Origin: an uncultured Pelagibacteraceae bacterium
Lineage (GTDB): Bacteria > Pseudomonadota > Alphaproteobacteria > Pelagibacterales > Pelagibacteraceae
NCBI GenBank assembly: GCA_902631255.1
Contig: CACOXS010000005.1
Location: 1-62,421 of the forward strand
Direction of reading: 5' to 3'
Length of the DNA stretch: 62,421 bases
The notes beneath the pieces are model-generated. The model saw only the letters and a list, made by a program, of their open reading frames with translations. It was not told where the DNA came from and made no database searches. Both the position numbers and the translations under genes were made by a program. Positions 1 through 62,421 of this stretch are shown here, in pieces (the first letter of the stretch is position 1; every line of letters starts with the position of its first letter).

Positions 1-41
1 ATTATTTGTTGCAATAATTTTATTATGGTTCTAACTGAACA

Positions 42-50
42 CTCTCCACA
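42..50 (+). promoter_or_regulatory. Possible degenerate DnaA box just upstream of dnaA
   Basis: The nine bases ctctccaca match the E. coli DnaA-box consensus TTATCCACA at seven of nine positions and end three bases before the dnaA start codon. DnaA boxes at dnaA promoters commonly serve autoregulation. A single imperfect site in a 53-base leader is weak evidence, and chance is a real possibility. No Shine-Dalgarno sequence is visible here. Confidence 0.25.
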
Positions 51-53
51 TTT

Positions 54-1472
54 ATGAACAATTCTATAAATAATAATAGTTTAAAAGATTCCAAATCCGA
101 TATTCTTGATTGGAATTTAGTTCAAGCTGAAATGAAAAATAAATTAGGACTAGATATTTACGAAAGTTGGCTTAAAAAAATAACTTTTGTCGAGGAAATC
201 AATAATTATATCTTATTATCTGTACCTACTAGATTCATTCGTGATTGGATTACATCTAGATACTTAGATCAAATCTTGAAAATTATAAAAAATTATAAAA
301 AAGAAATTGTTCGAATTGAATTCAAAATAACTGAAAATAAACCTACTTCAACTCAGGATGAAAATAATATTAATGTCATAGAAAATAAAGAAAATGTTTC
401 TTTTATAAAAGACTCTTATTTACAATATAATCGAATAGATCCTAACAAAAATTTTGAAAACTTTATTACTGGCTCCAGCAATAAATTAGCATACGAAGCT
501 TCTGTAAAAGTTTCAGAGAATATTTCACATTATAATCCACTTTATCTTTATGGTGGTGTTGGAATGGGCAAGACACATCTTTTAAATGCAATTGGTTATC
601 ACCTGAAAAAAGACAATAAGGTTATGTTTATATCGGCAGAACGTTTTATGTATCAATTTGTAAAATCAATCAAATCTAATGATATGGTCAAATTTAAAGA
701 GTATTTTCGTAATACAGATATTTTGTTAATTGATGATATACAATTCATGAATGGTAAAGAGGCAATGCAAGAAGAATTTTTTCATACTTTTAATGCATTA
801 TTAGACAAAGGTTCTCAAATTATAATTTCTGCTGATAGATCTCCTAATAAGCTGTCAAGAATTCAGGAGAGGATAAAGTCAAGATTTGCAGGAGGTCTAG
901 TTGTGGATATTCAAAAAACTGATTTAGCACTTAGAAAAAAAATTCTTGAAAGTAAAATAAGTGACTTAAATAATTTGTATCCTGAAAAGTTTAATATACC
1001 TGAGGAAATTAAGGATTTTATAAGCATTAAAATCACAACGAGTGTAAGAGAATTGGTGGGTGCAATAAATAGAATTATATCCTTTTCAAGAATTTATAAC
1101 AAAATACCAAGCTTAGCTGAGACAAAAGTTATATTAAAAGATTTACTTAATTTAAATGAAAATAAAGTAACTATTGATCTCATTCAAACTATTGTGTGTA
1201 AATTTTTTAAGATTAGTAAAAATGAAATGCTTTCATCAAGAAGATCTAGGTACCTAGTAAGACCACGGCAAACAGCAATTTATCTAACAAAAATTTTGAC
1301 TTCAAAATCTCTGCCTGAAATTGGAAGAGAGTTTTCAAATAGAGATCACACAACTATAATTCACTCAGTTAAAACTATTGAAAAATTAAAAGAAAAAGAT
1401 CCAGATATGATTGCAAATATAGATAAACTAAAAAATCAAATATTATATAGCAATAAAGAAAATGAAATTTAA
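54..1472 (+). CDS. dnaA: Chromosomal replication initiator protein DnaA
   Basis: AAA+ ATPase that binds DnaA boxes at oriC, melts the origin and loads the helicase. The 472 residues show the full domain order. An N-terminal domain I is recognisable from the WNLVQAEMKNKLG region and is followed by a poorly conserved linker. Domain III has Walker A (GGVGMGKTHL, about residue 166) and Walker B (LLIDDIQF, about 224). The C-terminal DNA-binding domain has the signature RDHTTIIHSV (about 429). Length is normal for the family. The first ATG is used; it gives about 18 extra residues before domain I and has no clear ribosome binding site. The gene overlaps dnaN by 11 bases, so the two are probably cotranslated. 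Confidence 0.98.
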   Translation: MNNSINNNSLKDSKSDILDWNLVQAEMKNKLGLDIYESWLKKITFVEEINNYILLSVPTRFIRDWITSRYLDQILKIIKNYKKEIVRIEFKITENKPTSTQDENNINVIENKENVSFIKDSYLQYNRIDPNKNFENFITGSSNKLAYEASVKVSENISHYNPLYLYGGVGMGKTHLLNAIGYHLKKDNKVMFISAERFMYQFVKSIKSNDMVKFKEYFRNTDILLIDDIQFMNGKEAMQEEFFHTFNALLDKGSQIIISADRSPNKLSRIQERIKSRFAGGLVVDIQKTDLALRKKILESKISDLNNLYPEKFNIPEEIKDFISIKITTSVRELVGAINRIISFSRIYNKIPSLAETKVILKDLLNLNENKVTIDLIQTIVCKFFKISKNEMLSSRRSRYLVRPRQTAIYLTKILTSKSLPEIGREFSNRDHTTIIHSVKTIEKLKEKDPDMIANIDKLKNQILYSNKENEI

Positions 1473-2574
1473 TGTAAACCAACAAGACCTACAGCAAGCG
1501 TTAAATTATTGTCAAGGAGTCATAGAAAAACGAAGTACACTTCCAATATTGTCAAACATATTGCTCGATGCACAAAATTCAAAACTCACTATAACAGCGA
1601 CAGATTTAGACTTAATATTTATTAATCAAATAAATAACGTCGAAGTCATAGAGGAAGGAAAAACAACCACTACGTCGTCTACTATGTATGATATTGTTAG
1701 AAAACTCTCATCAGGAAAAAAAATAAATTTAACTTTAACAGACAATAGCAAACTTCATCTAGAATCAGAAAAATCTATTTTTAATTTAAATTGTATGCCC
1801 GCTTCGGAATTTCCTTTAACAGATGAAAATTTTAATGAGAATGAATTTAGCCTTAAATCAAAAGACCTATTAAAGTTGCTAAATAAATGTAAATTTTCTG
1901 TGTCAAATGATGAGACCAGACATTATTTAAGTGGAATTTATTTTCATCAAACAGAGGTTGAGGATAAGAATTACTTAACTGCAGTATCAACTGATAGTCA
2001 TCGTATGTCCATTTCTAAACTCAGATTAAATGAAAAAAAAATTTTTGAACCGATCATATTACCTAAAAAGACTATTTTTCAATTAAGTTCATTATTAGAA
2101 AATTATGATGGTGAAGTAAAAATTTCAAATATGAAATCTAAGATAAAATTTGAATTAAATAATAGTATTTTAATTTCTAAGTTAATAGATGGAAAATTTC
2201 CTAATTACATTCAAGTAATTCCAAAAAATAATCAAAAAAAATTAGAAATTGACCTTAAAATTTTTCAAAGTTCGGTGGATAGAGTAGCCTCAGTATCGCT
2301 TGATAAAAAAGATGGTGTAAAATTTAGCTTAAGTAAAGATAAACTAGATTTGTCTGTAAATAATACCAACAGCGGTGATGGAAAAGAATCCCTTGTAGTA
2401 AAATTTGATCATGATTTAGAAATTAGTTTTAATTCTAAATATCTTATAGATGTTGCTTCACAATTAGATGGAAATAATATTGAAATGTTTCTAAATGATT
2501 CAGGTTCACCTGCGCTAATCAAAGATCCTGGTGATTTCGATAGTATTTTTGTAGTTATGCCTATGAAAGGTTAA
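1462..2574 (+). CDS. dnaN: DNA polymerase III sliding clamp (beta subunit)
   Basis: Ring-shaped processivity clamp for the replicative polymerase, and docking site for Hda, MutS and other partners. At 370 residues it has the normal length for three repeated clamp domains. It opens with the typical MKFNVNQQDLQQALNYCQGV segment, carries the ISNILLDAQ and TATDLDL strands of domain 1, and ends in a family-typical VVMPMKG tail. It starts 11 bases inside dnaA, the common dnaA-dnaN arrangement, and shares four bases at its 3' end with the convergent plsC-like gene. Confidence 0.98.
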   Translation: MKFNVNQQDLQQALNYCQGVIEKRSTLPILSNILLDAQNSKLTITATDLDLIFINQINNVEVIEEGKTTTTSSTMYDIVRKLSSGKKINLTLTDNSKLHLESEKSIFNLNCMPASEFPLTDENFNENEFSLKSKDLLKLLNKCKFSVSNDETRHYLSGIYFHQTEVEDKNYLTAVSTDSHRMSISKLRLNEKKIFEPIILPKKTIFQLSSLLENYDGEVKISNMKSKIKFELNNSILISKLIDGKFPNYIQVIPKNNQKKLEIDLKIFQSSVDRVASVSLDKKDGVKFSLSKDKLDLSVNNTNSGDGKESLVVKFDHDLEISFNSKYLIDVASQLDGNNIEMFLNDSGSPALIKDPGDFDSIFVVMPMKG

Positions 2575-3272
2575 TTTAGCAATTTAAGTTCAGAATATAT
2601 AGTTTTCTCTAAAATCCCTAAAAATTCTTCTTTGGAATAATCAGGTTTGATAGGTTCTAAAATTGAAATTGTAATTGTTTTGTTAATATCTTTTTTTCCT
2701 TTTTTTGGCCAGACGTAACCAGAATTAATAGCAACCGGTTGGCATTTTATTTTCAATTCTTCATAAATTCTTGATGCACCTTTTTTAAATGGAGGTTGTT
2801 CGTGGGGTAATACTCGAGTTCCTTGAGGAAAAATTATTATTGGTCGATTTGTCTTTGCAATTATTTTAGAAATATCTTCAAAAAAATTGATGTTTTCTTT
2901 CGATACCTTATTTCTTTTGATAGAAATTGATCCTATTTTTTTTAAGTACCAGCCAAAAATAGGTATCATAAGTAATTCTTTTTTTAAGATAAATACAGGA
3001 GAATTAAAAATCGTTTGTAGGAAAAAAGTTTCAAACATAGATTGATGAGAGGAAGCAATAAAAAATTTTTCATTTTTAATTAAATTTTCTTTACCTTTGA
3101 CAATGATTTTTGTGGACAAGAAAATTTTTAAACAAATAGCAGCCCAATAACCCATTAATTTCCCACCAAAAAGTGTAAATTTTTGTGGTAAGATTAACGC
3201 TGGCAGAAAAATAATTGAAATTAAAATTATTCCTGAAAAAAAGAAAATTGAAAATAGAAAGTTTCTTGTCAT
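2571..3272 (-). CDS. plsC: 1-acyl-sn-glycerol-3-phosphate acyltransferase (PlsC family)
   Basis: Transfers an acyl chain to lysophosphatidic acid to make phosphatidic acid, the second acylation of phospholipid synthesis, at the inner membrane. The 233 residues begin with a long hydrophobic segment (residues about 4-28). The acyltransferase motifs follow: HQSMFE (about 75-80, the HX4D/E catalytic motif in its Glu form) and FPQGTR (about 148-153, substrate binding). The gene is convergent with dnaN and lies 13 bases after lysA on the same strand. The family assignment is firm; the exact acyl-acceptor is inferred from the family. Confidence 0.9.
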   Translation of the reverse strand: MTRNFLFSIFFFSGIILISIIFLPALILPQKFTLFGGKLMGYWAAICLKIFLSTKIIVKGKENLIKNEKFFIASSHQSMFETFFLQTIFNSPVFILKKELLMIPIFGWYLKKIGSISIKRNKVSKENINFFEDISKIIAKTNRPIIIFPQGTRVLPHEQPPFKKGASRIYEELKIKCQPVAINSGYVWPKKGKKDINKTITISILEPIKPDYSKEEFLGILEKTIYSELKLLN

Positions 3273-3285
3273 TAATTATCAAAAG

Positions 3286-4497
3286 CTAAATTATCTCATG
3301 GTGCTTTTGTCTTTTTTTAACTACTCTTATTTTAGATCCATTAATTAATATTTCTATAGGTTTAGGTCTAAGATTATAATTAGAACTGAGTGATATACCA
3401 TAGGCACCTACATCGCAAATTGCGATAAAATCTTTCTCTTTTAGTTCTTGAAAATTTTTTATGGACGTAAACTTATCAGTACTTTCGCAAATTGGGCCAA
3501 CAAATTCATAAATTTTATTTGATTTTTTGCCTCTTTTTAACAAAGGTAAGATGCGATGTACTGCACCATAAAGTGCGGGTCTCATTAAATCATTCATAGC
3601 AGCATCTAGAATAACAAAATTTTTTTTATAACTCTTTTTTATGTAAATTACTTTTGATATTAAAACTCCTGTATTGCCGATTATTGATCTACCTGGCTCA
3701 AATATAATCTGAGATTTTTTATTTTTTAAAAATTTTTTAATTGCTGAATGATACTTTTTATAATTTAGTTTTTTGTCATTATTGTATGGGATGCCCATAC
3801 CTCCCCCAAGGTCAATAAAATCAAATTTATATTGGGTTTTTTTGATGATTTTATCTAATATTCTTAACATTTTTTCATAGGGTTTATGATCTAAAATTTG
3901 ACTTCCAATATGAACACTTAAACATTTTAAATTAATATTTTTAGAATTCTTACAATATCTTACAAGTTCAAAAAATGTTTTATCATTAACTCCAAATTTA
4001 TTATCTTTTTTACCTGTCGATATTTGGCTCAAAGTTTTCGCATCAGTATTTGGGTTTAGTCTAATACCAATATTAACTTGTTTTTTTTTTATTTTAGCAA
4101 TTTTATCAATTTCTATGATTTCGCTTTTTGACTCTGAATTTATTAATAAAATATTTTTATCAATTGCAAAATTGATTTCTTTGGAAGTCTTACCAACTCC
4201 TGAAAAAACAATCTTCTTTGGACTAATTCCAGCCTTAAGAGCTAACATTAATTCACCCATTGAAACAACATCTGCCCCAAGTCCAAATTTTTTTATTTCT
4301 TTTATTAAATTTAAGTTAGTATTTGATTTAATAGCAAAACAAATTAATGGTGATATAGATTTAAAATTTTTTTTAAAATCATTTATATTTTCTCTAAGTT
4401 GTTTATACGAGTAGCAATATGCAGGTGTTCCATATTTTTTAGCAATATTTTGCAGGATTGTATTTTCAATCTTAAGTTTACTATTTAAAAATCTCAT
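3286..4497 (-). CDS. lysA: Diaminopimelate decarboxylase
   Basis: PLP enzyme that decarboxylates meso-diaminopimelate to L-lysine, the last step of lysine synthesis. The 403 residues show the fold-III barrel. FAIKSN (about residue 54) contains the PLP-binding lysine. EPGRSIIG binds the phosphate, GGGMGIPY is the glycine-rich loop, and GPICEST supplies the catalytic cysteine near residue 337. Length is normal. Its ATG overlaps the stop of the upstream lptM gene by one base (TAATG), so translation is probably coupled. dapD and dapE of the same pathway lie at the far end of the window. Confidence 0.96.
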   Translation of the reverse strand: MRFLNSKLKIENTILQNIAKKYGTPAYCYSYKQLRENINDFKKNFKSISPLICFAIKSNTNLNLIKEIKKFGLGADVVSMGELMLALKAGISPKKIVFSGVGKTSKEINFAIDKNILLINSESKSEIIEIDKIAKIKKKQVNIGIRLNPNTDAKTLSQISTGKKDNKFGVNDKTFFELVRYCKNSKNINLKCLSVHIGSQILDHKPYEKMLRILDKIIKKTQYKFDFIDLGGGMGIPYNNDKKLNYKKYHSAIKKFLKNKKSQIIFEPGRSIIGNTGVLISKVIYIKKSYKKNFVILDAAMNDLMRPALYGAVHRILPLLKRGKKSNKIYEFVGPICESTDKFTSIKNFQELKEKDFIAICDVGAYGISLSSNYNLRPKPIEILINGSKIRVVKKRQKHHEII

Positions 4498-4628
4498 TAA
4501 GCTTTATTTAGAAAGTAGCTTGGTATTTTTGAATTACTTTGAGATTCTTTATAGACTGGGTCTCCTTTTTTTCCACAAGCGATCAATGTAGAAAATACAA
4601 TTATTGCTAAAATAATCTTTTTTTTCAT
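4497..4628 (-). CDS. lptM: Small LptM/YifL-type lipoprotein
   Basis: A 43-residue open frame begins with a lysine-rich n-region, a hydrophobic stretch and the lipobox LIAC, followed by GKKGDP. This matches the CGxKGxP start of the LptM (YifL) family, short lipoproteins that help the LptD/LptE lipopolysaccharide translocon mature in E. coli. It sits between argH and lysA, a usual place for this family in alphaproteobacteria. Its ATG overlaps the argH stop (ATGA), and its TAA shares a base with the lysA ATG. The rest of the protein (tail SKIPSYFLNKA) has no recognisable domain. Lipoprotein nature is clear; the LptM role is inferred from motif and position. Confidence 0.85.
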   Translation of the reverse strand: MKKKIILAIIVFSTLIACGKKGDPVYKESQSNSKIPSYFLNKA

Positions 4629-6016
4629 TTTTTTCTTTTATATTTCAATATCATTTTTTTAATATTATCAAAAGATGTTCCACCATATGATTTCTTAGAA
4701 TTTACAGAATTCTTTAAATCAAACACTTTTAATACGTCATTTGATAGTTTTGGTTCAATTTTTTTAAGTTCAGCCAGCGTTAATTGATCGAGATTTTTTT
4801 TCTTTTTTTCAGCAAAGTTCACAATATTAGCAGTCACTTTGTATGCTTTTCTAAATGGCATTGAGTGATTTTTTACGAGATAATCTGCAAGATCAGTTGC
4901 AGTCAAATATCCTGTATTAGCTAATTCTATCATTTGTTTTTTATTTGGTGTAAAATTTTTAAGAATCTCATCAAGTATTTTTAAACAATTTTGTAGTGTA
5001 TCATTAGATTTAAAAACAATTTCCTTATCGTCTTGAAGATCTTTGTAGTAAGATAAAGGTAAACTTTTTAAAACTGTAAGCATAGAAAACAAATTACCAT
5101 AAATAATTCCAGACTTCCCTCGTAAAAATTCCAGTAAATCTGGATTTTTTTTTTGTGGCATTATCGAAGAACCAGTTACAACTTTATCTGATAAATTTAT
5201 TAACTTGAAAGCATCAGAGTTCCATATGATAAGTTCCTCAGCTATTCTAGAAATATGCATGGCACAGACTGAAATAGAGTAAAGAAAATCTAGCACAAAA
5301 TCCCTGTCAGAAATTGTATCTATTGAGTTATTAGTTGGTTTTGTAAATCCAAGTTTTTTTGTAGTGTAATTTCTATCAATATTAAAAGAGGTTCCAGTTA
5401 AAGCAGCGACACCTAAAGGATTCTCATTTAAACTATCTAGATTATTTATGAATCTCTTTTTATCTCTTTTAAACATTTCAACATAAGCCATCAAATAGTG
5501 GCCAAATGAAACTGGCTGAGCATTTTTTAAATGAGTAAATCCAGGCATAAGAGTATATATATTTTTTTCTGCTGCTTTTATTACACTTTTAATAATAGTA
5601 TCTAATAGAACATTAATTTCTTTGGTTGATGATTTCATCCAAATTTTCAAGTCTGTGATCACTTGATCATTTCTTGATCGTGCTGTGTGAATAAAACCCG
5701 CATCTTCACCAATTATTTCGAAAAGTCTTTTTTCAATATTTATATGAATATCCTCGTACTTTTTATTAAATTCAAATTTTTTGTTCGTTATTTCTTTTTT
5801 GATTTTGTTTAAACCATAAACAATCTTATTCTTTATTTTAAAAGTGATAATTTTTTGTTTAAATAACATTTCGGCATGTGCAATTGATCCAATTATATCC
5901 TCTTTATATAGTCTCTTATCAACATCTATAGAACTTCCTACTTTTTGAAAAATTGATGAAGTGTTTTTTTTTATTCTATTGCCCCATATTGCCTGGTTGT
6001 TTTTATTTTTCGACAT
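4625..6016 (-). CDS. argH: Argininosuccinate lyase
   Basis: Cleaves argininosuccinate to arginine and fumarate, the last step of arginine synthesis. The 463 residues belong to the fumarase/aspartase superfamily, with HTARSRNDQV (about residue 112), the TGTSFNIDR region, and the family signature GSSIMPQKKNPD (about residue 283) whose serine is catalytic. Length is normal. It is the first gene of an argH-lptM-lysA unit with four-base and one-base overlaps and is divergent from tlpA. Only 24 bases separate the two start codons. Confidence 0.97.
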   Translation of the reverse strand: MSKNKNNQAIWGNRIKKNTSSIFQKVGSSIDVDKRLYKEDIIGSIAHAEMLFKQKIITFKIKNKIVYGLNKIKKEITNKKFEFNKKYEDIHINIEKRLFEIIGEDAGFIHTARSRNDQVITDLKIWMKSSTKEINVLLDTIIKSVIKAAEKNIYTLMPGFTHLKNAQPVSFGHYLMAYVEMFKRDKKRFINNLDSLNENPLGVAALTGTSFNIDRNYTTKKLGFTKPTNNSIDTISDRDFVLDFLYSISVCAMHISRIAEELIIWNSDAFKLINLSDKVVTGSSIMPQKKNPDLLEFLRGKSGIIYGNLFSMLTVLKSLPLSYYKDLQDDKEIVFKSNDTLQNCLKILDEILKNFTPNKKQMIELANTGYLTATDLADYLVKNHSMPFRKAYKVTANIVNFAEKKKKNLDQLTLAELKKIEPKLSNDVLKVFDLKNSVNSKKSYGGTSFDNIKKMILKYKRKK

Positions 6017-6040
6017 GATAATTAATTATACCTATTTAAC

Positions 6041-6550
6041 ATGAGATTTTTAATATTATTTGCTTTTTTAATATCTAATTGTGTTGCAGCGGAAATCAAA
6101 GATATAAAAAATCTTGTTATCAATAAAGAGCTTAAAAAATATGATGGATTAACGTTTTTAGATGATCAGAGTAATGAAATTCAACTTGATCAATTTGAAG
6201 GCAATTTGGTTTTACTCAATTTTTGGGCAACTTGGTGTGCCCCATGTAAAGAGGAAATGCCATCTCTTGATCAATTGCAATCTCAAAAAAATTTAAACAA
6301 TTTAAAAATATTTCCGATTAATGTTGGTCAGGATAATTTAGAAAAAGCCTCTAAATTTTTTGAGGATTTAGGTATAGATAATCTCAAGATATATTTCGAC
6401 TCACCAATTACCTTAGCGAAAAAGTTTGGATTAAGAGGAGTGCCCACCACAATTTTGATAAACAAGGATGGATATGAGTTTGCAAGAATTGTTGGGTCAA
6501 TAGATTTTAAGGAAAAAAACTTTGTTGAATGGTTGGCTAGTTACAACTAA
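6041..6550 (+). CDS. TlpA-like periplasmic thioredoxin
   Basis: Probable thiol-disulfide oxidoreductase of the TlpA/ResA family. It has an N-terminal signal peptide of about 17 residues ending near CVAAE, followed by a thioredoxin fold with the active site WATWCAPCKEE (about residues 66-76). The cis-proline motif RGVPTT is near residue 140. TlpA-type proteins keep cysteines reduced in cytochrome oxidase or cytochrome c assembly. It is divergent from argH, as tlpA is in many alphaproteobacteria. The cysteine within the signal peptide (NCVAA) might make it a lipoprotein, but the fit to a lipobox is poor. Confidence 0.88.
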   Translation: MRFLILFAFLISNCVAAEIKDIKNLVINKELKKYDGLTFLDDQSNEIQLDQFEGNLVLLNFWATWCAPCKEEMPSLDQLQSQKNLNNLKIFPINVGQDNLEKASKFFEDLGIDNLKIYFDSPITLAKKFGLRGVPTTILINKDGYEFARIVGSIDFKEKNFVEWLASYN

Positions 6551-6750
6551 TTTTTGAAAAAATATGCAAAACCAACCAAAGCAATTATTGCAATAAATTG
6601 AAGCAAAACTCTTAACTGCATTAATTTATTTGAATATTTTTTGCTGGTTTCACCACCTTTAAATAAAGTTCCGATACCAAGAATTAAAACAATCCCAACC
6701 GCCATTAACAAAATTATAGATAATATTTTAACTACTATTCCAGATAACAT
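6547..6750 (-). CDS. HIG1-domain twin-transmembrane protein
   Basis: A 67-residue protein with two hydrophobic helices (about residues 4-28 and 47-64) around a short loop containing GGETSKKYSNKLMQLRVLLQ. The SNKLMxxRVxxQ pattern is the hallmark of HIG1 proteins, which in mitochondria associate with cytochrome oxidase and respiratory supercomplexes; bacterial members are common in alphaproteobacteria. I chose the ATG at 6750. The longer frame to 6867 would overlap the divergent esterase and adds residues unlike the family. The gene shares four bases at its 3' end with tlpA. Confidence 0.8.
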   Translation of the reverse strand: MLSGIVVKILSIILLMAVGIVLILGIGTLFKGGETSKKYSNKLMQLRVLLQFIAIIALVGFAYFFKN

Positions 6751-6799
6751 GAAGGTATTGTAGGGTGTTTTTAAAATAAAAAAACATAATTCACACACT

Positions 6800-7459
6800 A
6801 TGACATTTTGCCTAGATTCAGTAATGATCAAACCAGAGACTAATAAAAGGATTAAAAATGCTATCATCTTACTTCATGGTTATGGTGGTGATGGCAAGGA
6901 TATTAGTATGCTCTCACTGAACTGGAAAAGACATTTACCTAATACTATTTTTATTTGTCCTAATGGTCATGAACCATGCAGTATAAACCCAAATGGATAT
7001 CAGTGGTTTGATTTAAGCAAAGATGATCCAGAGTATATTTTGGATCAATCTATAAAGGCTGAAAAAAAGTTATCAAAATTTATTGATGAAATTAAAAATG
7101 AATTTAATTTTGAAAATAAACAAATTTGTTTATCTGGTTTTAGCCAAGGCTGCATGATGTCAATAAACTTAGGACTTACTTCTGAAGAACCTTTTAATTG
7201 TGTTGTGGGTTTTTCTGGAAAAATTATTGATGAAAAGGATTTGAAATTGAGAAAAAAAAACTCATCAAGTATTTTGTTAATTCATGGTGATTCCGATCAA
7301 GTTGTATCGCCAAATTTTATGTTAGAGGCAAAAGATTTTTTTATGAGAAATAACATAGACATTGAGACGCATCTCATAAAAAATTGTGACCATCATATTC
7401 CTATAAATGCCTCAAGTATTGCATTGAATTATATCTTAAAAAAATTTAATAATTCCTAA
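6800..7459 (+). CDS. Carboxylesterase / phospholipase-like alpha/beta hydrolase
   Basis: A 219-residue serine hydrolase of the carboxylesterase/acyl-protein thioesterase family. LLHGYGGDGKD forms the oxyanion strand, GFSQGCMMS (about residue 111) holds the nucleophile, HGDSDQVV the acid, and CDHHIP the catalytic histidine. These proteins hydrolyse short-chain esters or lysophospholipids; the substrate here is unknown. There is no signal peptide, so it is probably cytoplasmic. The first ATG (6800) and an internal ATG about 24 bases later are both possible starts; the later one may fit the family better. Confidence 0.8.
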   Translation: MTFCLDSVMIKPETNKRIKNAIILLHGYGGDGKDISMLSLNWKRHLPNTIFICPNGHEPCSINPNGYQWFDLSKDDPEYILDQSIKAEKKLSKFIDEIKNEFNFENKQICLSGFSQGCMMSINLGLTSEEPFNCVVGFSGKIIDEKDLKLRKKNSSSILLIHGDSDQVVSPNFMLEAKDFFMRNNIDIETHLIKNCDHHIPINASSIALNYILKKFNNS

Positions 7460-7496
7460 ATATTGAAAAAAATTTTTATTTAAGTTAAAATTTGAC

Positions 7497-8066
7497 ATGA
7501 ATAATTTTATTGATCAAGATGTTTCACTAGAAAAATGTCCTGCACTAGTTTTAAATGCTGATTATAGACCATTGAGCTACTATCCTCTATCACTATGGTC
7601 ATGGCAGGATACTGTTAAATCAGTTTTTTTAGATCGTGTAATTATAGTAAGTAATTACGATCGTGTAGTAAGAAGTCCTTCATTTAATATGCAATTGCCT
7701 AGTGTAATTGCTCTAAAAGATTATATTGTTCCTCAATCTAAACCAAGTTTTACAAGATTTAATGTTTTTCTGAGAGATAAATTTTCCTGCCAGTATTGTG
7801 GCAGCAACGAGGAATTAACTTTTGATCATTTATTGCCTAGATCAAAAGGTGGAGAAACTAATTGGGATAACGTCGTTACAGCATGTTCTGCTTGTAACGT
7901 TAAAAAAGGAGGCAAACTATTAAAATTATCGGGCATGAAACTGGCCCAACATCCTTATCAACCTTCAACAGAAGATTTACATCGTAATGGAAAAAATTTT
8001 CCCCCAAATTATTTACATAAAAGCTGGATGGATTATTTATATTGGGATGTTGAATTAGAAGCTTAA
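7497..8066 (+). CDS. HNH endonuclease family protein
   Basis: A 189-residue protein with a C-terminal HNH fold. CQYCG and CSACN form a structural zinc site, and FDHLLPRSKGGETNWDNV supplies the H-N catalytic residues. The N-terminal half (CPALVLNADYRPLSYYPLSLW) is typical of a widespread chromosomal HNH family in alphaproteobacteria that is not linked to phage or restriction genes. The biological role is not established. It stands alone between an esterase and coq7, with a 37-base upstream gap. Confidence 0.85.
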   Translation: MNNFIDQDVSLEKCPALVLNADYRPLSYYPLSLWSWQDTVKSVFLDRVIIVSNYDRVVRSPSFNMQLPSVIALKDYIVPQSKPSFTRFNVFLRDKFSCQYCGSNEELTFDHLLPRSKGGETNWDNVVTACSACNVKKGGKLLKLSGMKLAQHPYQPSTEDLHRNGKNFPPNYLHKSWMDYLYWDVELEA

Positions 8067-8069
8067 GTT

Positions 8070-8600
8070 TTATACTTTTTCTGATATTCGAATTGCAATT
8101 TTTGAACCTGTTTTTATTATTTTATCCATAATTGAGTAAATGCCTTTTTTGGTAGCTCCTTTTTCATAAGCAATATCCTTATGATGAAGCTCATCTTCTC
8201 TGAATTTTATAATTTTCTTTTTTAGATTTTTTTCTTCAGGACCAAGTTGATTTATTTGGTCTTGGTAATGTTTATCTATTACTTCTTCAACAGAGGCAGT
8301 ACATAGCATAGCTGCTTTTTTCCCAAGAATAGTAGACCCAAAACCTAAACCTACACCTAGCAGATCCCACAATGGCAAAAATTTTGTTGGCTCAATATTT
8401 CTTTTTTTTATTTCGTTTTCAAAAAATTGACAATGTTCAACTTCATGTTCTTTCATATCCTCAATTGTTTTTTTTAAATTGTCATTTTTAACAATTGTAT
8501 TTAAAGCTAATAACTGACCTTCATAAATTTTAACAGCACCCCTCTCGCCTGCATGGTCAACTCTAATAAATTCTTCAACTCTTCTATCGGTTTTTTTCAT
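8070..8600 (-). CDS. coq7: 5-demethoxyubiquinol hydroxylase (Coq7)
   Basis: Di-iron monooxygenase that adds the penultimate ring hydroxyl in ubiquinone synthesis. The 176 residues show the two duplicated metal-binding helical pairs: DHAGERGAVKIYEGQ (about 16-30) with EHEVEH (about 51-56), and EEVIDKHYQ with REDELHHKD (about 132-140). Length is right for the short bacterial Coq7, which acts at the membrane surface. The ATG overlaps the end of dsbB by 17 bases, so these are probably one transcript. Confidence 0.93.
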   Translation of the reverse strand: MKKTDRRVEEFIRVDHAGERGAVKIYEGQLLALNTIVKNDNLKKTIEDMKEHEVEHCQFFENEIKKRNIEPTKFLPLWDLLGVGLGFGSTILGKKAAMLCTASVEEVIDKHYQDQINQLGPEEKNLKKKIIKFREDELHHKDIAYEKGATKKGIYSIMDKIIKTGSKIAIRISEKV

Positions 8601-9069
8601 ATTTAGTAAAAATTTTTGCTAGGGTTATAATAAATAATATACTTATTACAATATTAATAGTAGTTAGTGATAATCCTAAAATCCTAAATGTCACATCTTT
8701 ACAGCTTATAGTCTTTTCACTTAGTTGACTTAGTAATTCCTCTTTACTTACATTTTCAGAAAAGTTTTTTACACCACAAACAGTTGATTCTTGAAAAATG
8801 CCTTGTTCTATGCCGAAATGATACAATGAAATAAAAAAAGAAAAAATAAAAGTTAGTATTAAAAGCAAAATAAAGAAATTTTCATTTTTCTTTATAATAA
8901 ACATTAGAGATATCAAAATTATACTTAAACCATAAGGAATTCTCTCTATCAAACATAAATTACATGGTTGGTGGCCCAGAACATGCTCTATAAAATAAGC
9001 AGAAATCAAAGCTATTAGACTAAATAGAAAAATTATTCTCAAGTAAATTTCAGTTTTAAGATTAAACAT
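8584..9069 (-). CDS. dsbB: Disulfide bond formation protein DsbB
   Basis: Inner-membrane quinone reductase that reoxidises DsbA. The 161 residues contain four hydrophobic helices. The first periplasmic redox pair is in HQPCNLCLIERIP (about residues 33-45), and a second cysteine pair lies in the periplasmic loop (TVCGVKN and ISCKD). Both pairs needed for electron relay are present. It lies between yqaA and coq7 with short overlaps on both sides. No dsbA is visible in this window. Confidence 0.88.
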   Translation of the reverse strand: MFNLKTEIYLRIIFLFSLIALISAYFIEHVLGHQPCNLCLIERIPYGLSIILISLMFIIKKNENFFILLLILTFIFSFFISLYHFGIEQGIFQESTVCGVKNFSENVSKEELLSQLSEKTISCKDVTFRILGLSLTTINIVISILFIITLAKIFTKYEKNR

Positions 9070-9667
9070 GAGATTTAAAAATCAGATAAATTATTAAGCC
9101 AACAATAACAATTAATATTCCAATTATTGTAAACCATTTTGACCCATGCTTATCCATATATTCATTAAATAAATCACCGAACTTATAAGAAAGGTATGAC
9201 ACGATGAAAAATCTTAATCCTCGGGAAATTAAACTTATCAAAACAAAGACTAAAAAGTTGAATCCTATTAGGCCGCTTGCAATTGTAAAAACTTTATATG
9301 GAAGAGGAGTAAAACCTGCTAAAAAAAGTACTCCTAACCAAGCATAAAAACCATCACTATTAACTAAGTTTTCTTTAATTTTTGATAACTTATCTTCATA
9401 ACCATAAAAACTCATAATGTGTGCTCCAAATTCAAAAAAGAACGCACCAATTAAGTAACCAAGCATACCACCTAAAACTGAAAAAATTGTAGTTATAAGA
9501 AAGATTTTAATAAAATCATTTTTTTTTGATATTACCATTGGAATAACCATTACATCTGGCGGAATAGGAAAAAATGAACTTTCAACAAAAGAGACTATTG
9601 CCAAATAATATTTAGAACTTTTGTGAGCTGCTAAATCTAAACATTTTTTGTAAAGACTTTTAAACAT
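9062..9667 (-). CDS. YqaA-type DedA family membrane protein
   Basis: A 201-residue integral membrane protein of the DedA/SNARE-associated superfamily, YqaA branch. It shows the re-entrant ESSFFPIPPDVMVIPM segment (about 29-44), then GMLGYLIGAFFFEFG and GFTPLPYKVFTIASG, which are the two conserved half-loops. DedA proteins are implicated in lipid-carrier recycling, envelope homeostasis and membrane potential; the substrate here is unknown. Probably cotranscribed with dsbB, which it overlaps by eight bases. Confidence 0.8.
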   Translation of the reverse strand: MFKSLYKKCLDLAAHKSSKYYLAIVSFVESSFFPIPPDVMVIPMVISKKNDFIKIFLITTIFSVLGGMLGYLIGAFFFEFGAHIMSFYGYEDKLSKIKENLVNSDGFYAWLGVLFLAGFTPLPYKVFTIASGLIGFNFLVFVLISLISRGLRFFIVSYLSYKFGDLFNEYMDKHGSKWFTIIGILIVIVGLIIYLIFKSHV

Positions 9668-9725
9668 TTTTTGGTTTTAATATAATTTTAGTTCTTATAC
9701 TATTTAATAAATTATTAAATAACTA

Positions 9726-9810
9726 GGGCGAATGGCGGAACTGGTAGACGCGCACGACTCAAAATCGTGTTTCGCAAGAAGTGAGAGTTCGATTCTCTCT
9801 TCGCCCACCA
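9726..9810 (+). tRNA. tRNA-Leu (anticodon CAA)
   Basis: The seven-base acceptor stem GGGCGAA pairs with TTCGCCC. The anticodon stem CACGA/TCGTG encloses the loop CTCAAAA with anticodon CAA at 9760-9762, reading UUG. A long variable arm typical of leucine tRNAs follows, and the T arm GAGAG-TTCGATT-CTCTC is intact. CCA is encoded at 9808-9810. The next protein's start codon follows after only four bases. Confidence 0.97.
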
Positions 9811-9814
9811 AATT

Positions 9815-11512
9815 ATGGAATTAAATAAAATTAACAGTTTAGTAGAACTTTTTTTCACGAAGTATAAGGAGTTAAACTCTACTTCTAATAAACCATTTTT
9901 AAAGTGGTTAAAGGATAATAAGAAAGATTTTCTTACTTGGAAACAAGTTGAAAGAAATATTCAAATTTTATCTGAATATTTAAGAAAAAATTTATCTAAA
10001 GGAGATAGGTGCATTTTATTATCTGAAAATCGACCTGAATGGCTTATTTCTGATATAGCCATAATGAACGCTGGTGGGGTAACAGTTCCCTTATTTACAA
10101 CTTACTCTGAAAAAGATTATGAATATATCATTAATGATTGTAATCCAAAAATTTGTATTGTCTCAAATAATACTCAATTAAAAAAAATAGATAAATTCAT
10201 TTCAGATAATATAAAAGTTTTATCAATAGAAAATATAGATAAACAAATTGATAGTATAGAAAATATTTTTGAAAGATTTTCTAAAGACAAAACTTTAGAT
10301 CATTACAACTTTAACCAAAATATTGAAAGAAAAGATCTCGCTTGTATCATTTACACATCAGGAACAACTGGTAACCCTAAAGGTGTAATGCTGAGTCATG
10401 GGGGTATTTTATCTAATTGTGAGGGTGCGCAAGAAATTTTGAATTCGCTAGTTAAAGATAGTGAACCTGTTTTTTTGACTTGGCTTCCTTTATCTCATTC
10501 ATATGAACATGCTGTTCAATTTGTACAAATCACATTAGGAGCAAAAATTTATTATGCTGAAAGTTTAGAAAAATTATTATCAAATATGTCAGTTGCAAAA
10601 CCAACCATAATGACTGCTGTACCTAGATTTTATCAAAATTTATACAGCAAAATTTCGATGAATTTTTCAAAACAAACAGGTCTCAAGAAACAATTAATTT
10701 CTTCGACAATTTCTCTTGGAATAAAAAAACTAAATAACGAGAATATGAGCTTTAGAGAAAAAACATTAAATTATCTTTGTGAAAAATTAGTAAGACGTAA
10801 AATCAAAAATCAGTTTGGTGGAAATTTAAAGGCTTTTGTTTCTGGAGGGGGTGCTTTAGATCAAAAAATTGGTGAATTTTTGAACTCTATTGGACTGCCA
10901 ACTTTACAAGGGTATGGCCTCACGGAAGCTTCCCCAGTGGTAAGTTGCAACATACCTGAAAAAATTAAGATTGATACAGTAGGACCTCCTTTCAAAACCA
11001 ATGAAGTGAAGATTGCACAGGATGGTGAAATTCTGGTTAAAGGTGAAAATGTAATGCTTGGTTACTGGAACATGAAAAAGGAAACAGACGATATACTTAA
11101 AGATGGTTGGTTACACACAGGAGACATAGGTGAAATTACAAAAGAAGGAAATTTAAAAATTACTGACAGAAAAAAAGAAATTATTGTAAATTCTGGTGGT
11201 GATAACATTTCACCCTCAAAAATTGAAAATTTATTGTGTCTTAACGAAAAAATTAAGCAAAGTTTTATTTATGGAGACAAAAAAACTTATTTAGTTGCTT
11301 TAATTGTAAGTGATAGTGAAAAAAATAAAAAAGAAATAGAATTATACATAGATAATCTAAATAAAAGCCTATCTCTTGTTGAGAGAATAAAAAAAATAAA
11401 ATTAATTGATAAAGAATTTACAATTGAAAATGGAATGTTAACACCAACTTTAAAACTAAAAAGAAAAAAAATCTTGGAAAAATATAAAGAAGATTTAGAA
11501 AAACTTTATTAA
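9815..11512 (+). CDS. Long-chain acyl-CoA synthetase (AMP-forming)
   Basis: Activates a fatty acid to its CoA thioester through an acyl-adenylate. The 565 residues carry YTSGTTGNPKGVMLSH (about 182-197, phosphate-binding loop), GYGLTEASPVVS (about 367) and GWLHTGDIGEI. The C-terminal hinge TDRKKEIIV with its SGGDNISPSKIE segment completes the ANL superfamily pattern. It resembles the FadD15 group. Fatty-acid scavenging or membrane remodelling is a reasonable role. The start codon is four bases after the encoded CCA of tRNA-Leu, with no room for a separate promoter or ribosome binding site, so translation must begin on a tRNA-containing transcript or one processed at the tRNA 3' end. Confidence 0.9.
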   Translation: MELNKINSLVELFFTKYKELNSTSNKPFLKWLKDNKKDFLTWKQVERNIQILSEYLRKNLSKGDRCILLSENRPEWLISDIAIMNAGGVTVPLFTTYSEKDYEYIINDCNPKICIVSNNTQLKKIDKFISDNIKVLSIENIDKQIDSIENIFERFSKDKTLDHYNFNQNIERKDLACIIYTSGTTGNPKGVMLSHGGILSNCEGAQEILNSLVKDSEPVFLTWLPLSHSYEHAVQFVQITLGAKIYYAESLEKLLSNMSVAKPTIMTAVPRFYQNLYSKISMNFSKQTGLKKQLISSTISLGIKKLNNENMSFREKTLNYLCEKLVRRKIKNQFGGNLKAFVSGGGALDQKIGEFLNSIGLPTLQGYGLTEASPVVSCNIPEKIKIDTVGPPFKTNEVKIAQDGEILVKGENVMLGYWNMKKETDDILKDGWLHTGDIGEITKEGNLKITDRKKEIIVNSGGDNISPSKIENLLCLNEKIKQSFIYGDKKTYLVALIVSDSEKNKKEIELYIDNLNKSLSLVERIKKIKLIDKEFTIENGMLTPTLKLKRKKILEKYKEDLEKLY

Positions 11513-11633
11513 TTTTTTATAAAATATTTGATTATTTAGCGCATAAACACTAACTTTTTTACAATTTAAAATTTTAAAAAAAAAAAAATTAAATTTTAAT
11601 TTTAATTAAAAAATTTTCTTTCAAATTTAAGAT

Positions 11634-11660
11634 TTGACATAAGGCACATAAAAAAATAAA
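11634..11660 (+). promoter_or_regulatory. Candidate sigma-70 promoter for the basic peptide gene
   Basis: A perfect -35 hexamer TTGACA lies at 11634-11639, with an A/T-rich stretch at the right distance (aaaaat / aataaa, about 11652-11660) as a weak -10. The roughly 200 bases between the acyl-CoA synthetase and the peptide gene hold no other gene, only long A/T runs, this promoter and a palindrome. The -10 choice is uncertain. Confidence 0.4.
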
Positions 11661-11670
11661 AATAGATTAA

Positions 11671-11692
11671 AAGCGAATCAATTGATTCGTTT
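11671..11692 (+). promoter_or_regulatory. Palindrome in the leader of the basic peptide gene
   Basis: cgaatcaattgattcg (11674-11689) is a perfect 16-base palindrome, and outer A-T pairs across one G-T extend it to 22 bases. It lies downstream of the candidate promoter and about 10 bases upstream of a ribosome-binding-like aagggag. It could be an operator for a dimeric repressor or an RNA hairpin with a four-base AATT loop near the ribosome binding site. The sequence shows the symmetry; the function is inference. Confidence 0.5.
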
Positions 11693-11713
11693 AACTTAAA
11701 AAGGGAGCTAAAG

Positions 11714-11791
11714 ATGCCTAAGAGAAGAAAAAAAGCAAAGAAGGCTAAGAAAAAAGCTAAGAAAAAAGCTAAGAAAAGAAGAAGAAGATAA
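11714..11791 (+). CDS. 25-residue Lys/Arg-rich mini-protein, histone-H1-tail-like
   Basis: The frame encodes 25 residues: 13 Lys, 6 Arg, 4 Ala, 1 Pro and the initial Met. The pattern is MPKRRKK, then repeated AKKK units, then a terminal RRRR. Evidence that it is a real gene: a good ribosome binding site (aagggag, 11701-11707), a candidate TTGACA promoter upstream, its own strong terminator 22 bases after the stop, and no competing frame. The core is a 12-base tandem repeat (gctaagaaaaaa). The peptide should bind nucleic acid by charge, like an H1 tail or protamine, or act in the ribosome or nucleoid; I do not recognise a named family. A decayed or low-complexity coincidence is possible but the flanking signals argue against it. 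Confidence 0.7.
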   Translation: MPKRRKKAKKAKKKAKKKAKKRRRR

Positions 11792-11812
11792 TTACTTAGT
11801 ATTCTTTATTAA

Positions 11813-11856
11813 AAACGCTTCTCATAACGATTTACGTGTGAGAGGCGTTTTTTTTT
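11813..11856 (+). terminator. Bidirectional rho-independent terminator
   Basis: An inverted repeat pairs AACGCTTCTCA with TGAGAGGCGTT (one G-T pair), followed by nine T on the + strand and preceded by five A for the - strand. It ends transcription of the basic peptide gene from the left, and its last bases touch the carD stop codon (11855-11857), so it should also terminate carD from the right. Confidence 0.9.
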
Positions 11857-12727
11857 ATTCTTCTATATCTTCCTCATTTTCTGAAACAGCATCTTCTTCG
11901 GGTAAATCTGATGAAGCTTGTTTTATTGGTGCTGCTTCTGGTTTAGATTGAATATTTAAGTTTCTTTTTAAAGCTTTATCTAATTTTTTTTGAGTATCCT
12001 CTAATGACAAATTTAAAATTATTTGAAATTCCGAAAGAATTCTTTCATACGCTTTTTCAAAAAGCTGTCTTTCACTATAAGATTGGTCAACCATCAAATC
12101 ATCCCCTTTATTAAGATCTCTTACTACCTCAGCTAACTCATAAATCTTACCTGATGAAATCTTTGCCTCATATTCTTGTGCTCTCCTACTCCACATAGAT
12201 CTTTTTATTTTAGGCTTACTTTTTAATATTGAGATGCATTTATTTACCTGATTAATAGTTGCTAAAGGCCTTAAGTGAGATTGTTTGTTCACCGGACAGT
12301 ATCCCGTTGCCTTATCTTTATCATATGAAAGAACATAACTCTCCAACTCAATCCCTCCAATTATAGTTTTTTTAAAATCTATAATTTTGCAAACCCCGTG
12401 TTTTGGATAAACTACGTACTCTTTAACTTTATATTCTTTCTTTTGACTTTCTTGTTTTTTAACTTTTTTAATTTCTGGTTTAGCCTCATTATTTTTTGTA
12501 ATTCTTAAACCATCACTTTTGTGCTCTGTAGTTTTGACTTCAGATTTTAAAGATTTTTTTAAAGGTATTTTTTTAGTCTTAATTAATTTTTTTGGTAATT
12601 TATTAATCTTCTTTTTTACTTTTTTTAATTTAACAACCTTTTTGGTTTTTGCCTTTTTTTTCGATTTAGTAACTTTACTTTTTTTAAAGGTTTTCTTTAA
12701 AATACTTTTCAAACTTATTTTGTTCAT
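11855..12727 (-). CDS. carD: CarD-family transcriptional regulator with Lys-rich N-terminal tail
   Basis: CarD/CdnL proteins bind the RNA polymerase beta subunit and stabilise open complexes. The core starts near residue 98 ([18 protein letters not shown]), the Tudor-like RNA-polymerase-interacting domain. It continues into the helical DNA-binding part with [18 protein letters not shown] and the [19 protein letters not shown] segment. The first 95 or so residues are an unstructured Lys-rich extension reminiscent of histone H1, and the C-terminus is acidic (EENEEDIEE). Normal CarD is about 160-200 residues, so the tail is an addition. The ATG lies 44 bases inside fdxA; no later Met exists before the CarD core, so a shorter form would need a non-ATG start. 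Confidence 0.9.
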
Positions 12728-13010
12728 CTTTATATTTTTCGTGATCCGATGGAGGATCTTTCTTAACTGTTATATTTGGCCAGATTTCGGAATATTGTTT
12801 ATTGATCTCTAGCCATTTCTCAAACCCTGGCTCTGTATCAGCTTTTATTGCATCAACAGGACATTCAGGCTCACAAACGCCACAATCTATACACTCATCA
12901 GGTTTAATTACAAGCATATTTTTTCCCTCATAGAAACAATCTACAGGGCAAACTTCAACACAGTCCATTAACTTACATTTAATGCATTTGTCATTAACTA
13001 TATATGTCAT
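12684..13010 (-). CDS. fdxA: 7Fe-8S ferredoxin FdxA
   Basis: Low-potential electron carrier. The 108 residues closely follow the Azotobacter FdI pattern. [15 protein letters not shown] provides ligands for the 3Fe-4S cluster and one for the second cluster, [12 protein letters not shown] provides the 4Fe-4S ligands, and a C-terminal extension contains [11 protein letters not shown]. It is the usual neighbour of carD in alphaproteobacteria. Its stop lies within the carD 5' end, and it begins at the very base where the TerB-like gene ends, so the three are one transcription unit. Confidence 0.95.
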
Positions 13011-13423
13011 TATTGATTTTCTTTTTTAATTTTTTCTTTGATATCTCCCATGATCTTATTGTCAATATACAATAAGCCTGCAAGTCGTCTCATTAAATTA
13101 GTTTCAAACATATCTGCTTCTTTATTTGAGTAAATTATTCTCCAAAGGGTTTCTATAATTTCAATTTTTTTTTTATCATCCATATTTTTTACTTCCCTTG
13201 TAAAATCCAAAATTTGGTTAGAGTTTTCCTCTATTTCTTTACCTTCTTTTAAAATATTTTCTAAATTATTTTGGTCTGCACCTATTTTTAAAAGTGCCTT
13301 ACTTATTATAACCTCTTCTTCTTTTGAGAAGTTCTCATCAATTTTTGCGGCATGAATCAATAATGCTGCAACTCTTGCTAAATCACTAGTTTTAGTATCT
13401 CCTTTTTTTTCTTTAAAAAACAT
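13010..13423 (-). CDS. TerB-like domain protein
   Basis: A 137-residue all-helical protein with the tellurite-resistance TerB pattern: [22 protein letters not shown] (split as [11 protein letters not shown] and [11 protein letters not shown], about 16-37) and [15 protein letters not shown] (about 90-104), each with acidic residues that bind divalent metal in TerB. The molecular role of lone TerB-domain proteins is unknown; linkage to tellurite resistance is not implied. It sits between the helicase gene and fdxA, a position where many alphaproteobacteria carry a small S4 RNA-binding protein instead. Confidence 0.8.
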
Positions 13424-13426
13424 TAC

Positions 13427-15904
13427 TTACTGGTTTAAATTTAAATTTTTTAACACTTTGAAAGGACTTTCTTTAATAAATTTTTTACTGACTTTTTTTG
13501 AGTTTTTTCTTGAATTGTATTTAAAAAATATATCATTATTTTTTTCAAAAACTTTATAACCCATAATTTTTAAAAGCTTTTTAAAGTTATCCTTATTACA
13601 TCCAAGTAAATTCAACATTTCAGGAATTAACTTAATTTCATTCTTTTCTGTGTTTGAATTAATAATTTGAACAAATAATCTCTCTAAAATATCAATTCTA
13701 ACGTAAAAATTGTCAAATTTCTCAAATCCACAAAGTAACATAAAATTTCTGTTTTTAATCTTGTCATTTTCTAAAAAATTCAAACCAAACACAGGAGGTT
13801 TTAAATTAAAATATTTTTGATGATAATTTTTCCAAAGTAAAGTTCTTAAGGATACAGCCTCTGGTTTGATTAATTTGTGTAAAAATACATGATATCTTCC
13901 AAATTTTACTCCTTGATCTCTCAAAAATTTCCTCTCATTTTGTCCTAATATTTTTAGATAATCTGTAACTTGATTTCTTTGAAGGACTCCATTGTTCTCA
14001 TACAATTGATATGCAAGCGCTTTAATTGATGAATTTTTTTCTTTAAGGTTTCTCAAATCAATTAAACTACTCAAAACATTTTGTATTTTATTTTTTAGCC
14101 ATTTCACCAAATAATCATTTAATTTTTTTAATTGATCTGTCTCCAGAATATCATCAACTATAAGAACAATATTTGGATTTAAATAGTCTCTACCTGGTAG
14201 CAATTTTGCTATTGGAGACTTTCTCCAATAAATTTTAAAATCCTCGTTTAGTTCTATTAAACCTGTCTCGATTATTGTATCTATTCTTTTTTGAAGTTCT
14301 GGACCAACTGTCCGTCTTGCTGCTTTTTTGAGCGATTTAATATCTGTTTCTAAAGCACCCTTTTTTAAATCTAGTTCTAATTTAAGTCCATTTATCTTTC
14401 CAATAAATTGATCATCAATCATTACTTCGTTATTTTCTAAAATTTTAGTATCAAATTCCATATCTTGCTTTAGACCTCTTGCTAGGACACTTGCCCTTTT
14501 GTCAATAAAAGTTTTTGTAAGCTCCTCATGTAATCTATCTGATAACTTATCCTCTAAGTGTTTTGTTTTTTCTATCCAATAGTTTTGGTTTTCTATCCAA
14601 TTATTTTTATTTGAAACATATGACCAAGTTCTAACATTTGCAATTCTATTTGATAAAGAATCTACATTTCCATCTAATTTATCAAGTTTGACTAGTTGAA
14701 GTCGCATATAATCGTCTGTAATTTTACCCTTTTCACTTGTTAAATATTTAAAAACATTTTCAATTACTTCATAGTGGTTGCCATAGGTTTTTTTAACAAA
14801 ATCTGGTATTTGGCAACATTCCCATAAAAGACTTAATTTATCTTTATCAAATTTAATATTTTCCAAATTTTTATCTCTTAAAAAAAATTTTAAGGCTTTT
14901 TCATCTTCGCATTCATGTACTTTTCTTAACCATCTTCTATTAGGCTTTTCCTCTAAAGACTTTAATAATTTAAAAGGACTCTCAAAATTTAAATTTGAAT
15001 TTCTCCAAAATAAATATTGGATTTCTTCAAATTTATGATTTTCCAATAAATCTACTTCATCAGCATTTATTTCTTTGCATTCTCCTGTTATACCAAAATT
15101 TCCATTGTTCAAATATCTTCCTGCCCTACCAGCTATTTGGCCAATTTCTGCTAGATTTAGCTTTCTTAATTTTTTTCCATCAAATTTTTTTAAATTGGAA
15201 AAATAAACGTGATCAAGATCCATATTAATTCCCATACCAATAGCATCAGTTGCGACTAGAAAATCAACATCTCCAGATTGATACAGCTCTACTTGTGCAT
15301 TCCTTGTCTTTGGGCTTAGAGATCCCATAACAATAGAAGCGCCTCCTTTTTGTCTTCTTATAAGTTCAGCAATGGCGTAAACTTCCTCTGCAGAAAATGC
15401 TATAATCGCAGTTTTTCTTTGAATTCTTGAAATTTTTTTATGACCAACATAAGAAAGTTTTGAAAGTCTAGTTCGATTTATAAATTCGATGTCATCATCA
15501 AGATTAGAAATAATTGGTCTTATAGTATTTGATCCCATTAACATTGTTAATTTTATTCCTCTTAAGTTCAATAATCTGTCTGTAAAAATATGACCTCGCT
15601 CATGGTCTGCGCACATTTGAATTTCATCCACGCCTACAAAATCTAATTCTTTATCAAAAGGCATAGACTCAACAGTACACAGATAATACTTTGCATTTGT
15701 AGGAATTATTTTTTCTTCACCAGTAATTAACGCAACTTTATCTAAACTTACCTTTCTAATTACTTTGTCGTAAACTTCTCTAGCTAATAATCTCAAAGGA
15801 AAACCTATCATTCCAGTGTCAAACGACAGCATAGTTTCAATAGCAAGATGAGTTTTACCTGTATTTGTTGGGCCAAGGACAGCCGTAATTTTTTTTTTTG
15901 TCAT
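13427..15904 (-). CDS. SUV3-like ATP-dependent RNA helicase
   Basis: A superfamily 2 helicase of the mitochondrial SUV3 type, common in alphaproteobacteria. The 825 residues begin directly with Walker A (AVLGPTNTGKTH, about residues 8-19). The DExH-like box follows as FVGVDEIQM (about 88-96), then motif V ATDAIGMGIN and motif VI QIAGRAGRY (about 254-262). The long C-terminal part contains the SUV3 helical region and a low-complexity basic tail. Mitochondrial SUV3 works with an exoribonuclease in RNA decay; the bacterial role is inferred to be RNA turnover or processing. The gene starts a helicase-terB-fdxA-carD run with three-base spacing to terB. Confidence 0.88.
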   Translation of the reverse strand: MTKKKITAVLGPTNTGKTHLAIETMLSFDTGMIGFPLRLLAREVYDKVIRKVSLDKVALITGEEKIIPTNAKYYLCTVESMPFDKELDFVGVDEIQMCADHERGHIFTDRLLNLRGIKLTMLMGSNTIRPIISNLDDDIEFINRTRLSKLSYVGHKKISRIQRKTAIIAFSAEEVYAIAELIRRQKGGASIVMGSLSPKTRNAQVELYQSGDVDFLVATDAIGMGINMDLDHVYFSNLKKFDGKKLRKLNLAEIGQIAGRAGRYLNNGNFGITGECKEINADEVDLLENHKFEEIQYLFWRNSNLNFESPFKLLKSLEEKPNRRWLRKVHECEDEKALKFFLRDKNLENIKFDKDKLSLLWECCQIPDFVKKTYGNHYEVIENVFKYLTSEKGKITDDYMRLQLVKLDKLDGNVDSLSNRIANVRTWSYVSNKNNWIENQNYWIEKTKHLEDKLSDRLHEELTKTFIDKRASVLARGLKQDMEFDTKILENNEVMIDDQFIGKINGLKLELDLKKGALETDIKSLKKAARRTVGPELQKRIDTIIETGLIELNEDFKIYWRKSPIAKLLPGRDYLNPNIVLIVDDILETDQLKKLNDYLVKWLKNKIQNVLSSLIDLRNLKEKNSSIKALAYQLYENNGVLQRNQVTDYLKILGQNERKFLRDQGVKFGRYHVFLHKLIKPEAVSLRTLLWKNYHQKYFNLKPPVFGLNFLENDKIKNRNFMLLCGFEKFDNFYVRIDILERLFVQIINSNTEKNEIKLIPEMLNLLGCNKDNFKKLLKIMGYKVFEKNNDIFFKYNSRKNSKKVSKKFIKESPFKVLKNLNLNQ

Positions 15905-16072
15905 TTCTATCTTTGGTATATCTTAATTTTTATCTACCAGATGTAGTTGTTGTTAAAGAACAAAAATAGACTAAAACATGACCGAATCGGAGGATAAAAA
16001 GTTCTCATTTTTTTTTTAATAATAATTAACTTAACATAATTGAATTAATTATAAAGATTATGTGCTGAATGC

Positions 16073-16483
16073 TTAGTCAGTTGTTTTGATTTTTAAAATT
16101 TTCCAAATTCCTGATGCTGACGTAATTATCTTACCATTACAATTTAACTCACAAAATAAAAATACAAGAGTTTTTGTTTTTTTTAATATTTTAACTTTCC
16201 CGTAGATTTCATCATTAACTTTTGATGATCCAATAAATTTTATATCTAAAGAAATTGTTACACAGGGTGCATTATCAGCTGATCGATGTGCTGCTGTGCC
16301 GGCACCAGCATCTATCAGTGCAGACAAATAACCCCCATGAGTAATTCCTGCAGCATTTAAATGATTATTATTAATCGTTGATTTAAATTCGTATTCATTT
16401 TCAGAGATATTTCTAAATAAAAGACCTCCGTTATGATTCATAAAACCTGGTTTGAGACTGATTTGTTCAAATTGATTAGACAT
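16073..16483 (-). CDS. PaaI-family acyl-CoA thioesterase
   Basis: A 136-residue hot-dog fold protein with the PaaI signature NAAGITHGGYLSALIDAGAG (about residues 42-61); the HGG loop and the acidic residue form the active site. Later strands CVTISLDIKFIG and ASGIWKIL complete the fold. Likely hydrolyses medium-chain or aromatic acyl-CoA; substrate unknown. It follows a 32-codon membrane peptide gene with a six-base gap, downstream of tRNA-Arg on the same strand. No Shine-Dalgarno is visible before its ATG, so coupling to the small gene is plausible. Confidence 0.85.
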   Translation of the reverse strand: MSNQFEQISLKPGFMNHNGGLLFRNISENEYEFKSTINNNHLNAAGITHGGYLSALIDAGAGTAAHRSADNAPCVTISLDIKFIGSSKVNDEIYGKVKILKKTKTLVFLFCELNCNGKIITSASGIWKILKIKTTD

Positions 16484-16489
16484 AATTTT

Positions 16490-16588
16490 TTATAATACAA
16501 AAGTTAAGATTAATATAATTACAAAAATAGAAACAAAAAAATATATTACTGACATTTGAAGAGATATTTTTTCTAACCATTTTAACAT
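16490..16588 (-). CDS. 32-residue single-pass membrane peptide
   Basis: A short frame begins with MLKWLEKISLQ, an amphipathic basic start, followed by an uninterrupted hydrophobic stretch of about 20 residues to the C-terminus (VIYFFVSIFVIILILTFVL). An aaaggg ribosome binding site precedes the ATG at good spacing. It starts 15 bases after the tRNA-Arg 3' end and stops six bases before the thioesterase, which suggests one transcript. The topology resembles small regulatory or assembly membrane peptides; I recognise no family. It is too short for composition to prove coding. Confidence 0.6.
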   Translation of the reverse strand: MLKWLEKISLQMSVIYFFVSIFVIILILTFVL

Positions 16589-16603
16589 AATTTCCCTTTT
16601 TTA

Positions 16604-16680
16604 TGGTGCGCCTGCTAGGAGTCGAACCCAGAACCTCCTGGTCCGTAGCCAAGCGCTCTATCCAATTGAGCTACAGGCGC
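16604..16680 (-). tRNA. tRNA-Arg (anticodon ACG)
   Basis: On the minus strand the acceptor stem GCGCCTG pairs with CAGGCGC, the D arm GCTC/GAGC is intact, and the anticodon stem CTTGG/CCAGG encloses loop CTACGGA with anticodon ACG (16644-16646), read as inosine for CGN codons. The T arm is CTGGG-TTCGACT-CCTAG, and discriminator A plus CCA is encoded at 16604-16607. Confidence 0.97.
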
Positions 16681-16751
16681 ATTTATAAATATATTTGTTT
16701 ATAGTATATCAAAATTTAGTGTATTTTAATGATAAGATAGAATTAAAATTT

Positions 16752-17927
16752 ATGAACAACAAACCTGATGACGTGGTCATTTGTAGTGCAGTTAGGACTC
16801 CTATAGGCACTTATAAGGGATCATTAAAAGATTTGAAAGGAGATCAACTTGGTACTATCGTGATAAATGAGGTTTTGAAAAGAAGCAAAATATCTAATAA
16901 TCAAATTGATGAAGTAATAATGGGCCAGGTCTTAACTGCTGCTGGAGGACAGAACCCTGCAAGACAAGCAGCAGTAAATGCTGGGATCCCCGTATCCAAA
17001 CCTGCTTATTTAGTAAACCAAGTTTGTGGATCAGGACTAAGAGCCATTATTTCAGGTTACCAACAAATTAAATTAGGAGATGCAAATAATGTAATTTGTG
17101 GGGGTCAAGAGAATATGTCGATGACACCTTACTCTTATTTTTATTCAGAGAAAAAAGAAATTTCAAAAGATCAATTAATCAATACTATGATTCATGATGG
17201 TTTAACTGATGCTTTTAAAAATTACCACATGGGAGTTACAGCCGAAAATGTTGCAAAAAAGTTTAATATTTCTAGAAAACAACAAGATGAATTTGCTCTT
17301 CAATCCCAAAAAAAAACAGAAATTGCAATTGAAAATAATAAATTTGATGATGAAATAGTGCGGATAAATCATAAAGGTATTATTTTAGAAAAAGATGAAC
17401 ACCCTAGAAAAGATTTAAAATTATCTGATTTAGAAAAATTAAAAACAGCTTTTAAAGATGGTGGGACTGTAACACCTGGAAACTCATCTGGTATAAATGA
17501 TGGAGCAGCTGCTTTATTATTAACTACATTTAAGGAAGCTCAACAAAATTCACTTAAACCATTAGCCAAAATTATTTCCTGGGCATCTGTTGGTTTGGAA
17601 CCGTCTTTAATGGGTCTTGGTCCTATAGAAGCTATCCGCCAAGCATCAAAAAAAGTAAATTGGAATTTAAATGAAATCGATTTATTTGAAATTAATGAGG
17701 CTTTTGCCGCTCAAGCTATAGCAGTTATCAGTGAATTGGGTATTGATGAAAACAAAGTTAATGTAAATGGTGGGGCTATTGCTTTAGGTCACCCAATAGG
17801 TGCATCTGGAGCAAGAATACTTGTGACACTTATACATGAAATGAAAAAACAGAATAAAGAAAGAGGTTGTGCCGCACTTTGTATAGGTGGCGGTATGGGA
17901 ATTGCGCTATGTGTAGAAAAAATTTAG
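16752..17927 (+). CDS. Acetyl-CoA acetyltransferase (thiolase)
   Basis: Condenses two acetyl-CoA or cleaves acetoacetyl-CoA. The 391-residue form starting at 16752 (MNNKPDDVVICSAVRTPIG) matches family N-termini; the frame is open to 16695 but that extension is unlike thiolases. Catalytic features are VNQVCGSGLRA (about residue 92, nucleophilic Cys), NEAFAAQA (about 317), NVNGGAIALGHPIGASGAR (about 337-355, His) and CIGGGMGIA near the end (second Cys). The role may be short-chain fatty acid or polyhydroxybutyrate-type metabolism; no phaB or other partner lies next to it. Confidence 0.93.
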   Translation: MNNKPDDVVICSAVRTPIGTYKGSLKDLKGDQLGTIVINEVLKRSKISNNQIDEVIMGQVLTAAGGQNPARQAAVNAGIPVSKPAYLVNQVCGSGLRAIISGYQQIKLGDANNVICGGQENMSMTPYSYFYSEKKEISKDQLINTMIHDGLTDAFKNYHMGVTAENVAKKFNISRKQQDEFALQSQKKTEIAIENNKFDDEIVRINHKGIILEKDEHPRKDLKLSDLEKLKTAFKDGGTVTPGNSSGINDGAAALLLTTFKEAQQNSLKPLAKIISWASVGLEPSLMGLGPIEAIRQASKKVNWNLNEIDLFEINEAFAAQAIAVISELGIDENKVNVNGGAIALGHPIGASGARILVTLIHEMKKQNKERGCAALCIGGGMGIALCVEKI

Positions 17928-18040
17928 GAATTAATTTTTCCGTATTTTTCCTCTAACAATATTTTTTGGATCCACACATTAGCATCTTTATATGTGTTGA
18001 ATTTTGGTTGAATGAATATATTTAATAACCTTTTAATCAT
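17924..18040 (-). CDS. Possible 38-residue protein of unknown function
   Basis: An ATG-started frame of 38 codons runs from 18040 to a TAA that overlaps the thiolase stop by four bases, a typical convergent junction in this genome. The residues look coding: basic start MIKRLLNIF, then KDANVWIQKILLEEKYGKI, balanced in charge and not low-complexity. No clear ribosome binding site is visible. It fills most of the 209-base gap before aceE. I recognise no family and cannot exclude chance. Confidence 0.45.
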   Translation of the reverse strand: MIKRLLNIFIQPKFNTYKDANVWIQKILLEEKYGKINS

Positions 18041-18136
18041 TATTTAAGTATTTCAATAAAGAGTGTCAAAAAATTGGGTAGAATGTGTTAAAATTAAAGA
18101 TTAAGTAAATTTTTTTTATGTATAAAACTTTTAAAA

Positions 18137-21100
18137 ATGACTGAAAAATTGTTAGTTCCTGACATAGGTGATTTTGAGAACGTGGAAGTTATAGAACTTT
18201 TAGTAAAAGAGGGTCAAGATATTAAAAAAAATGATCCTGTTGTAACTATTGAAAGTGATAAATCGAGTGTTGAAATACCATCAATATTTTCTGGCAAAGT
18301 CGAGTCTGTAAATGTTAAAGTTGGAGATAAGGTTTCAAAGGGCGATCTATTAATAAATATTTCTTCAAATCAATCATTATCTCAAACAGAAAGTGTTCCA
18401 AAAGAAACTGAAAATTTAATTCAAGAAGCTGAGAGTACTTTAAGGAAACATCTGGACCAAAATATTTCACAAAAAATAATTGAGACTGAGAAACCGAAAA
18501 TAATCCAAGTAGTTAAAGAAGGGGATATCGATCCACTAGAAACAAGTGAATGGCTAGAGTCTTTGTCAGCAGTAATAGAAAAAGACGGAAATCAGAGAGC
18601 ACATTATTTAATTAAAGAACTTATCAACAAAGCTTATATGGAAGGTGCTAATATACCCTATACGCAAAATACTCCTTATATAAATACTATACCAGTTAAC
18701 GAGGAAAAAAAATCTAATGGAGATCAAAACATAGAGAGAAGAATTAGATCTTTAATTAGATGGAATGCTGCCGCAATGGTAGTTAGAGCAAATAAAAAAT
18801 TCCCAGAACTTGGAGGGCATATAGGAACTTTTGCATCTGCTGCAACTCTTTACGATGTTGGTATGAATCATTTTTGGAGAGCTAAAAATAATAAATTTGG
18901 TGGAGATCTAATTTATTTTCAAGGTCATAGCGCTCCAGGTATGTACGCTAGAGCTTATCTGGAAGGTAGACTTAACGAAAAACAATTAGATAGTTTTAGA
19001 CAAGAAGTAAATCCTGGTGGTCTTTCCTCATATCCTCATCCTTGGCTAATGCCAAATTTTTGGCAATTTCCAACAGTGTCCATGGGATTGGGTCCAATGC
19101 TTGCAATTTATCAAGCTAGATTCATGAAGTACTTAATCAATAGAGGTCTAATAAAAGATGAAGGTAGAAAAGTTTGGGCATTTTTAGGTGACGGAGAAAT
19201 GGATGAACCAGAATCTTTAGGAGCGATAGGTTTGGCCGCAAGAGAAAAATTAGATAACTTAATATTTGTTGTAAATTGTAATCTTCAAAGATTAGACGGA
19301 CCAGTTCGTGGAAACGGAAAGATAATTCAAGAATTAGAGGGAATTTTTAGAGGTGCAGGGTGGAATGTTATAAAAGTTATTTGGGGTTCTTATTGGGATC
19401 CATTGCTTGCCAATGATAAAACAGGTCATTTAGTTAAAACAATGAATGAGACAGTCGATGGCGAGTATCAAGCAATGAAAGCAAGAGATGGTGCGTATGT
19501 GAGAGAAAAATTTTTTGGAAAATATTTAGAGACCAAAGAGCTAGTTTCTAGTCTTTCAGACAAAGATATTTGGCGATTGAACAGGGGTGGTCATGATCCT
19601 CATAAAGTTTTTGCAGCTTATGATAAAGCATCTAAAAATATTGGAAGTCCTACAGTTGTAATTGCAAAAACTATTAAGGGTTATGGAATGGGCAAAAGTG
19701 GTGAAAGTGTAAATACGACTCACCAAACTAAGAAGTTAGATATTGACGACTTAATGTATTACAGGGATAGGTTTGACGTTCCATTAACAGATCAACAAGT
19801 TAAGAATATTGAATACTACAAGCCAGATCATAATTCCCCTGAGATTAAATACATAAATGAGAGACGAATTCAACTGGGTGGTTTTATTCCTGAAAGGACA
19901 ACTTACGCAAAACCTGTTAAAGCACCTCCAAAAGATATTTTCGATAATATGAAAATTTCTACAGGTGAAAAAGAAATGTCGACTACAATGGCATTGGTCA
20001 GAATGTTGACAAATCTTTTAAGAGATAAAAATGTTGCACCAAGACTGGTTCCTATCATACCTGATGAAGCTAGAACATTTGGAATGGAGGGTTTTTTTCA
20101 AAAGATAGGGATTTATGCTCATGAAGGTCAAAAATATGAGCCAGAAGATTCTGCTCAATTAAGTTCGTATAAAGAGGAAAAAAGTGGTCAGGTTTTAGAG
20201 GAAGGAATTAACGAGGCTGGAGCGATGTCATCTTGGATCGCTGCAGGAACTTCATATACAAACCATGACGTAGAAATGATCCCAATTTATCTTTTTTACT
20301 CAATGTTTGGTTTTCAGAGAATTGGTGATTTTGCTTGGGCCGGTGCTGATAGTCAGTCCAGAGGGTTTTTGATTGGTGCAACCGCTGGAAGGACAACTCT
20401 TGCTGGAGAAGGTTTACAACATCAAGATGGTCATAGCCATTTGATGGCTTCAACTATTCCTAATTGCAGATCCTATGATCCAACATTTCACTACGAGCTT
20501 GCAGTCATTTTTCGAGAAGGTTTAAAAAGAATGCATGAGAAAAAAGAGAATATTTTCTATTATATTACAACCATGAATGAAAATTATCCTCATCCAGAAA
20601 TGCCAAAAGATAAATCATGTGAGGATGGTATTTTAAAAGGAATGTATAAAATAAAGGAGTTTAACAAGTATAAAAAAACTAAAATTCAATTTCTTGGATC
20701 TGGCACAATCTTAAGAGAAATGATAGCTGGTGCGGAAATATTACAAAATGAGTATCAAATCGATAGTGAGATTTGGAGTGTAACCAGCTTTAATGAATTA
20801 AGAAGGGATGGTCTTGAAGTAGAGAGATACAATCTTCTAAATCCTGATAAAGAGCCTAAAAAAAGCTATGTAGAAAAATGTTTGGGTAATACTGAAGGAC
20901 CAATTTTAGCAGCTTCTGATTATATGAGAATGAATTCTGATCAAATTAGGCCATACGTAAATAAAAGTTTTTATTCATTAGGGACGGATGGATTTGGTCG
21001 AAGTGATACAAGAAAGAATTTAAGAAAATTTTTTGAAGTTGATAAGGAACATATCACAACATATGGATTGAGCATTTTAGCTAAGGAACAGCTTATCGCA

Positions 21101-21172
21101 TCAAAATATGCAAAAGAAGCAATCAAAAAGTATAAGATTGATACTGATAAACCTATGCCAACAAAATTATAG
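18137..21172 (+). CDS. aceE: Pyruvate dehydrogenase E1 (AceE type) with N-terminal lipoyl domain
   Basis: Thiamine-diphosphate enzyme that decarboxylates pyruvate and acetylates lipoyl groups. Residues 1-78 are a complete lipoyl domain with the modified lysine in IESDKSSVEIPS, then a linker of about 50 residues. The homodimeric E1 starts near residue 131 (GDIDPLETSEWLESL, aligning with the N-terminus of E. coli AceE). The ThDP motif GDGEMDEPES is near residue 351, and YPHPWLMPNFWQFP and GLQHQDGHSHL are AceE-typical. The total of 1011 residues equals a normal AceE (about 890) plus the fusion. In alphaproteobacteria an extra lipoyl domain is known on PdhB (heterotetrameric E1 beta); here it is on the AceE type. 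aceF follows after one base; no E3 gene is present. Confidence 0.95.
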   Translation: MTEKLLVPDIGDFENVEVIELLVKEGQDIKKNDPVVTIESDKSSVEIPSIFSGKVESVNVKVGDKVSKGDLLINISSNQSLSQTESVPKETENLIQEAESTLRKHLDQNISQKIIETEKPKIIQVVKEGDIDPLETSEWLESLSAVIEKDGNQRAHYLIKELINKAYMEGANIPYTQNTPYINTIPVNEEKKSNGDQNIERRIRSLIRWNAAAMVVRANKKFPELGGHIGTFASAATLYDVGMNHFWRAKNNKFGGDLIYFQGHSAPGMYARAYLEGRLNEKQLDSFRQEVNPGGLSSYPHPWLMPNFWQFPTVSMGLGPMLAIYQARFMKYLINRGLIKDEGRKVWAFLGDGEMDEPESLGAIGLAAREKLDNLIFVVNCNLQRLDGPVRGNGKIIQELEGIFRGAGWNVIKVIWGSYWDPLLANDKTGHLVKTMNETVDGEYQAMKARDGAYVREKFFGKYLETKELVSSLSDKDIWRLNRGGHDPHKVFAAYDKASKNIGSPTVVIAKTIKGYGMGKSGESVNTTHQTKKLDIDDLMYYRDRFDVPLTDQQVKNIEYYKPDHNSPEIKYINERRIQLGGFIPERTTYAKPVKAPPKDIFDNMKISTGEKEMSTTMALVRMLTNLLRDKNVAPRLVPIIPDEARTFGMEGFFQKIGIYAHEGQKYEPEDSAQLSSYKEEKSGQVLEEGINEAGAMSSWIAAGTSYTNHDVEMIPIYLFYSMFGFQRIGDFAWAGADSQSRGFLIGATAGRTTLAGEGLQHQDGHSHLMASTIPNCRSYDPTFHYELAVIFREGLKRMHEKKENIFYYITTMNENYPHPEMPKDKSCEDGILKGMYKIKEFNKYKKTKIQFLGSGTILREMIAGAEILQNEYQIDSEIWSVTSFNELRRDGLEVERYNLLNPDKEPKKSYVEKCLGNTEGPILAASDYMRMNSDQIRPYVNKSFYSLGTDGFGRSDTRKNLRKFFEVDKEHITTYGLSILAKEQLIASKYAKEAIKKYKIDTDKPMPTKL
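18211..18279 (+). repeat. Lipoyl-coding segment, copy 1 (in aceE)
   Basis: This segment and 21251-21319 in aceF align without gaps with about seven differences in 69 bases by my count. The run from 18248 to 18279 (32 bases, covering the lipoylation-site lysine) is identical to 21288-21319. Outside this core the two lipoyl domains diverge at nucleotide level. Purifying selection on the lipoyl hairpin explains the protein match, but identical synonymous sites point to recent copying or gene conversion. Confidence 0.8.
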
Positions 21173-21173
21173 A

Positions 21174-22448
21174 ATGCCCAAAAAAAATATAAAAGTTCCA
21201 AATATTGGTGAATTTAAAGATGTAGAGGTTATTGAAATTATAGTCAAAAAAGGTCAAGAGATTAAAAAAAATGACCCTTTAATAACAATTGAAAGTGATA
21301 AATCGAGTGTTGAAATACCCTCATTACACAATGGAATAGTTACAGAATTAAATTTAAATGTTGGGGATAAGGTTTCTGAAGGTGACAAAATTTTAGAAAT
21401 TGAATTAAAAGACAATCAAGTAGAAACTCAATTCAAAACTGAAGAAATTAAAACAATTAAAAAAGAAAATACTAAAGAAAAAAAAATAGAAATTGAAAAA
21501 GAAGTTAGTTCAAAAAACGTTATTGTAAAAGATTTTTCTAAAAAAACTGCAGCCTCACCAAAAGTCAGAAAATTTGCAAGAGAACTTGGTGTTGATATTA
21601 GTAAAGTTGAGGGTAGTGAAAGACTAGGAAGAGTAACTGAAAGAGATGTAAAGTCATTTGTCGCAAATAAACCTGAGAGAAATTCTGAAAAAGAATTCAA
21701 AAAAGATGAAACGATAGAACTAGAATATCCTCACTCTGAATTTGGAAAAACAGAAATAAAGGATATTCCAAGAGTAAAGAAACTTTCGTCTAAATATCTT
21801 ATGAATTCTTGGACCAATATTCCTCATGTGACCAATCATGATGAAGCAGATATAACTGAATTAGAGGAGTTTAGAACATCTCTTACAGATATTTACACTG
21901 GAGAAAAAAAAAAAATTACTCCTTTAGCTTTTATCGTCAAAGCTTTAACTGCATCACTTAAAAAATTTCCAAATTTTAATTCATCTGTAGATGAAATTGA
22001 TAAAGGAAAAATGACCTTAAAAAAGTATTACCATATTGGAATAGCTGTAGATACAAAGCATGGGCTTATGGTGCCAAAATTAAGAAATGCTGATAATAAG
22101 AATATCTCATTAATTGGCAACGAACTTAAAAAATTAAGTGATCAATGTAAGAATCTTAAAATTGATAAAAAAGAATTATTTGGTGGTTCCATGACAATAA
22201 CAAGTCTAGGAGGTATTGGCGGTTCTTTTTTTACACCTATAATTAATTACCCTGAAGTTGCAATTTTGGGAGTTGGTAAATCTCAAAAAAAACAAATTTT
22301 TATTGATGGAAAATTTATTACACGAACAATGTTACCTTTATCTTTATCATATGATCACAGAATAATTGATGGAGCTGAAGCAGCTCGATTTAACAACGAT
22401 TTGAAAGATAATCTAGGAAAAAATTTTGCTTACAAATTAGCTGTGTAA
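21174..22448 (+). CDS. aceF: Dihydrolipoamide acetyltransferase (PDH E2)
   Basis: Core of the pyruvate dehydrogenase complex; moves the acetyl group from lipoyl to CoA. I take the ATG at 21174, one base after the aceE stop, giving 424 residues; the frame is open further upstream inside aceE but that part is not family-like. Domains in order: a single lipoyl domain (about 1-76, IESDKSSVEIPS), a Lys/Glu-rich linker, the E1/E3-binding domain (ASPKVRKFARELGVDISKV, about 124-142), and the catalytic domain ending with the active-site motif YDHRIIDGAEAARF. E. coli AceF has three lipoyl domains; here one sits on E2 and one on E1. Confidence 0.95.
   Translation: MPKKNIKVPNIGEFKDVEVIEIIVKKGQEIKKNDPLITIESDKSSVEIPSLHNGIVTELNLNVGDKVSEGDKILEIELKDNQVETQFKTEEIKTIKKENTKEKKIEIEKEVSSKNVIVKDFSKKTAASPKVRKFARELGVDISKVEGSERLGRVTERDVKSFVANKPERNSEKEFKKDETIELEYPHSEFGKTEIKDIPRVKKLSSKYLMNSWTNIPHVTNHDEADITELEEFRTSLTDIYTGEKKKITPLAFIVKALTASLKKFPNFNSSVDEIDKGKMTLKKYYHIGIAVDTKHGLMVPKLRNADNKNISLIGNELKKLSDQCKNLKIDKKELFGGSMTITSLGGIGGSFFTPIINYPEVAILGVGKSQKKQIFIDGKFITRTMLPLSLSYDHRIIDGAEAARFNNDLKDNLGKNFAYKLAV
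21251..21319 (+). repeat. Lipoyl-coding segment, copy 2 (in aceF)
   Basis: Partner of 18211-18279, in direct orientation, 3040 bases downstream. The last 32 bases (21288-21319) are identical in both copies. The direct repeat could recombine to delete most of aceE. Confidence 0.8.
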
Positions 22449-22452
22449 AAAT

Positions 22453-23343
22453 ATGTCAAAAACTCTCTCATTATTTAGTGCACTGTTATGCACTTTCATT
22501 TGGGGGACTACATTTATTGCACAAGATACAGGCATGGACGATATCGGCCCATTCACTTTTAATTCAGTAAGATTTTTTGTGGGTTTTTTAGCAATTGTTC
22601 CTTTAGCATTAATTTTTGAGGCAAAAAAATTAAAAAAAGAATTTAGGTTTGATACAAAAACATTCGTTATCTTGTCCTTTTTAATTGGACTATCATTATT
22701 TTTAGGCTCAGCATTACAACAGGTTGCGTTGCTTTACACCGATGTAGCAAATGCTGCTTTTTTTACAATTTTTTATGTGCCAATGGTCCCAATAATTATT
22801 TTCATCTTTAAAAAAGATTTTTTACATTGGAGTGTATGGCCATCAGTAATTTTATGTTTAATTGGCGGATATTTATTAACAAATTTTCAAGATGCAACTG
22901 TAAGATTAGGTGATACCCTCGTGGTATTAGGAGCTTTATTTTGGAGCGCACATATTATTTTTACTGGTATGATTGTCAAAAAGTACAATCTACCATTGAC
23001 CATCGGTGCAATTCAAACTCTGCTAGTTGCTCTATTCTCATTTATAATAGGTTTATTTTCCGAAGAATTCGTGATCGATAATATATTAAATGAAATAGAC
23101 TCAATTTTATATGCTGGTATTTTATCAGGTGGTTTTGCATTTGTTCTGCAAATATATGCCCAAAGAAATATAACTCCAGCACCAGCAGCAATAATTTTTT
23201 CTTTGGAGGGTGTGTTTGCAACAATTGCCGCGTGGTTTCTTTTAAATCAAATATTAGGCATTAATAATTTACTTGGTTGTTTTTTTATATTAAGTGGAGT
23301 TTTATTATCTCAACTAGTTCCATTATTAAGGAAAGTAAGTTAA
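22453..23343 (+). CDS. EamA/DMT-family permease
   Basis: A 296-residue inner-membrane transporter of the drug/metabolite superfamily with ten predicted helices in two EamA repeats. Features include the start TFIWGTTFIAQDTG, the first-repeat end YVPMVPIIIFIF, and a second repeat ending with SLEGVFATIAAWFLL. Substrates in this family range from amino acids to nucleosides, so none can be named. It begins four bases after aceF, so it may be read through from the pyruvate dehydrogenase operon. It overlaps uppP by four bases at convergent ends. Confidence 0.85.
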   Translation: MSKTLSLFSALLCTFIWGTTFIAQDTGMDDIGPFTFNSVRFFVGFLAIVPLALIFEAKKLKKEFRFDTKTFVILSFLIGLSLFLGSALQQVALLYTDVANAAFFTIFYVPMVPIIIFIFKKDFLHWSVWPSVILCLIGGYLLTNFQDATVRLGDTLVVLGALFWSAHIIFTGMIVKKYNLPLTIGAIQTLLVALFSFIIGLFSEEFVIDNILNEIDSILYAGILSGGFAFVLQIYAQRNITPAPAAIIFSLEGVFATIAAWFLLNQILGINNLLGCFFILSGVLLSQLVPLLRKVS

Positions 23344-24107
23344 CTATATATTATATAAAATAAAATTAAGCCAAGAACTATCCGATAAATTACAAATATA
23401 TTAAAAGAAATTTTACTTATAAATTTAAGAAAATACTTAATTGTAAAAAATGAAAATATAAATGATAAAAAAGTAGCAATTAATAATAAATAATTTAGTT
23501 CTATTGATTGTTCAAAAGCCTCTCTTAAGCCTAGGAAACTTGCTCCTGCTAATGCAGGTATGGATAGTAAAAAAGAAATTTTACTAGCGTCTGTTCTATT
23601 GAAATTCAAAAATCTTGCTGCCGTAATTGTTATTCCTGCCCTACTAACTCCTGGTAACAACGCTAATATTTGAAATAAACCAATTAATAAAACTGATTTA
23701 ATATTTAAATCTGTAGAAATATTTCGATCAATTTTTCTTTGATCAGCAAAGAAAAGTATAAATCCAAAAAATAGTGTTGTTGATGCAATTACTTTTGTAT
23801 TTCTTAAAAGATGAATAAATTCTGTGGCATATAAAATGTATCCAAAAAATATTAAAGGCAAGGAGCCAATAATTATTAAACTTAATAACCTATTATTATT
23901 TCTTAGATCAAATAGCTCTTTTCTAAAATAAAAAATTACTGCAATTAATGAGCCTAAATGAAGACTTATGTCTATTAATAAAGAACTTGTTTCTAAATCA
24001 TAAAAATTTGATACCAATATTAAATGAGCTGACGAACTTATGGGTAAAAATTCAGAAATTCCTTGAACAGCAGAAAGAATTATAATTTCTATAAAATCTT
24101 GCAACAT
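23340..24107 (-). CDS. uppP: Undecaprenyl-diphosphatase UppP (BacA)
   Basis: Dephosphorylates undecaprenyl diphosphate to recycle the lipid carrier for peptidoglycan and polysaccharide synthesis. The 255 residues carry the two conserved inverted-repeat motifs: AVQGISEFLPISSSAHL (about 14-30, with the catalytic Glu and Ser) and LPGVSRAGITITAARFL (about 152-168; the usual PGxSRSG reads SRAG). About eight membrane helices are visible. Normal length. The next 184 bases to gltD hold no gene. Confidence 0.95.
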   Translation of the reverse strand: MLQDFIEIIILSAVQGISEFLPISSSAHLILVSNFYDLETSSLLIDISLHLGSLIAVIFYFRKELFDLRNNNRLLSLIIIGSLPLIFFGYILYATEFIHLLRNTKVIASTTLFFGFILFFADQRKIDRNISTDLNIKSVLLIGLFQILALLPGVSRAGITITAARFLNFNRTDASKISFLLSIPALAGASFLGLREAFEQSIELNYLLLIATFLSFIFSFFTIKYFLKFISKISFNIFVIYRIVLGLILFYIIYS

Positions 24108-24291
24108 ACATGTGTCGTAGCTTAAAAAATACTCATTTTAAACAATTCGATTTAATCATATTAGGTATGCAAAAATCAGAATAAGTAGATTTTAGGCGAA
24201 ATATTATTGTAATTAGGTAATAATTACTGACCTATTTATTTCTTTTACTAATAAAAACTATGTATATTTTGCGATAAATTTATAAAAATTT

Positions 24292-25731
24292 ATGACTGAT
24301 AAAATGCTAAAATTCGTAAAAATAGGTCAACAAACCCCACCTAAAAGAGGAGTTGATAATAGGAAAGATGATTTTAATGAAATCTATGATGAATTTATCA
24401 CTCAAAAAGCACAAGAGCAGTCAAGTAGATGCTCTCAATGTGGAGTCCCTTTTTGCCAAGTCCATTGTCCTTTAAGTAACAACATTCCTGATTGGCTTAA
24501 ATTGACTGCTGAAGGCAGATTGAAGGAAGCTTATGAATTGTCTCAAAGTACAAATAATATGCCTGAGGTTTGTGGCAGAATATGCCCTCAAGACAGATTA
24601 TGTGAAGGTAATTGTGTTATTGAACAGTCAGGTCATGGCACTGTTACAATTGGATCAGTCGAAAAATATATTACAGATAGCGCTTGGGAAAACGGATGGG
24701 TAAAGCCTATATCAATCAAACACGAAAAAGACCAAAGTGTTGGAATAATTGGTGCTGGACCTGCTGGACTGGCAGCTGCTGAACAACTTAGGAAAAATGG
24801 ATATCAAATTACTGTTTATGATAGATACGACAGAGCGGGTGGTTTGTTAATTTATGGAATTCCAAATTTTAAATTAGAAAAACATGTGGTCGAGAGAAGA
24901 ACAAAATTGTTGAAAGATGGTGGAATTAAATTTGAACAAAATTTTGAGGTTGGTAAGGATGCAACTTTAGAGCAATTGAGAAAAAAACATGATGCAATTT
25001 TAATTGCTACTGGAGTTTATAAACCAAGAGAAATTAATCTGCCAGGTAATGATTTAGATAATATTTTTCCTGCTATGGAGTTTTTAACTGCATCAAACAA
25101 AAAGGGGTTGGGAGACAAAGTTGATTTATTTGATAAAGGCATATTAAATGCTGAGGGTAAAGATGTAGTTGTTATTGGAGGTGGAGATACCGCTATGGAT
25201 TGTGTTCGAACATCTGTAAGACAAAAAGCTAATTCAGTAAAATGTTTATATAGAAGAGATAAAGATAATATGCCTGGATCTGCAAGAGAAGTAGCTAATG
25301 CAGAAGAAGAGGGTGTTGAATTTGTTTGGTTGTCTAGTCCAAAAGAATTTAGAGGAAAAAATAAAATTGAAAAATTAATTGTAGATCAAATTCAACTTGG
25401 CGATCCAGATGACTCAGGAAGAAGAAGACCAGAAATTAAACAAGGATCCGAATTTGAAATTAAAGCAGATATGGTAATAAAAGCTTTAGGATTTGATCCA
25501 GAAAACTTGCCATTATTATTTGAAGCACAAGAATTACAAGTTACAAAATGGGGAACAATTAAAACAGACTTTGACACTATGGAAACTAATATTAAAGGAG
25601 TCTTTGCTGCCGGGGATATTGTAAGAGGTGCATCTTTAGTTGTTTGGGCAATTAAGGATGGTAGAGATGCTGCTTTATCAATCAAATCATATCTTGAAAA
25701 TATCGAATTAAAAAAATCTAAAGTTGCATAA
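24292..25731 (+). CDS. gltD: Glutamate synthase small subunit
   Basis: NADPH-binding subunit of glutamate synthase; passes electrons through FAD and 4Fe-4S clusters to GltB. The 479 residues show an N-terminal ferredoxin-like domain with CSQCGVPFCQVHCPLSNNIP and CGRICPQDRLCEGNC. The FAD site VGIIGAGPAGLAAAE is near residue 149, the NADPH site VVIGGGDTAMDC near 298, and a closing AAGDIVRGASLVVWAI. It shares one base with gltB (TAATG) and precedes it, the reverse of the E. coli gltB-gltD order. Confidence 0.97.
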   Translation: MTDKMLKFVKIGQQTPPKRGVDNRKDDFNEIYDEFITQKAQEQSSRCSQCGVPFCQVHCPLSNNIPDWLKLTAEGRLKEAYELSQSTNNMPEVCGRICPQDRLCEGNCVIEQSGHGTVTIGSVEKYITDSAWENGWVKPISIKHEKDQSVGIIGAGPAGLAAAEQLRKNGYQITVYDRYDRAGGLLIYGIPNFKLEKHVVERRTKLLKDGGIKFEQNFEVGKDATLEQLRKKHDAILIATGVYKPREINLPGNDLDNIFPAMEFLTASNKKGLGDKVDLFDKGILNAEGKDVVVIGGGDTAMDCVRTSVRQKANSVKCLYRRDKDNMPGSAREVANAEEEGVEFVWLSSPKEFRGKNKIEKLIVDQIQLGDPDDSGRRRPEIKQGSEFEIKADMVIKALGFDPENLPLLFEAQELQVTKWGTIKTDFDTMETNIKGVFAAGDIVRGASLVVWAIKDGRDAALSIKSYLENIELKKSKVA

Positions 25732-28700
25732 TGAGTATATATAAAAAAAATTTAGAATTACTTACTAAAAACAATGTTTATTCTAAGGAAATGGAACATG
25801 ATGCATGTGGCGTAGGGTTAATTGCATCAACAGAGGGAAAAAAATCAAGAGAAGTTGTAGAATATGGAATTGAAGCTTTAAAGGCTGTTTGGCATCGAGG
25901 AGCTGTTGATGCTGATGGAAAAACAGGTGATGGAGCAGGAATACATTTAGAAATTCCCAAAGATTTCTTTATTGAAAAAATAGAGGTTACAGGTCACACA
26001 CATGATGGCTCTGATATTTGTGTTGGAATGATTTTTTTACCAAGAAATGATTACTCCTCACAAGAAAGCTGTAAAACGATTGTAGAAAGTGAGTTAACTA
26101 AAAACGATTTTAGTATCTATGGATGGAGACAGGTCCCTGTTAATCCAAAAGTTTTAGGAGAAAAAGCTTTTCAAACTATGCCAGAGATAATTCAAGTGCT
26201 TTTTAAATCGAATGATAAAAATTTGCTTGATAAAGAGCTTGAAAGAAAAATTTATGAAACAAGAAAAAAAATTGAGAATAAAGCATTCAATTTATCATTA
26301 AATAATTTTTATATTTGCTCGATAAGTTCTAAATCAATTATCTATAAGGGCATGTTTTTAGCTGAGGCTATCTCAGATTTTTTCTTGGATTTAAAAGACG
26401 AAAGATTTATTTCAAGATTTGCAATTTTTCATCAGAGATTTTCAACTAATACTGCTCCAAGCTGGAGTTTGGCACAACCATTTAGAGCAGTTGCCCATAA
26501 TGGTGAAATTAATACTTACAAAGGAAATAAAAACTGGATGAGAGTTCATGAACAAGAGATGAGTAGCCCTCTTTTTGAAAATGTTGAAAATTTAAAGCCA
26601 GTTATACAAAAAGGAGTTTCTGACTCTGCGGCACTAGATAATGTTTTTGAGTTATTAAATAAATCTGGCCAACCCGCACCTTTAGCAAAATTAATGATGA
26701 TCCCTGATGCTTGGTCAAAAAGAAATAAAACTCTTCCAAAAAGCCATCAACAATTGTTTAATTTTTTAAATAGTACTATGGAACCTTGGGATGGTCCTGC
26801 CGCTATTGCTGCAACAGATAATGAATGGGTCATTGCAGCTAATGATCGTAATGGTTTAAGGCCTTTAAGATACGCAATAACAAAAGATAAGTTTCTCTTT
26901 GCTGGATCTGAAACTGGAATGATTGAATTAAATGAAAAAAGAATTTTATCAAAAGGAAGACTTGGCCCAGGGGAGATAATTGGTGTTAGAATTGAAAAAG
27001 GCAAAGTGTTTACGAATAATCAAATTAAAGACTATTTGGCAAAAGAATATAAGCATTTCAATTCTCAGATAATAGATTTAGATGAAAAATTATCTATTTC
27101 TAATGAAAAACATAATTTTGATGGTGAAGATCTAAGGAGACGACAACACACTTTTGGAATTAGTTTAGAGGACTTAGAGCTAATTTTACATCCAATGGCT
27201 GAAGATGCAAAAGAAGCGACGGGTTCCATGGGTGATGATACACCTTTAGCAGTTCTATCAGACAAATACAGACCACTTTATCATTTTTTTAGACAAAACT
27301 TTAGCCAAGTGACCAATCCACCGATTGACTCTTTAAGAGAAAATAAGGTTATGAGTTTGAAAACTAGATTTGGTAATCTTGGGAATATTTTAGATTTTGA
27401 TACTTTAACTAAAGAAAATATTTATGTTTTAAATAGTCCGATATTATCGAATTCACAATTTAACAAATTTATTAATTTTTTTGGAAAAAACTCTGTCTCT
27501 ATAGATTGTACTTTCTCAAATGATCAAAGTTTATTTGACTCTATTAAAAGGATCCAAAAAGAGTCGGAAATTGCCGTTAGACAGGGTGTAACACAATTAG
27601 TTTTAAGCGATAAAGCTATTTCAGATACAAGGATGCCTATGCCAATGTTGTTATGCGTTGGTGCGATTAATACTTTTTTAATTGATAAAAAATTAAGAGG
27701 GTATGTTTCAATTAACGTTCAATCTGGCGAAGCTTTGGACACCCATTCTTTTGCAACATTAATAGGTGTTGGAGCAACAACAGTTAATCCATATATAGCT
27801 TTTGATAGTTTATACCAAAGGCATGAGAAAAAGTTATTTGGCCAGTATAGTTTTGATGAATGTGTTGAAAGATATATCAAATCAGTGAATGCAGGATTAT
27901 TAAAGATCATGTCAAAAATGGGTATATCTGTTTTAAGTTCGTATCGAGGCGGATGTAATTTTGAAACTGTTGGTCTAAGCAGATCAATAGTTGATGATTA
28001 TTTTCCTGGAGTGACTTCAAAAATTTCTGGTATTGGATTGTCAGGAATCGAAAAAAAAATACGTGCAATACATAAAGAGGCATTTGAAAGCACTGATACA
28101 GTTTTACCTATTGGTGGGATTTATAGATACAGAAAAAATGGAGAAACACATCAATATCAGGGCAGATTAATCCACTTATTACAAAGCGCTGTAGGATCAA
28201 ACTCGTATACAGCTTATAAAAAATATGCTGAGGGAATCTATAACTTGCCACCAATTAACTTAAGGGATTTAATAGATTTTAGAAAAAAAAAATTAGGACC
28301 ATCTATTCAAATTTCTGAGGTTGAACCAATAGAAAAAATATTAAAAAGATTTGGTAGTGGAAGTATGTCTCACGGAGCATTGTCTAAGGAGGCACATGAA
28401 ACATTAGCTATTGGGATGAATAGGATTAAAGGTGCATCCTGTAGTGGAGAAGGTGGTGAAGATTCAAATAGATTTAAGATTATGGACTCTGGTGATAGTG
28501 CTAATTCGAGAGTAAAACAAATTGCGTCAGCAAGATTTGGTGTAACAGTTAATTATTTAAACAATTGTAATGAAATTGAGATTAAAATTGCTCAAGGTGC
28601 AAAACCTGGCGAAGGTGGCCAATTACCAGGATTTAAAGTAACAGATGAGATTGCCAAGCTAAGACATTCAACGCCAGGTGTAACGTTAATCTCCCCACCT

Positions 28701-30236
28701 CCTCACCATGATATTTATTCAATTGAGGATTTAGCTCAGCTTATTTATGATTTAAAACAAATCAATCCTAAGGCAAGAATTGGAGTTAAATTAGTTGCAT
28801 CTTCTGGCGTTGGTACTATTGCAGCTGGTGTTGCAAAAGCAAAAGCTGATATAATTTTAATTTCAGGACATAATGGAGGAACCGGGGCTACACCTCAGAC
28901 AAGTGTAAAATACGTAGGTATACCTTGGGAGATGGGACTGACGGAGGCCAATCAAGTTTTAACATTAAATAATCTAAGACATAAAGTTACTTTAAGAACT
29001 GATGGGGGTATTAAAACTGGAAGAGATGTTGTTATTGCAGCTATGATGGGTGCAGAGGAGTATGGTGTAGCAACTACCGCTTTAGTAGCGATGGGTTGTA
29101 TTATGGTAAGGCAATGTCACTCTAATACTTGTCCTGTAGGAGTATGTACACAGGATGAAAAATTAAGAGAAAAATTTACTGGAACTCCTGATAAAGTTGT
29201 AAATTTATTTACATTTATTGCTACAGAGGTGAGAGAAATTTTAGCTTCACTTGGTTTTAGATCTTTAAATGAGGTTATCGGTCGAACTGATTTATTAATG
29301 CAGGTAAGTAAAGCCTCACCTAATCTAGATGACTTAGATCTTAATCCATTATTTGTCCAAGCAGACCCTGGCAATAATAAGAGGTATTGTGAGGTATCAG
29401 AAATAAATCAAGTTCCTAATACACTGGATCAAGAAATTTGGCCTCAAATAGAAAAGGCTTTAGATAACTCAGAAAAAATAAATAACGAGTTTTTAATTAA
29501 AAATACTAATAGAGCTGTAGGCACTAGAATTTCACATCACTTATATAAAAAATATGGTTATGAAAAATTAGAGGAAAATTTTTTAACTCTAGATTTTAAA
29601 GGTTCAGCTGGACAATCGTTTGGTGCATTTACAGCAAAAGGACTTAAACTTAATTTAAAAGGCGATGCAAATGATTATGTTGGGAAAGGTTTGTCAGGAG
29701 CAACCATTTCAATAAAACTACCTGATGAAAGCAATTTAATTTCTAATGAGAATACTATTATTGGCAACACAGTTCTTTATGGTGCAACGTCAGGTAAACT
29801 TTTTGCAGCTGGTCAAGCTGGAGATAGATTTGCGGTAAGAAATTCTGGTGCCACAACTGTTATCGAAGGCTGTGATTCAAATGGTTGTGAATATATGACC
29901 GGTGGTACAGCAGTAATTCTTGGAGATGTTGGAGATAATTTTGCAGCTGGCATGACAGGAGGAATGGCTTTTATTTACGATAAATCAAAAGAATTTGAAA
30001 AAAAAGTTAATCCGGATTCAGTTGTATGGCAAAATGTTGAAACTGAGTATTGGTCAAAATTTTTAAAAGAATTGGTACTAGAACATAGTAATGAAACAGG
30101 ATCCAGCTTATCAAAAAAAATAATTGATGACTTTGAAAACGAGTTAAAGAATTTTGTACAGGTTTGTCCAAAAGAAATGTTAGATAAGCTTAAAAATCCA
30201 ATCTCTACAAAAACAAAAATACAAAAAGTTAGTTAA
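25731..30236 (+). CDS. gltB: Glutamate synthase large subunit
   Basis: Makes two glutamates from glutamine and 2-oxoglutarate, completing ammonium assimilation. The 1501 residues include a short propeptide ending before the N-terminal nucleophile Cys of DACGVG (about residue 26) and the Ntn-type glutaminase domain with FAIFHQRFSTNT and AHNGEINT. The FMN-binding synthase barrel has GEGGEDSNRF and GQLPGFKV, and the Fe-S motif is CHSNTCPVGVC. The GXGXG-type beta-helix follows (GCEYMTGGTAVILG). Length is normal for the family. Coupled to gltD. Confidence 0.98.
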   Translation: MSIYKKNLELLTKNNVYSKEMEHDACGVGLIASTEGKKSREVVEYGIEALKAVWHRGAVDADGKTGDGAGIHLEIPKDFFIEKIEVTGHTHDGSDICVGMIFLPRNDYSSQESCKTIVESELTKNDFSIYGWRQVPVNPKVLGEKAFQTMPEIIQVLFKSNDKNLLDKELERKIYETRKKIENKAFNLSLNNFYICSISSKSIIYKGMFLAEAISDFFLDLKDERFISRFAIFHQRFSTNTAPSWSLAQPFRAVAHNGEINTYKGNKNWMRVHEQEMSSPLFENVENLKPVIQKGVSDSAALDNVFELLNKSGQPAPLAKLMMIPDAWSKRNKTLPKSHQQLFNFLNSTMEPWDGPAAIAATDNEWVIAANDRNGLRPLRYAITKDKFLFAGSETGMIELNEKRILSKGRLGPGEIIGVRIEKGKVFTNNQIKDYLAKEYKHFNSQIIDLDEKLSISNEKHNFDGEDLRRRQHTFGISLEDLELILHPMAEDAKEATGSMGDDTPLAVLSDKYRPLYHFFRQNFSQVTNPPIDSLRENKVMSLKTRFGNLGNILDFDTLTKENIYVLNSPILSNSQFNKFINFFGKNSVSIDCTFSNDQSLFDSIKRIQKESEIAVRQGVTQLVLSDKAISDTRMPMPMLLCVGAINTFLIDKKLRGYVSINVQSGEALDTHSFATLIGVGATTVNPYIAFDSLYQRHEKKLFGQYSFDECVERYIKSVNAGLLKIMSKMGISVLSSYRGGCNFETVGLSRSIVDDYFPGVTSKISGIGLSGIEKKIRAIHKEAFESTDTVLPIGGIYRYRKNGETHQYQGRLIHLLQSAVGSNSYTAYKKYAEGIYNLPPINLRDLIDFRKKKLGPSIQISEVEPIEKILKRFGSGSMSHGALSKEAHETLAIGMNRIKGASCSGEGGEDSNRFKIMDSGDSANSRVKQIASARFGVTVNYLNNCNEIEIKIAQGAKPGEGGQLPGFKVTDEIAKLRHSTPGVTLISPPPHHDIYSIEDLAQLIYDLKQINPKARIGVKLVASSGVGTIAAGVAKAKADIILISGHNGGTGATPQTSVKYVGIPWEMGLTEANQVLTLNNLRHKVTLRTDGGIKTGRDVVIAAMMGAEEYGVATTALVAMGCIMVRQCHSNTCPVGVCTQDEKLREKFTGTPDKVVNLFTFIATEVREILASLGFRSLNEVIGRTDLLMQVSKASPNLDDLDLNPLFVQADPGNNKRYCEVSEINQVPNTLDQEIWPQIEKALDNSEKINNEFLIKNTNRAVGTRISHHLYKKYGYEKLEENFLTLDFKGSAGQSFGAFTAKGLKLNLKGDANDYVGKGLSGATISIKLPDESNLISNENTIIGNTVLYGATSGKLFAAGQAGDRFAVRNSGATTVIEGCDSNGCEYMTGGTAVILGDVGDNFAAGMTGGMAFIYDKSKEFEKKVNPDSVVWQNVETEYWSKFLKELVLEHSNETGSSLSKKIIDDFENELKNFVQVCPKEMLDKLKNPISTKTKIQKVS

Positions 30237-30975
30237 TAATTAATTTTAACTCTTTTTTCAATATCTTGAGCCATTTTGGGGAAGATAAACTATGATCACC
30301 ATTTTTTATAACTACTAATTTCTTTTTCTTAGATTGAAATATTTTTAAAACCTTTTTTGAGTAAATTACAGGTACAGATTTATCTTTACTCCCGTGAACC
30401 ATCGTAACATTTATATTTTGACTTGTTTTTTTATTTAAAATTTTATTTTTTCTTCCATCTTTGATTAATTGGTAAGTGATTGGGTATTCATAATCACCAT
30501 GTTTTAAATTTATGATACCTTTTTTTTTGATTTCAATCTTCATTTTATTAGAAAATTTATTCCACATTAGTTTATCAAGAAATTCTGGCGCTGAACCTAT
30601 TCCTAAAAAACCTTTAATTTTATTTTTGATAAGACTAAACTGGTTTAAAGCAATCCAAGCCCCCATACTTGATCCGATAAATATGATATCATTTTTTTTG
30701 ACAACTTTTTGAATTACTAAAGTAGTATCCTTAGTCCATTTTGAAATATTACCATTAATAAATTTTCCTGATGATTTACCATGACCTGAATATTCTAAAG
30801 CAAGAAAACCTAATTTATTTTTTTTTGCAAATTTTAAAAATGCTTGAGGTTTTTTACCTTCCAAATCCGACATAAAACCATGCAAAAAAACAATATAGGT
30901 GGCATTTTTTTGATGGTGTTTCAAATATCTTATTTTTCTGGTAGTGGAAATTTTTAAGTAATTAAAATTTGTCAT
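30229..30975 (-). CDS. Alpha/beta hydrolase
   Basis: A 248-residue alpha/beta-hydrolase-fold protein. VFLHGFMSDLEGKK is the oxyanion region, LEYSGHGKSSG follows, IFIGSSMGAWIAL (about residue 97-109) holds the nucleophile serine in GSSMG, MVHGSKDKSVP the acid, and KNGDHSLSSP the histidine. It resembles the palmitoyl-protein thioesterase ABHD10-like group found in alphaproteobacteria. No signal peptide. It overlaps the gltB end by eight bases (convergent). Confidence 0.8.
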   Translation of the reverse strand: MTNFNYLKISTTRKIRYLKHHQKNATYIVFLHGFMSDLEGKKPQAFLKFAKKNKLGFLALEYSGHGKSSGKFINGNISKWTKDTTLVIQKVVKKNDIIFIGSSMGAWIALNQFSLIKNKIKGFLGIGSAPEFLDKLMWNKFSNKMKIEIKKKGIINLKHGDYEYPITYQLIKDGRKNKILNKKTSQNINVTMVHGSKDKSVPVIYSKKVLKIFQSKKKKLVVIKNGDHSLSSPKWLKILKKELKLIIN

Positions 30976-31017
30976 AAAAGTTTATTAGTTTTGTCTATTA
31001 TTATATAATTATTCTAA

Positions 31018-32172
31018 ATGTCATCTAATTTTAATGTTTTGCAAGTAATCCCAAAATTAGGTTACGGAGGTGCAGAAACTGGTTGCTATGATATTGCACA
31101 TTTTTTACCTGAAAATAATTGTAAATCTTACATTGTTACAAGCGGTGGGGCGCTAACTAAGTTTATTGATAAAAAAAAAGTTAAATTAATAAGGCTTCCT
31201 GTCCATAGTAAAAATCCATTATTGATTTTGATAAATTCAATTATTTTAATAGCAATAATTTTGATTTTTAACATTTCAATTGTTCACGCGAGAAGTCGAG
31301 CACCAGCTTGGTCGTGTTTAATTGCAACAAAATTAACTAGAAGAAAGTTTGTTACTACATTTCATGGGACTTATAATTTCAGAGGTAGATTAAAAAAATT
31401 TTATAATTCAGTAATGGTAAGGTCAGATTTGGTAATAGCAGGATCAAACTTTATTTTTTCACATATTCAAGAGAATTATCTGGAATTTTTGAATTCTAAA
31501 AAAAAATTTTTAGTAATTTTTAGGGGTATAAATGTAGATTATTTTGATCCAACAACCAAAATTGAAACTGATGAAAAAAAACTTTTAAATGAGTGGAGTA
31601 TTACTGATGAAAAAAAAATAATTCTTATGCCAGGTCGACTTACGTCATGGAAGGGTCAAGAATTATTTATTGAGGCAATAAATTTAGTTAAAATTGAATT
31701 AGGGTACGAAGCATTTCATGTTGTGATATTAGGCAGTGATCAGGGAAGAGATTCTTATAAAGAAAAACTTATCAAATTAACTGAAAAATATAATCTGGCC
31801 AATCAAGTAAAATTCATAGACCATTGTAAGGATATGGCTTTAGCTTATAAAGTTTCTGATATTATAGTTTCAGCATCAATTGAACCAGAAGCTTTTGGAA
31901 GAGTTGCGGTAGAGGCACAATCTATGGAAAAAATAATCATTGCTAGTAATATTGGAGGGTCAAATGAGACAATTTTAAACGAAAAAACTGGGTTGTTATT
32001 TGAATCTGGTGACGCTGGCTCCTTGAGTAAAAAAATCATTCAAGCAATGACAATGGATGAAACTTCCTTAAAATTAATGGGTAAGGAGGGAAGAAAAAAC
32101 ATTATAAAAAAATTTAATGTTGAAAAAATGTGTTTTTCTACTTATTCAGAGTATAAGAGATTACTAAATTAA
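31018..32172 (+). CDS. Family 4 glycosyltransferase
   Basis: A 384-residue GT-B glycosyltransferase. The N-terminal domain begins VLQVIPKLGYGGAETGCYDI, and the C-terminal nucleotide-sugar domain contains ILMPGRLTSWKGQELFIEA (about 205-223) and the retaining EX7E motif EPEAFGRVAVEAQ (about 289). Likely adds a sugar to lipopolysaccharide or another envelope glycan; donor and acceptor are unknown. Its stop codon is directly followed by the thrS ATG with no spacer, an unusual pairing that puts an envelope gene at the head of a translation operon. Confidence 0.88.
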   Translation: MSSNFNVLQVIPKLGYGGAETGCYDIAHFLPENNCKSYIVTSGGALTKFIDKKKVKLIRLPVHSKNPLLILINSIILIAIILIFNISIVHARSRAPAWSCLIATKLTRRKFVTTFHGTYNFRGRLKKFYNSVMVRSDLVIAGSNFIFSHIQENYLEFLNSKKKFLVIFRGINVDYFDPTTKIETDEKKLLNEWSITDEKKIILMPGRLTSWKGQELFIEAINLVKIELGYEAFHVVILGSDQGRDSYKEKLIKLTEKYNLANQVKFIDHCKDMALAYKVSDIIVSASIEPEAFGRVAVEAQSMEKIIIASNIGGSNETILNEKTGLLFESGDAGSLSKKIIQAMTMDETSLKLMGKEGRKNIIKKFNVEKMCFSTYSEYKRLLN

Positions 32173-34095
32173 ATGCCCATAATTACTTTACCAGACGGAA
32201 ACAATTTAAATTTTCCTAAAAAAGTGACAGGCTTAGAGATTGCTGACAAAATTAGCAAATCACTAGCAAAACAAGCCTTGATAATGAGTGTGAATGGAGA
32301 ATTAAAAGATTTATATTTTTCGATTGATAAAGATTGTTCCGTTAAAATTTTTACAGCAAAAGACCCAGAGGGTTTAGAAGTTATTAGACATGACGCTGCA
32401 CATATCATGGCTATGGCAGTTCAAGAATTATATCCAGGTACCCAAGTTACTATTGGACCAGTTATAGAAAATGGATTTTATTATGACTTTGCCAGAAAGG
32501 AGCCCTTTACAGATGACGATCTCAAAAAAATTGAAGAAAGGATGTCAAAAATAATTGACAAAGATTTAAAAACAAGACGAGAAGTATGGGAAAGAGATAA
32601 AGCAATTAAGCATTTTAAAAAAATTGGAGAAAAATATAAGGCAGAAATCATTGAGAGTATTCCGGAAACTGAAGAACTTTCAGTTTATCATCATGGTGAT
32701 ACTTGGTATGATCTATGCCGAGGACCTCATTTAGTATCATCTAGTAAAATTGGTAAAGCCTTTAAACTTACAAAAGTTTCAGGTGCATATTGGCGAGGTG
32801 ACTCAAAAAATGAAATGCTTCAAAGGATCTACGGAACAAGTTGGGCCTCCCAGAAAGATTTAGACGATTATTTAAAAAAAATTGAAGAGGCAGAAAAAAG
32901 AGATCATCGTAAATTAGGCAAAGAAATGGATTTGTTTCATTTTAGAGAAGAAAGTCCGGGATCTGTTTTTTGGCATGAGAAAGGTTGGACGTTATTTCAA
33001 AAATTAATTAATTATATGAGAGCTAAACAGGATCTAGCCGGATACAAAGAGGTGAACACACCAGAGGTATTAGACAGATTATTGTGGGAAAAATCAGGTC
33101 ATTGGGAAAAATATGGGGAAAACATGTATACCTCAGAAACTCCTGATGAAAAAGTTTTTGCAATTAAACCAATGAATTGCCCTGGACACATACAAGTTTT
33201 TAATCAAGGTCTTAAAAGTTATCGAGATTTACCTCTAAGAATTACTGAGTTTGGAAAAGTTCATAGATATGAACCATCTGGTGCTTTACATGGGTTATTA
33301 AGAGTAAGAGCATTCACTCAAGATGATGCTCATATTTTTTGCTCCGAAGATCAAATCACAAGTGAATGTTTAAATGTTACAAATTTGATATTAGAAATTT
33401 ATAAAGATTTAGGTTTCGAAAATGTAATTCTTAAATATGCTGATAGGCCAGCGGTAAGAGTTGGTGAGGATGAAATTTGGGACAAGGCTGAAGCATCTTT
33501 GTTAAAGGCAGTCAAAGCATCTAAACTTGAGTACAGTATAAATAAAGGTGAGGGAGCATTTTACGGTCCAAAAATAGAGTTTGTTTTAAGAGATGCAATA
33601 GGAAGAGATTGGCAGTGTGGAACTGTCCAAGTTGATTTAAATTTACCAGGTAGATTAGATGCATCATATGTAGATAAAGATGGCACTAAGAAAGTTCCTG
33701 TAATGTTACATCGTGCATTATTTGGATCACTTGAAAGATTTATAGGTATTCTGATTGAAAACTATGCTGGAAAATTTCCATTTTGGATATCTCCGTTACA
33801 AACAGTTGTAATACCTATTTCCGAAGACTTCGAAGAATACGCAAAAAAAGTTTCCACTAAGATAAGAGAAGCTGGTATTACATCAATGGTTGATTTAAAA
33901 AATCATAATTTAAATTATAAAATAAGAGATCATTCATTAGCAAAAATACCTCTTTTAATAATTTGTGGTAAAAAAGAAGTTGACAGTAACTCAGTAACCA
34001 TTAGAAGATTGGATTCAAATAAACAAGAAAATATGGAACTAAACTCATTTCTAAAAAAATTTTCTGCTTTAAACAAAGCACCTTCAAATATTTAA
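32173..34095 (+). CDS. thrS: Threonyl-tRNA synthetase
   Basis: Charges tRNA-Thr and edits mis-charged serine. The 640 residues run from an N-terminal TGS domain (MPIITLPDGNNLNFP) and the editing domain with HDAAHIMAMAVQ to the class II catalytic core. Its zinc-binding Cys is in MNCPGHI (about 334), and motif 2 lies in FGKVHRYEPSGALHGLLR. The anticodon-binding domain is C-terminal (WISPLQTVVIPI). The following gene, infC, begins on the next base. No threonine-type leader can be made out upstream because the glycosyltransferase abuts it. Confidence 0.98.
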   Translation: MPIITLPDGNNLNFPKKVTGLEIADKISKSLAKQALIMSVNGELKDLYFSIDKDCSVKIFTAKDPEGLEVIRHDAAHIMAMAVQELYPGTQVTIGPVIENGFYYDFARKEPFTDDDLKKIEERMSKIIDKDLKTRREVWERDKAIKHFKKIGEKYKAEIIESIPETEELSVYHHGDTWYDLCRGPHLVSSSKIGKAFKLTKVSGAYWRGDSKNEMLQRIYGTSWASQKDLDDYLKKIEEAEKRDHRKLGKEMDLFHFREESPGSVFWHEKGWTLFQKLINYMRAKQDLAGYKEVNTPEVLDRLLWEKSGHWEKYGENMYTSETPDEKVFAIKPMNCPGHIQVFNQGLKSYRDLPLRITEFGKVHRYEPSGALHGLLRVRAFTQDDAHIFCSEDQITSECLNVTNLILEIYKDLGFENVILKYADRPAVRVGEDEIWDKAEASLLKAVKASKLEYSINKGEGAFYGPKIEFVLRDAIGRDWQCGTVQVDLNLPGRLDASYVDKDGTKKVPVMLHRALFGSLERFIGILIENYAGKFPFWISPLQTVVIPISEDFEEYAKKVSTKIREAGITSMVDLKNHNLNYKIRDHSLAKIPLLIICGKKEVDSNSVTIRRLDSNKQENMELNSFLKKFSALNKAPSNI

Positions 34096-34641
34096 GTGGC
34101 AGATTTCAAGCAAAACTATTTTCAAAGAAGAACCAAGGATCGTGGACCTCGATCAAATAACAGAATTTCCTCACCCGAGGTTCAAGTAATTGCAAGTGAT
34201 GGAGAAAACTTAGGTGTTTTAAATACTAATGAGGCAATCTCAATGGCAAAAAATCAAGGTTTGGATTTAATCGAAATTGCTCCAAATGCTAATCCCCCAG
34301 TTTGTAAAATTATGGACATGGGAAAATATAAATATGATGCACAAAAAAAAGCAAACCTTGCAAAAAAGAAACAAAAAATAATTGCTTTAAAAGAAATTAA
34401 AATGAGACCAGTAACCGAAACGCATGATTATGAATTTAAAGTAAAAAATGCTAAAAAATTTATTGCCAAAGGTGACAAGGTAAAGTTCACCATTAGATTT
34501 AAAGGACGTGAACTTCAACACTCTCATTTAGGTAATGAATTGATGGCCAAAATTAAAGAGGATATGAAAGATATTGGTAAAGTTGAATTGCACCCCAAGT
34601 TTGATGGAAAGCAAATGATTATGGTAATTCAACCTTTATAG
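34096..34641 (+). CDS. infC: Translation initiation factor IF-3
   Basis: Binds the 30S subunit and checks start-codon pairing. The 181 residues show the N-domain (RISSPEVQVIASDGENLGVL, NQGLDLIEIAPNANPPVCKI) and C-domain (KEIKMRPVTETHDYEFKV, KFTIRFKGRELQH). The start is GTG at 34096, directly after the thrS stop. In E. coli infC uses a rare AUU start for autoregulation; a GTG here also departs from ATG, but GTG is not rare enough to claim the same control. Confidence 0.96.
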   Translation: MADFKQNYFQRRTKDRGPRSNNRISSPEVQVIASDGENLGVLNTNEAISMAKNQGLDLIEIAPNANPPVCKIMDMGKYKYDAQKKANLAKKKQKIIALKEIKMRPVTETHDYEFKVKNAKKFIAKGDKVKFTIRFKGRELQHSHLGNELMAKIKEDMKDIGKVELHPKFDGKQMIMVIQPL

Positions 34642-34694
34642 GCTTTAATATAGGTTGTAAATTTTCTACATTCTTTGTATAACCTCGTCCAATT

Positions 34695-34901
34695 ATGCCA
34701 AAATTAAAAACAAAAAGCTCAGCGAAAAAAAGATTTAAAATTTCAGCTAGAGGGAAAGTTATGATGGCTCAAGCTGGAAAGAGGCACGGCATGATAAAAA
34801 GAACTAATTCTCAAATACGAAAACTTAGAGGCACTACTGCGATGTCAAAACAAGATGGTAAAATTGTTAAATCGTATATGCCTTACAGCTTAAGGGGTTA
34901 A
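34695..34901 (+). CDS. rpmI: 50S ribosomal protein L35
   Basis: Small basic large-subunit protein. The 68 residues match the family along their length: [17 protein letters not shown], then [14 protein letters not shown] and a C-terminal SYMPYSLRG-type end. It lies between infC and rplT as in most bacteria. The 53 bases before it contain no gene; L20 autoregulation at this leader is known in other bacteria, but no specific structure is clear here. Confidence 0.97.
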
Positions 34902-34902
34902 A

Positions 34903-35259
34903 ATGGCAAGAGTTAAAAGAGGAGTAACAAGTAGAGCTAAACATAAAAAAGTTTTAAAAGCTGTAAAAGGTCAGTGGGGAAGAAGAAAAAATACTATTAG
35001 AGTTGCAAAGCAAGCTATGGAAAAAGCTATGCAATATGCATACAGAGATCGAAGAAATAAGAAAAGAGATTTCAAATCCTTATGGATACAAAGAATCAAT
35101 GCGGGTGTGAGAGCTGAAGGTTTGACATATTCCAAGTTTATTTATGGTTTAAATAAATGTGGAATTAAAATTGATAGAAAAATTTTAGCTGAGATAGCCT
35201 ATGATAGCCCAGAAGCCTTTAAAACTATTGTCCAAAAAGCACAATCTGCTTTAAATTAA
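34903..35259 (+). CDS. rplT: 50S ribosomal protein L20
   Basis: Early-assembly large-subunit protein binding 23S rRNA domain II. The 118 residues start with the family signature [19 protein letters not shown] and continue through [20 protein letters not shown] and [19 protein letters not shown]. One base separates it from rpmI, implying cotranslation. Normal length. Confidence 0.98.
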
Positions 35260-35302
35260 TCTTCACTATTGTTTTATTTCGCTGAAGAAATAATCTGTAA
35301 AA

Positions 35303-36370
35303 ATGTCTGATCTAAAAAAAATAAGAGATGAATTCATTTTAAAATTAAAAGGTAAATTAGATCTAGCAGAACTTAATCAAATTAAATCTGATCTATTTGG
35401 TAAAAATGGGTTGGTCTCATCTCAATTTAAAAAAATAGGTACTATTGACGTCTCAGAAAGAAAAAAATTCGCATCTGATTTAAATATAATTAAGGATGAA
35501 CTTCAAGATCTTATAAATTTAAAAATAAACGAAATAGAAAAAGCAAATATTAATGAAAAATTGGAAAAAGAAAAGATTGATGTTACTTTACCAGAGCGAT
35601 CATTTGTAAGAGGTAAAATTCATCCTGTATCACAAACAATTGATGAAATATCCTCTATATTTTCTGAAATAGGCTTTAGTGTAGAGGAAGGACCAGATGT
35701 TGAAAATGAATATAATAATTTTACTGCTTTAAATACTCCAGACAATCATCCAGCAAGAGATATGCATGATACATTTTATCTTGATGATAAAAAAAAAAAA
35801 TTATTACGTACTCACACGTCCCCTGTTCAAATCAGAACAATGTTAAAAGACAAACCACCTTTTAAAATAATCGCACCTGGCAGAACATACAGATCAGATA
35901 GTGACCAAACACATTCACCAATGTTTCACCAAGTTGAAGGTCTTCATATAGACAAAAACATAAATATGGGTCACTTAAAAGGTTGTTTGAATTATTTTAT
36001 AAAAGAATTTTTTGAAGTTAAAAAAATAAAGATGAGATTTAGGCCAAGTCATTTTCCTTTCACAGAACCATCTGCCGAAGTTGATATTGGATATGAAATC
36101 AAAGATGGAAAAATTATTATAGGGGAAGGTGATCAGTGGCTAGAAATACTAGGTTGTGGGATGGTTCATCCAAATGTTTTAAAAAATGTTAAGGTTGATC
36201 CAACTAAGTTTCAAGGTTATGCGTTTGGAATAGGAATTGATAGATTGGCGATGTTAAAATATGGAATTAATGATCTAAGAGCTTTCTTTGATTGTGATTA
36301 TAGGTGGTTAAATCATTTTGGATTTGATCCTTTAGACGTACCTACAAACTATAGAGGCCTAAGTAGATGA
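35303..36370 (+). CDS. pheS: Phenylalanyl-tRNA synthetase alpha subunit
   Basis: Catalytic class II subunit of the alpha2-beta2 enzyme. The 355 residues begin with a coiled-coil tRNA-binding arm. The catalytic domain follows with [14 protein letters not shown], motif 2 in [20 protein letters not shown], and motif 3 [18 protein letters not shown]. The C-terminus reads [16 protein letters not shown], family-typical. It overlaps pheT by four bases. Confidence 0.97.
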
Positions 36371-38772
36371 AAATCACATTTGATTGGTTAAAAGATCATT
36401 TAAAAACTAATCTGAAAGAAAAAAATCTTGTAGAACAACTTACCAATATAGGGTTAGAGGTAGAAAGTGTAGAAAGTCTTTCATCTGATGACCAAATATT
36501 TAAAGTTGCAAAAATTATCAAGACAGAAAAACATCCAAACGCAGACAGACTTAAAGTTTGTGATATAAACATCGGTGAGAAAGAGCTTAAAAAAGTTGTG
36601 TGTGGTGCCACTAATGCGAGCGAAGGACTTATTACCATATATGCACCTCCAGGTGCAATTATCCCAAAGACTAAAACAAAATTAGAAATAGCAAAAATTA
36701 GAGGTGTAACTTCTTACGGAATGCTTTGCTCTGAGTCTGAGTTAAATTTATCTGATGAGAGCGATGGGATTATCGAATTATCAAAAAAATATAAAAAAAA
36801 TATTGGTAAAAGTTATTTCTCAAAATCAAAATCTAATCTTATTGATTTATCTATTACACCTAATCGGCCAGATTGTCTTGGTGTAAAGGGAATAGCTAGA
36901 GATCTTGCCGCTTCAGGTTTTGGAAAGTTAATAATACCTAAAGAGAGACAAATTAAATCAAAAACAAAACAAACTTTAAAAGTAAAGATTAAAAAGGAAA
37001 AAGGACAAGGGTGTAGTGCTTTTGGAAGTTGTTTAATTAAAAATGTAAAAAATACCGAAAGTCCACAATGGCTCAAAGATAAACTAATTTCAGTTGGTCA
37101 AAAACCTATTTCAGCTATTGTTGATATAACAAATTATGTAATGCTTGATATTAATCGACCATTACATGCATATGATGCCGACAAAATTGAAAAAGGGATA
37201 ATTGTAAGAAACTCAAAATCTGGAGAAGAATTTACAGCACTGGACAATAAAATTTACAAGTTAGAAAAAGGTATGTGTGTTATTAGTGACAACAAAGGGG
37301 TTTTAGGATTAGGTGGAATTATTGGGGGCACTAGATCAGGCACAGAGTTTGATACAAAAAATATTTTATTAGAGTCTGCTTATTTTGATCCAAGATCAAT
37401 TAGAAATACGGCAAAAAAATTGAATTTAGATACAGATGCAAAATTTAGATTTGAAAGAGGAATCGACCCATTATCTATCGAAACTGGTTTAAAGAGAGCA
37501 GCATCACTAATTCAAGAAATTTGTGGTGGCGAAGTTAGTAAAATTGATATTCAAAAAATTGAATCTTATAAAACCAAAATTATAAACTTTGATGTAAATT
37601 CCTTTGAAAATATAGTTGGATTTAAAATTTCTGAAAAGGAAATCCAAAGAATTTTGACTGATCTTGGGTTTATTGTTAAAAAAGAAAAAAATTCTTTAAA
37701 GTTGAAAGTTCCTTCCTGGAGACCAGATATTTCACAGCAAATAGATATTATTGAAGAGTTGGTGAGAATAAGTGGTTACGATAAAATAAAAACAATTGCC
37801 CCAATAAAAGATAGATCTAAATCCACTTTAACTCAAACTCAAAGATTATTTCATTTCTTACAAAGAGCAATTGCTTCAAAGGGTTATTTAGAGACAATAA
37901 CATGGTCATTTACAGATCAAAGTTACAACAATCACTTTAGAGAAGCTGATAAAGAAATAAAAATTGTAAACCCTATAAGTTCTGAATTAGGAGTTTTAAG
38001 AAATTCCATATTTTCAAATTTAATCATGTATATGAGTAAAAATTTGGATAGAGGCTTTAAAGATTTATCTATATTTGAGATAGGTCCTGTTTTTACTGGT
38101 TCAAACCCAGGTGAGCAAAAGACAGTAGTTTGTGGTTTGTCGGCCGGTAAAAAATCGAGACTTTCTTGGATCGATAAAGAGAGAAATATTGATTTATTTG
38201 ATGCAAAAAGAGATGTGGTGCAAACTTTGAGCGAAGTAGGTTATAGTTCTGATCAATTTTTTATCGATAGCAAAACACCCAATTATTATCATCCAGGTAA
38301 GTCTGGTAGAATTTTCTTAGATCATAAAAAAGATAAAGTTGCAGCTTATTTTGGTGAAATTCATCCTAATATTTTAAAAAAAATTGATATTAAAACTGAA
38401 AATTTAATAGGTTTTGAAATTTTTTTAGAAAATTTAAAACTCTCAAGAAAAACATTGAAAGATCAAAAATTGAAGTTTGCTGTATCAGATTTTCAAAAAT
38501 CAGAGCGAGATTTTGCATTTGTAGTTAATAAAGATGTAGAAGCACAAGAGTTAATAAGCGTAATTTCTAATGTGAGTCCAAATCTTATTAGCAATATAAA
38601 AGTTTTTGATGTTTATGAAGGCGAAAATATCCCAGACAACCAAAAGTCTATAGCGATAAGTATAACAATACAGTCATCAGAAAAAACTTTGAACGATAAG
38701 GATTTAGAAAAAATTAATAATTCAATCATAGAAGCAGTGGAAAATAAAACTGGCGCTAAAATTAGATCTTAA
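36367..38772 (+). CDS. pheT: Phenylalanyl-tRNA synthetase beta subunit
   Basis: Structural and editing subunit of the enzyme. The 801 residues start [16 protein letters not shown]. They contain the N-terminal EMAPII-like OB domain ([25 protein letters not shown]), the B3/B4 editing domain ([25 protein letters not shown]) and the B5 domain. The inactive class II-like core follows ([15 protein letters not shown]), and a C-terminal ferredoxin-fold anticodon domain ([14 protein letters not shown]) closes the protein. Full length. lepA follows after seven bases. Confidence 0.97.
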
Positions 38773-38779
38773 AATTAAA

Positions 38780-40585
38780 ATGAGTACAATCGATAATATC
38801 AGAAATTTTGCAATCATTGCTCATATTGATCATGGGAAATCTACAATAGCTGATAGAATAATCCATCAGTGTGGTGGTTTGACAGAGAGAGAAATGAAAT
38901 CACAAGTGCTTGATTCTATGGATATAGAGAGAGAAAGAGGCATCACAATAAAAGCACAAACAGTAAAGTTAAACTATAAAGCAAAAAATGGAAAAAATTA
39001 TATTTTAAATATAATAGATACCCCTGGTCATGTGGATTTTAGTTATGAGGTAAGTAGATCTTTGTACGCTTGTGAGGGGTCAATATTGATTGTTGATAGC
39101 ACTCAAGGTGTCGAAGCTCAAACTCTAGCCAATGTTTATCAAGCTTTAGACATTAATCATGAAATAATTCCAGTTTTAAACAAAGTTGATTTACCCGCAT
39201 CTGATCTAGATAGAACAAAAAAACAAATTGAGGATGTCATAGGAATTGACACTGAAAATGCAATTCCATGCTCAGGAAAAACAGGAGAGGGTATAAATGA
39301 TATTTTGGAACAAATTATAGATAAATTACCGTGCCCAAAAGGGTATTCTGAAAAAGATTTGAAATGTTTGTTAGTCGACAGTTGGTATGACACTTATCTA
39401 GGTGTTGTAATATTAGTTAGAGTTATTAATGGTAAATTAACTAAAAACATGAAAATTAAAATGCTTTCTACCAATCAGGATTATATTGTTGAAAAAGTTG
39501 GAGTTTTTACTCCAAAGGCAAAAAATATAGATGAGTTAAATACTGGAGAAATAGGTTTTATTACAACAGGAATAAAGATTCTTTCAGAAACTAAAGTTGG
39601 TGACACTATCTGCGACGCTTCAAAACCAATTCCAGATGCGCTACCTGGTTTTAAGCCAAGTAAACCTGTTGTCTTTTGTGGGTTATTTCCAGTTGATAGT
39701 TCTGAATATCAAAAACTTAAAGACGGATTAGCAAAATTACAATTGAATGATGCTAGTTTTTCTTTTGAACCAGAATCATCCTCTGCTTTGGGCTTAGGTT
39801 TTAGATGTGGATTTTTGGGTCTTCTTCATTTGGAAATAATTACAGAAAGATTAGAAAGAGAATTTGATGTTAATTTACTTACTACAACTCCTGGGGTTGT
39901 TTATAAGATTAATTTAAATAGTGGAGAAATTATTGATTTACAAAACCCTTCGAGTCTTCCTGACCCAACTTTGATAAATTTTATTGAAGAACCATGGATT
40001 AAGGCAACTATTATAACACCAGACCAATATCTTGGATCAATTATCAAACTTTGTCAGGACAAAAGAGGGGTTCAAACTAATTTAAGTTATTCTGGAAATA
40101 GAGCTGTTTTGAGTTATGAGCTACCATTGAATGAAGTTGTTTTTGATTTCAATGATAGAATTAAATCAATGACTAGCGGATATGCAAGTTTTGATTATGA
40201 AATATTAGAACATCGTGAGGGTGATTTGGTAAAACTAAGTATATTGGTAAATGGTGAAACAGTAGATGCCTTAGCAATAATGATACATAAGGACTTTGCC
40301 CAGAAAACAGGAAGAGAGGTATGTGAAAAATTAAAAACACTAATTCCAAGGCATAATTTTATGATACCAATCCAGGCAGCCATTGGAGGTAAGATTATTG
40401 CTAGAGAGACTATCAAAGGATTCAAAAAAGATGTTTTAACAAAAATTCATGGTGGTGGCGCTACCGATAGAAAGCGTAAGTTATTAGAGAAACAAAAAAA
40501 AGGAAAAGCTAGATCTAAACAATTTGGAAAAGTTGAGATTCCTCAAGAGGCATTTATTGGTGTCTTAAGAATTGATAAAAGTTAG
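38780..40585 (+). CDS. lepA: Elongation factor 4 (LepA)
   Basis: Ribosome-bound translational GTPase involved in 30S biogenesis or back-translocation. The 601 residues carry G1 [15 protein letters not shown]2 around [10 protein letters not shown]3 [12 protein letters not shown] and G4 NKVDLP. EF-G-like domains follow, then the LepA-specific C-terminal domain with [17 protein letters not shown] and [19 protein letters not shown]. Membrane peptidase lepB, a common partner, is absent here. Convergent with the sugar-island oxidoreductase (four-base overlap). Confidence 0.98.
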
Positions 40586-41415
40586 TTTATCTTTCTTCTT
40601 TCAATATCTTTTTTTATTCTAAATAATAAATCATAACTTTTAAAAAATAATGATATTTCATTAATTTTATTTTTTTTATGAAATTTTTCTAAAAGTAATT
40701 TTATACTTCTTTGATTCTTTTTTTTGTATCCATCATATATTTCTTTTTTAATATTTTTAAAAATGAATATTTTTTTTGTTTTATTTCTTAGAAAATTTGA
40801 AAACATTAAATATATTTTTAACTTTTTAAATGAAAATTCAATCTTTAATTCCTCAAAAAGCCCACTTCCTTTCTTTATTTTAGAGTAATTCAAAATCTTA
40901 AATTTTTTTGGAAAACCGAAATATTTTACTATTAAAGCAAGTGGATGAGGCAACCAATCAAAATAAGGTTTTTTGGTGCTATTTTTTATATCTTTTTTAC
41001 CATAGATCATTTCAATTTTTTTGGAGTTTTTGTAACTTTTTTTAAAAATTTTATATTTTTCAAAATTTAAAATATCATTATGATGTATCATAATTTTTTG
41101 TTTAAAATTTCTATTTAATTTTGATAATTTTTTAAGCTCATTGAAATTTTCCACTAAAGGTTTCTCAACAATTATATGTTTTTTATTTTTCATAGCATAA
41201 TTTAGGTACTGATAGTGCGAGTCGACTGGTGAAGTGATTATAATAAGATCAAATATATTTGATCTAAAAAATTTCCTAATGTTCTGTTTTTTTTTTCGCA
41301 TGTCTCGTTTTGAAAAAATTTTAACTAAATTAAACTTATTCGACTTTTCAATTTCTCCCTGAAAAGCCTTACCCATTTTACCCCTACCTATTAGTCCAAT
41401 ATTATATACTTTCAT
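40582..41415 (-). CDS. Gfo/Idh/MocA-family oxidoreductase
   Basis: An NAD(P)-dependent sugar oxidoreductase of 277 residues. The N-terminal Rossmann fold has [12 protein letters not shown] (about 6-17), and the conserved EKPL (about 82-85) marks the active-site lysine. It is shorter and more Lys-rich than typical members (about 330), and the C-terminal domain is poorly conserved. In a deoxysugar cassette such an enzyme usually reduces a keto group of the nucleotide sugar; that role is inferred from its neighbours. It follows the methyltransferase with a one-base overlap. Confidence 0.75.
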
Positions 41416-42656
41416 TAAAGTAACCTTGGTTTTGGAAAGGGGATTAAAAATTTTCCTCCTTTTTTCTGAAATTTTTTATTTTTTTTAATTATTATGTCTG
41501 CATAATTCCATGCAAATATAATTAAAACGTCTATTTTTTTTCTATCTAAAACAGATGGATTTAAAATATTAATTTTTGTACCAGGAATACATAAGCCATG
41601 TTTTAATTTGTTATCATCAAAAATAAATTGAATATCTTTTTCAGAAATATCAAAATAATTTAAAAAAGTAGTTGTTTTGGCTGCAGCACCATAGCCTGCA
41701 AAATTCATATGATTTTTTTTACAATTTTGAATAATTGAGTGCAATTTATATTTACAATCTGTAATTTTTTTTTCAAATTTTTTATAGGTGACAGTTTTGA
41801 ATAAATTTAGTGTTTTTTTTTCTTTTAAGATTTGTTTTTTTATATTTTTTTGAATTCTAATATTTTTGTTTTTTGAAGCATAGACTCTTAACGAGCCTCC
41901 TTGAGCATCTGGCGTTTTAAAATTTATAACATTGAGATTGAATTTTTTTACAAATTTACAAATTGGATACAGCGCATGATAATCTAAATGTTCATGATAA
42001 ATTGTATCAAATGTATTTTTTTTTAAAACTGAGGCCCTATAAGAAATTTCAAATATAAATAATCCATCTTTTTTAAGTAGATTTTGAACCCCACTTAAAA
42101 AGTCACTTAAATTTTCCACATGAGCGCACACATGATTAGCAGTTATTATATCAAAATCACCATATCTTTTTTTTATTTTATCACTTTCTCTTTTAGTAAA
42201 AAAATTATCTATTTGTATTATTCCTTTTTTTTTGGACAATCTTTTTAGATTTTTAGCTGGATCAATTCCAAGTCTAAAATATTTCTTTTTTTCAAAAAAA
42301 TTTAGAAAGGTTCCATCATTTGAAGCAATATCTAAAATTTTGCCACCATTACTTTTGTATTTTTTTTTTATTTCATCAGCATATTTTTTAAAATGTTGAA
42401 AATTTTTTTTTGAGGTATTTGTTTTATAAAGGTAATTACTAAACATTTTAGAAGGCTTTATAGAATGGGTTAATTGTAGGTGTCCACAATTAAAACAATA
42501 TTTTAAACCTAATGGATATCTTTTTAATTTTTTACTTATTTTAACTTTAGAGTATGCGTTTGCTAGCGGAGTTTTTCCTAAATCAATAACTTTCTTTAAA
42601 TTTTTAGAATTACATAAACGACAAAATTTTATCTGAACGCAATCTTTTTTTTGCAC
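41415..42656 (-). CDS. Sugar C-methyltransferase-like SAM-dependent methyltransferase
   Basis: A 413-residue protein of the TylC3/NovU-like group that methylates carbon 3 of dTDP-4-keto sugars. The N-terminal zinc-binding domain shows CRLCNSKNLKKVIDLGKTP and YCFNCGHLQL. The SAM-binding core has GGKILDIASNDGTFLNFFE (about 100-118), and the C-terminal domain contains NFAGYGAAAKTTTFLNYF, both hallmarks of this family. With the cupin and dehydratase next to it, a branched-chain deoxysugar product is likely. It shares one base each with the genes on both sides. Confidence 0.85.
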   Translation of the reverse strand: MQKKDCVQIKFCRLCNSKNLKKVIDLGKTPLANAYSKVKISKKLKRYPLGLKYCFNCGHLQLTHSIKPSKMFSNYLYKTNTSKKNFQHFKKYADEIKKKYKSNGGKILDIASNDGTFLNFFEKKKYFRLGIDPAKNLKRLSKKKGIIQIDNFFTKRESDKIKKRYGDFDIITANHVCAHVENLSDFLSGVQNLLKKDGLFIFEISYRASVLKKNTFDTIYHEHLDYHALYPICKFVKKFNLNVINFKTPDAQGGSLRVYASKNKNIRIQKNIKKQILKEKKTLNLFKTVTYKKFEKKITDCKYKLHSIIQNCKKNHMNFAGYGAAAKTTTFLNYFDISEKDIQFIFDDNKLKHGLCIPGTKINILNPSVLDRKKIDVLIIFAWNYADIIIKKNKKFQKKGGKFLIPFPKPRLL

Positions 42657-43081
42657 TATTTATATTTTGAGATTATTTTTTTTATCTTTGGTTCTTTATC
42701 CATGTTTAATCTAACCAAATCTTTTTCATAATCGAATTTGTCTCTTTTCCTACTACTATACGAGAGAAAGTGTGTATTCTTTAAAAAGTAGGCTAAATGA
42801 TCTTGATTATAAGTTGTAAAAAATAAGTCGCCTTTTTTCATAACTTTATAATTCAACTTTGATCCTTTAGATCTATTTCTGTAAAAAAATAATATTTCTC
42901 CTTTTAATATGTAACAAAAATGCTCATCTTTTTTGTGATAATGATTTGCTCTTATGGTTCCTTTTTTTGAAAAAATTTCTATTGATGATGAAAAGCCTTT
43001 ATCTAATATTTTCAACAAGTAACCTCTTTTGTCCTCAAAAACTTTTCCTGTCTTATGAACAAACTTAAATTTTTTTTTCAT
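42656..43081 (-). CDS. Cupin-fold sugar-modifying protein
   Basis: A 141-residue RmlC-like cupin. EDKRGYLLKI begins the fold, and TIRANHYHKKDEHFCYILKGEI (split as TIRANHYHKKDEHF and CYILKGEI, about 45-66) holds the metal- or substrate-binding histidines. It resembles the cupins that accompany NovU-type C-methyltransferases and act as dTDP-keto-sugar epimerases or isomerases. The exact reaction cannot be told. Overlaps the dehydratase gene by four bases. Confidence 0.75.
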   Translation of the reverse strand: MKKKFKFVHKTGKVFEDKRGYLLKILDKGFSSSIEIFSKKGTIRANHYHKKDEHFCYILKGEILFFYRNRSKGSKLNYKVMKKGDLFFTTYNQDHLAYFLKNTHFLSYSSRKRDKFDYEKDLVRLNMDKEPKIKKIISKYK

Positions 43082-44043
43082 ATTTTTTTGAATATTTTGT
43101 GATTTCTTTTATACCACTCAATTATCATTGGAAGATCCTTTATTAAATTTCTTTTTGGTCTCCACCCTAATTTTTTTATTTTTTTTGATGAAACTGAGTA
43201 CCTTTTATCATTGTATAATCTGTCTTTGGTAAATTTAATAAATTTTTTTGGATTTTTTTTGAAGATTTTACAAATATGCTTAGCAATGTTGATATTCTGT
43301 TCAAAAAAATTACTTCCAACATTAAATGTGCCTTTATCTCTCTTTTTTACTAAAAGTATTAGTGCATTTGCAAAATCTTCTGCAGATAAATAATATCTTA
43401 TATTTTTACCATTTCCGTGTATAGGGATTGGTTTATTATGAATTAGATTAACAATAGAAGTTGAAATAAGTTTTTCTGGATATTGTCTAATGCCGTAGAT
43501 ATTATTTGCTCTTACAATTATTATTTCTTTTTTATAAGTATATTTGTAACTATTTATCAATATTTCAGCTGCAGCTTTCGATGCAGAATATGGGTTAGTA
43601 GGATTTACTAATTGGTTTTCGAAACAGGTGCCGGTTACTTTTTCACCGTATACTTCGTCTGAACTTACGTGTAGAATTTTTTTAACTTTTTTTTTAATAC
43701 ATTCTAAAAAAAACGCATGAGCACCAAGTGAATTAGTTTTTGTAAAATTTAGTGGGGAAATAAAAGAATTATCAACATGACTTTCTGCAGCAATATTTAT
43801 GGCTAAATCACAATTATTTAAAAAATTTGTATATTTTTTGGTATCATTTATATCACTCTTAATAAATCTCACTCTATTTGATTTTAAAATTGAGGAAATA
43901 AAAGATTTATTTCCTGCATAAGTTAACTTGTCTAGGATTATTATTTTACTTTTAGTAAAGTTTTTAAAAAAAGCTTCTGATACGTGTGAGCCAATAAATC
44001 CAGCTCCACCAGTAATAAAAATTTTTTTTAATTTATTTTTCAT
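43078..44043 (-). CDS. dTDP-glucose 4,6-dehydratase-like SDR enzyme
   Basis: Extended short-chain dehydrogenase of 321 residues. It has an NAD site FITGGAGFIGSHVSE (about 9-23), LDKLTYAGN, and AAESHVDNSF (about 82-91). The catalytic HVSSDEVYGE carries the dehydratase Asp-Glu pair, and YSASKAAAE the Tyr-Lys pair. These match RmlB/RfbB closely, so it probably turns dTDP-glucose into dTDP-4-keto-6-deoxyglucose, the branching intermediate for the downstream genes. No rmlA thymidylyltransferase is in the window. First gene of the four-gene minus-strand cassette, divergent from the GT17-like gene. Confidence 0.85.
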   Translation of the reverse strand: MKNKLKKIFITGGAGFIGSHVSEAFFKNFTKSKIIILDKLTYAGNKSFISSILKSNRVRFIKSDINDTKKYTNFLNNCDLAINIAAESHVDNSFISPLNFTKTNSLGAHAFFLECIKKKVKKILHVSSDEVYGEKVTGTCFENQLVNPTNPYSASKAAAEILINSYKYTYKKEIIIVRANNIYGIRQYPEKLISTSIVNLIHNKPIPIHGNGKNIRYYLSAEDFANALILLVKKRDKGTFNVGSNFFEQNINIAKHICKIFKKNPKKFIKFTKDRLYNDKRYSVSSKKIKKLGWRPKRNLIKDLPMIIEWYKRNHKIFKKI

Positions 44044-44099
44044 TTGTTGTATAATGATGTAATAAACTATTTAAAAGCCCTAAATTTTGCAAATATAAA

Positions 44100-44918
44100 A
44101 TGAAGATATTTGATTGTTTCATGTATTTTGATGAAGATTTATTATTAGATTTGCGACTTAACATCTTAGATAAATTTGTAGATAAATTTATAATAGTTGA
44201 GTCAAATCTTACACATACTGGAAAATTAAAAGAATTTAAATTTGATATAAATAAATTTAAAAAGTTTGAAAAAAAAATAAGTTATCATCCAATAGAAAAT
44301 CTTTTAATTGATAAAGATTTGAAGATTAAAAAAAACTGGTCCCAAAACCATTTAGTTGATCAATCCATAAGAAATTCAATTTCAAATTATATTACTGATG
44401 CTTCGGATAATGATTGGATTATTATTTCAGACATAGATGAATTACCCAATCCTGATATAATTCAGCATTTTGACGTGAGAAATAAATACTCTTTTTTTGA
44501 GCAACAATTATTTTATTATAAATTCAATTTGAAATGTATGTCAGAACCTCCATGGTATGGCTCCCGTTTGTGTGTAAAAAAATATTTAAAATCACCTCAA
44601 TGGTTAAGAAATATCAAAGTGAAAAATCAGGATAAATTATTCAATAAAATTTTTAATAATCAACAAATATTAAAAAATGGTGGATGGCATTTTAGTTCAG
44701 TAAAAAAACCTTCAGAGATTATAACAAAAATGAAATCTTTTGCACATAGTGAACTTGTGAAAGATTATATGCTAAATGAAAATTATATAATGAAAAAAAT
44801 AAATAATTGTGAAGATATCTTCGAAAGAAACATTGTTATAGAAAAAGTCGAGTTAAATAATAATTTTCCTGATTATTTATTAAAAAATAAAAATAAGTAT
44901 AATGAGTTTATAATTTAG
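44100..44918 (+). CDS. Family 17-like glycosyltransferase
   Basis: A 272-residue protein beginning MKIFDCFMYFDEDLLLDLRL, followed by FVDKFIIVESNLTHTG and WIIISDIDELPNPDII. This is the pattern of the GT17 (beta-1,4-N-acetylglucosaminyltransferase) family, with DIDE as the likely metal-binding motif. The WHFSS motif is also typical. The bacterial substrates are unknown; a surface-glycan role is inferred from the adjacent deoxysugar genes. tRNA-Ser begins 20 bases after the stop codon. Confidence 0.85.
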   Translation: MKIFDCFMYFDEDLLLDLRLNILDKFVDKFIIVESNLTHTGKLKEFKFDINKFKKFEKKISYHPIENLLIDKDLKIKKNWSQNHLVDQSIRNSISNYITDASDNDWIIISDIDELPNPDIIQHFDVRNKYSFFEQQLFYYKFNLKCMSEPPWYGSRLCVKKYLKSPQWLRNIKVKNQDKLFNKIFNNQQILKNGGWHFSSVKKPSEIITKMKSFAHSELVKDYMLNENYIMKKINNCEDIFERNIVIEKVELNNNFPDYLLKNKNKYNEFII

Positions 44919-44937
44919 TTATTATATCAATTTTATA

Positions 44938-45027
44938 GGAGAGGTGGCCGAGTGGTTGAAGGCGCACGCTTGGAAAGCGTGTAAAGGGGTAACTCTTTCA
45001 TGGGTTCGAATCCCATTCTCTCCGCCA
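44938..45027 (+). tRNA. tRNA-Ser (anticodon GGA)
   Basis: Acceptor stem GGAGAGG pairs with TCTCTCC (one G-T), with discriminator G and encoded CCA (45025-45027). The anticodon stem CACGC/GCGTG encloses loop TTGGAAA with anticodon GGA (44972-44974), reading UCC/UCU. A long variable arm, as expected for serine, and a T arm with GGTTCGAATCC are present. Confidence 0.97.
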
Positions 45028-45055
45028 TAAATAATCTTTATTTTATGCGGTCAAT

Positions 45056-45119
45056 TTGACATTTTTTGTTAACTGATAAAATTATTAAATGAGCAATTTA
45101 GTGTAAAAAATGATATAAT
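45056..45119 (+). promoter_or_regulatory. Candidate tandem gyrB promoters
   Basis: Two signals lie between tRNA-Ser and gyrB. The first is TTGACA at 45056-45061 with an extended -10 TGATAAAAT (45074-45082), though the 15-base spacer is short. The second is a perfect extended -10 TGATATAAT at 45111-45119 with no clear -35, ending 22 bases before the start codon. The second is the better candidate for a short-leader transcript. Confidence 0.5.
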
Positions 45120-45138
45120 TAATTTTTCCATAAAATAA

Positions 45139-47202
<2,064 letters not shown>

Positions 47203-47204
47203 AA

Positions 47205-48473
47205 ATGAAGTTTTTTGAAACTTCAAAACAATATTCTTTAAAAAAGTCAATTTACATAAATTTAAGGTGGATTGGTATTATTGGTCAATTAATATCGGTA
47301 TATCTAGTATATTTTTATCTAAATTTTGATTTTAACTTTATTTTTGCAAATTTATTTATTTCTATTGGAGTAATTAGTAATCTTTACTTAATTTTTATCT
47401 ACAAAAAAACGCAATTAACAGATAGATCAGCATTTATTCATTTACTCGTTGATATAATACAATTATGTGGATTGATTTATCTTACAGGGGGTGTGAAAAA
47501 TCCATTTATCATTTTTTTAATAATACCAAGTGTCTTTGCTTCATCAAATTTGAGTTTTAAAACTAATTCACTGTTAGTATTAATAACCACTTTATCTATT
47601 GTAGGCTTAACCTTTTTTTCAAAAGACTTACCCGGACCCTTAAGTGATCACTTTCATGTGAGTAATTATTATATCTATGCTATCCCTTTATCTTTAATAA
47701 TTGCTCTTCTTTTTTTAAATTATTTTGCAATTATATTTGGTGCTGAAAGCAAGTTAAGAAAAGATGCTTTAAATAAAATGGAAGAAATTATGGCTAAAGA
47801 ACATGAGATGTTATCTTTAGGTGGACAAGCTGCAGCAGCTGCACATTCATTAGGGACACCCTTATCAACAATAAAGGTAATTACTCAGGAATTATCAAAA
47901 CAACTAAAAGATCAAAAAGATATTTCACAAGATATTAAATTGTTGTTAAGTCAAGTTGAAAGGTGTAATGAAATATTAAAAAGATTATCCTTAAATCCTG
48001 ATCAGGAAGACGAATTTATTGATGAGGACTTATCAATGAGAGAATATTTAAGACAAATTATTTCATCATTTAAGGAAACAAGTAAAAAAGAATTTAGTTT
48101 AAATCTAGAACAAGATCTAAATTCAAAGAAAATTTATAGATCGATTGAAATAGTTTATGGATTAAGAAATTTTATTGGCAATGCAAATAAGTTTTGTAAA
48201 AGCAAAGTTTTTATAAATTTGAAAAGTGATAATGATTTTACAGAAATTACCATTGAAGATGATGGTAATGGATATCCAAGCGATATTTTATCCAAAATTG
48301 GAGAACCTTATCTCAAATCAACTGATAAAAATAGTGGATTAGGTTTAGGATTATTTATAGGAAAGACTTTACTAGAAAAAAATTTTGCCACTGTTAATTG
48401 TTGGAATTCTCAAACAAGAAGTGGAGCTGAAGTGACAATAAAGTGGAAAAATAAAGATTTGTTCAATCTTTAA
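47205..48473 (+). CDS. regB: RegB/PrrB-type redox sensor histidine kinase
   Basis: Membrane histidine kinase that senses the quinone pool and redox state and controls respiratory genes in alphaproteobacteria. The 422 residues have about six N-terminal membrane helices with the quinone-binding motif GGVKNPF (about residue 95). The dimerisation H-box [15 protein letters not shown] (about 211-225) and the ATPase boxes [11 protein letters not shown] and [13 protein letters not shown] follow. A Cys in VERCNEIL (about 254) sits where the redox-active Cys265 of R. capsulatus RegB is found. It begins three bases after gyrB. The response regulator regA is not adjacent, so the pairing must be elsewhere. 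Confidence 0.88.
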
Positions 48474-49135
48474 TGTAAATTTTTTTTACTTTTAAAAAGT
48501 TCACTCAATTGAGAAATCATGACATCTCCCAATTCATTGACATCTGTAATCTTTATCGCTCGATTATAGTATCTTGATACATCATGGCCTATTCCAATCG
48601 CTAAAATTTCAGTTTCAGTTTTTTCTTCTATAAATTTCACAATTTTCTTTAAATGTTTTTCAAGAAAATCTCCTGAATTGACTGACAGAGTTGAGTCATC
48701 AACTGGTGCACCATCAGAAATTACCATTAATATTTTTCTCTCTTCTTTTCTTTTTTTTAATCGATTAAAGGCCCAAGAGATTGCTTCACCATCAATGTTC
48801 TCTTTCAATAATCCTTCTTTTAACATTAAACCAAGATTATTTTTAGATTGTCGCCAATGGGTATCAGCACTTTTATAGATTATGTGCCTTAAATCATTTA
48901 ATCTTCCAGGTGTTTTTGGTTTGCCTTCTTTATTCCAAAACTCTCTACTTTTTCCACCTTTCCAATTTTTAGTTGTGAAACCTAATATTTCAACTTTGAC
49001 AGAACACCTTTCCAAGGTTCTTGATAAAATATCAGCACATATTGCAGCTATTGTTATTGGTCTTCCAAAAGGTTTGGTCCCCCCAACCTTAAAGGTTGGG
49101 GGGCCAAACACCGCGCATTGATCCTGAATTGTCAA
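48470..49135 (-). CDS. cobT: CobT-like protein, C-terminal (VWA) part, separated by frameshift
   Basis: The 3' two-fifths of a cobT gene. From [20 protein letters not shown] onward it follows CobaltochelataseT C-termini without gaps: [43 protein letters not shown] and [20 protein letters not shown]. The last VWA metal-site residues are in ISDGAPVDD. The apparent TTG start at 49135 is only the edge of the open frame and overlaps the N-terminal part in another frame; there is no independent ribosome binding site. The real gene is 48470-50315 interrupted by the 46-base element at 49064-49109. Without the element the product would be 599 residues, normal for CobT. Confidence 0.85.
49064..49109 (-). 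repeat. GC-rich hairpin insert inside cobT
   Basis: Reading cobT on the minus strand, codons for S-M-R-G (ending GGT at 49112-49110) are followed by 46 extra bases before AGA-CCA-ATA (R-P-I) resumes. The insert holds an inverted repeat with arms at 49072-49090 and 49092-49109: about 18 pairs including six consecutive G-C, one bulged base (49078), and a near-zero loop. It contains an in-frame TAA (49091-49089). It ends in GGA (49066-49064), so Gly codons flank the gap. Runs of six C and six G stand out in this A/T-rich genome. TTTGG occurs near both ends. See the findings for interpretations. Confidence 0.9.
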
Positions 49136-50315
49136 TTAGAAGAGTGACCACTGTATCTTTGAAATCTAAATCCTTCTCTTTTTTGAAAGATAATGAATTA
49201 TAAGGGTCCATAATTATTCTTGGTAGTTTTGAACTATCCAATAACCCTTCCTCTAAATCAAACTCCCAAGCTCTATTTTGTTTTGCTAACAATTGTCTTT
49301 GAAGCTTGTTTGCAAGTTTGGTAATGACATCTTGAAAACCTATTAATTGTTGATCTAAAGTTTTTCTTAATTTTGAAGCTTCATCAGAGTTTTCTAAGTT
49401 TTCTGCCTTCGTAATTTCATCAAACTGCGTCGTAAAAATTTTATAGTCTGTATTTAAATCATTAATTGATTTTTTTTGGATAACTTGTTCATTATTTTTT
49501 TGATCAGTTTCACTATCAATTAGTTGCTCATCAAGTTTATATTCGTCTAATTCATACTCAGAGTCTAGACTAGCTTCGGTTTGTTCATTGTCATTTTCAT
49601 CTCTAGTATCATCTGAATTATTGTCTTGGTCATCATTAGAAGGATTATTTTGACCATCATCTTGGTTTTCTTCCCTAGTTTCTTCATTGTCCTCATTTTT
49701 AAAAATATCCATTTTTTGTAATATTTCTGAAAACTTTGAAGAATATTCATTTTGATATTCTAAGTTTTCTTTTAAAAATTCAATGTGTTTATTCATTACT
49801 TTATCGAAGTCTTTTTCCCAAAAATTTAACATATTATTGGTTAAGGGATTTAATTTGACGTTTAAAAATTTCTTTAACATATACAATTCAAAAGCTTCTA
49901 CTACCGGTACATCTTCTTTTGAATTTAATTGGTCTTTTCTTTTTAATTGGATTATCTGATCATAATTTTCTTTAAGATTTTTTTCTATACCTTTCAACAT
50001 TTTCGAGCCCAAGCACTCATACCTTACTTTTTCTGCGATAGAATAAAGAGACCTATATGATGAATTTAAAGGTAAATTTTTTTTATAAATCTCATCATTT
50101 GAAAACTTCTTTTTTAAAGCAGACGAGTCAGACTCTGCTCTAGCTTTAATGAAATCTCCTTTTGAGTTTAGATTTTCAATATCAACAAAATTCAAATCTT
50201 TTTTATTTTTTTCATCAATAGTTTTTAAATAAATATCATCAGAAATCGCCCTTGCTGTTGAAGTTAAAGCTTGCTTAAGTTTTTCTCTTAAGTTTTCAGC
50301 TTTATTGTTTTTCAT
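49089..50315 (-). CDS. cobT: CobT-like protein, N-terminal part, ending at the insert
   Basis: CobT is the VWA-domain partner of AAA+ CobS in the CobNST cobaltochelatase. The 408 residues carry the N-terminal helical region ([18 protein letters not shown]) and a long acidic linker ([18 protein letters not shown]). The start of the VWA domain reaches the MIDAS motif [12 protein letters not shown], after which the frame reads VWPPNL and stops inside the hairpin. As read, the product lacks almost the whole VWA domain and would be inactive. Upstream cobS ends on the base before its ATG. Many alphaproteobacteria keep cobS-cobT without other cobalamin genes, so a different MoxR/VWA-type chelatase or chaperone role is possible. 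Confidence 0.88.
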
Positions 50316-51290
50316 TTAAATTTGAATATTTGCTAGTGACTCAGGTAGTTCTTCTCCGAAACATCTTTGATAATATTCGGCTATTATATTTTTTTCAATT
50401 TCATCACATTTATTGAGAAAAGTGACTCTAAATGCGTATCCTACATCTTTAAATATTTCTGCATTTTCAGCCCAATGCAATACTGTTCTTGGACTCATTA
50501 CAGTGCTTATATCTCCAGCTTTAAATCCTTTTCGAGTTAAAGATGCAACTTTTATCATGTTTGATACTTTTTCTTTACCTTTGGAATTATTAAAATTTTT
50601 ATTTTTTGCTAACACAATATCCATTTCTTTATCTAGACTTAAATAATTTAAAGTAGCAACAATAGACCATCTATCCATTTGAGCTTGGTTTATTTGTTGG
50701 GTTCCATGGTAAAGCCCAGTCGTATCACCTAAACCAACTGTGTTTGCAGTCGCAAACAATCTAAAGTATTTATGTGGCTTAATGATTTTATTTTTATCGA
50801 GTAAAGTTAAACTTCCATCAGACTCCAAAACTTTTTGAATCACAAACATAATGTCCGCTCTGGCGGCGTCATACTCATCAAAAGTAAGTGCTACAGGATT
50901 TTGAAGAGACCATGGTAAAATTCCTTCATTAAATTGAGTAACTTGTTTGCCATCTTTTAAAACAATTGCATCTTTACCTATTAGATCAATTCTACTTACA
51001 TGACTGTCTAAATTTACTCTTATACAAGGCCAGTTAAGTCTTGCAGCTACTTGTTCAATATGACTTGATTTTCCACAACCATGTGCCCCACTTATCAAAA
51101 CTCTTTTGTTATAAGCAAATCCTGAAATAATTGCTAACGTAGTATCTTTATCAAATTTATAGTTTTTATCAATTTCTGGGACATATTCATTTTTTTCAGA
51201 AAAGGCATCCACTTCCATTTCAGAGTCGATACCGAACGATTGTTTTAGTGAAACTTTAATATCTGGTTGAATGTTAATATTAGGTGTCAA
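50316..51290 (-). CDS. cobS: CobS-like AAA+ ATPase
   Basis: MoxR-type ATPase, partner of CobT. The 324 residues contain the N-terminal segment [21 protein letters not shown], typical of CobS, and Walker A in [20 protein letters not shown] (about 68-87). Walker B is in [18 protein letters not shown], and sensor 1 in [20 protein letters not shown]. Metal insertion into cobyrinate would also need CobN, which is not in the window. It overlaps the dnaJ-like gene by 11 bases and directly abuts cobT. Confidence 0.92.
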
Positions 51291-51807
51291 TTTTTTTCCT
51301 ATATGTATTCTTAAGTTGTGTATAAGCTAAAGTAATTAACTTCAGTTTTTCTTCATACTTTTTGTTGCCAGCATTCATATCAGGGTGAAATTTTTTGACA
51401 AGTGTTTTGAATTTTTCTTGAACTTTTTGCCATTTTAAACCCACTGAAACACCTAATATACTAAAGGCTTTAATGTCTTTATGGTCAAATTTAAATTGAC
51501 GCATATGATCGTAATCACTTTTGAATTTATCTTTATCCATTTCATCTTTTAAAGTTGTATTCCATAAAACTTTAAAGAAATTATCAGAGGAACTAAAGCT
51601 TTGAGTGGGTTTGTGCCAAATCATATCGGACTTTAAAAAATTAATTACTTGATCATCATCCATACCAGAAAAATAATTCCAATTTTTATTAAATTCTTTA
51701 ACGTGTTCTAAACATAACATCCTATATTTTTTACTATTATCCTTTTCAACAGGCGCTTTATATTCACCAATTTCTTTACAATTATTCCAGTCGCAAATAT
51801 TTTTCAT
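51280..51807 (-). CDS. J-domain protein (DnaJ-like)
   Basis: A 175-residue protein with a C-terminal J domain. [20 protein letters not shown] and [14 protein letters not shown] contain the HPD tripeptide (about residue 146-148) that stimulates DnaK. The N-terminal part ([34 protein letters not shown]) has cysteines that may bind zinc. This architecture is the usual neighbour of cobS and bolA in alphaproteobacteria. The client is unknown; a CobS/CobT link is suggested only by position. Confidence 0.88.
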
Positions 51808-51825
51808 GATAATATAATTATACTT

Positions 51826-52086
51826 ATGAATATAAATGATTTAATTGCAATCGTAAAAAAAAAATTACAAAGCCAAATTGTTTTAGAGAGCATATTAATA
51901 GAGGACAAATCTTTTCTTCATAAAAATCATACTGGGAACCAAGCAGGTAAATTTCATCTTAAAATTTCCTTAGTATCTAAAGAACTTAAGCAAATGAAAA
52001 GAATTGATAGTGATAAAAAAATTTATAAAATATTAAATGAGGAATTAGATAAATATATCCACTCTCTTCAAATTCTAATTAGTTAG
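51826..52086 (+). CDS. bolA: BolA-family protein
   Basis: An 86-residue BolA fold. An N-terminal helix (LIAIVKKKLQSQIV) leads to a beta sheet with the loop HKNHTGNQAGKFHLKISLVS, which holds the His residues used for shared Fe-S clusters with monothiol glutaredoxin. A C-terminal helix follows (KIYKILNEELDKYIHSLQI). BolA proteins act with Grx4-type glutaredoxins in iron homeostasis. Divergent from the dnaJ-like gene by 18 bases; its stop overlaps aroB by 12 bases at convergent ends. Confidence 0.88.
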   Translation: MNINDLIAIVKKKLQSQIVLESILIEDKSFLHKNHTGNQAGKFHLKISLVSKELKQMKRIDSDKKIYKILNEELDKYIHSLQILIS

Positions 52087-53181
52087 CTCTTTTTTCAAAA
52101 ATTCATGTAAATTTTTAACTGAATATTCTTGATTTAAAATTGCTTGACCCATTTTTTTTAATAATACCAACTTTATTTTATTAGAATTATTTTTTTTATC
52201 CGTTTTCATAAATTTTATAATTTTATTAAGATCTTTTCTTTTGAAATATTTTTTAATATTCGTAGGTAATTTTGAATTTTTGTAATGATTTGTTATTAAC
52301 TTATAATCATTAATGTTTAAAAATTTATTCCTAAGGCTAAATTTTAATGCCATCATCATTCCTAAAATAACAGCTTCACCGTGATTTAGTCTTTTAGAGT
52401 ATCCTAATGAAGCTTCAAACGAGTGACCAAAAGTGTGCCCAAAATTTAATTTTTTTCTGAGATTGCTCTCTTTTTCGTCTTTTTCAACTACATCTTTTTT
52501 TATTTTACAACTTTCAAATATCGCCTTTTCTATATAAGGAGATTTAAGTTTTATAATGTCATTAAAATTCTGATCCAAATATTTAAAGAATTTTTTTTTA
52601 GAGATAATAGAGTGTTTTAAAATTTCACCATATCCACAAACAATTTCTCTTTTATTGAGTGTTTTTAAAGTATTTATATCACTTATGACTAATTTTGGTT
52701 GATAGAAGCTACCAATGAGATTTTTTCCATACTTAGAATTTACTCCTGTTTTGCCACCAATCGATGAGTCTACTTGAGCCAAAAGAGTTGTGGGAATATT
52801 TATAAAATGTAATCCTCTTTTAAATAAACTTGCAGCAAAACCACCAACGTCTCCAGTTATACCTCCCCCTATTGCTAATAAACTATCCTCTCTAGAAAAA
52901 TTTTTATTCAATAAAATTTCTAAAATTGAATTTATAGTAGTTTGGTTCTTATTTTTTTCGTTGGCATTAAAATTGAATAAAAATATTTTTTTATTCCGTA
53001 GTTTTTTTTTAATTTCAGAAATAAATTTTTTAGGAACTTTTCTGTCAACTACCAATAAACATTTTTTTGATTTAATGGAATTATTGACCATCAAACTTGA
53101 TATTTTTGTAATAAGATTTTTTCCAATAAATATTGGATATTTTTCAGAATTAGTCTTAATTATCAATTTAATTGGTTTCAT
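52075..53181 (-). CDS. aroB: 3-dehydroquinate synthase
   Basis: Second step of the shikimate pathway: DAHP to 3-dehydroquinate, using NAD and zinc. The 368 residues show GGGITGDVGGFAASLFKRG (NAD and substrate loop, about 104-122), PTTLLAQVDSSIGGKTGVN (about 130-148), and metal-binding NFGHTFGHSFE. Length is normal. It overlaps aroK by four bases, the standard aroK-aroB unit. Confidence 0.97.
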   Translation of the reverse strand: MKPIKLIIKTNSEKYPIFIGKNLITKISSLMVNNSIKSKKCLLVVDRKVPKKFISEIKKKLRNKKIFLFNFNANEKNKNQTTINSILEILLNKNFSREDSLLAIGGGITGDVGGFAASLFKRGLHFINIPTTLLAQVDSSIGGKTGVNSKYGKNLIGSFYQPKLVISDINTLKTLNKREIVCGYGEILKHSIISKKKFFKYLDQNFNDIIKLKSPYIEKAIFESCKIKKDVVEKDEKESNLRKKLNFGHTFGHSFEASLGYSKRLNHGEAVILGMMMALKFSLRNKFLNINDYKLITNHYKNSKLPTNIKKYFKRKDLNKIIKFMKTDKKNNSNKIKLVLLKKMGQAILNQEYSVKNLHEFLKKELTN

Positions 53182-53681
53182 ATAATATCTAAAATTCTAT
53201 CTACAATTTCTTTTTTAGTTTTATTGTAACAGTCAATTTTATTTTGTGCTTTTGCATAATATTTATTACGGTTTTTTATCATATTTTGTAGATCACTATT
53301 AGAAACATTATAAGCTAATGGTCTTTTAGCACTTTTTCTTATTCTTTGGATTAAAATATCATCTTTGGTTTTAAGCCAAAAAGATATGTGGTTCTTTAAA
53401 ACCTCGTTTCTTATATTTTTATTTAAAAAAGCACCACCACCCAGAGACACTACTATTCCTTTAATTTTCATGAGTTCTAAAGTAATTTTTTCCTCGTATT
53501 CTCTGAAAAATTTTTCACCTTTGTTTTTGAATATATTTGAAATTTTCATTTTAAGTTTATTTTCTATGTAATGGTCAACATCATAAAAATCTAATTTTAG
53601 TTTTTTTGAAACTAAAAATCCGATAGATGTTTTACCAGATCCCATCATACCTAAAAAAACAATATTTCTATCAGATTTCAT
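53178..53681 (-). CDS. aroK: Shikimate kinase
   Basis: Phosphorylates shikimate. The Walker A motif GMMGSGKTSIG begins near residue 10 from the ATG at 53681 (MKSDRNIVFLG), giving 167 residues, normal for AroK. DVDHYIENK holds the Mg- and shikimate-binding aspartates, VSLGGGAFL is the GGG substrate motif, and RPLAYN the lid region. The frame is also open to an ATG at 53744, but that start would overlap the divergent small membrane protein gene at 53739 and adds an unlikely leader. Confidence 0.95.
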   Translation of the reverse strand: MKSDRNIVFLGMMGSGKTSIGFLVSKKLKLDFYDVDHYIENKLKMKISNIFKNKGEKFFREYEEKITLELMKIKGIVVSLGGGAFLNKNIRNEVLKNHISFWLKTKDDILIQRIRKSAKRPLAYNVSNSDLQNMIKNRNKYYAKAQNKIDCYNKTKKEIVDRILDII

Positions 53682-53738
53682 AATTTTCTTTATTGAAAAA
53701 CCACAAATATGTCTTAATTTGAAATTAATTAAAAGTAT

Positions 53739-53918
53739 ATGCAATTTATTAAAAAAACAAGTTCAAGCCAAAGTATTGTGGGTATTGTAACTAAATTAGT
53801 TTTACTTTTGCTTGTATTTTTTTTAATTATTTTTTTACTGAACAAGATTGATTTTCCAGCTCCTAAAAAAGATATAGATAAAACTATTCCTAATGAAAAT
53901 TTTAAAATCGTTAAATAA
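53739..53918 (+). CDS. 59-residue single-pass membrane protein of unknown function
   Basis: A frame of 59 codons encodes a short polar start (MQFIKKTSSSQSIVGIV), one strong hydrophobic helix (LVLLLLVFFLIIFLL, about 21-35) and a polar tail with FPAPKKDIDKTIP and a final FKIVK. It lies divergent from aroK and its last 26 bases overlap the start of the following secreted-protein gene, which suggests coupling. The predicted tail after one helix would be periplasmic. I recognise no family; its position in front of an exported protein suggests a shared envelope role. Confidence 0.7.
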   Translation: MQFIKKTSSSQSIVGIVTKLVLLLLVFFLIIFLLNKIDFPAPKKDIDKTIPNENFKIVK

Positions 53919-55668
53919 AAAAAATTTTTTAATTTTATTTTTTTTATTTTTCACTTCCATTGCTATTGCAGAAGAAAAACCAGTTGATATTTGGAATATT
54001 GATAAAAAAGAAATTGAAGAAAAAAATATAACAAACAATTCAGAAATTTCAAATGGGGAAAACATATTACAAGAGAGTATCGAGCCAAGTGTATTTGGAA
54101 TGCAAAATCAAAATCAAAAATCAATTATTAATCTTGACGAAAAGTTTGATGCAAAAGAAATTAAAATAATCGGATTATATGATCCAGAAGATTATGGTCT
54201 CAATGTAGATATGTGGTCTTACTCAGATGGTGATCAATTAAAAAATTTGTTTACAAAATTAAATAAGATGGATTTATCTGATGATGCAATCGAAATTGTG
54301 AATACTTTACTCTTAATTAATGCTCATAGTCCAAAAAAAAATATATCAGATAATGAATTTTTAAAATTAAAGTCAGATTGGTTAATAAAAAATTCAAACC
54401 TAGACTTAATCGAGGAATACTTAATCCAAAATCAAATAATTAATTTACACTCAGAACTTACAAAATATCTCGTCGATGAACATCTTTCAAATTCAGAAAT
54501 TGATAAAGCTTGCAGTATATTTTCAAAAAATAATGAATTAATCACAGATGAGTATCTATCTAAATTTAACATTTATTGTTTGATTAAAAATAATAAAAGA
54601 GAGGAAGCTCAATTAATTTTAGACTTAAAGAAAGAATTAGGTTTTAAGGATGAATATTTTGAAAATAAAATAAATTATCTACTAAAATACACAAAAAAAA
54701 TAGACGTTTCAGTATCTGAAAAATCAATATTTGATTTTTATTTAGCTCATCAAACAAATCCTAATTTTAATTTCGAACCAAATGATAAAACCAAAAAAAT
54801 AATTTGGAAATACCTTTCTTCTGCAAATCTGCTAGGTTCGTTTAAACAAATTGATGTTTCTGAAATTGAAAAAATATCGACTATAGAAAAGGCTGTTCAT
54901 GATAAAAATTATCCTGAAAAAGAATTATTTGATTTATATAAAAGATTTCAATTTGACTTTAATCAACTTCTCAATGCTCAAAAAGAATATAAAAAACTCT
55001 CTAAATTAGAGGGAAGAGCCCTTGTTTATCAAAAAATCTTACTTGAATCAGAAATGGTAGAAAAATTAAAGTTATTAAAAATATTAAAAAATTCTTTTAA
55101 GGATGATGGTTTAGATAATGCGTTTGATCTAGAACTTAAATTTTTTCTCGAGAAGATGAATCCTGTAGACATACCAGATAATTTAACCAGTTTTTATTAT
55201 ACAAATATTCAAATTGAAAAGGATGAAGATAAAAAAATTAAATTTAATAATGATATAATGCATCAATCAAAATTAATTAATTATTTTAATGGTGATTATG
55301 CAAGTTCTAAAATTTCCAAAGACACAAATAATTTTTTAAAAAAAATAAAGAAAAATAAAAAATATTTCCTTTCTAAAAAAGATATCATTTTTTTAGAATC
55401 ATTGAGACATGATGGAATTAAAATTTCAGAAAAATATGATGATTTATATCAAATAGATGAAAATGAAATCCCTACAGATATACAAATTATGATTAATAAT
55501 AGGGAAACTGGCTTAGCACTTTTGCGAATAGCTGAATTGATTGGGCAAGATAAAATTGAAAGAATCGACGAAGATACAATTTATTTTATAGTCACAGCTC
55601 TCAATAAGCTCAATATTGATTGGATGAGAAATAAAATATTACTGAAAGTTCTTCCTTTAAAAGTTTAA
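53893..55668 (+). CDS. Large exported protein of unknown function
   Basis: A 591-residue protein with a signal peptide of about 25 residues (KKNFLILFFLFFTSIAIAEE, cleavage likely after AIA). The mature part starts with PVDIWNIDKKEIEEKN, then an Asn/Glu-rich region, and from about residue 100 is mainly helical and repeat-like (LKNLFTKLNKMDLSDDAIEI, KACSIFSKNNELITDEYL, DLYKRFQFDFNQLLNAQKEY), resembling TPR-like or tetratricopeptide solenoids without clear consensus. I cannot name a family. It is presumably periplasmic, linked to the preceding 59-residue membrane protein by a 26-base overlap. Confidence 0.8.
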   Translation: MKILKSLNKKNFLILFFLFFTSIAIAEEKPVDIWNIDKKEIEEKNITNNSEISNGENILQESIEPSVFGMQNQNQKSIINLDEKFDAKEIKIIGLYDPEDYGLNVDMWSYSDGDQLKNLFTKLNKMDLSDDAIEIVNTLLLINAHSPKKNISDNEFLKLKSDWLIKNSNLDLIEEYLIQNQIINLHSELTKYLVDEHLSNSEIDKACSIFSKNNELITDEYLSKFNIYCLIKNNKREEAQLILDLKKELGFKDEYFENKINYLLKYTKKIDVSVSEKSIFDFYLAHQTNPNFNFEPNDKTKKIIWKYLSSANLLGSFKQIDVSEIEKISTIEKAVHDKNYPEKELFDLYKRFQFDFNQLLNAQKEYKKLSKLEGRALVYQKILLESEMVEKLKLLKILKNSFKDDGLDNAFDLELKFFLEKMNPVDIPDNLTSFYYTNIQIEKDEDKKIKFNNDIMHQSKLINYFNGDYASSKISKDTNNFLKKIKKNKKYFLSKKDIIFLESLRHDGIKISEKYDDLYQIDENEIPTDIQIMINNRETGLALLRIAELIGQDKIERIDEDTIYFIVTALNKLNIDWMRNKILLKVLPLKV

Positions 55669-55691
55669 AAATTAGTTTAATTATTTACTTT

Positions 55692-56213
55692 ATGCTTAGA
55701 GAAATTGTTACTGTTCCAGATGAAATATTAAAGAAAATTTCTGATCCAATTGAAAAAGTTGGAATTAATGAAAAAAAATTAATTGATGACTTATTTGAAA
55801 CAATGTACCACTCCAAGGGAATAGGCCTTGCGGCAGTTCAAGTCGGTATACTCAAACGAGTTTTAGTTGTTGACGTTTCAAGTAAAGATGAAAAAAATCA
55901 ACCAATTGCATTAATCAATCCTGTTATAAAAAACTTAAGCGAAGAGACATCGGTGTACGAAGAGGGTTGTTTATCAATACCCAAAACTTTTATTGAAATT
56001 GAGAGGCCAAAAATTTGTGAAGTGGAATATATTGATGAAAAGGGAGAGAAGAAAAATCTTAAATGTGATGGGCTTTTATCAACTTGCGTTCAGCATGAAA
56101 TTAATCATTTAGATGGCAAACTAATCATCGATCATTTATCAAAATTAAAGAAAGATTTTATTATAAAAAAAATTTCAAAAATTAAAAAAAATCCAGACAG
56201 AATAGTAGTTTAA
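55692..56213 (+). CDS. def: Peptide deformylase
   Basis: Removes the N-formyl group from new proteins. The 173 residues carry motif 1 GIGLAAVQVG (about 43-52), motif 2 EEGCLSIP (about 92-99, Cys metal ligand) and motif 3 QHEINHLDG (about 136-144, HExxH). All metal ligands are present. The ATG is 23 bases after the preceding gene, and fmt starts two bases after its stop. Confidence 0.97.
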   Translation: MLREIVTVPDEILKKISDPIEKVGINEKKLIDDLFETMYHSKGIGLAAVQVGILKRVLVVDVSSKDEKNQPIALINPVIKNLSEETSVYEEGCLSIPKTFIEIERPKICEVEYIDEKGEKKNLKCDGLLSTCVQHEINHLDGKLIIDHLSKLKKDFIIKKISKIKKNPDRIVV

Positions 56214-56215
56214 AG

Positions 56216-57148
56216 ATGGCAAATAAGATTATCTTTATGGGTACACCGATATTTTGTGTTCCTATCTTAAAATCTCTATATCAAAATGGTTATAATATTT
56301 CTGCAGTCTATACACAACCACCTCAAAAATCTCATAGAGGACAAAAAATTAACAAAAGTCCAATTCAGGGTATTTCTGAAACTTTAAATATAGATTATAG
56401 AACACCCAAGACACTTGAAGATAATCATGAGGAGTATGAATTTTTAAAAGAATTAAATGCCGATCTTGCTATAGTGTGTGCATATGGACAAATAATTCCT
56501 GAAAATTTTTTAAACTTAACTAAAAAAGGTTTTGTAAATATTCACGCCTCAATTCTTCCTAGTTGGCGAGGTGCAGCGCCAATCCAGAGATCAATTATGA
56601 ATTTAGATCCTGAGACCGGTATAAGTATTATGAAGATCAAAAAAGAATTGGATAGCGGACCAGTTAGTAATATTTATAAAATCAAAATAGATCAAAACCA
56701 AAATGCTCAAGAAATTTCAGAAAAATTATCCGCTTTAGCTGCTGAAAAAATTTTAGATAATGTGGATGATATACTTGAAGATAAGGCGAAGTTTATTGAT
56801 CAGGATCATTCAAAAGCAACTTATGCAAAAAAAATTGATAAGGAGGAGTCACGGATTGATTGGGACGAGGATGCTTCTAAAATAATTGGAAAAATAAATG
56901 GATTATTTCCCTCCCCGGGTGCTTCTTTTAGTTTTAATGGTGAAAGATATAAAATTTTGAAAGCCGAAATTGGTAATGGCATAGGTCAAGTAGGAGAAAT
57001 TATTTCAAATCAGTTAGAAGTAGCATGTAATAAAAACCAATCTATTAAGATTCTCGAAATTCAAAGACAAGGAAAAAGACCGCAAAAAATTAGCGAATTC
57101 ATGTTGGGCTCTCAAATTAAAAAAGGCTCAAAGTTATCAAATGTTTAG
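56216..57148 (+). CDS. fmt: Methionyl-tRNA formyltransferase
   Basis: Formylates initiator Met-tRNA. The 310 residues contain the N-terminal Rossmann-like domain (IIFMGTPIFCVPILKSL), the formyl-folate site FVNIHASILPSWRGAAPIQR (about 105-124) and the SLLP-like loop. The C-terminal OB domain follows (RIDWDEDASKIIGKINGLFP). Length normal. Overlaps truA by eight bases, forming a def-fmt-truA unit. Confidence 0.97.
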   Translation: MANKIIFMGTPIFCVPILKSLYQNGYNISAVYTQPPQKSHRGQKINKSPIQGISETLNIDYRTPKTLEDNHEEYEFLKELNADLAIVCAYGQIIPENFLNLTKKGFVNIHASILPSWRGAAPIQRSIMNLDPETGISIMKIKKELDSGPVSNIYKIKIDQNQNAQEISEKLSALAAEKILDNVDDILEDKAKFIDQDHSKATYAKKIDKEESRIDWDEDASKIIGKINGLFPSPGASFSFNGERYKILKAEIGNGIGQVGEIISNQLEVACNKNQSIKILEIQRQGKRPQKISEFMLGSQIKKGSKLSNV

Positions 57149-57881
57149 GTATCAAATATTAATTGAATATGAAGGCACTAATTTTAGGGGATGGCAAATT
57201 CAAAAAAAAGGAAAAACTGTCCAGGGATTATTACAAGAGAAAATTTCAAAACTTTTAAAAGAAAAAATCACAATATATGGAGCTGGAAGATTAGATGTTG
57301 GTGTACATGCTAAAGAACAATCAGCACATTTTGATTGTAAAAATAAGATTGTAAAATTTGATAGATTTTTAAAATCAATTAATCACTTTTTAAATAAAGA
57401 TGGGATAGCAATACTTAAAATTAAAAAAAGAGGTAATGATTTTCATGCAAGATTCTCAGCTAAGATGAGAGTTTATAACTATGTGATTATTAATCGGATT
57501 AGTGGACCAGTTTTAGATAAAAATAGAGGCTGGCATATTATAAAAAATCTTGATTTAAAATTGATGAAAAGTGCTGCAAGAAAATTGATTGGTACTAAAG
57601 ATTTCAGTACTTTTAGAAAATCGAGTTGTAGGGCTAAAAGTCCAATAAAGACTATGAAATCTGTAAAAATTAAATTTACAAAAAATAAGGTTGAAATAGA
57701 ATTCAGATCTCAATCTTTCTTACAACAACAAGTTCGGTCTATGGTTGGTTGTTTAAAATATGTTGGGGAAGAAAAATGGACATTAAAAAAATTTGTAAAT
57801 GTAATGCAGTCTAAAAAAAGAAAATTATGTGCTCCACCTGCACCACCTCAAGGTCTCTATTTAACTAGAGTTATTTATTAA
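57141..57881 (+). CDS. truA: tRNA pseudouridine(38-40) synthase
   Basis: Makes pseudouridine at positions 38-40 of tRNAs. The 246 residues start YQILIEYEGTNFRGWQIQKK. The catalytic Asp lies in GAGRLDVGVHA (about 49-59), and FHARFSAKMRVYNYVI plus SFLQQQVRSMVG are conserved family segments. The usual GRTDAGVHA reads GRLDVGVHA, a Thr to Leu change next to the catalytic Asp; Asp, Arg and the remaining motif are kept, so it is probably active. Its end overlaps the SET gene by 21 bases. Confidence 0.95.
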   Translation: MFRYQILIEYEGTNFRGWQIQKKGKTVQGLLQEKISKLLKEKITIYGAGRLDVGVHAKEQSAHFDCKNKIVKFDRFLKSINHFLNKDGIAILKIKKRGNDFHARFSAKMRVYNYVIINRISGPVLDKNRGWHIIKNLDLKLMKSAARKLIGTKDFSTFRKSSCRAKSPIKTMKSVKIKFTKNKVEIEFRSQSFLQQQVRSMVGCLKYVGEEKWTLKKFVNVMQSKKRKLCAPPAPPQGLYLTRVIY

Positions 57882-58355
57882 ATTTTTTTTATTACTCATC
57901 GCAAATTTACGGTTTAGTCGCCATCTACTTTCCTCACGAATTATAAAACCGCAACAATTTTTTGATTTACATTTACAAGGAAATTGCTTGTAATCTTCTT
58001 TATCAAAACTAAAACCATAATCACAAGTTATCTCTTCGCCTTTCTTAATATCTCTATCAGCTGTTATCCAAATTTTTAAACCCTTGCCATCATACCTGGC
58101 GTTAGCATTGCAACTATGATTAACTAATCCAGCAACGTTAAATGAAAAATCCCCATCCAAAGTAAATCTTTTATTTAAAGTAAATAAATAAATAGGTTTT
58201 TTATTGTCGTATTTATCAGACTCTTCAACTTCTTTATTTGTAATTATTTTTCCTAAATAATTAATAATTTTTGTACCCTCTTTAATATCTTTAGTAGCAT
58301 AAAGTCCACGACCTTTATTATCAATTTTTGATTTTTTTATTTTATATAGTTTCAT
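57861..58355 (-). CDS. SET-domain protein (putative lysine methyltransferase)
   Basis: A 164-residue protein with a complete SET fold: KGRGLYATKDIKEGTKIINYLG at the start (split as KGRGLYATKDI and KEGTKIINYLG), NHSCNANARYDGK (SAM site, about 93-105), GEEITCDYGF (catalytic Tyr, about 126-135), and a post-SET CKCKSKNCCGFI zinc motif. SET proteins methylate lysines on proteins; bacterial targets are mostly unknown. It lies convergent with truA and 30 bases downstream of the HDAC-like gene on the same strand. Confidence 0.9.
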   Translation of the reverse strand: MKLYKIKKSKIDNKGRGLYATKDIKEGTKIINYLGKIITNKEVEESDKYDNKKPIYLFTLNKRFTLDGDFSFNVAGLVNHSCNANARYDGKGLKIWITADRDIKKGEEITCDYGFSFDKEDYKQFPCKCKSKNCCGFIIREESRWRLNRKFAMSNKKNLINNSS

Positions 58356-58385
58356 GAAGGTGATTTATGATGAGTTAGATATTTA

Positions 58386-59309
58386 TCAATTGAATTCTAC
58401 CAATGCGTTAACATGTTCATTAGCGCTTTCTGCCAAGGCATCTAAATCATATCCACCCTCAAGCACGGATACTACTTTTCCTTTAGTAAATTCTTTTGTA
58501 GCTTCTAAAGTTCTTTTCGTGATTTCATAAAAATCTTTAGACTCCAATTTAAATTGCCCTAAACCATCAGCAAAATGCATATCAAATCCCATACTAATAA
58601 GTAAAAATTCCGGTCTAAAATCGATCAATCTTTTTAAAACTCGATCGTGTGCTTCTAAATATTCTGCCATGTTTGTTCCAGCTGGAAGAGGTATGTTAAA
58701 TATATTATTGTGATTTCCTTTTTCACTTTCTTTGCCAGTACCGGGAAAAAATGGATATTGGTGAGTTGATAAATAAAGAACATTTTTATTGTCCCAAAAA
58801 ATATTTTGGTGACCATTGCCTTGGTGAATATCTGGATCCCAAATTGCAATTCTTTTATAATTAAATTTTTCAATTAGATAATGTGCTCCAATTGCACAAT
58901 TATTAAGAATACAAAAACCACAAGCACGATTACCTTCACTATGATGTCCTGGAGGACGTATAGGTACAAATGCATTTTTAAATTTTTTTTGCTCAATACC
59001 TTCAATTGCCTGAATCACAGAACCAACCGCATCTATTATTGCTTTTTCACTACCTGGTGAAATTACAGTATCTCCATCTAAAAATTTTAATCCCTCTTTG
59101 GGGAAACTCCTTAACACCATATCAATATATTTTTCGTCATGCGCTTTCTTTAAAATATCTAAATTAAATTTTTTAGCTTTACCCCAAATTAAATCATTCC
59201 TTTTTTTTAATTTTTCAGTTATTGCAATAACTCTCTCAGGTCGTTCAGGATGACCATCACCTGTTAAATGGTGTATTGATGTATCTGAAGTTATAATTGC
59301 AGTACTCAA
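58386..59309 (-). CDS. Histone deacetylase-family (class II-like) deacetylase
   Basis: A 307-residue zinc-dependent amidohydrolase of the HDAC/AcuC/acetylpolyamine-deacetylase superfamily. HHLTGDGHPERPERV starts the domain, FVPIRPPGHHSEGNRACGFC (about 117-136) holds the catalytic His pair, and IWDPDIHQGNG (about 157-167) the zinc ligands. SMGFDMHFADGLG supplies the last Asp, and EGGYDL the substrate-stabilising region. Targets may be acetyl-lysine proteins or acetylpolyamines. It overlaps dapE by four bases (ATGA) and is followed by the SET gene. Confidence 0.92.
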   Translation of the reverse strand: MSTAIITSDTSIHHLTGDGHPERPERVIAITEKLKKRNDLIWGKAKKFNLDILKKAHDEKYIDMVLRSFPKEGLKFLDGDTVISPGSEKAIIDAVGSVIQAIEGIEQKKFKNAFVPIRPPGHHSEGNRACGFCILNNCAIGAHYLIEKFNYKRIAIWDPDIHQGNGHQNIFWDNKNVLYLSTHQYPFFPGTGKESEKGNHNNIFNIPLPAGTNMAEYLEAHDRVLKRLIDFRPEFLLISMGFDMHFADGLGQFKLESKDFYEITKRTLEATKEFTKGKVVSVLEGGYDLDALAESANEHVNALVEFN

Positions 59310-60445
59310 TTAAAATAATTTTGTAAAATTTGATTATATATTCTTGTTAATTTTTTTAAATCTGCCACAGAAGTCTTTTCATCAATTTGATGTATAGTGT
59401 TATTTCTCAAGCCCAATTCTAATCTAGGTATTTTGCCAAGAAAACGGCTGTCACTCGTGCCTCCTCTACAATTTAATTTTGGGGAATTGCCAGTAATTTT
59501 TTTGACAATTTTTTTAACCATTAAGATATTTTTATTAGGCTGAGTATAAAAAGCCTCTCCACTAACTCTGTATTCTATTTTTACTCGACATTTCTCTTTT
59601 TTAGCAATTGAACTGATTATTTGATTTAATTTTTTCTTCAAAGAAGATGATTTATATTTAGTGTTAAATCTAACGTTAAATTTTGCAGCAGCTGATTGTG
59701 GCACAACATTTTCAGACAAATTATCAACATTCATTTTAGTAAACTCTAAATTAGAAGGTGGCATAAATTTTGTGCCGTTATCTAAAGAGGAACTTTTTAA
59801 TTTTGATATTATTTTCGCTAAAGCAGTACATGGATTAATGAAATTTTTAAAAGCAGCATGACCGCTTTTGCCATAAACTGTAATTATTCCATTCATAGAT
59901 CCACGTCTTCCAATTCTAATTTCATCACCAATTGATTTATTTGATGTAGGCTCTCCAACAATAGAAAAATCAATTTTTTCATTTCTTTTTCTTAAATACT
60001 TCATAACAGCAGGAGTTCCTAATCCAGTTGTCTCTTCATCTGCAGCAATAATTATTGAAATAGATCCTTTGAATTTTTTATTAGCCACAAATTTACTCAT
60101 TGCACTGATGAAACAAGCAACTCCACCTTTCATATCTTGAGCTCCTCTACCATGCAGAAATCCATTTTTCACAAGACCTTTAAAAGGAGGTATTTCCCAG
60201 CCATTTAAATTTGCCACTACGTCAGTATGACCTAAATAATTAAAGTGAGGTTTTGATTTACCAATTCTCGCATATAAATTTAATGCTGGCTTTGGTCCGG
60301 TACCTTTTGATTTAATTATTTTGCATTTAAAACCGATAGAAGAGAGTTTTTTTGATAAAAACTTCATTAGACCCTTATCTTCAGTGAGAGTACTTTTAAA
60401 GCGTATTAGCTCTTGAGCCAATTTTAATTCATTCAGAGTTTTCAT
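59306..60445 (-). CDS. dapE: Succinyl-diaminopimelate desuccinylase
   Basis: Zinc metallopeptidase-fold enzyme of the succinylase branch of lysine and DAP synthesis. The 379 residues show NYLGHTDVVANLNGW (zinc His and Asp, about 68-82), RGAQDMKGGVACFISAM (about 95-111, bridging Asp), ADEETTGLGT (catalytic Glu and zinc Glu, about 134-143) and the dimerisation lid (GKSGHAAFKNFINPC). The last zinc histidine is in RNNTIHQIDE. dapD precedes it with no gap. Confidence 0.96.
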   Translation of the reverse strand: MKTLNELKLAQELIRFKSTLTEDKGLMKFLSKKLSSIGFKCKIIKSKGTGPKPALNLYARIGKSKPHFNYLGHTDVVANLNGWEIPPFKGLVKNGFLHGRGAQDMKGGVACFISAMSKFVANKKFKGSISIIIAADEETTGLGTPAVMKYLRKRNEKIDFSIVGEPTSNKSIGDEIRIGRRGSMNGIITVYGKSGHAAFKNFINPCTALAKIISKLKSSSLDNGTKFMPPSNLEFTKMNVDNLSENVVPQSAAAKFNVRFNTKYKSSSLKKKLNQIISSIAKKEKCRVKIEYRVSGEAFYTQPNKNILMVKKIVKKITGNSPKLNCRGGTSDSRFLGKIPRLELGLRNNTIHQIDEKTSVADLKKLTRIYNQILQNYFN

Positions 60446-61270
60446 TTAGTCTCTGAGCAAGTCATTTAGACTAGTTTTTGATCTAGTCTTTTCATCAACT
60501 TGTTTAATTATCACAACACAATATAAATTAGGTCCACCAGGTTTTTTTGATGGTAATGTTCCGGGCACAACAACGCTACCCTCTGGCACTTCCCCTGTAG
60601 TAATTTCACCCGTTTCTCTATTTACTATTTTAGTTGATTTCCCAATTTGACAGCCCATTGAAATAACACTTCCTTTTCTAACAATGACGCCTTCCGCTAT
60701 TTCCGAATTAGCTCCTATGAATGTTTTTTCCTCTACAATTGTCGGTCTTGATCCATAAGGTTCTAAAATACCTCCAAGTGCTGCTCCTCCAGATAAATGA
60801 CAATCATCTCCAAGATAACTTCCAGAACCAAGTCGTGCTCCACCATCTAACATAGATCTCTCGCCAAGATGAGATCCAATATTCATAAAAGAATTCGGCA
60901 TAATAACAGCACCACGACCAACAAAACAACCGTTCCTAACCACCGCGTTTGGAATTAATCTAAACCCTGTTTTCTCAAATTCTTTTTCTGTCCATCCTGC
61001 TGTCTTTCCAGGTAAGTGTTCAAAGTCATTCCAAGCGTTGTAAGGGCCACTTATAATCTTTCTTTTATTCACTCTAAACGAAAGCAATATTCCTTTTTGG
61101 ACCCAACCATTTACTTTCCAATCATTGCCTTGCTTTTCAGCAATAGAAATTTTACCCTCATTAAGGTCATTAATCATTTCCTTAATAGCCTGATTTAAAT
61201 TTTTATCTGTGTCGGGTTTTATTTTATCTTTTATTTCCCATGCATCATTTATGATATTTTCTATAGACAT
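60446..61270 (-). CDS. dapD: 2,3,4,5-tetrahydropyridine-2,6-dicarboxylate N-succinyltransferase
   Basis: Left-handed beta-helix acyltransferase that adds succinyl to tetrahydrodipicolinate. The 274 residues show the hexapeptide repeats GAVIMPNSFMNIGSHLGERS, DGGARLGSGSYLGDDCHLSG and KTFIGANSEIAEGVIVRKGS, and the active-site region with GGILEPYGSRPTIVE. Length is normal for the family. Its end is directly adjacent to the dapE start; both act in the same pathway leading to peptidoglycan DAP and lysine. Confidence 0.97.
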   Translation of the reverse strand: MSIENIINDAWEIKDKIKPDTDKNLNQAIKEMINDLNEGKISIAEKQGNDWKVNGWVQKGILLSFRVNKRKIISGPYNAWNDFEHLPGKTAGWTEKEFEKTGFRLIPNAVVRNGCFVGRGAVIMPNSFMNIGSHLGERSMLDGGARLGSGSYLGDDCHLSGGAALGGILEPYGSRPTIVEEKTFIGANSEIAEGVIVRKGSVISMGCQIGKSTKIVNRETGEITTGEVPEGSVVVPGTLPSKKPGGPNLYCVVIIKQVDEKTRSKTSLNDLLRD

Positions 61271-61273
61271 AAT

Positions 61274-61963
61274 TTACTGACTTTTTAATAACCTTATTTC
61301 TTTAAGAAATAAAGACAGATTTTCAATTTTGTGTGAAATAAAATCTTTGTCGGCATCCATTTTTCCAAAATGCTCATCATTAATTAACCAAACAGTTGTA
61401 CACCCTCGTTTGTGACCTATACTTAAATTTTTTGCTATATCTTCAATGTAAATAGTCTCTTTTGGATTTATACCAAATTTTTTTACCATTAAGTCGAAAG
61501 TTTCCGCCTCCGGTTTAGGTACATAACCAGCATCTTTTATATCAAAAACCTTATCTCTTCCAAATAAATCATATACACCCAGGTGAGTTAAAATATTAGC
61601 AGCATGTTTAGCACTGCCATTGGTGAAGATAAATTTTTCCATATCTAATTGCTCAAGCTCATCTCTCATAATTTTATCTTCCTTCATAAAAGATAAATCA
61701 ATTTCATGAACGTAAGACAAAAATTCATCTGGTGATATTCCATTATGAATCATTAATCCTTTAAGTGATGTATTGTATTTATAGAAATAATTTGTTTGTA
61801 ATTCCTTAGCTTTATCTTTATCAATTTTGAGTTTTTCGGATATGAATTGTGTCATTCTTTTTGAAACTTGACCAAACACACGTTCTAAAGGGTAATTATT
61901 AAAACCGTTATAAATTGTGCCATCCAAATCCAGCAGTAGATATTTTTTATCTTTTAAATTCAT
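61274..61963 (-). CDS. HAD-family pyrimidine 5'-nucleotidase-like phosphatase
   Basis: A 229-residue haloacid-dehalogenase hydrolase of the SDT1/Phm8 type. Motif I is LLLDLDGTIYNG (about 10-21), motif II FIFTNGSAKH (about 112-121), motif III VPKPEAETF with the lysine, and motif IV YIEDIAKNL. The helical cap includes LKIDKDKAKELQTNYFYKY. In alphaproteobacteria it commonly lies between argB and dapD; substrate may be nucleotides or another phosphate. It overlaps argB by four bases. Confidence 0.85.
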   Translation of the reverse strand: MNLKDKKYLLLDLDGTIYNGFNNYPLERVFGQVSKRMTQFISEKLKIDKDKAKELQTNYFYKYNTSLKGLMIHNGISPDEFLSYVHEIDLSFMKEDKIMRDELEQLDMEKFIFTNGSAKHAANILTHLGVYDLFGRDKVFDIKDAGYVPKPEAETFDLMVKKFGINPKETIYIEDIAKNLSIGHKRGCTTVWLINDEHFGKMDADKDFISHKIENLSLFLKEIRLLKSQ

Positions 61964-62421
61964 TTTCTAATTAATGTGCCTGAGCCTTTATCAGAAAATA
62001 ACTCAAAGAGTATAGAATGTTTTGGTCTTGCATCAATTATTCCTACAGCAGTAACCCCATTATTTATAGATTCTAGCCCCATATTAATCTTAGGGATCAT
62101 ACCACCAGTGATAGTTTCATTTTTAACCATTTCTAAAATCTCAGAAGAAGATATTTCCTCAATCAGTTTTTTATTTTTATCTAAGACACCTTCAACATTA
62201 GTCATCAAAAGTAATCTTCGACATTTAAGTGATTGTGCGATTTTACCAGCCGCTACATCCCCATTAATATTAAAAGCTTTATTTTCCTGAAGACCTAAGG
62301 GTGATATAATAGGAATTTTACCATCTTTAATAATATTTAATATTATCTCATTATTTATTTTATTTGGCGTTCCGACAAAACCTAGTTCAGGTGAATCTCT
62401 CAAAACTTCAATAATATTATT
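61960..62421 (-). CDS. argB: Acetylglutamate kinase, C-terminal part (runs off the window)
   Basis: Second step of arginine synthesis. The 153 visible codons match the C-terminal half of ArgB: GFVGTPNKIN, KIPIISPLG, AGKIAQSLKCRRLLLMTNVEGV (split as AGKIAQSLKC and RRLLLMTNVEGV), the regulatory GGMIPKINMGLESI, and a C-terminus GSGTLIRK. The N-terminal half with the acetylglutamate-binding GG motif lies beyond the right edge, so this entry is partial at its 5' end. The frame stays open to 62421. Confidence 0.93.
   Translation of the reverse strand, partial: NNIIEVLRDSPELGFVGTPNKINNEIILNIIKDGKIPIISPLGLQENKAFNINGDVAAGKIAQSLKCRRLLLMTNVEGVLDKNKKLIEEISSSEILEMVKNETITGGMIPKINMGLESINNGVTAVGIIDARPKHSILFELFSDKGSGTLIRK

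Follow-up and report, generated by a model that had tools for sequence, protein, structure and literature searches.

The peptide gene and its neighbour carD

A gene for a short polybasic peptide lies at 11714–11791 on the forward strand of the window (the whole 62,421-nt stretch analysed here, from the uncultured Pelagibacteraceae genome G000, which is 57% complete at 719 kb). It is convergent with carD/cdnL (PF02559, PF21095), at 11855–12727 on the reverse strand, so that the adjacency to carD reported from the sequence-only reading holds. The translation of this Lys/Arg/Ala frame is MPKRRKKAKKAKKKAKKKAKKRRRR, of which, as claimed, 19 of 25 residues are Lys or Arg; the only hydrophobics are Met1, Pro2 and alanines. 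Three 12-base units (11744–11779) encode its AKKK repeats: GCTAAGAAAAAA occurs twice exactly, at 11744 and 11756, and a third copy at 11768 is one base off, in agreement with the internal repeat described earlier. No other ATG frame of 20–60 aa with at least 50% K/R is present in the 62-kb window, and 60 windows simulated from a first-order Markov model contained none. The peptide has no match in Pfam, in NCBIfam or among PDB sequences. When two f1 and two f2 forms (the two families are described below) were searched against Pfam and NCBIfam at E ≤ 10, two chance-level matches were returned (E 8.5 and 0.76, far under the cut-offs); low-complexity families are poorly served by such profiles.

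The −35 element of the promoter, the TTGACA seen earlier, is located at 11634–11639 with its spacing kept in relatives, and is separated by 18 nt from a weak −10-like hexamer (AAAAAT, 11658–11663) in an A-rich stretch that is kept in the genus alignment. The promoter is convincing because it is conserved; a scanner gave a window count of 4 against 3.4 ± 1.9 in shuffles, no excess, and is uninformative in AT-rich DNA. A predicted hairpin at the 5′ end of the mRNA (11671–11692; arms AGCGAATCA and TGATTCGTT) holds the invariant sequence CGAATC and folds at −9.6 kcal/mol (z −2.7). The ribosome-binding site that had been claimed is a Shine-Dalgarno sequence, GGGAG (11703–11707), six bases ahead of the ATG. 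Together with the start it forms GGGAGCTAAAGATGCCTAAG (11703–11722), a one-mismatch complement to the loop of the rhtB RNA (RF01814) of relatives.

Between the convergent genes is an intrinsic terminator, probably bidirectional (about 11811–11852, forward strand), with a fold of −21.9 kcal/mol (z −7.3) and, on the other strand, of −14 kcal/mol. It was unlisted by a consensus scanner whose loop limit is 8 nt. The terminator of the sequence-only reading is therefore real, and its description as the gene's own is not upheld: as it lies between convergent genes and folds on the other strand, it may serve carD too.

CarD has a Lys-rich N-terminal tail, as had been said of it, and an acidic C-terminus. 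The tail (12530–12727) is long in the window and in three relatives, and resembles the peptide in flavour. At 12260–12430, in the RID domain, the segment of the window is very unlike that of the close relative L136 (GVGQITEFKKINIGGIDVETYVIKFEKDKANGMVPVNKQ), the rest of the protein being mostly alike; recombination or local assembly mixing is possible.

Conservation, coding character and leader in SAR11

The peptide gene was sought by collecting carD matches in the window's order, SAR11 by its matching records, and reading their 3′ flanks. This gave 139 carD loci in 138 genomes, G245 contributing two. The window's genus (g1, the Pelagibacter group) accounts for 99 of these genomes, five other genera of family f1 for 18, and family f2 for 21. 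The f2 flanks come from 21 of the 32 f2 genomes with a carD match, and of the 113 f1 matches those of g1 were taken in part. With a complete gene defined as an ATG frame of 15–150 aa with at least 42% K/R and GGAG upstream, 134 of the 139 loci carry one, and the other five lie at contig ends; L050 and L060 hold the 3′ part of the gene only, and L076, L085 and L181 are contig ends. A direct sequence search with the peptide found 14 in 101 genomes, a low yield attributable to the bad scores of short low-complexity queries, and carD flanks revealed the rest.

A carD match was absent in 20 of 101 genomes and, in a second search, in 15 of 148, 10 of the 15 being among the 134 genomes with a completeness of 90% or more and a contamination of 5% or less. 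In 22 carD-less f1 genomes a start-pattern search gave eight matches, none of which is the peptide gene (all are rhtB RNA). An assembly gap would explain why gene and carD are missing together, as would joint loss of both.

A carD-independent scan of the genome collection with AGGGAGCTAAAGATGSCTAAR returned at least 120 loci. All 120 that were counted encode a peptide of 18–40 aa with at least 65% K/R, and among the matches listed (80) all belong to Pelagibacteraceae, Pelagibacter or Pelagibacterales. Of the 120 counted, five end before carD; where there is room, a convergent carD match lies 57–164 nt after the stop in 114 of 115. The lone exception is L276, where about 0.8 kb of inserted DNA, including part of an opposite-strand gene, separates the two. 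A mobile or phage gene was rejected on this adjacency and on the viral contigs, which gave 0 matches to the exact g1 pattern.

Of 144 genomes in the class, 129 have CarD_C, and in 49 carD loci of other alphaproteobacteria (some short, L120 most) no Lys-rich short frame was seen 3′ of carD. Candidates in these class-level flanks were rejected: they are chance frames, rich in arginine or mixed, apart from one H1-like stretch that continues into carD. The latter, at about 750–1150 of L114 (genome G108, another alphaproteobacterium), is a PAAKKAAAKK stretch that enters the 5′ end of carD/cdnL with a frame change within the repeats; it is either an H1-like tail fused to CarD and broken by a frameshift, or an H1-like gene of its own just before carD. 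In L128 (1494–1844; putative HIMB59) carD adjoins a 116-aa CxxC-type frame instead of a polybasic peptide, a small synteny argument against the former placement of HIMB59 within SAR11. The peptide gene may be a marker of the order, with none beside carD in L128.

The sequence-only reading had proposed conservation as its check, and the frame, promoter, leader hairpin, ribosome-binding site and carD neighbour are all kept order-wide. Of the flanking terminator, stem and T-run are kept in the genus alignment, and 126 of 134 loci pass a test for both (8 fail), against 38 of 134 reversed controls. The variation foreseen in repeat number is also seen, the number of units differing among relatives in whole codons.

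For the coding test, 46 g1 loci were reduced to 35 distinct DNA sequences encoding 27 peptides of 21–32 aa with 69–81% Lys/Arg. Ungapped close pairs of the 35 distinct frames differ 11, 43 and 81 times at codon positions 1, 2 and 3, and their changed codons comprise 83 synonymous and 48 non-synonymous cases, 41 of the 48 being exchanges between Lys and Arg; these counts are descriptive, as the pairs share ancestry and are not independent. A first-position A-to-G change turns the AAA codon into one for Glu. Acidic residues occur in no f1 peptide, and are found in 12 distinct peptides, all of them f2 forms with MEEL or MEDL starts.

Composition is steady across the order (K 53%, A 22%, R 15%, P 4% and T 2% over 63 distinct peptides) and length ranges from 21 to 99 aa, remaining within 21–38 aa except in f2 and in three of the four loci of genus g138. 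The g138 forms have 34–58 aa (MAKKRKKAAKKKAPAKKKKVAKKRKPAAKKKAPAKK...) and the f2 forms 40–99 aa (MEELKVIFAKARKKAKKKAAPKKKRKAAKRKPAKKK...), and both contain repeats like those of the H1 C-terminal domain, KAAPKKK and KPAAKKKAPAKK. The peptide of G248 is MATKKKAKKAKKKTKKKAKKAKKAKKRKR, and that of G244 is identical to the window's. The f1 and f2 sequences cannot be aligned; they are treated as one gene on the basis of their place beside carD, their leader and their composition.

The leader is kept as well. CGAATC is found in 133 of 134 leaders, the remaining one (L055) being cut, and its distance from TTGAC(A/T) is 32–35 nt in 111 of the 112 leaders in which both were found; given canonical promoter spacing, we infer that it stands at about +3 to +5 of the transcript. 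A fold with z < −2 was obtained for 81 of 93 distinct leaders (median −3.13) and for 5 of 90 upstream control stretches. The 3′ arm is GATTC in nearly all g1 leaders and GATTTG, with a G-U pair, in g139 and g140, and the leaders of g5, g137 and g138 have different, longer stems. Because the 3′ arm changes between genera, an RNA hairpin is favoured over a plain DNA operator; protein or methylase recognition may be another cause of the invariant 5′ arm. Covariation is modest: in 74 leaders of the simple type the flank pair is A-U in 48, G-U in 23 and G-C in 1, with two mismatches, and the second pair is G-C in 65 and G-U in 9.

Two GANTC sites in the leader palindrome of the window had prompted the idea of CcrM/GcrA cell-cycle methylation. 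This was rejected: paired GAATC-GATTC occurs one to three times in each of 12 genomes, a frequency close to that of the reversed control, and the second GANTC site is lost in other genera, where a hairpin persists. Methylation at the single invariant GAATC is possible. GANTC occurs 106 times in the window against 165 expected, and several palindromes of the same composition are likewise under-represented.

In minimum-energy folds of distinct leaders, most of the ribosome-binding site lies within a helix in 4 of 4 from g138, 2 of 2 from g5, 1 of 2 from g137 and 1 of 10 from f2, and in 0 of 66 from g1, 0 of 8 from g139 and 0 of 1 from g140. A second leader helix over the site was thus rejected as a general feature and is restricted to some genera. 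The f2 leaders (e.g., L065) have a strongly kept block, AACCTCTAACTAAACCC, before GGGGGGAG, that could pair with the ribosome-binding site; the site is covered in one of the ten f2 folds.

A 5′ hairpin and a terminator are also expected of an sRNA gene, and Rfam matches are present in 11630–11860, all far below their cut-offs. That the locus is no protein gene, being an sRNA, a chance purine-rich stretch with an incidental frame, or a leader peptide, is nevertheless hardly credible. Start codon, ribosome-binding site, frame and basicity are kept, length shifts in whole codons, third codon positions carry most of the change, acidic codons are missing in f1, and the simulated windows held no comparable frame. 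The Rfam matches over cut-off in the window are three tRNAs only. A leader peptide would have nothing downstream to control, since the next gene is the convergent carD beyond the terminator. A protein-coding gene for a peptide of nucleic-acid-binding type is strongly supported by these comparisons.

Among the matches listed in a search of the open-access literature (subscription papers and preprints being outside its scope) there is no report of the gene, and it goes unmentioned in the excerpts of PMC11109978, PMC2864753 and PMC5069961. None of the intergenic regions above about 26% GC in Table 1 of PMC2704228, as excerpted, is flanked by carD (that of the peptide gene has 21.9% GC); the supplementary list of missed coding sequences of that paper may include it.

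The rhtB RNA as a candidate regulator

A weak RF01814 match on the reverse strand at 11676–11741 (24.2 bits, cut-off 55) is explained by real complementarity of the rhtB RNA to the peptide gene and not by chance. The eight start-pattern matches in carD-less f1 genomes are themselves rhtB RNA, lying on the opposite strand and scoring 79–81 bits in the three loci tested (cut-off 55). The rhtB motif was described in 2009 as a single bulged hairpin with a conserved loop, located beside rhtB and other genes and followed by a U-tract in about half of the examples, its function being unknown in that description as excerpted (Meyer et al., PMC2704228). The loop, CUUAGCCAUCUUUAGCUCCCGG, is identical in 10 of 10 genomes (the eight carD-less ones, G248 and G244) and is antisense to GGGAGCUAAAGAUGGCUAAG, the ribosome-binding site and start of the peptide gene. 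In G248 the RNA lies at about 1,297,634, the published interval being 1297623–1297755 (PMC2704228).

Exact complementarity to the G248 RNA extends over 14 nt in 50 of 97 g1 leaders, 18 nt in 5 and 19 nt in 40, so that 95 of 97 have 14–19 nt; the remaining two have 10 and 11 nt. Outside g1 the longest exact stretch is 5–15 nt, and 390 control frames from g1 genomes never exceed 10 nt. The G248 duplex has a predicted energy of −42.9 kcal/mol against −36.5 for the best control, internal folding being ignored. Complementarity over the ribosome-binding site thus exceeds background in g1, as looked for in an antisense target. On the side of the gene, 46 of the first 49 genus loci carry GGGAGCTAAAGATG unaltered (two of the 49 are cut), and it varies in other genera. 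The block GGGAGCTAAAG, almost constant in g1, differs elsewhere, as expected if g1 alone has the rhtB RNA.

Both partners were located in one genome for G248 and G244 only. No covariation of loop and gene was seen: the G244 gene starts ATGCCT instead of ATGGCT and the loop is unchanged, leaving one mismatch. A pattern search of 676 of the 719 kb of the window genome (window included) found neither the rhtB RNA nor its neighbour gene; the RNA may be in the missing part of this 57%-complete genome. It was also not found in parts of G249 (80 kb), G245 (100 kb) and G342 (about 95 kb), stretches that were guesses at its place.

The RNA sites are in L325–L332, in L333 (about 7634–7680) and in L346 (about 6989–7035). 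In G248 and G244 the RNA adjoins a conserved gene (MKKKGH..RVKNPEP..WAAWADR), beyond which lie glutaredoxin- and MsrB-like frames; the gene on the opposite side varies between genomes.

The motif (RF01814) is tied to the peptide gene by a loop antisense to the ribosome-binding site and start codon of that gene; it differs in being a separate RNA near other genes, for which the 2009 description, as excerpted, gives no target (PMC2704228). The match suggests sRNA control of the peptide gene by the rhtB RNA, which in g1 would repress translation of the peptide by pairing over the ribosome-binding site.

Nature and possible role of the peptide

From its conservation and composition, we consider it somewhat more probable than otherwise that the SAR11 order has here a true small-protein gene, transcribed on its own and encoding an H1-tail-like polycation. 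Composition alone cannot tell binding of DNA, rRNA, polyphosphate or membranes apart. The peptide is Lys/Ala(/Pro)-rich and of low complexity, with KAAPKK repeats in f2 and g138, and its free length at fixed composition favours an H1-like tail over a ribosomal peptide. Protamines are small, polybasic and free-standing, as the peptide is, and are dominated by arginine, whereas the peptide is dominated by Lys and Ala and is bacterial. The sequence-only reading had likened it to both an H1 tail and a protamine; the longer orthologs sustain the first likeness, and the second fits the Lys/Ala composition less well.

The chlamydial proteins Hc1 and Hc2 are H1-like bacterial proteins. Similar tails are known on bacterial DNA-organising proteins such as AlgP (PMC9239181) and mycobacterial MDP1 (PMC5974015). 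Like these, the peptide consists of Lys/Ala(/Pro) low-complexity repeats of variable length, and the longer SAR11 orthologs have the KAAPKK/KPAAKK units. In contrast to them, it shows no folded domain, has its own gene by carD, was seen in one order only and is mostly 21–38 aa long, and in the window's form Pro is present at position 2 only. The f2 N-terminus has the sequence MEELKVIFAKA, a stretch unlike H1 that may hint at a specific partner.

A ribosome-associated mini-protein was the other role put forward earlier, and would place the peptide with eL41, bS22 and mS38 as a short basic helix between 16S rRNA helices. Those proteins keep to a narrow length range fitting one rRNA pocket. The peptide shares their size class and strong basicity, and a strong ribosome-binding site and a terminator suit a ribosomal protein; eL41 and bS22 are short helices with 55–65% positively charged residues, the bS22/eL41 site lies between h27, h44 and h45, and extra peptides of such kind occur in several bacterial groups (PMC10085706). 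We regard this role as unlikely, and a nucleoid role fits better: length varies nearly fivefold (21–99 aa), which a fixed rRNA pocket should not allow, and the window peptide is poor in the hydrophobics in which bS22 is rich (PMC10085706). It also lacks any Pfam, NCBIfam or PDB sequence match. Among 11 SAR11 genomes PF05162 (L41) was found in none, its model exceeding the cut-off in 0 of 14 controls, and PF08213 (COX24_C) in one, as a weak sub-cut-off match at another place, with 1 of 14 controls over the cut-off; a caveat to these negatives is the poor response of both models in control genomes.

The H1-like protein AlgP associates with granules of polyphosphate, which depend on it for regular spacing (PMC9239181), and this raises an AlgP-like role in polyphosphate binding. 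PPK1 was not found in the single-contig genomes G012, G244, G245, G248, G250 and G252, all of which keep the peptide, and this makes polyphosphate unlikely as a shared role; we rate such a role as very improbable. PPK1 (PF02503) is patchy in SAR11 (82 of 148 genomes of the order), and PPK2 was found in 0 of 14 genomes.

The neighbourhood of carD suggests a link with transcription. The arm of myxococcal CarD is reportedly of HMGA/H1 nature, and CarD is also said to be the bacterial transcription factor with HMGA- and H1-like domains. A dedicated partnership with CarD/CdnL or RNA polymerase, the peptide serving for instance as an H1-like DNA-binding arm in trans at promoters, would accord with the direct adjacency in 114 of 115 assessable loci (of at least 120), with the long Lys-rich CarD tail in four SAR11 loci, and with a reference title that names HMGA/H1-like domains in a bacterial transcription factor. 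In myxococcal CarD, which has a DNA-binding arm (PMC4374960), a basic arm is likewise linked to a CarD-family protein; here the arm would come from a convergent gene of its own, next to a carD of the widespread CdnL type. Such a partnership is nonetheless quite unlikely in our view. The genes are convergent with separate promoters, which precludes co-transcription, and despite the wide occurrence of CarD_C in the class the peptide is 3′ of carD in 0 of 49 loci outside the order. Neighbourhood is also weak evidence where, as in SAR11, gene order is very conserved in general (PMC3815206).

The product is probably a SAR11-specific, H1-tail-like polycation of the nucleoid. It would be a free-standing equivalent of the histone H1 C-terminal tail, an unstructured Lys/Arg/Ala polycation, joined in the longer orthologs by Pro and Thr. 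Made in quantity, it may bind DNA, and perhaps RNA, by charge, and coat or locally compact the nucleoid alongside HU-family proteins. Three HU-family genes are present in each of 14 genomes, so the peptide would add to HU and not replace a lost one. The leader hairpin may stabilise or regulate the mRNA, and the adjacency to carD/cdnL may reflect a shared role in transcription-linked chromosome organisation. The fuller scheme, an order-wide linker-histone-tail peptide whose translation is repressed in g1 by the rhtB RNA through the loop of its terminator-type hairpin, with a second leader helix covering the ribosome-binding site instead in some other genera, is put forward tentatively, as a possibility that we do not quite expect to hold in full.

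SAR11 bacteria, with their stripped genomes, rank among the most abundant cells on Earth, so a gene that persists in every assessable carD locus examined there is probably important. A polycation rich in nitrogen needs explaining in an organism limited by nutrients. The antisense match provides a testable target for an RNA motif that was published in 2009 without a function. What is plausibly new is a micropeptide with a gene of its own, a polybasic protein cut down to something like an H1 tail, for which an antisense RNA is the candidate regulator. Should it prove to be a nucleoid protein, it would be, at 21–38 residues in most species, among the smallest proposed, and would show how far an H1-like function can shrink.
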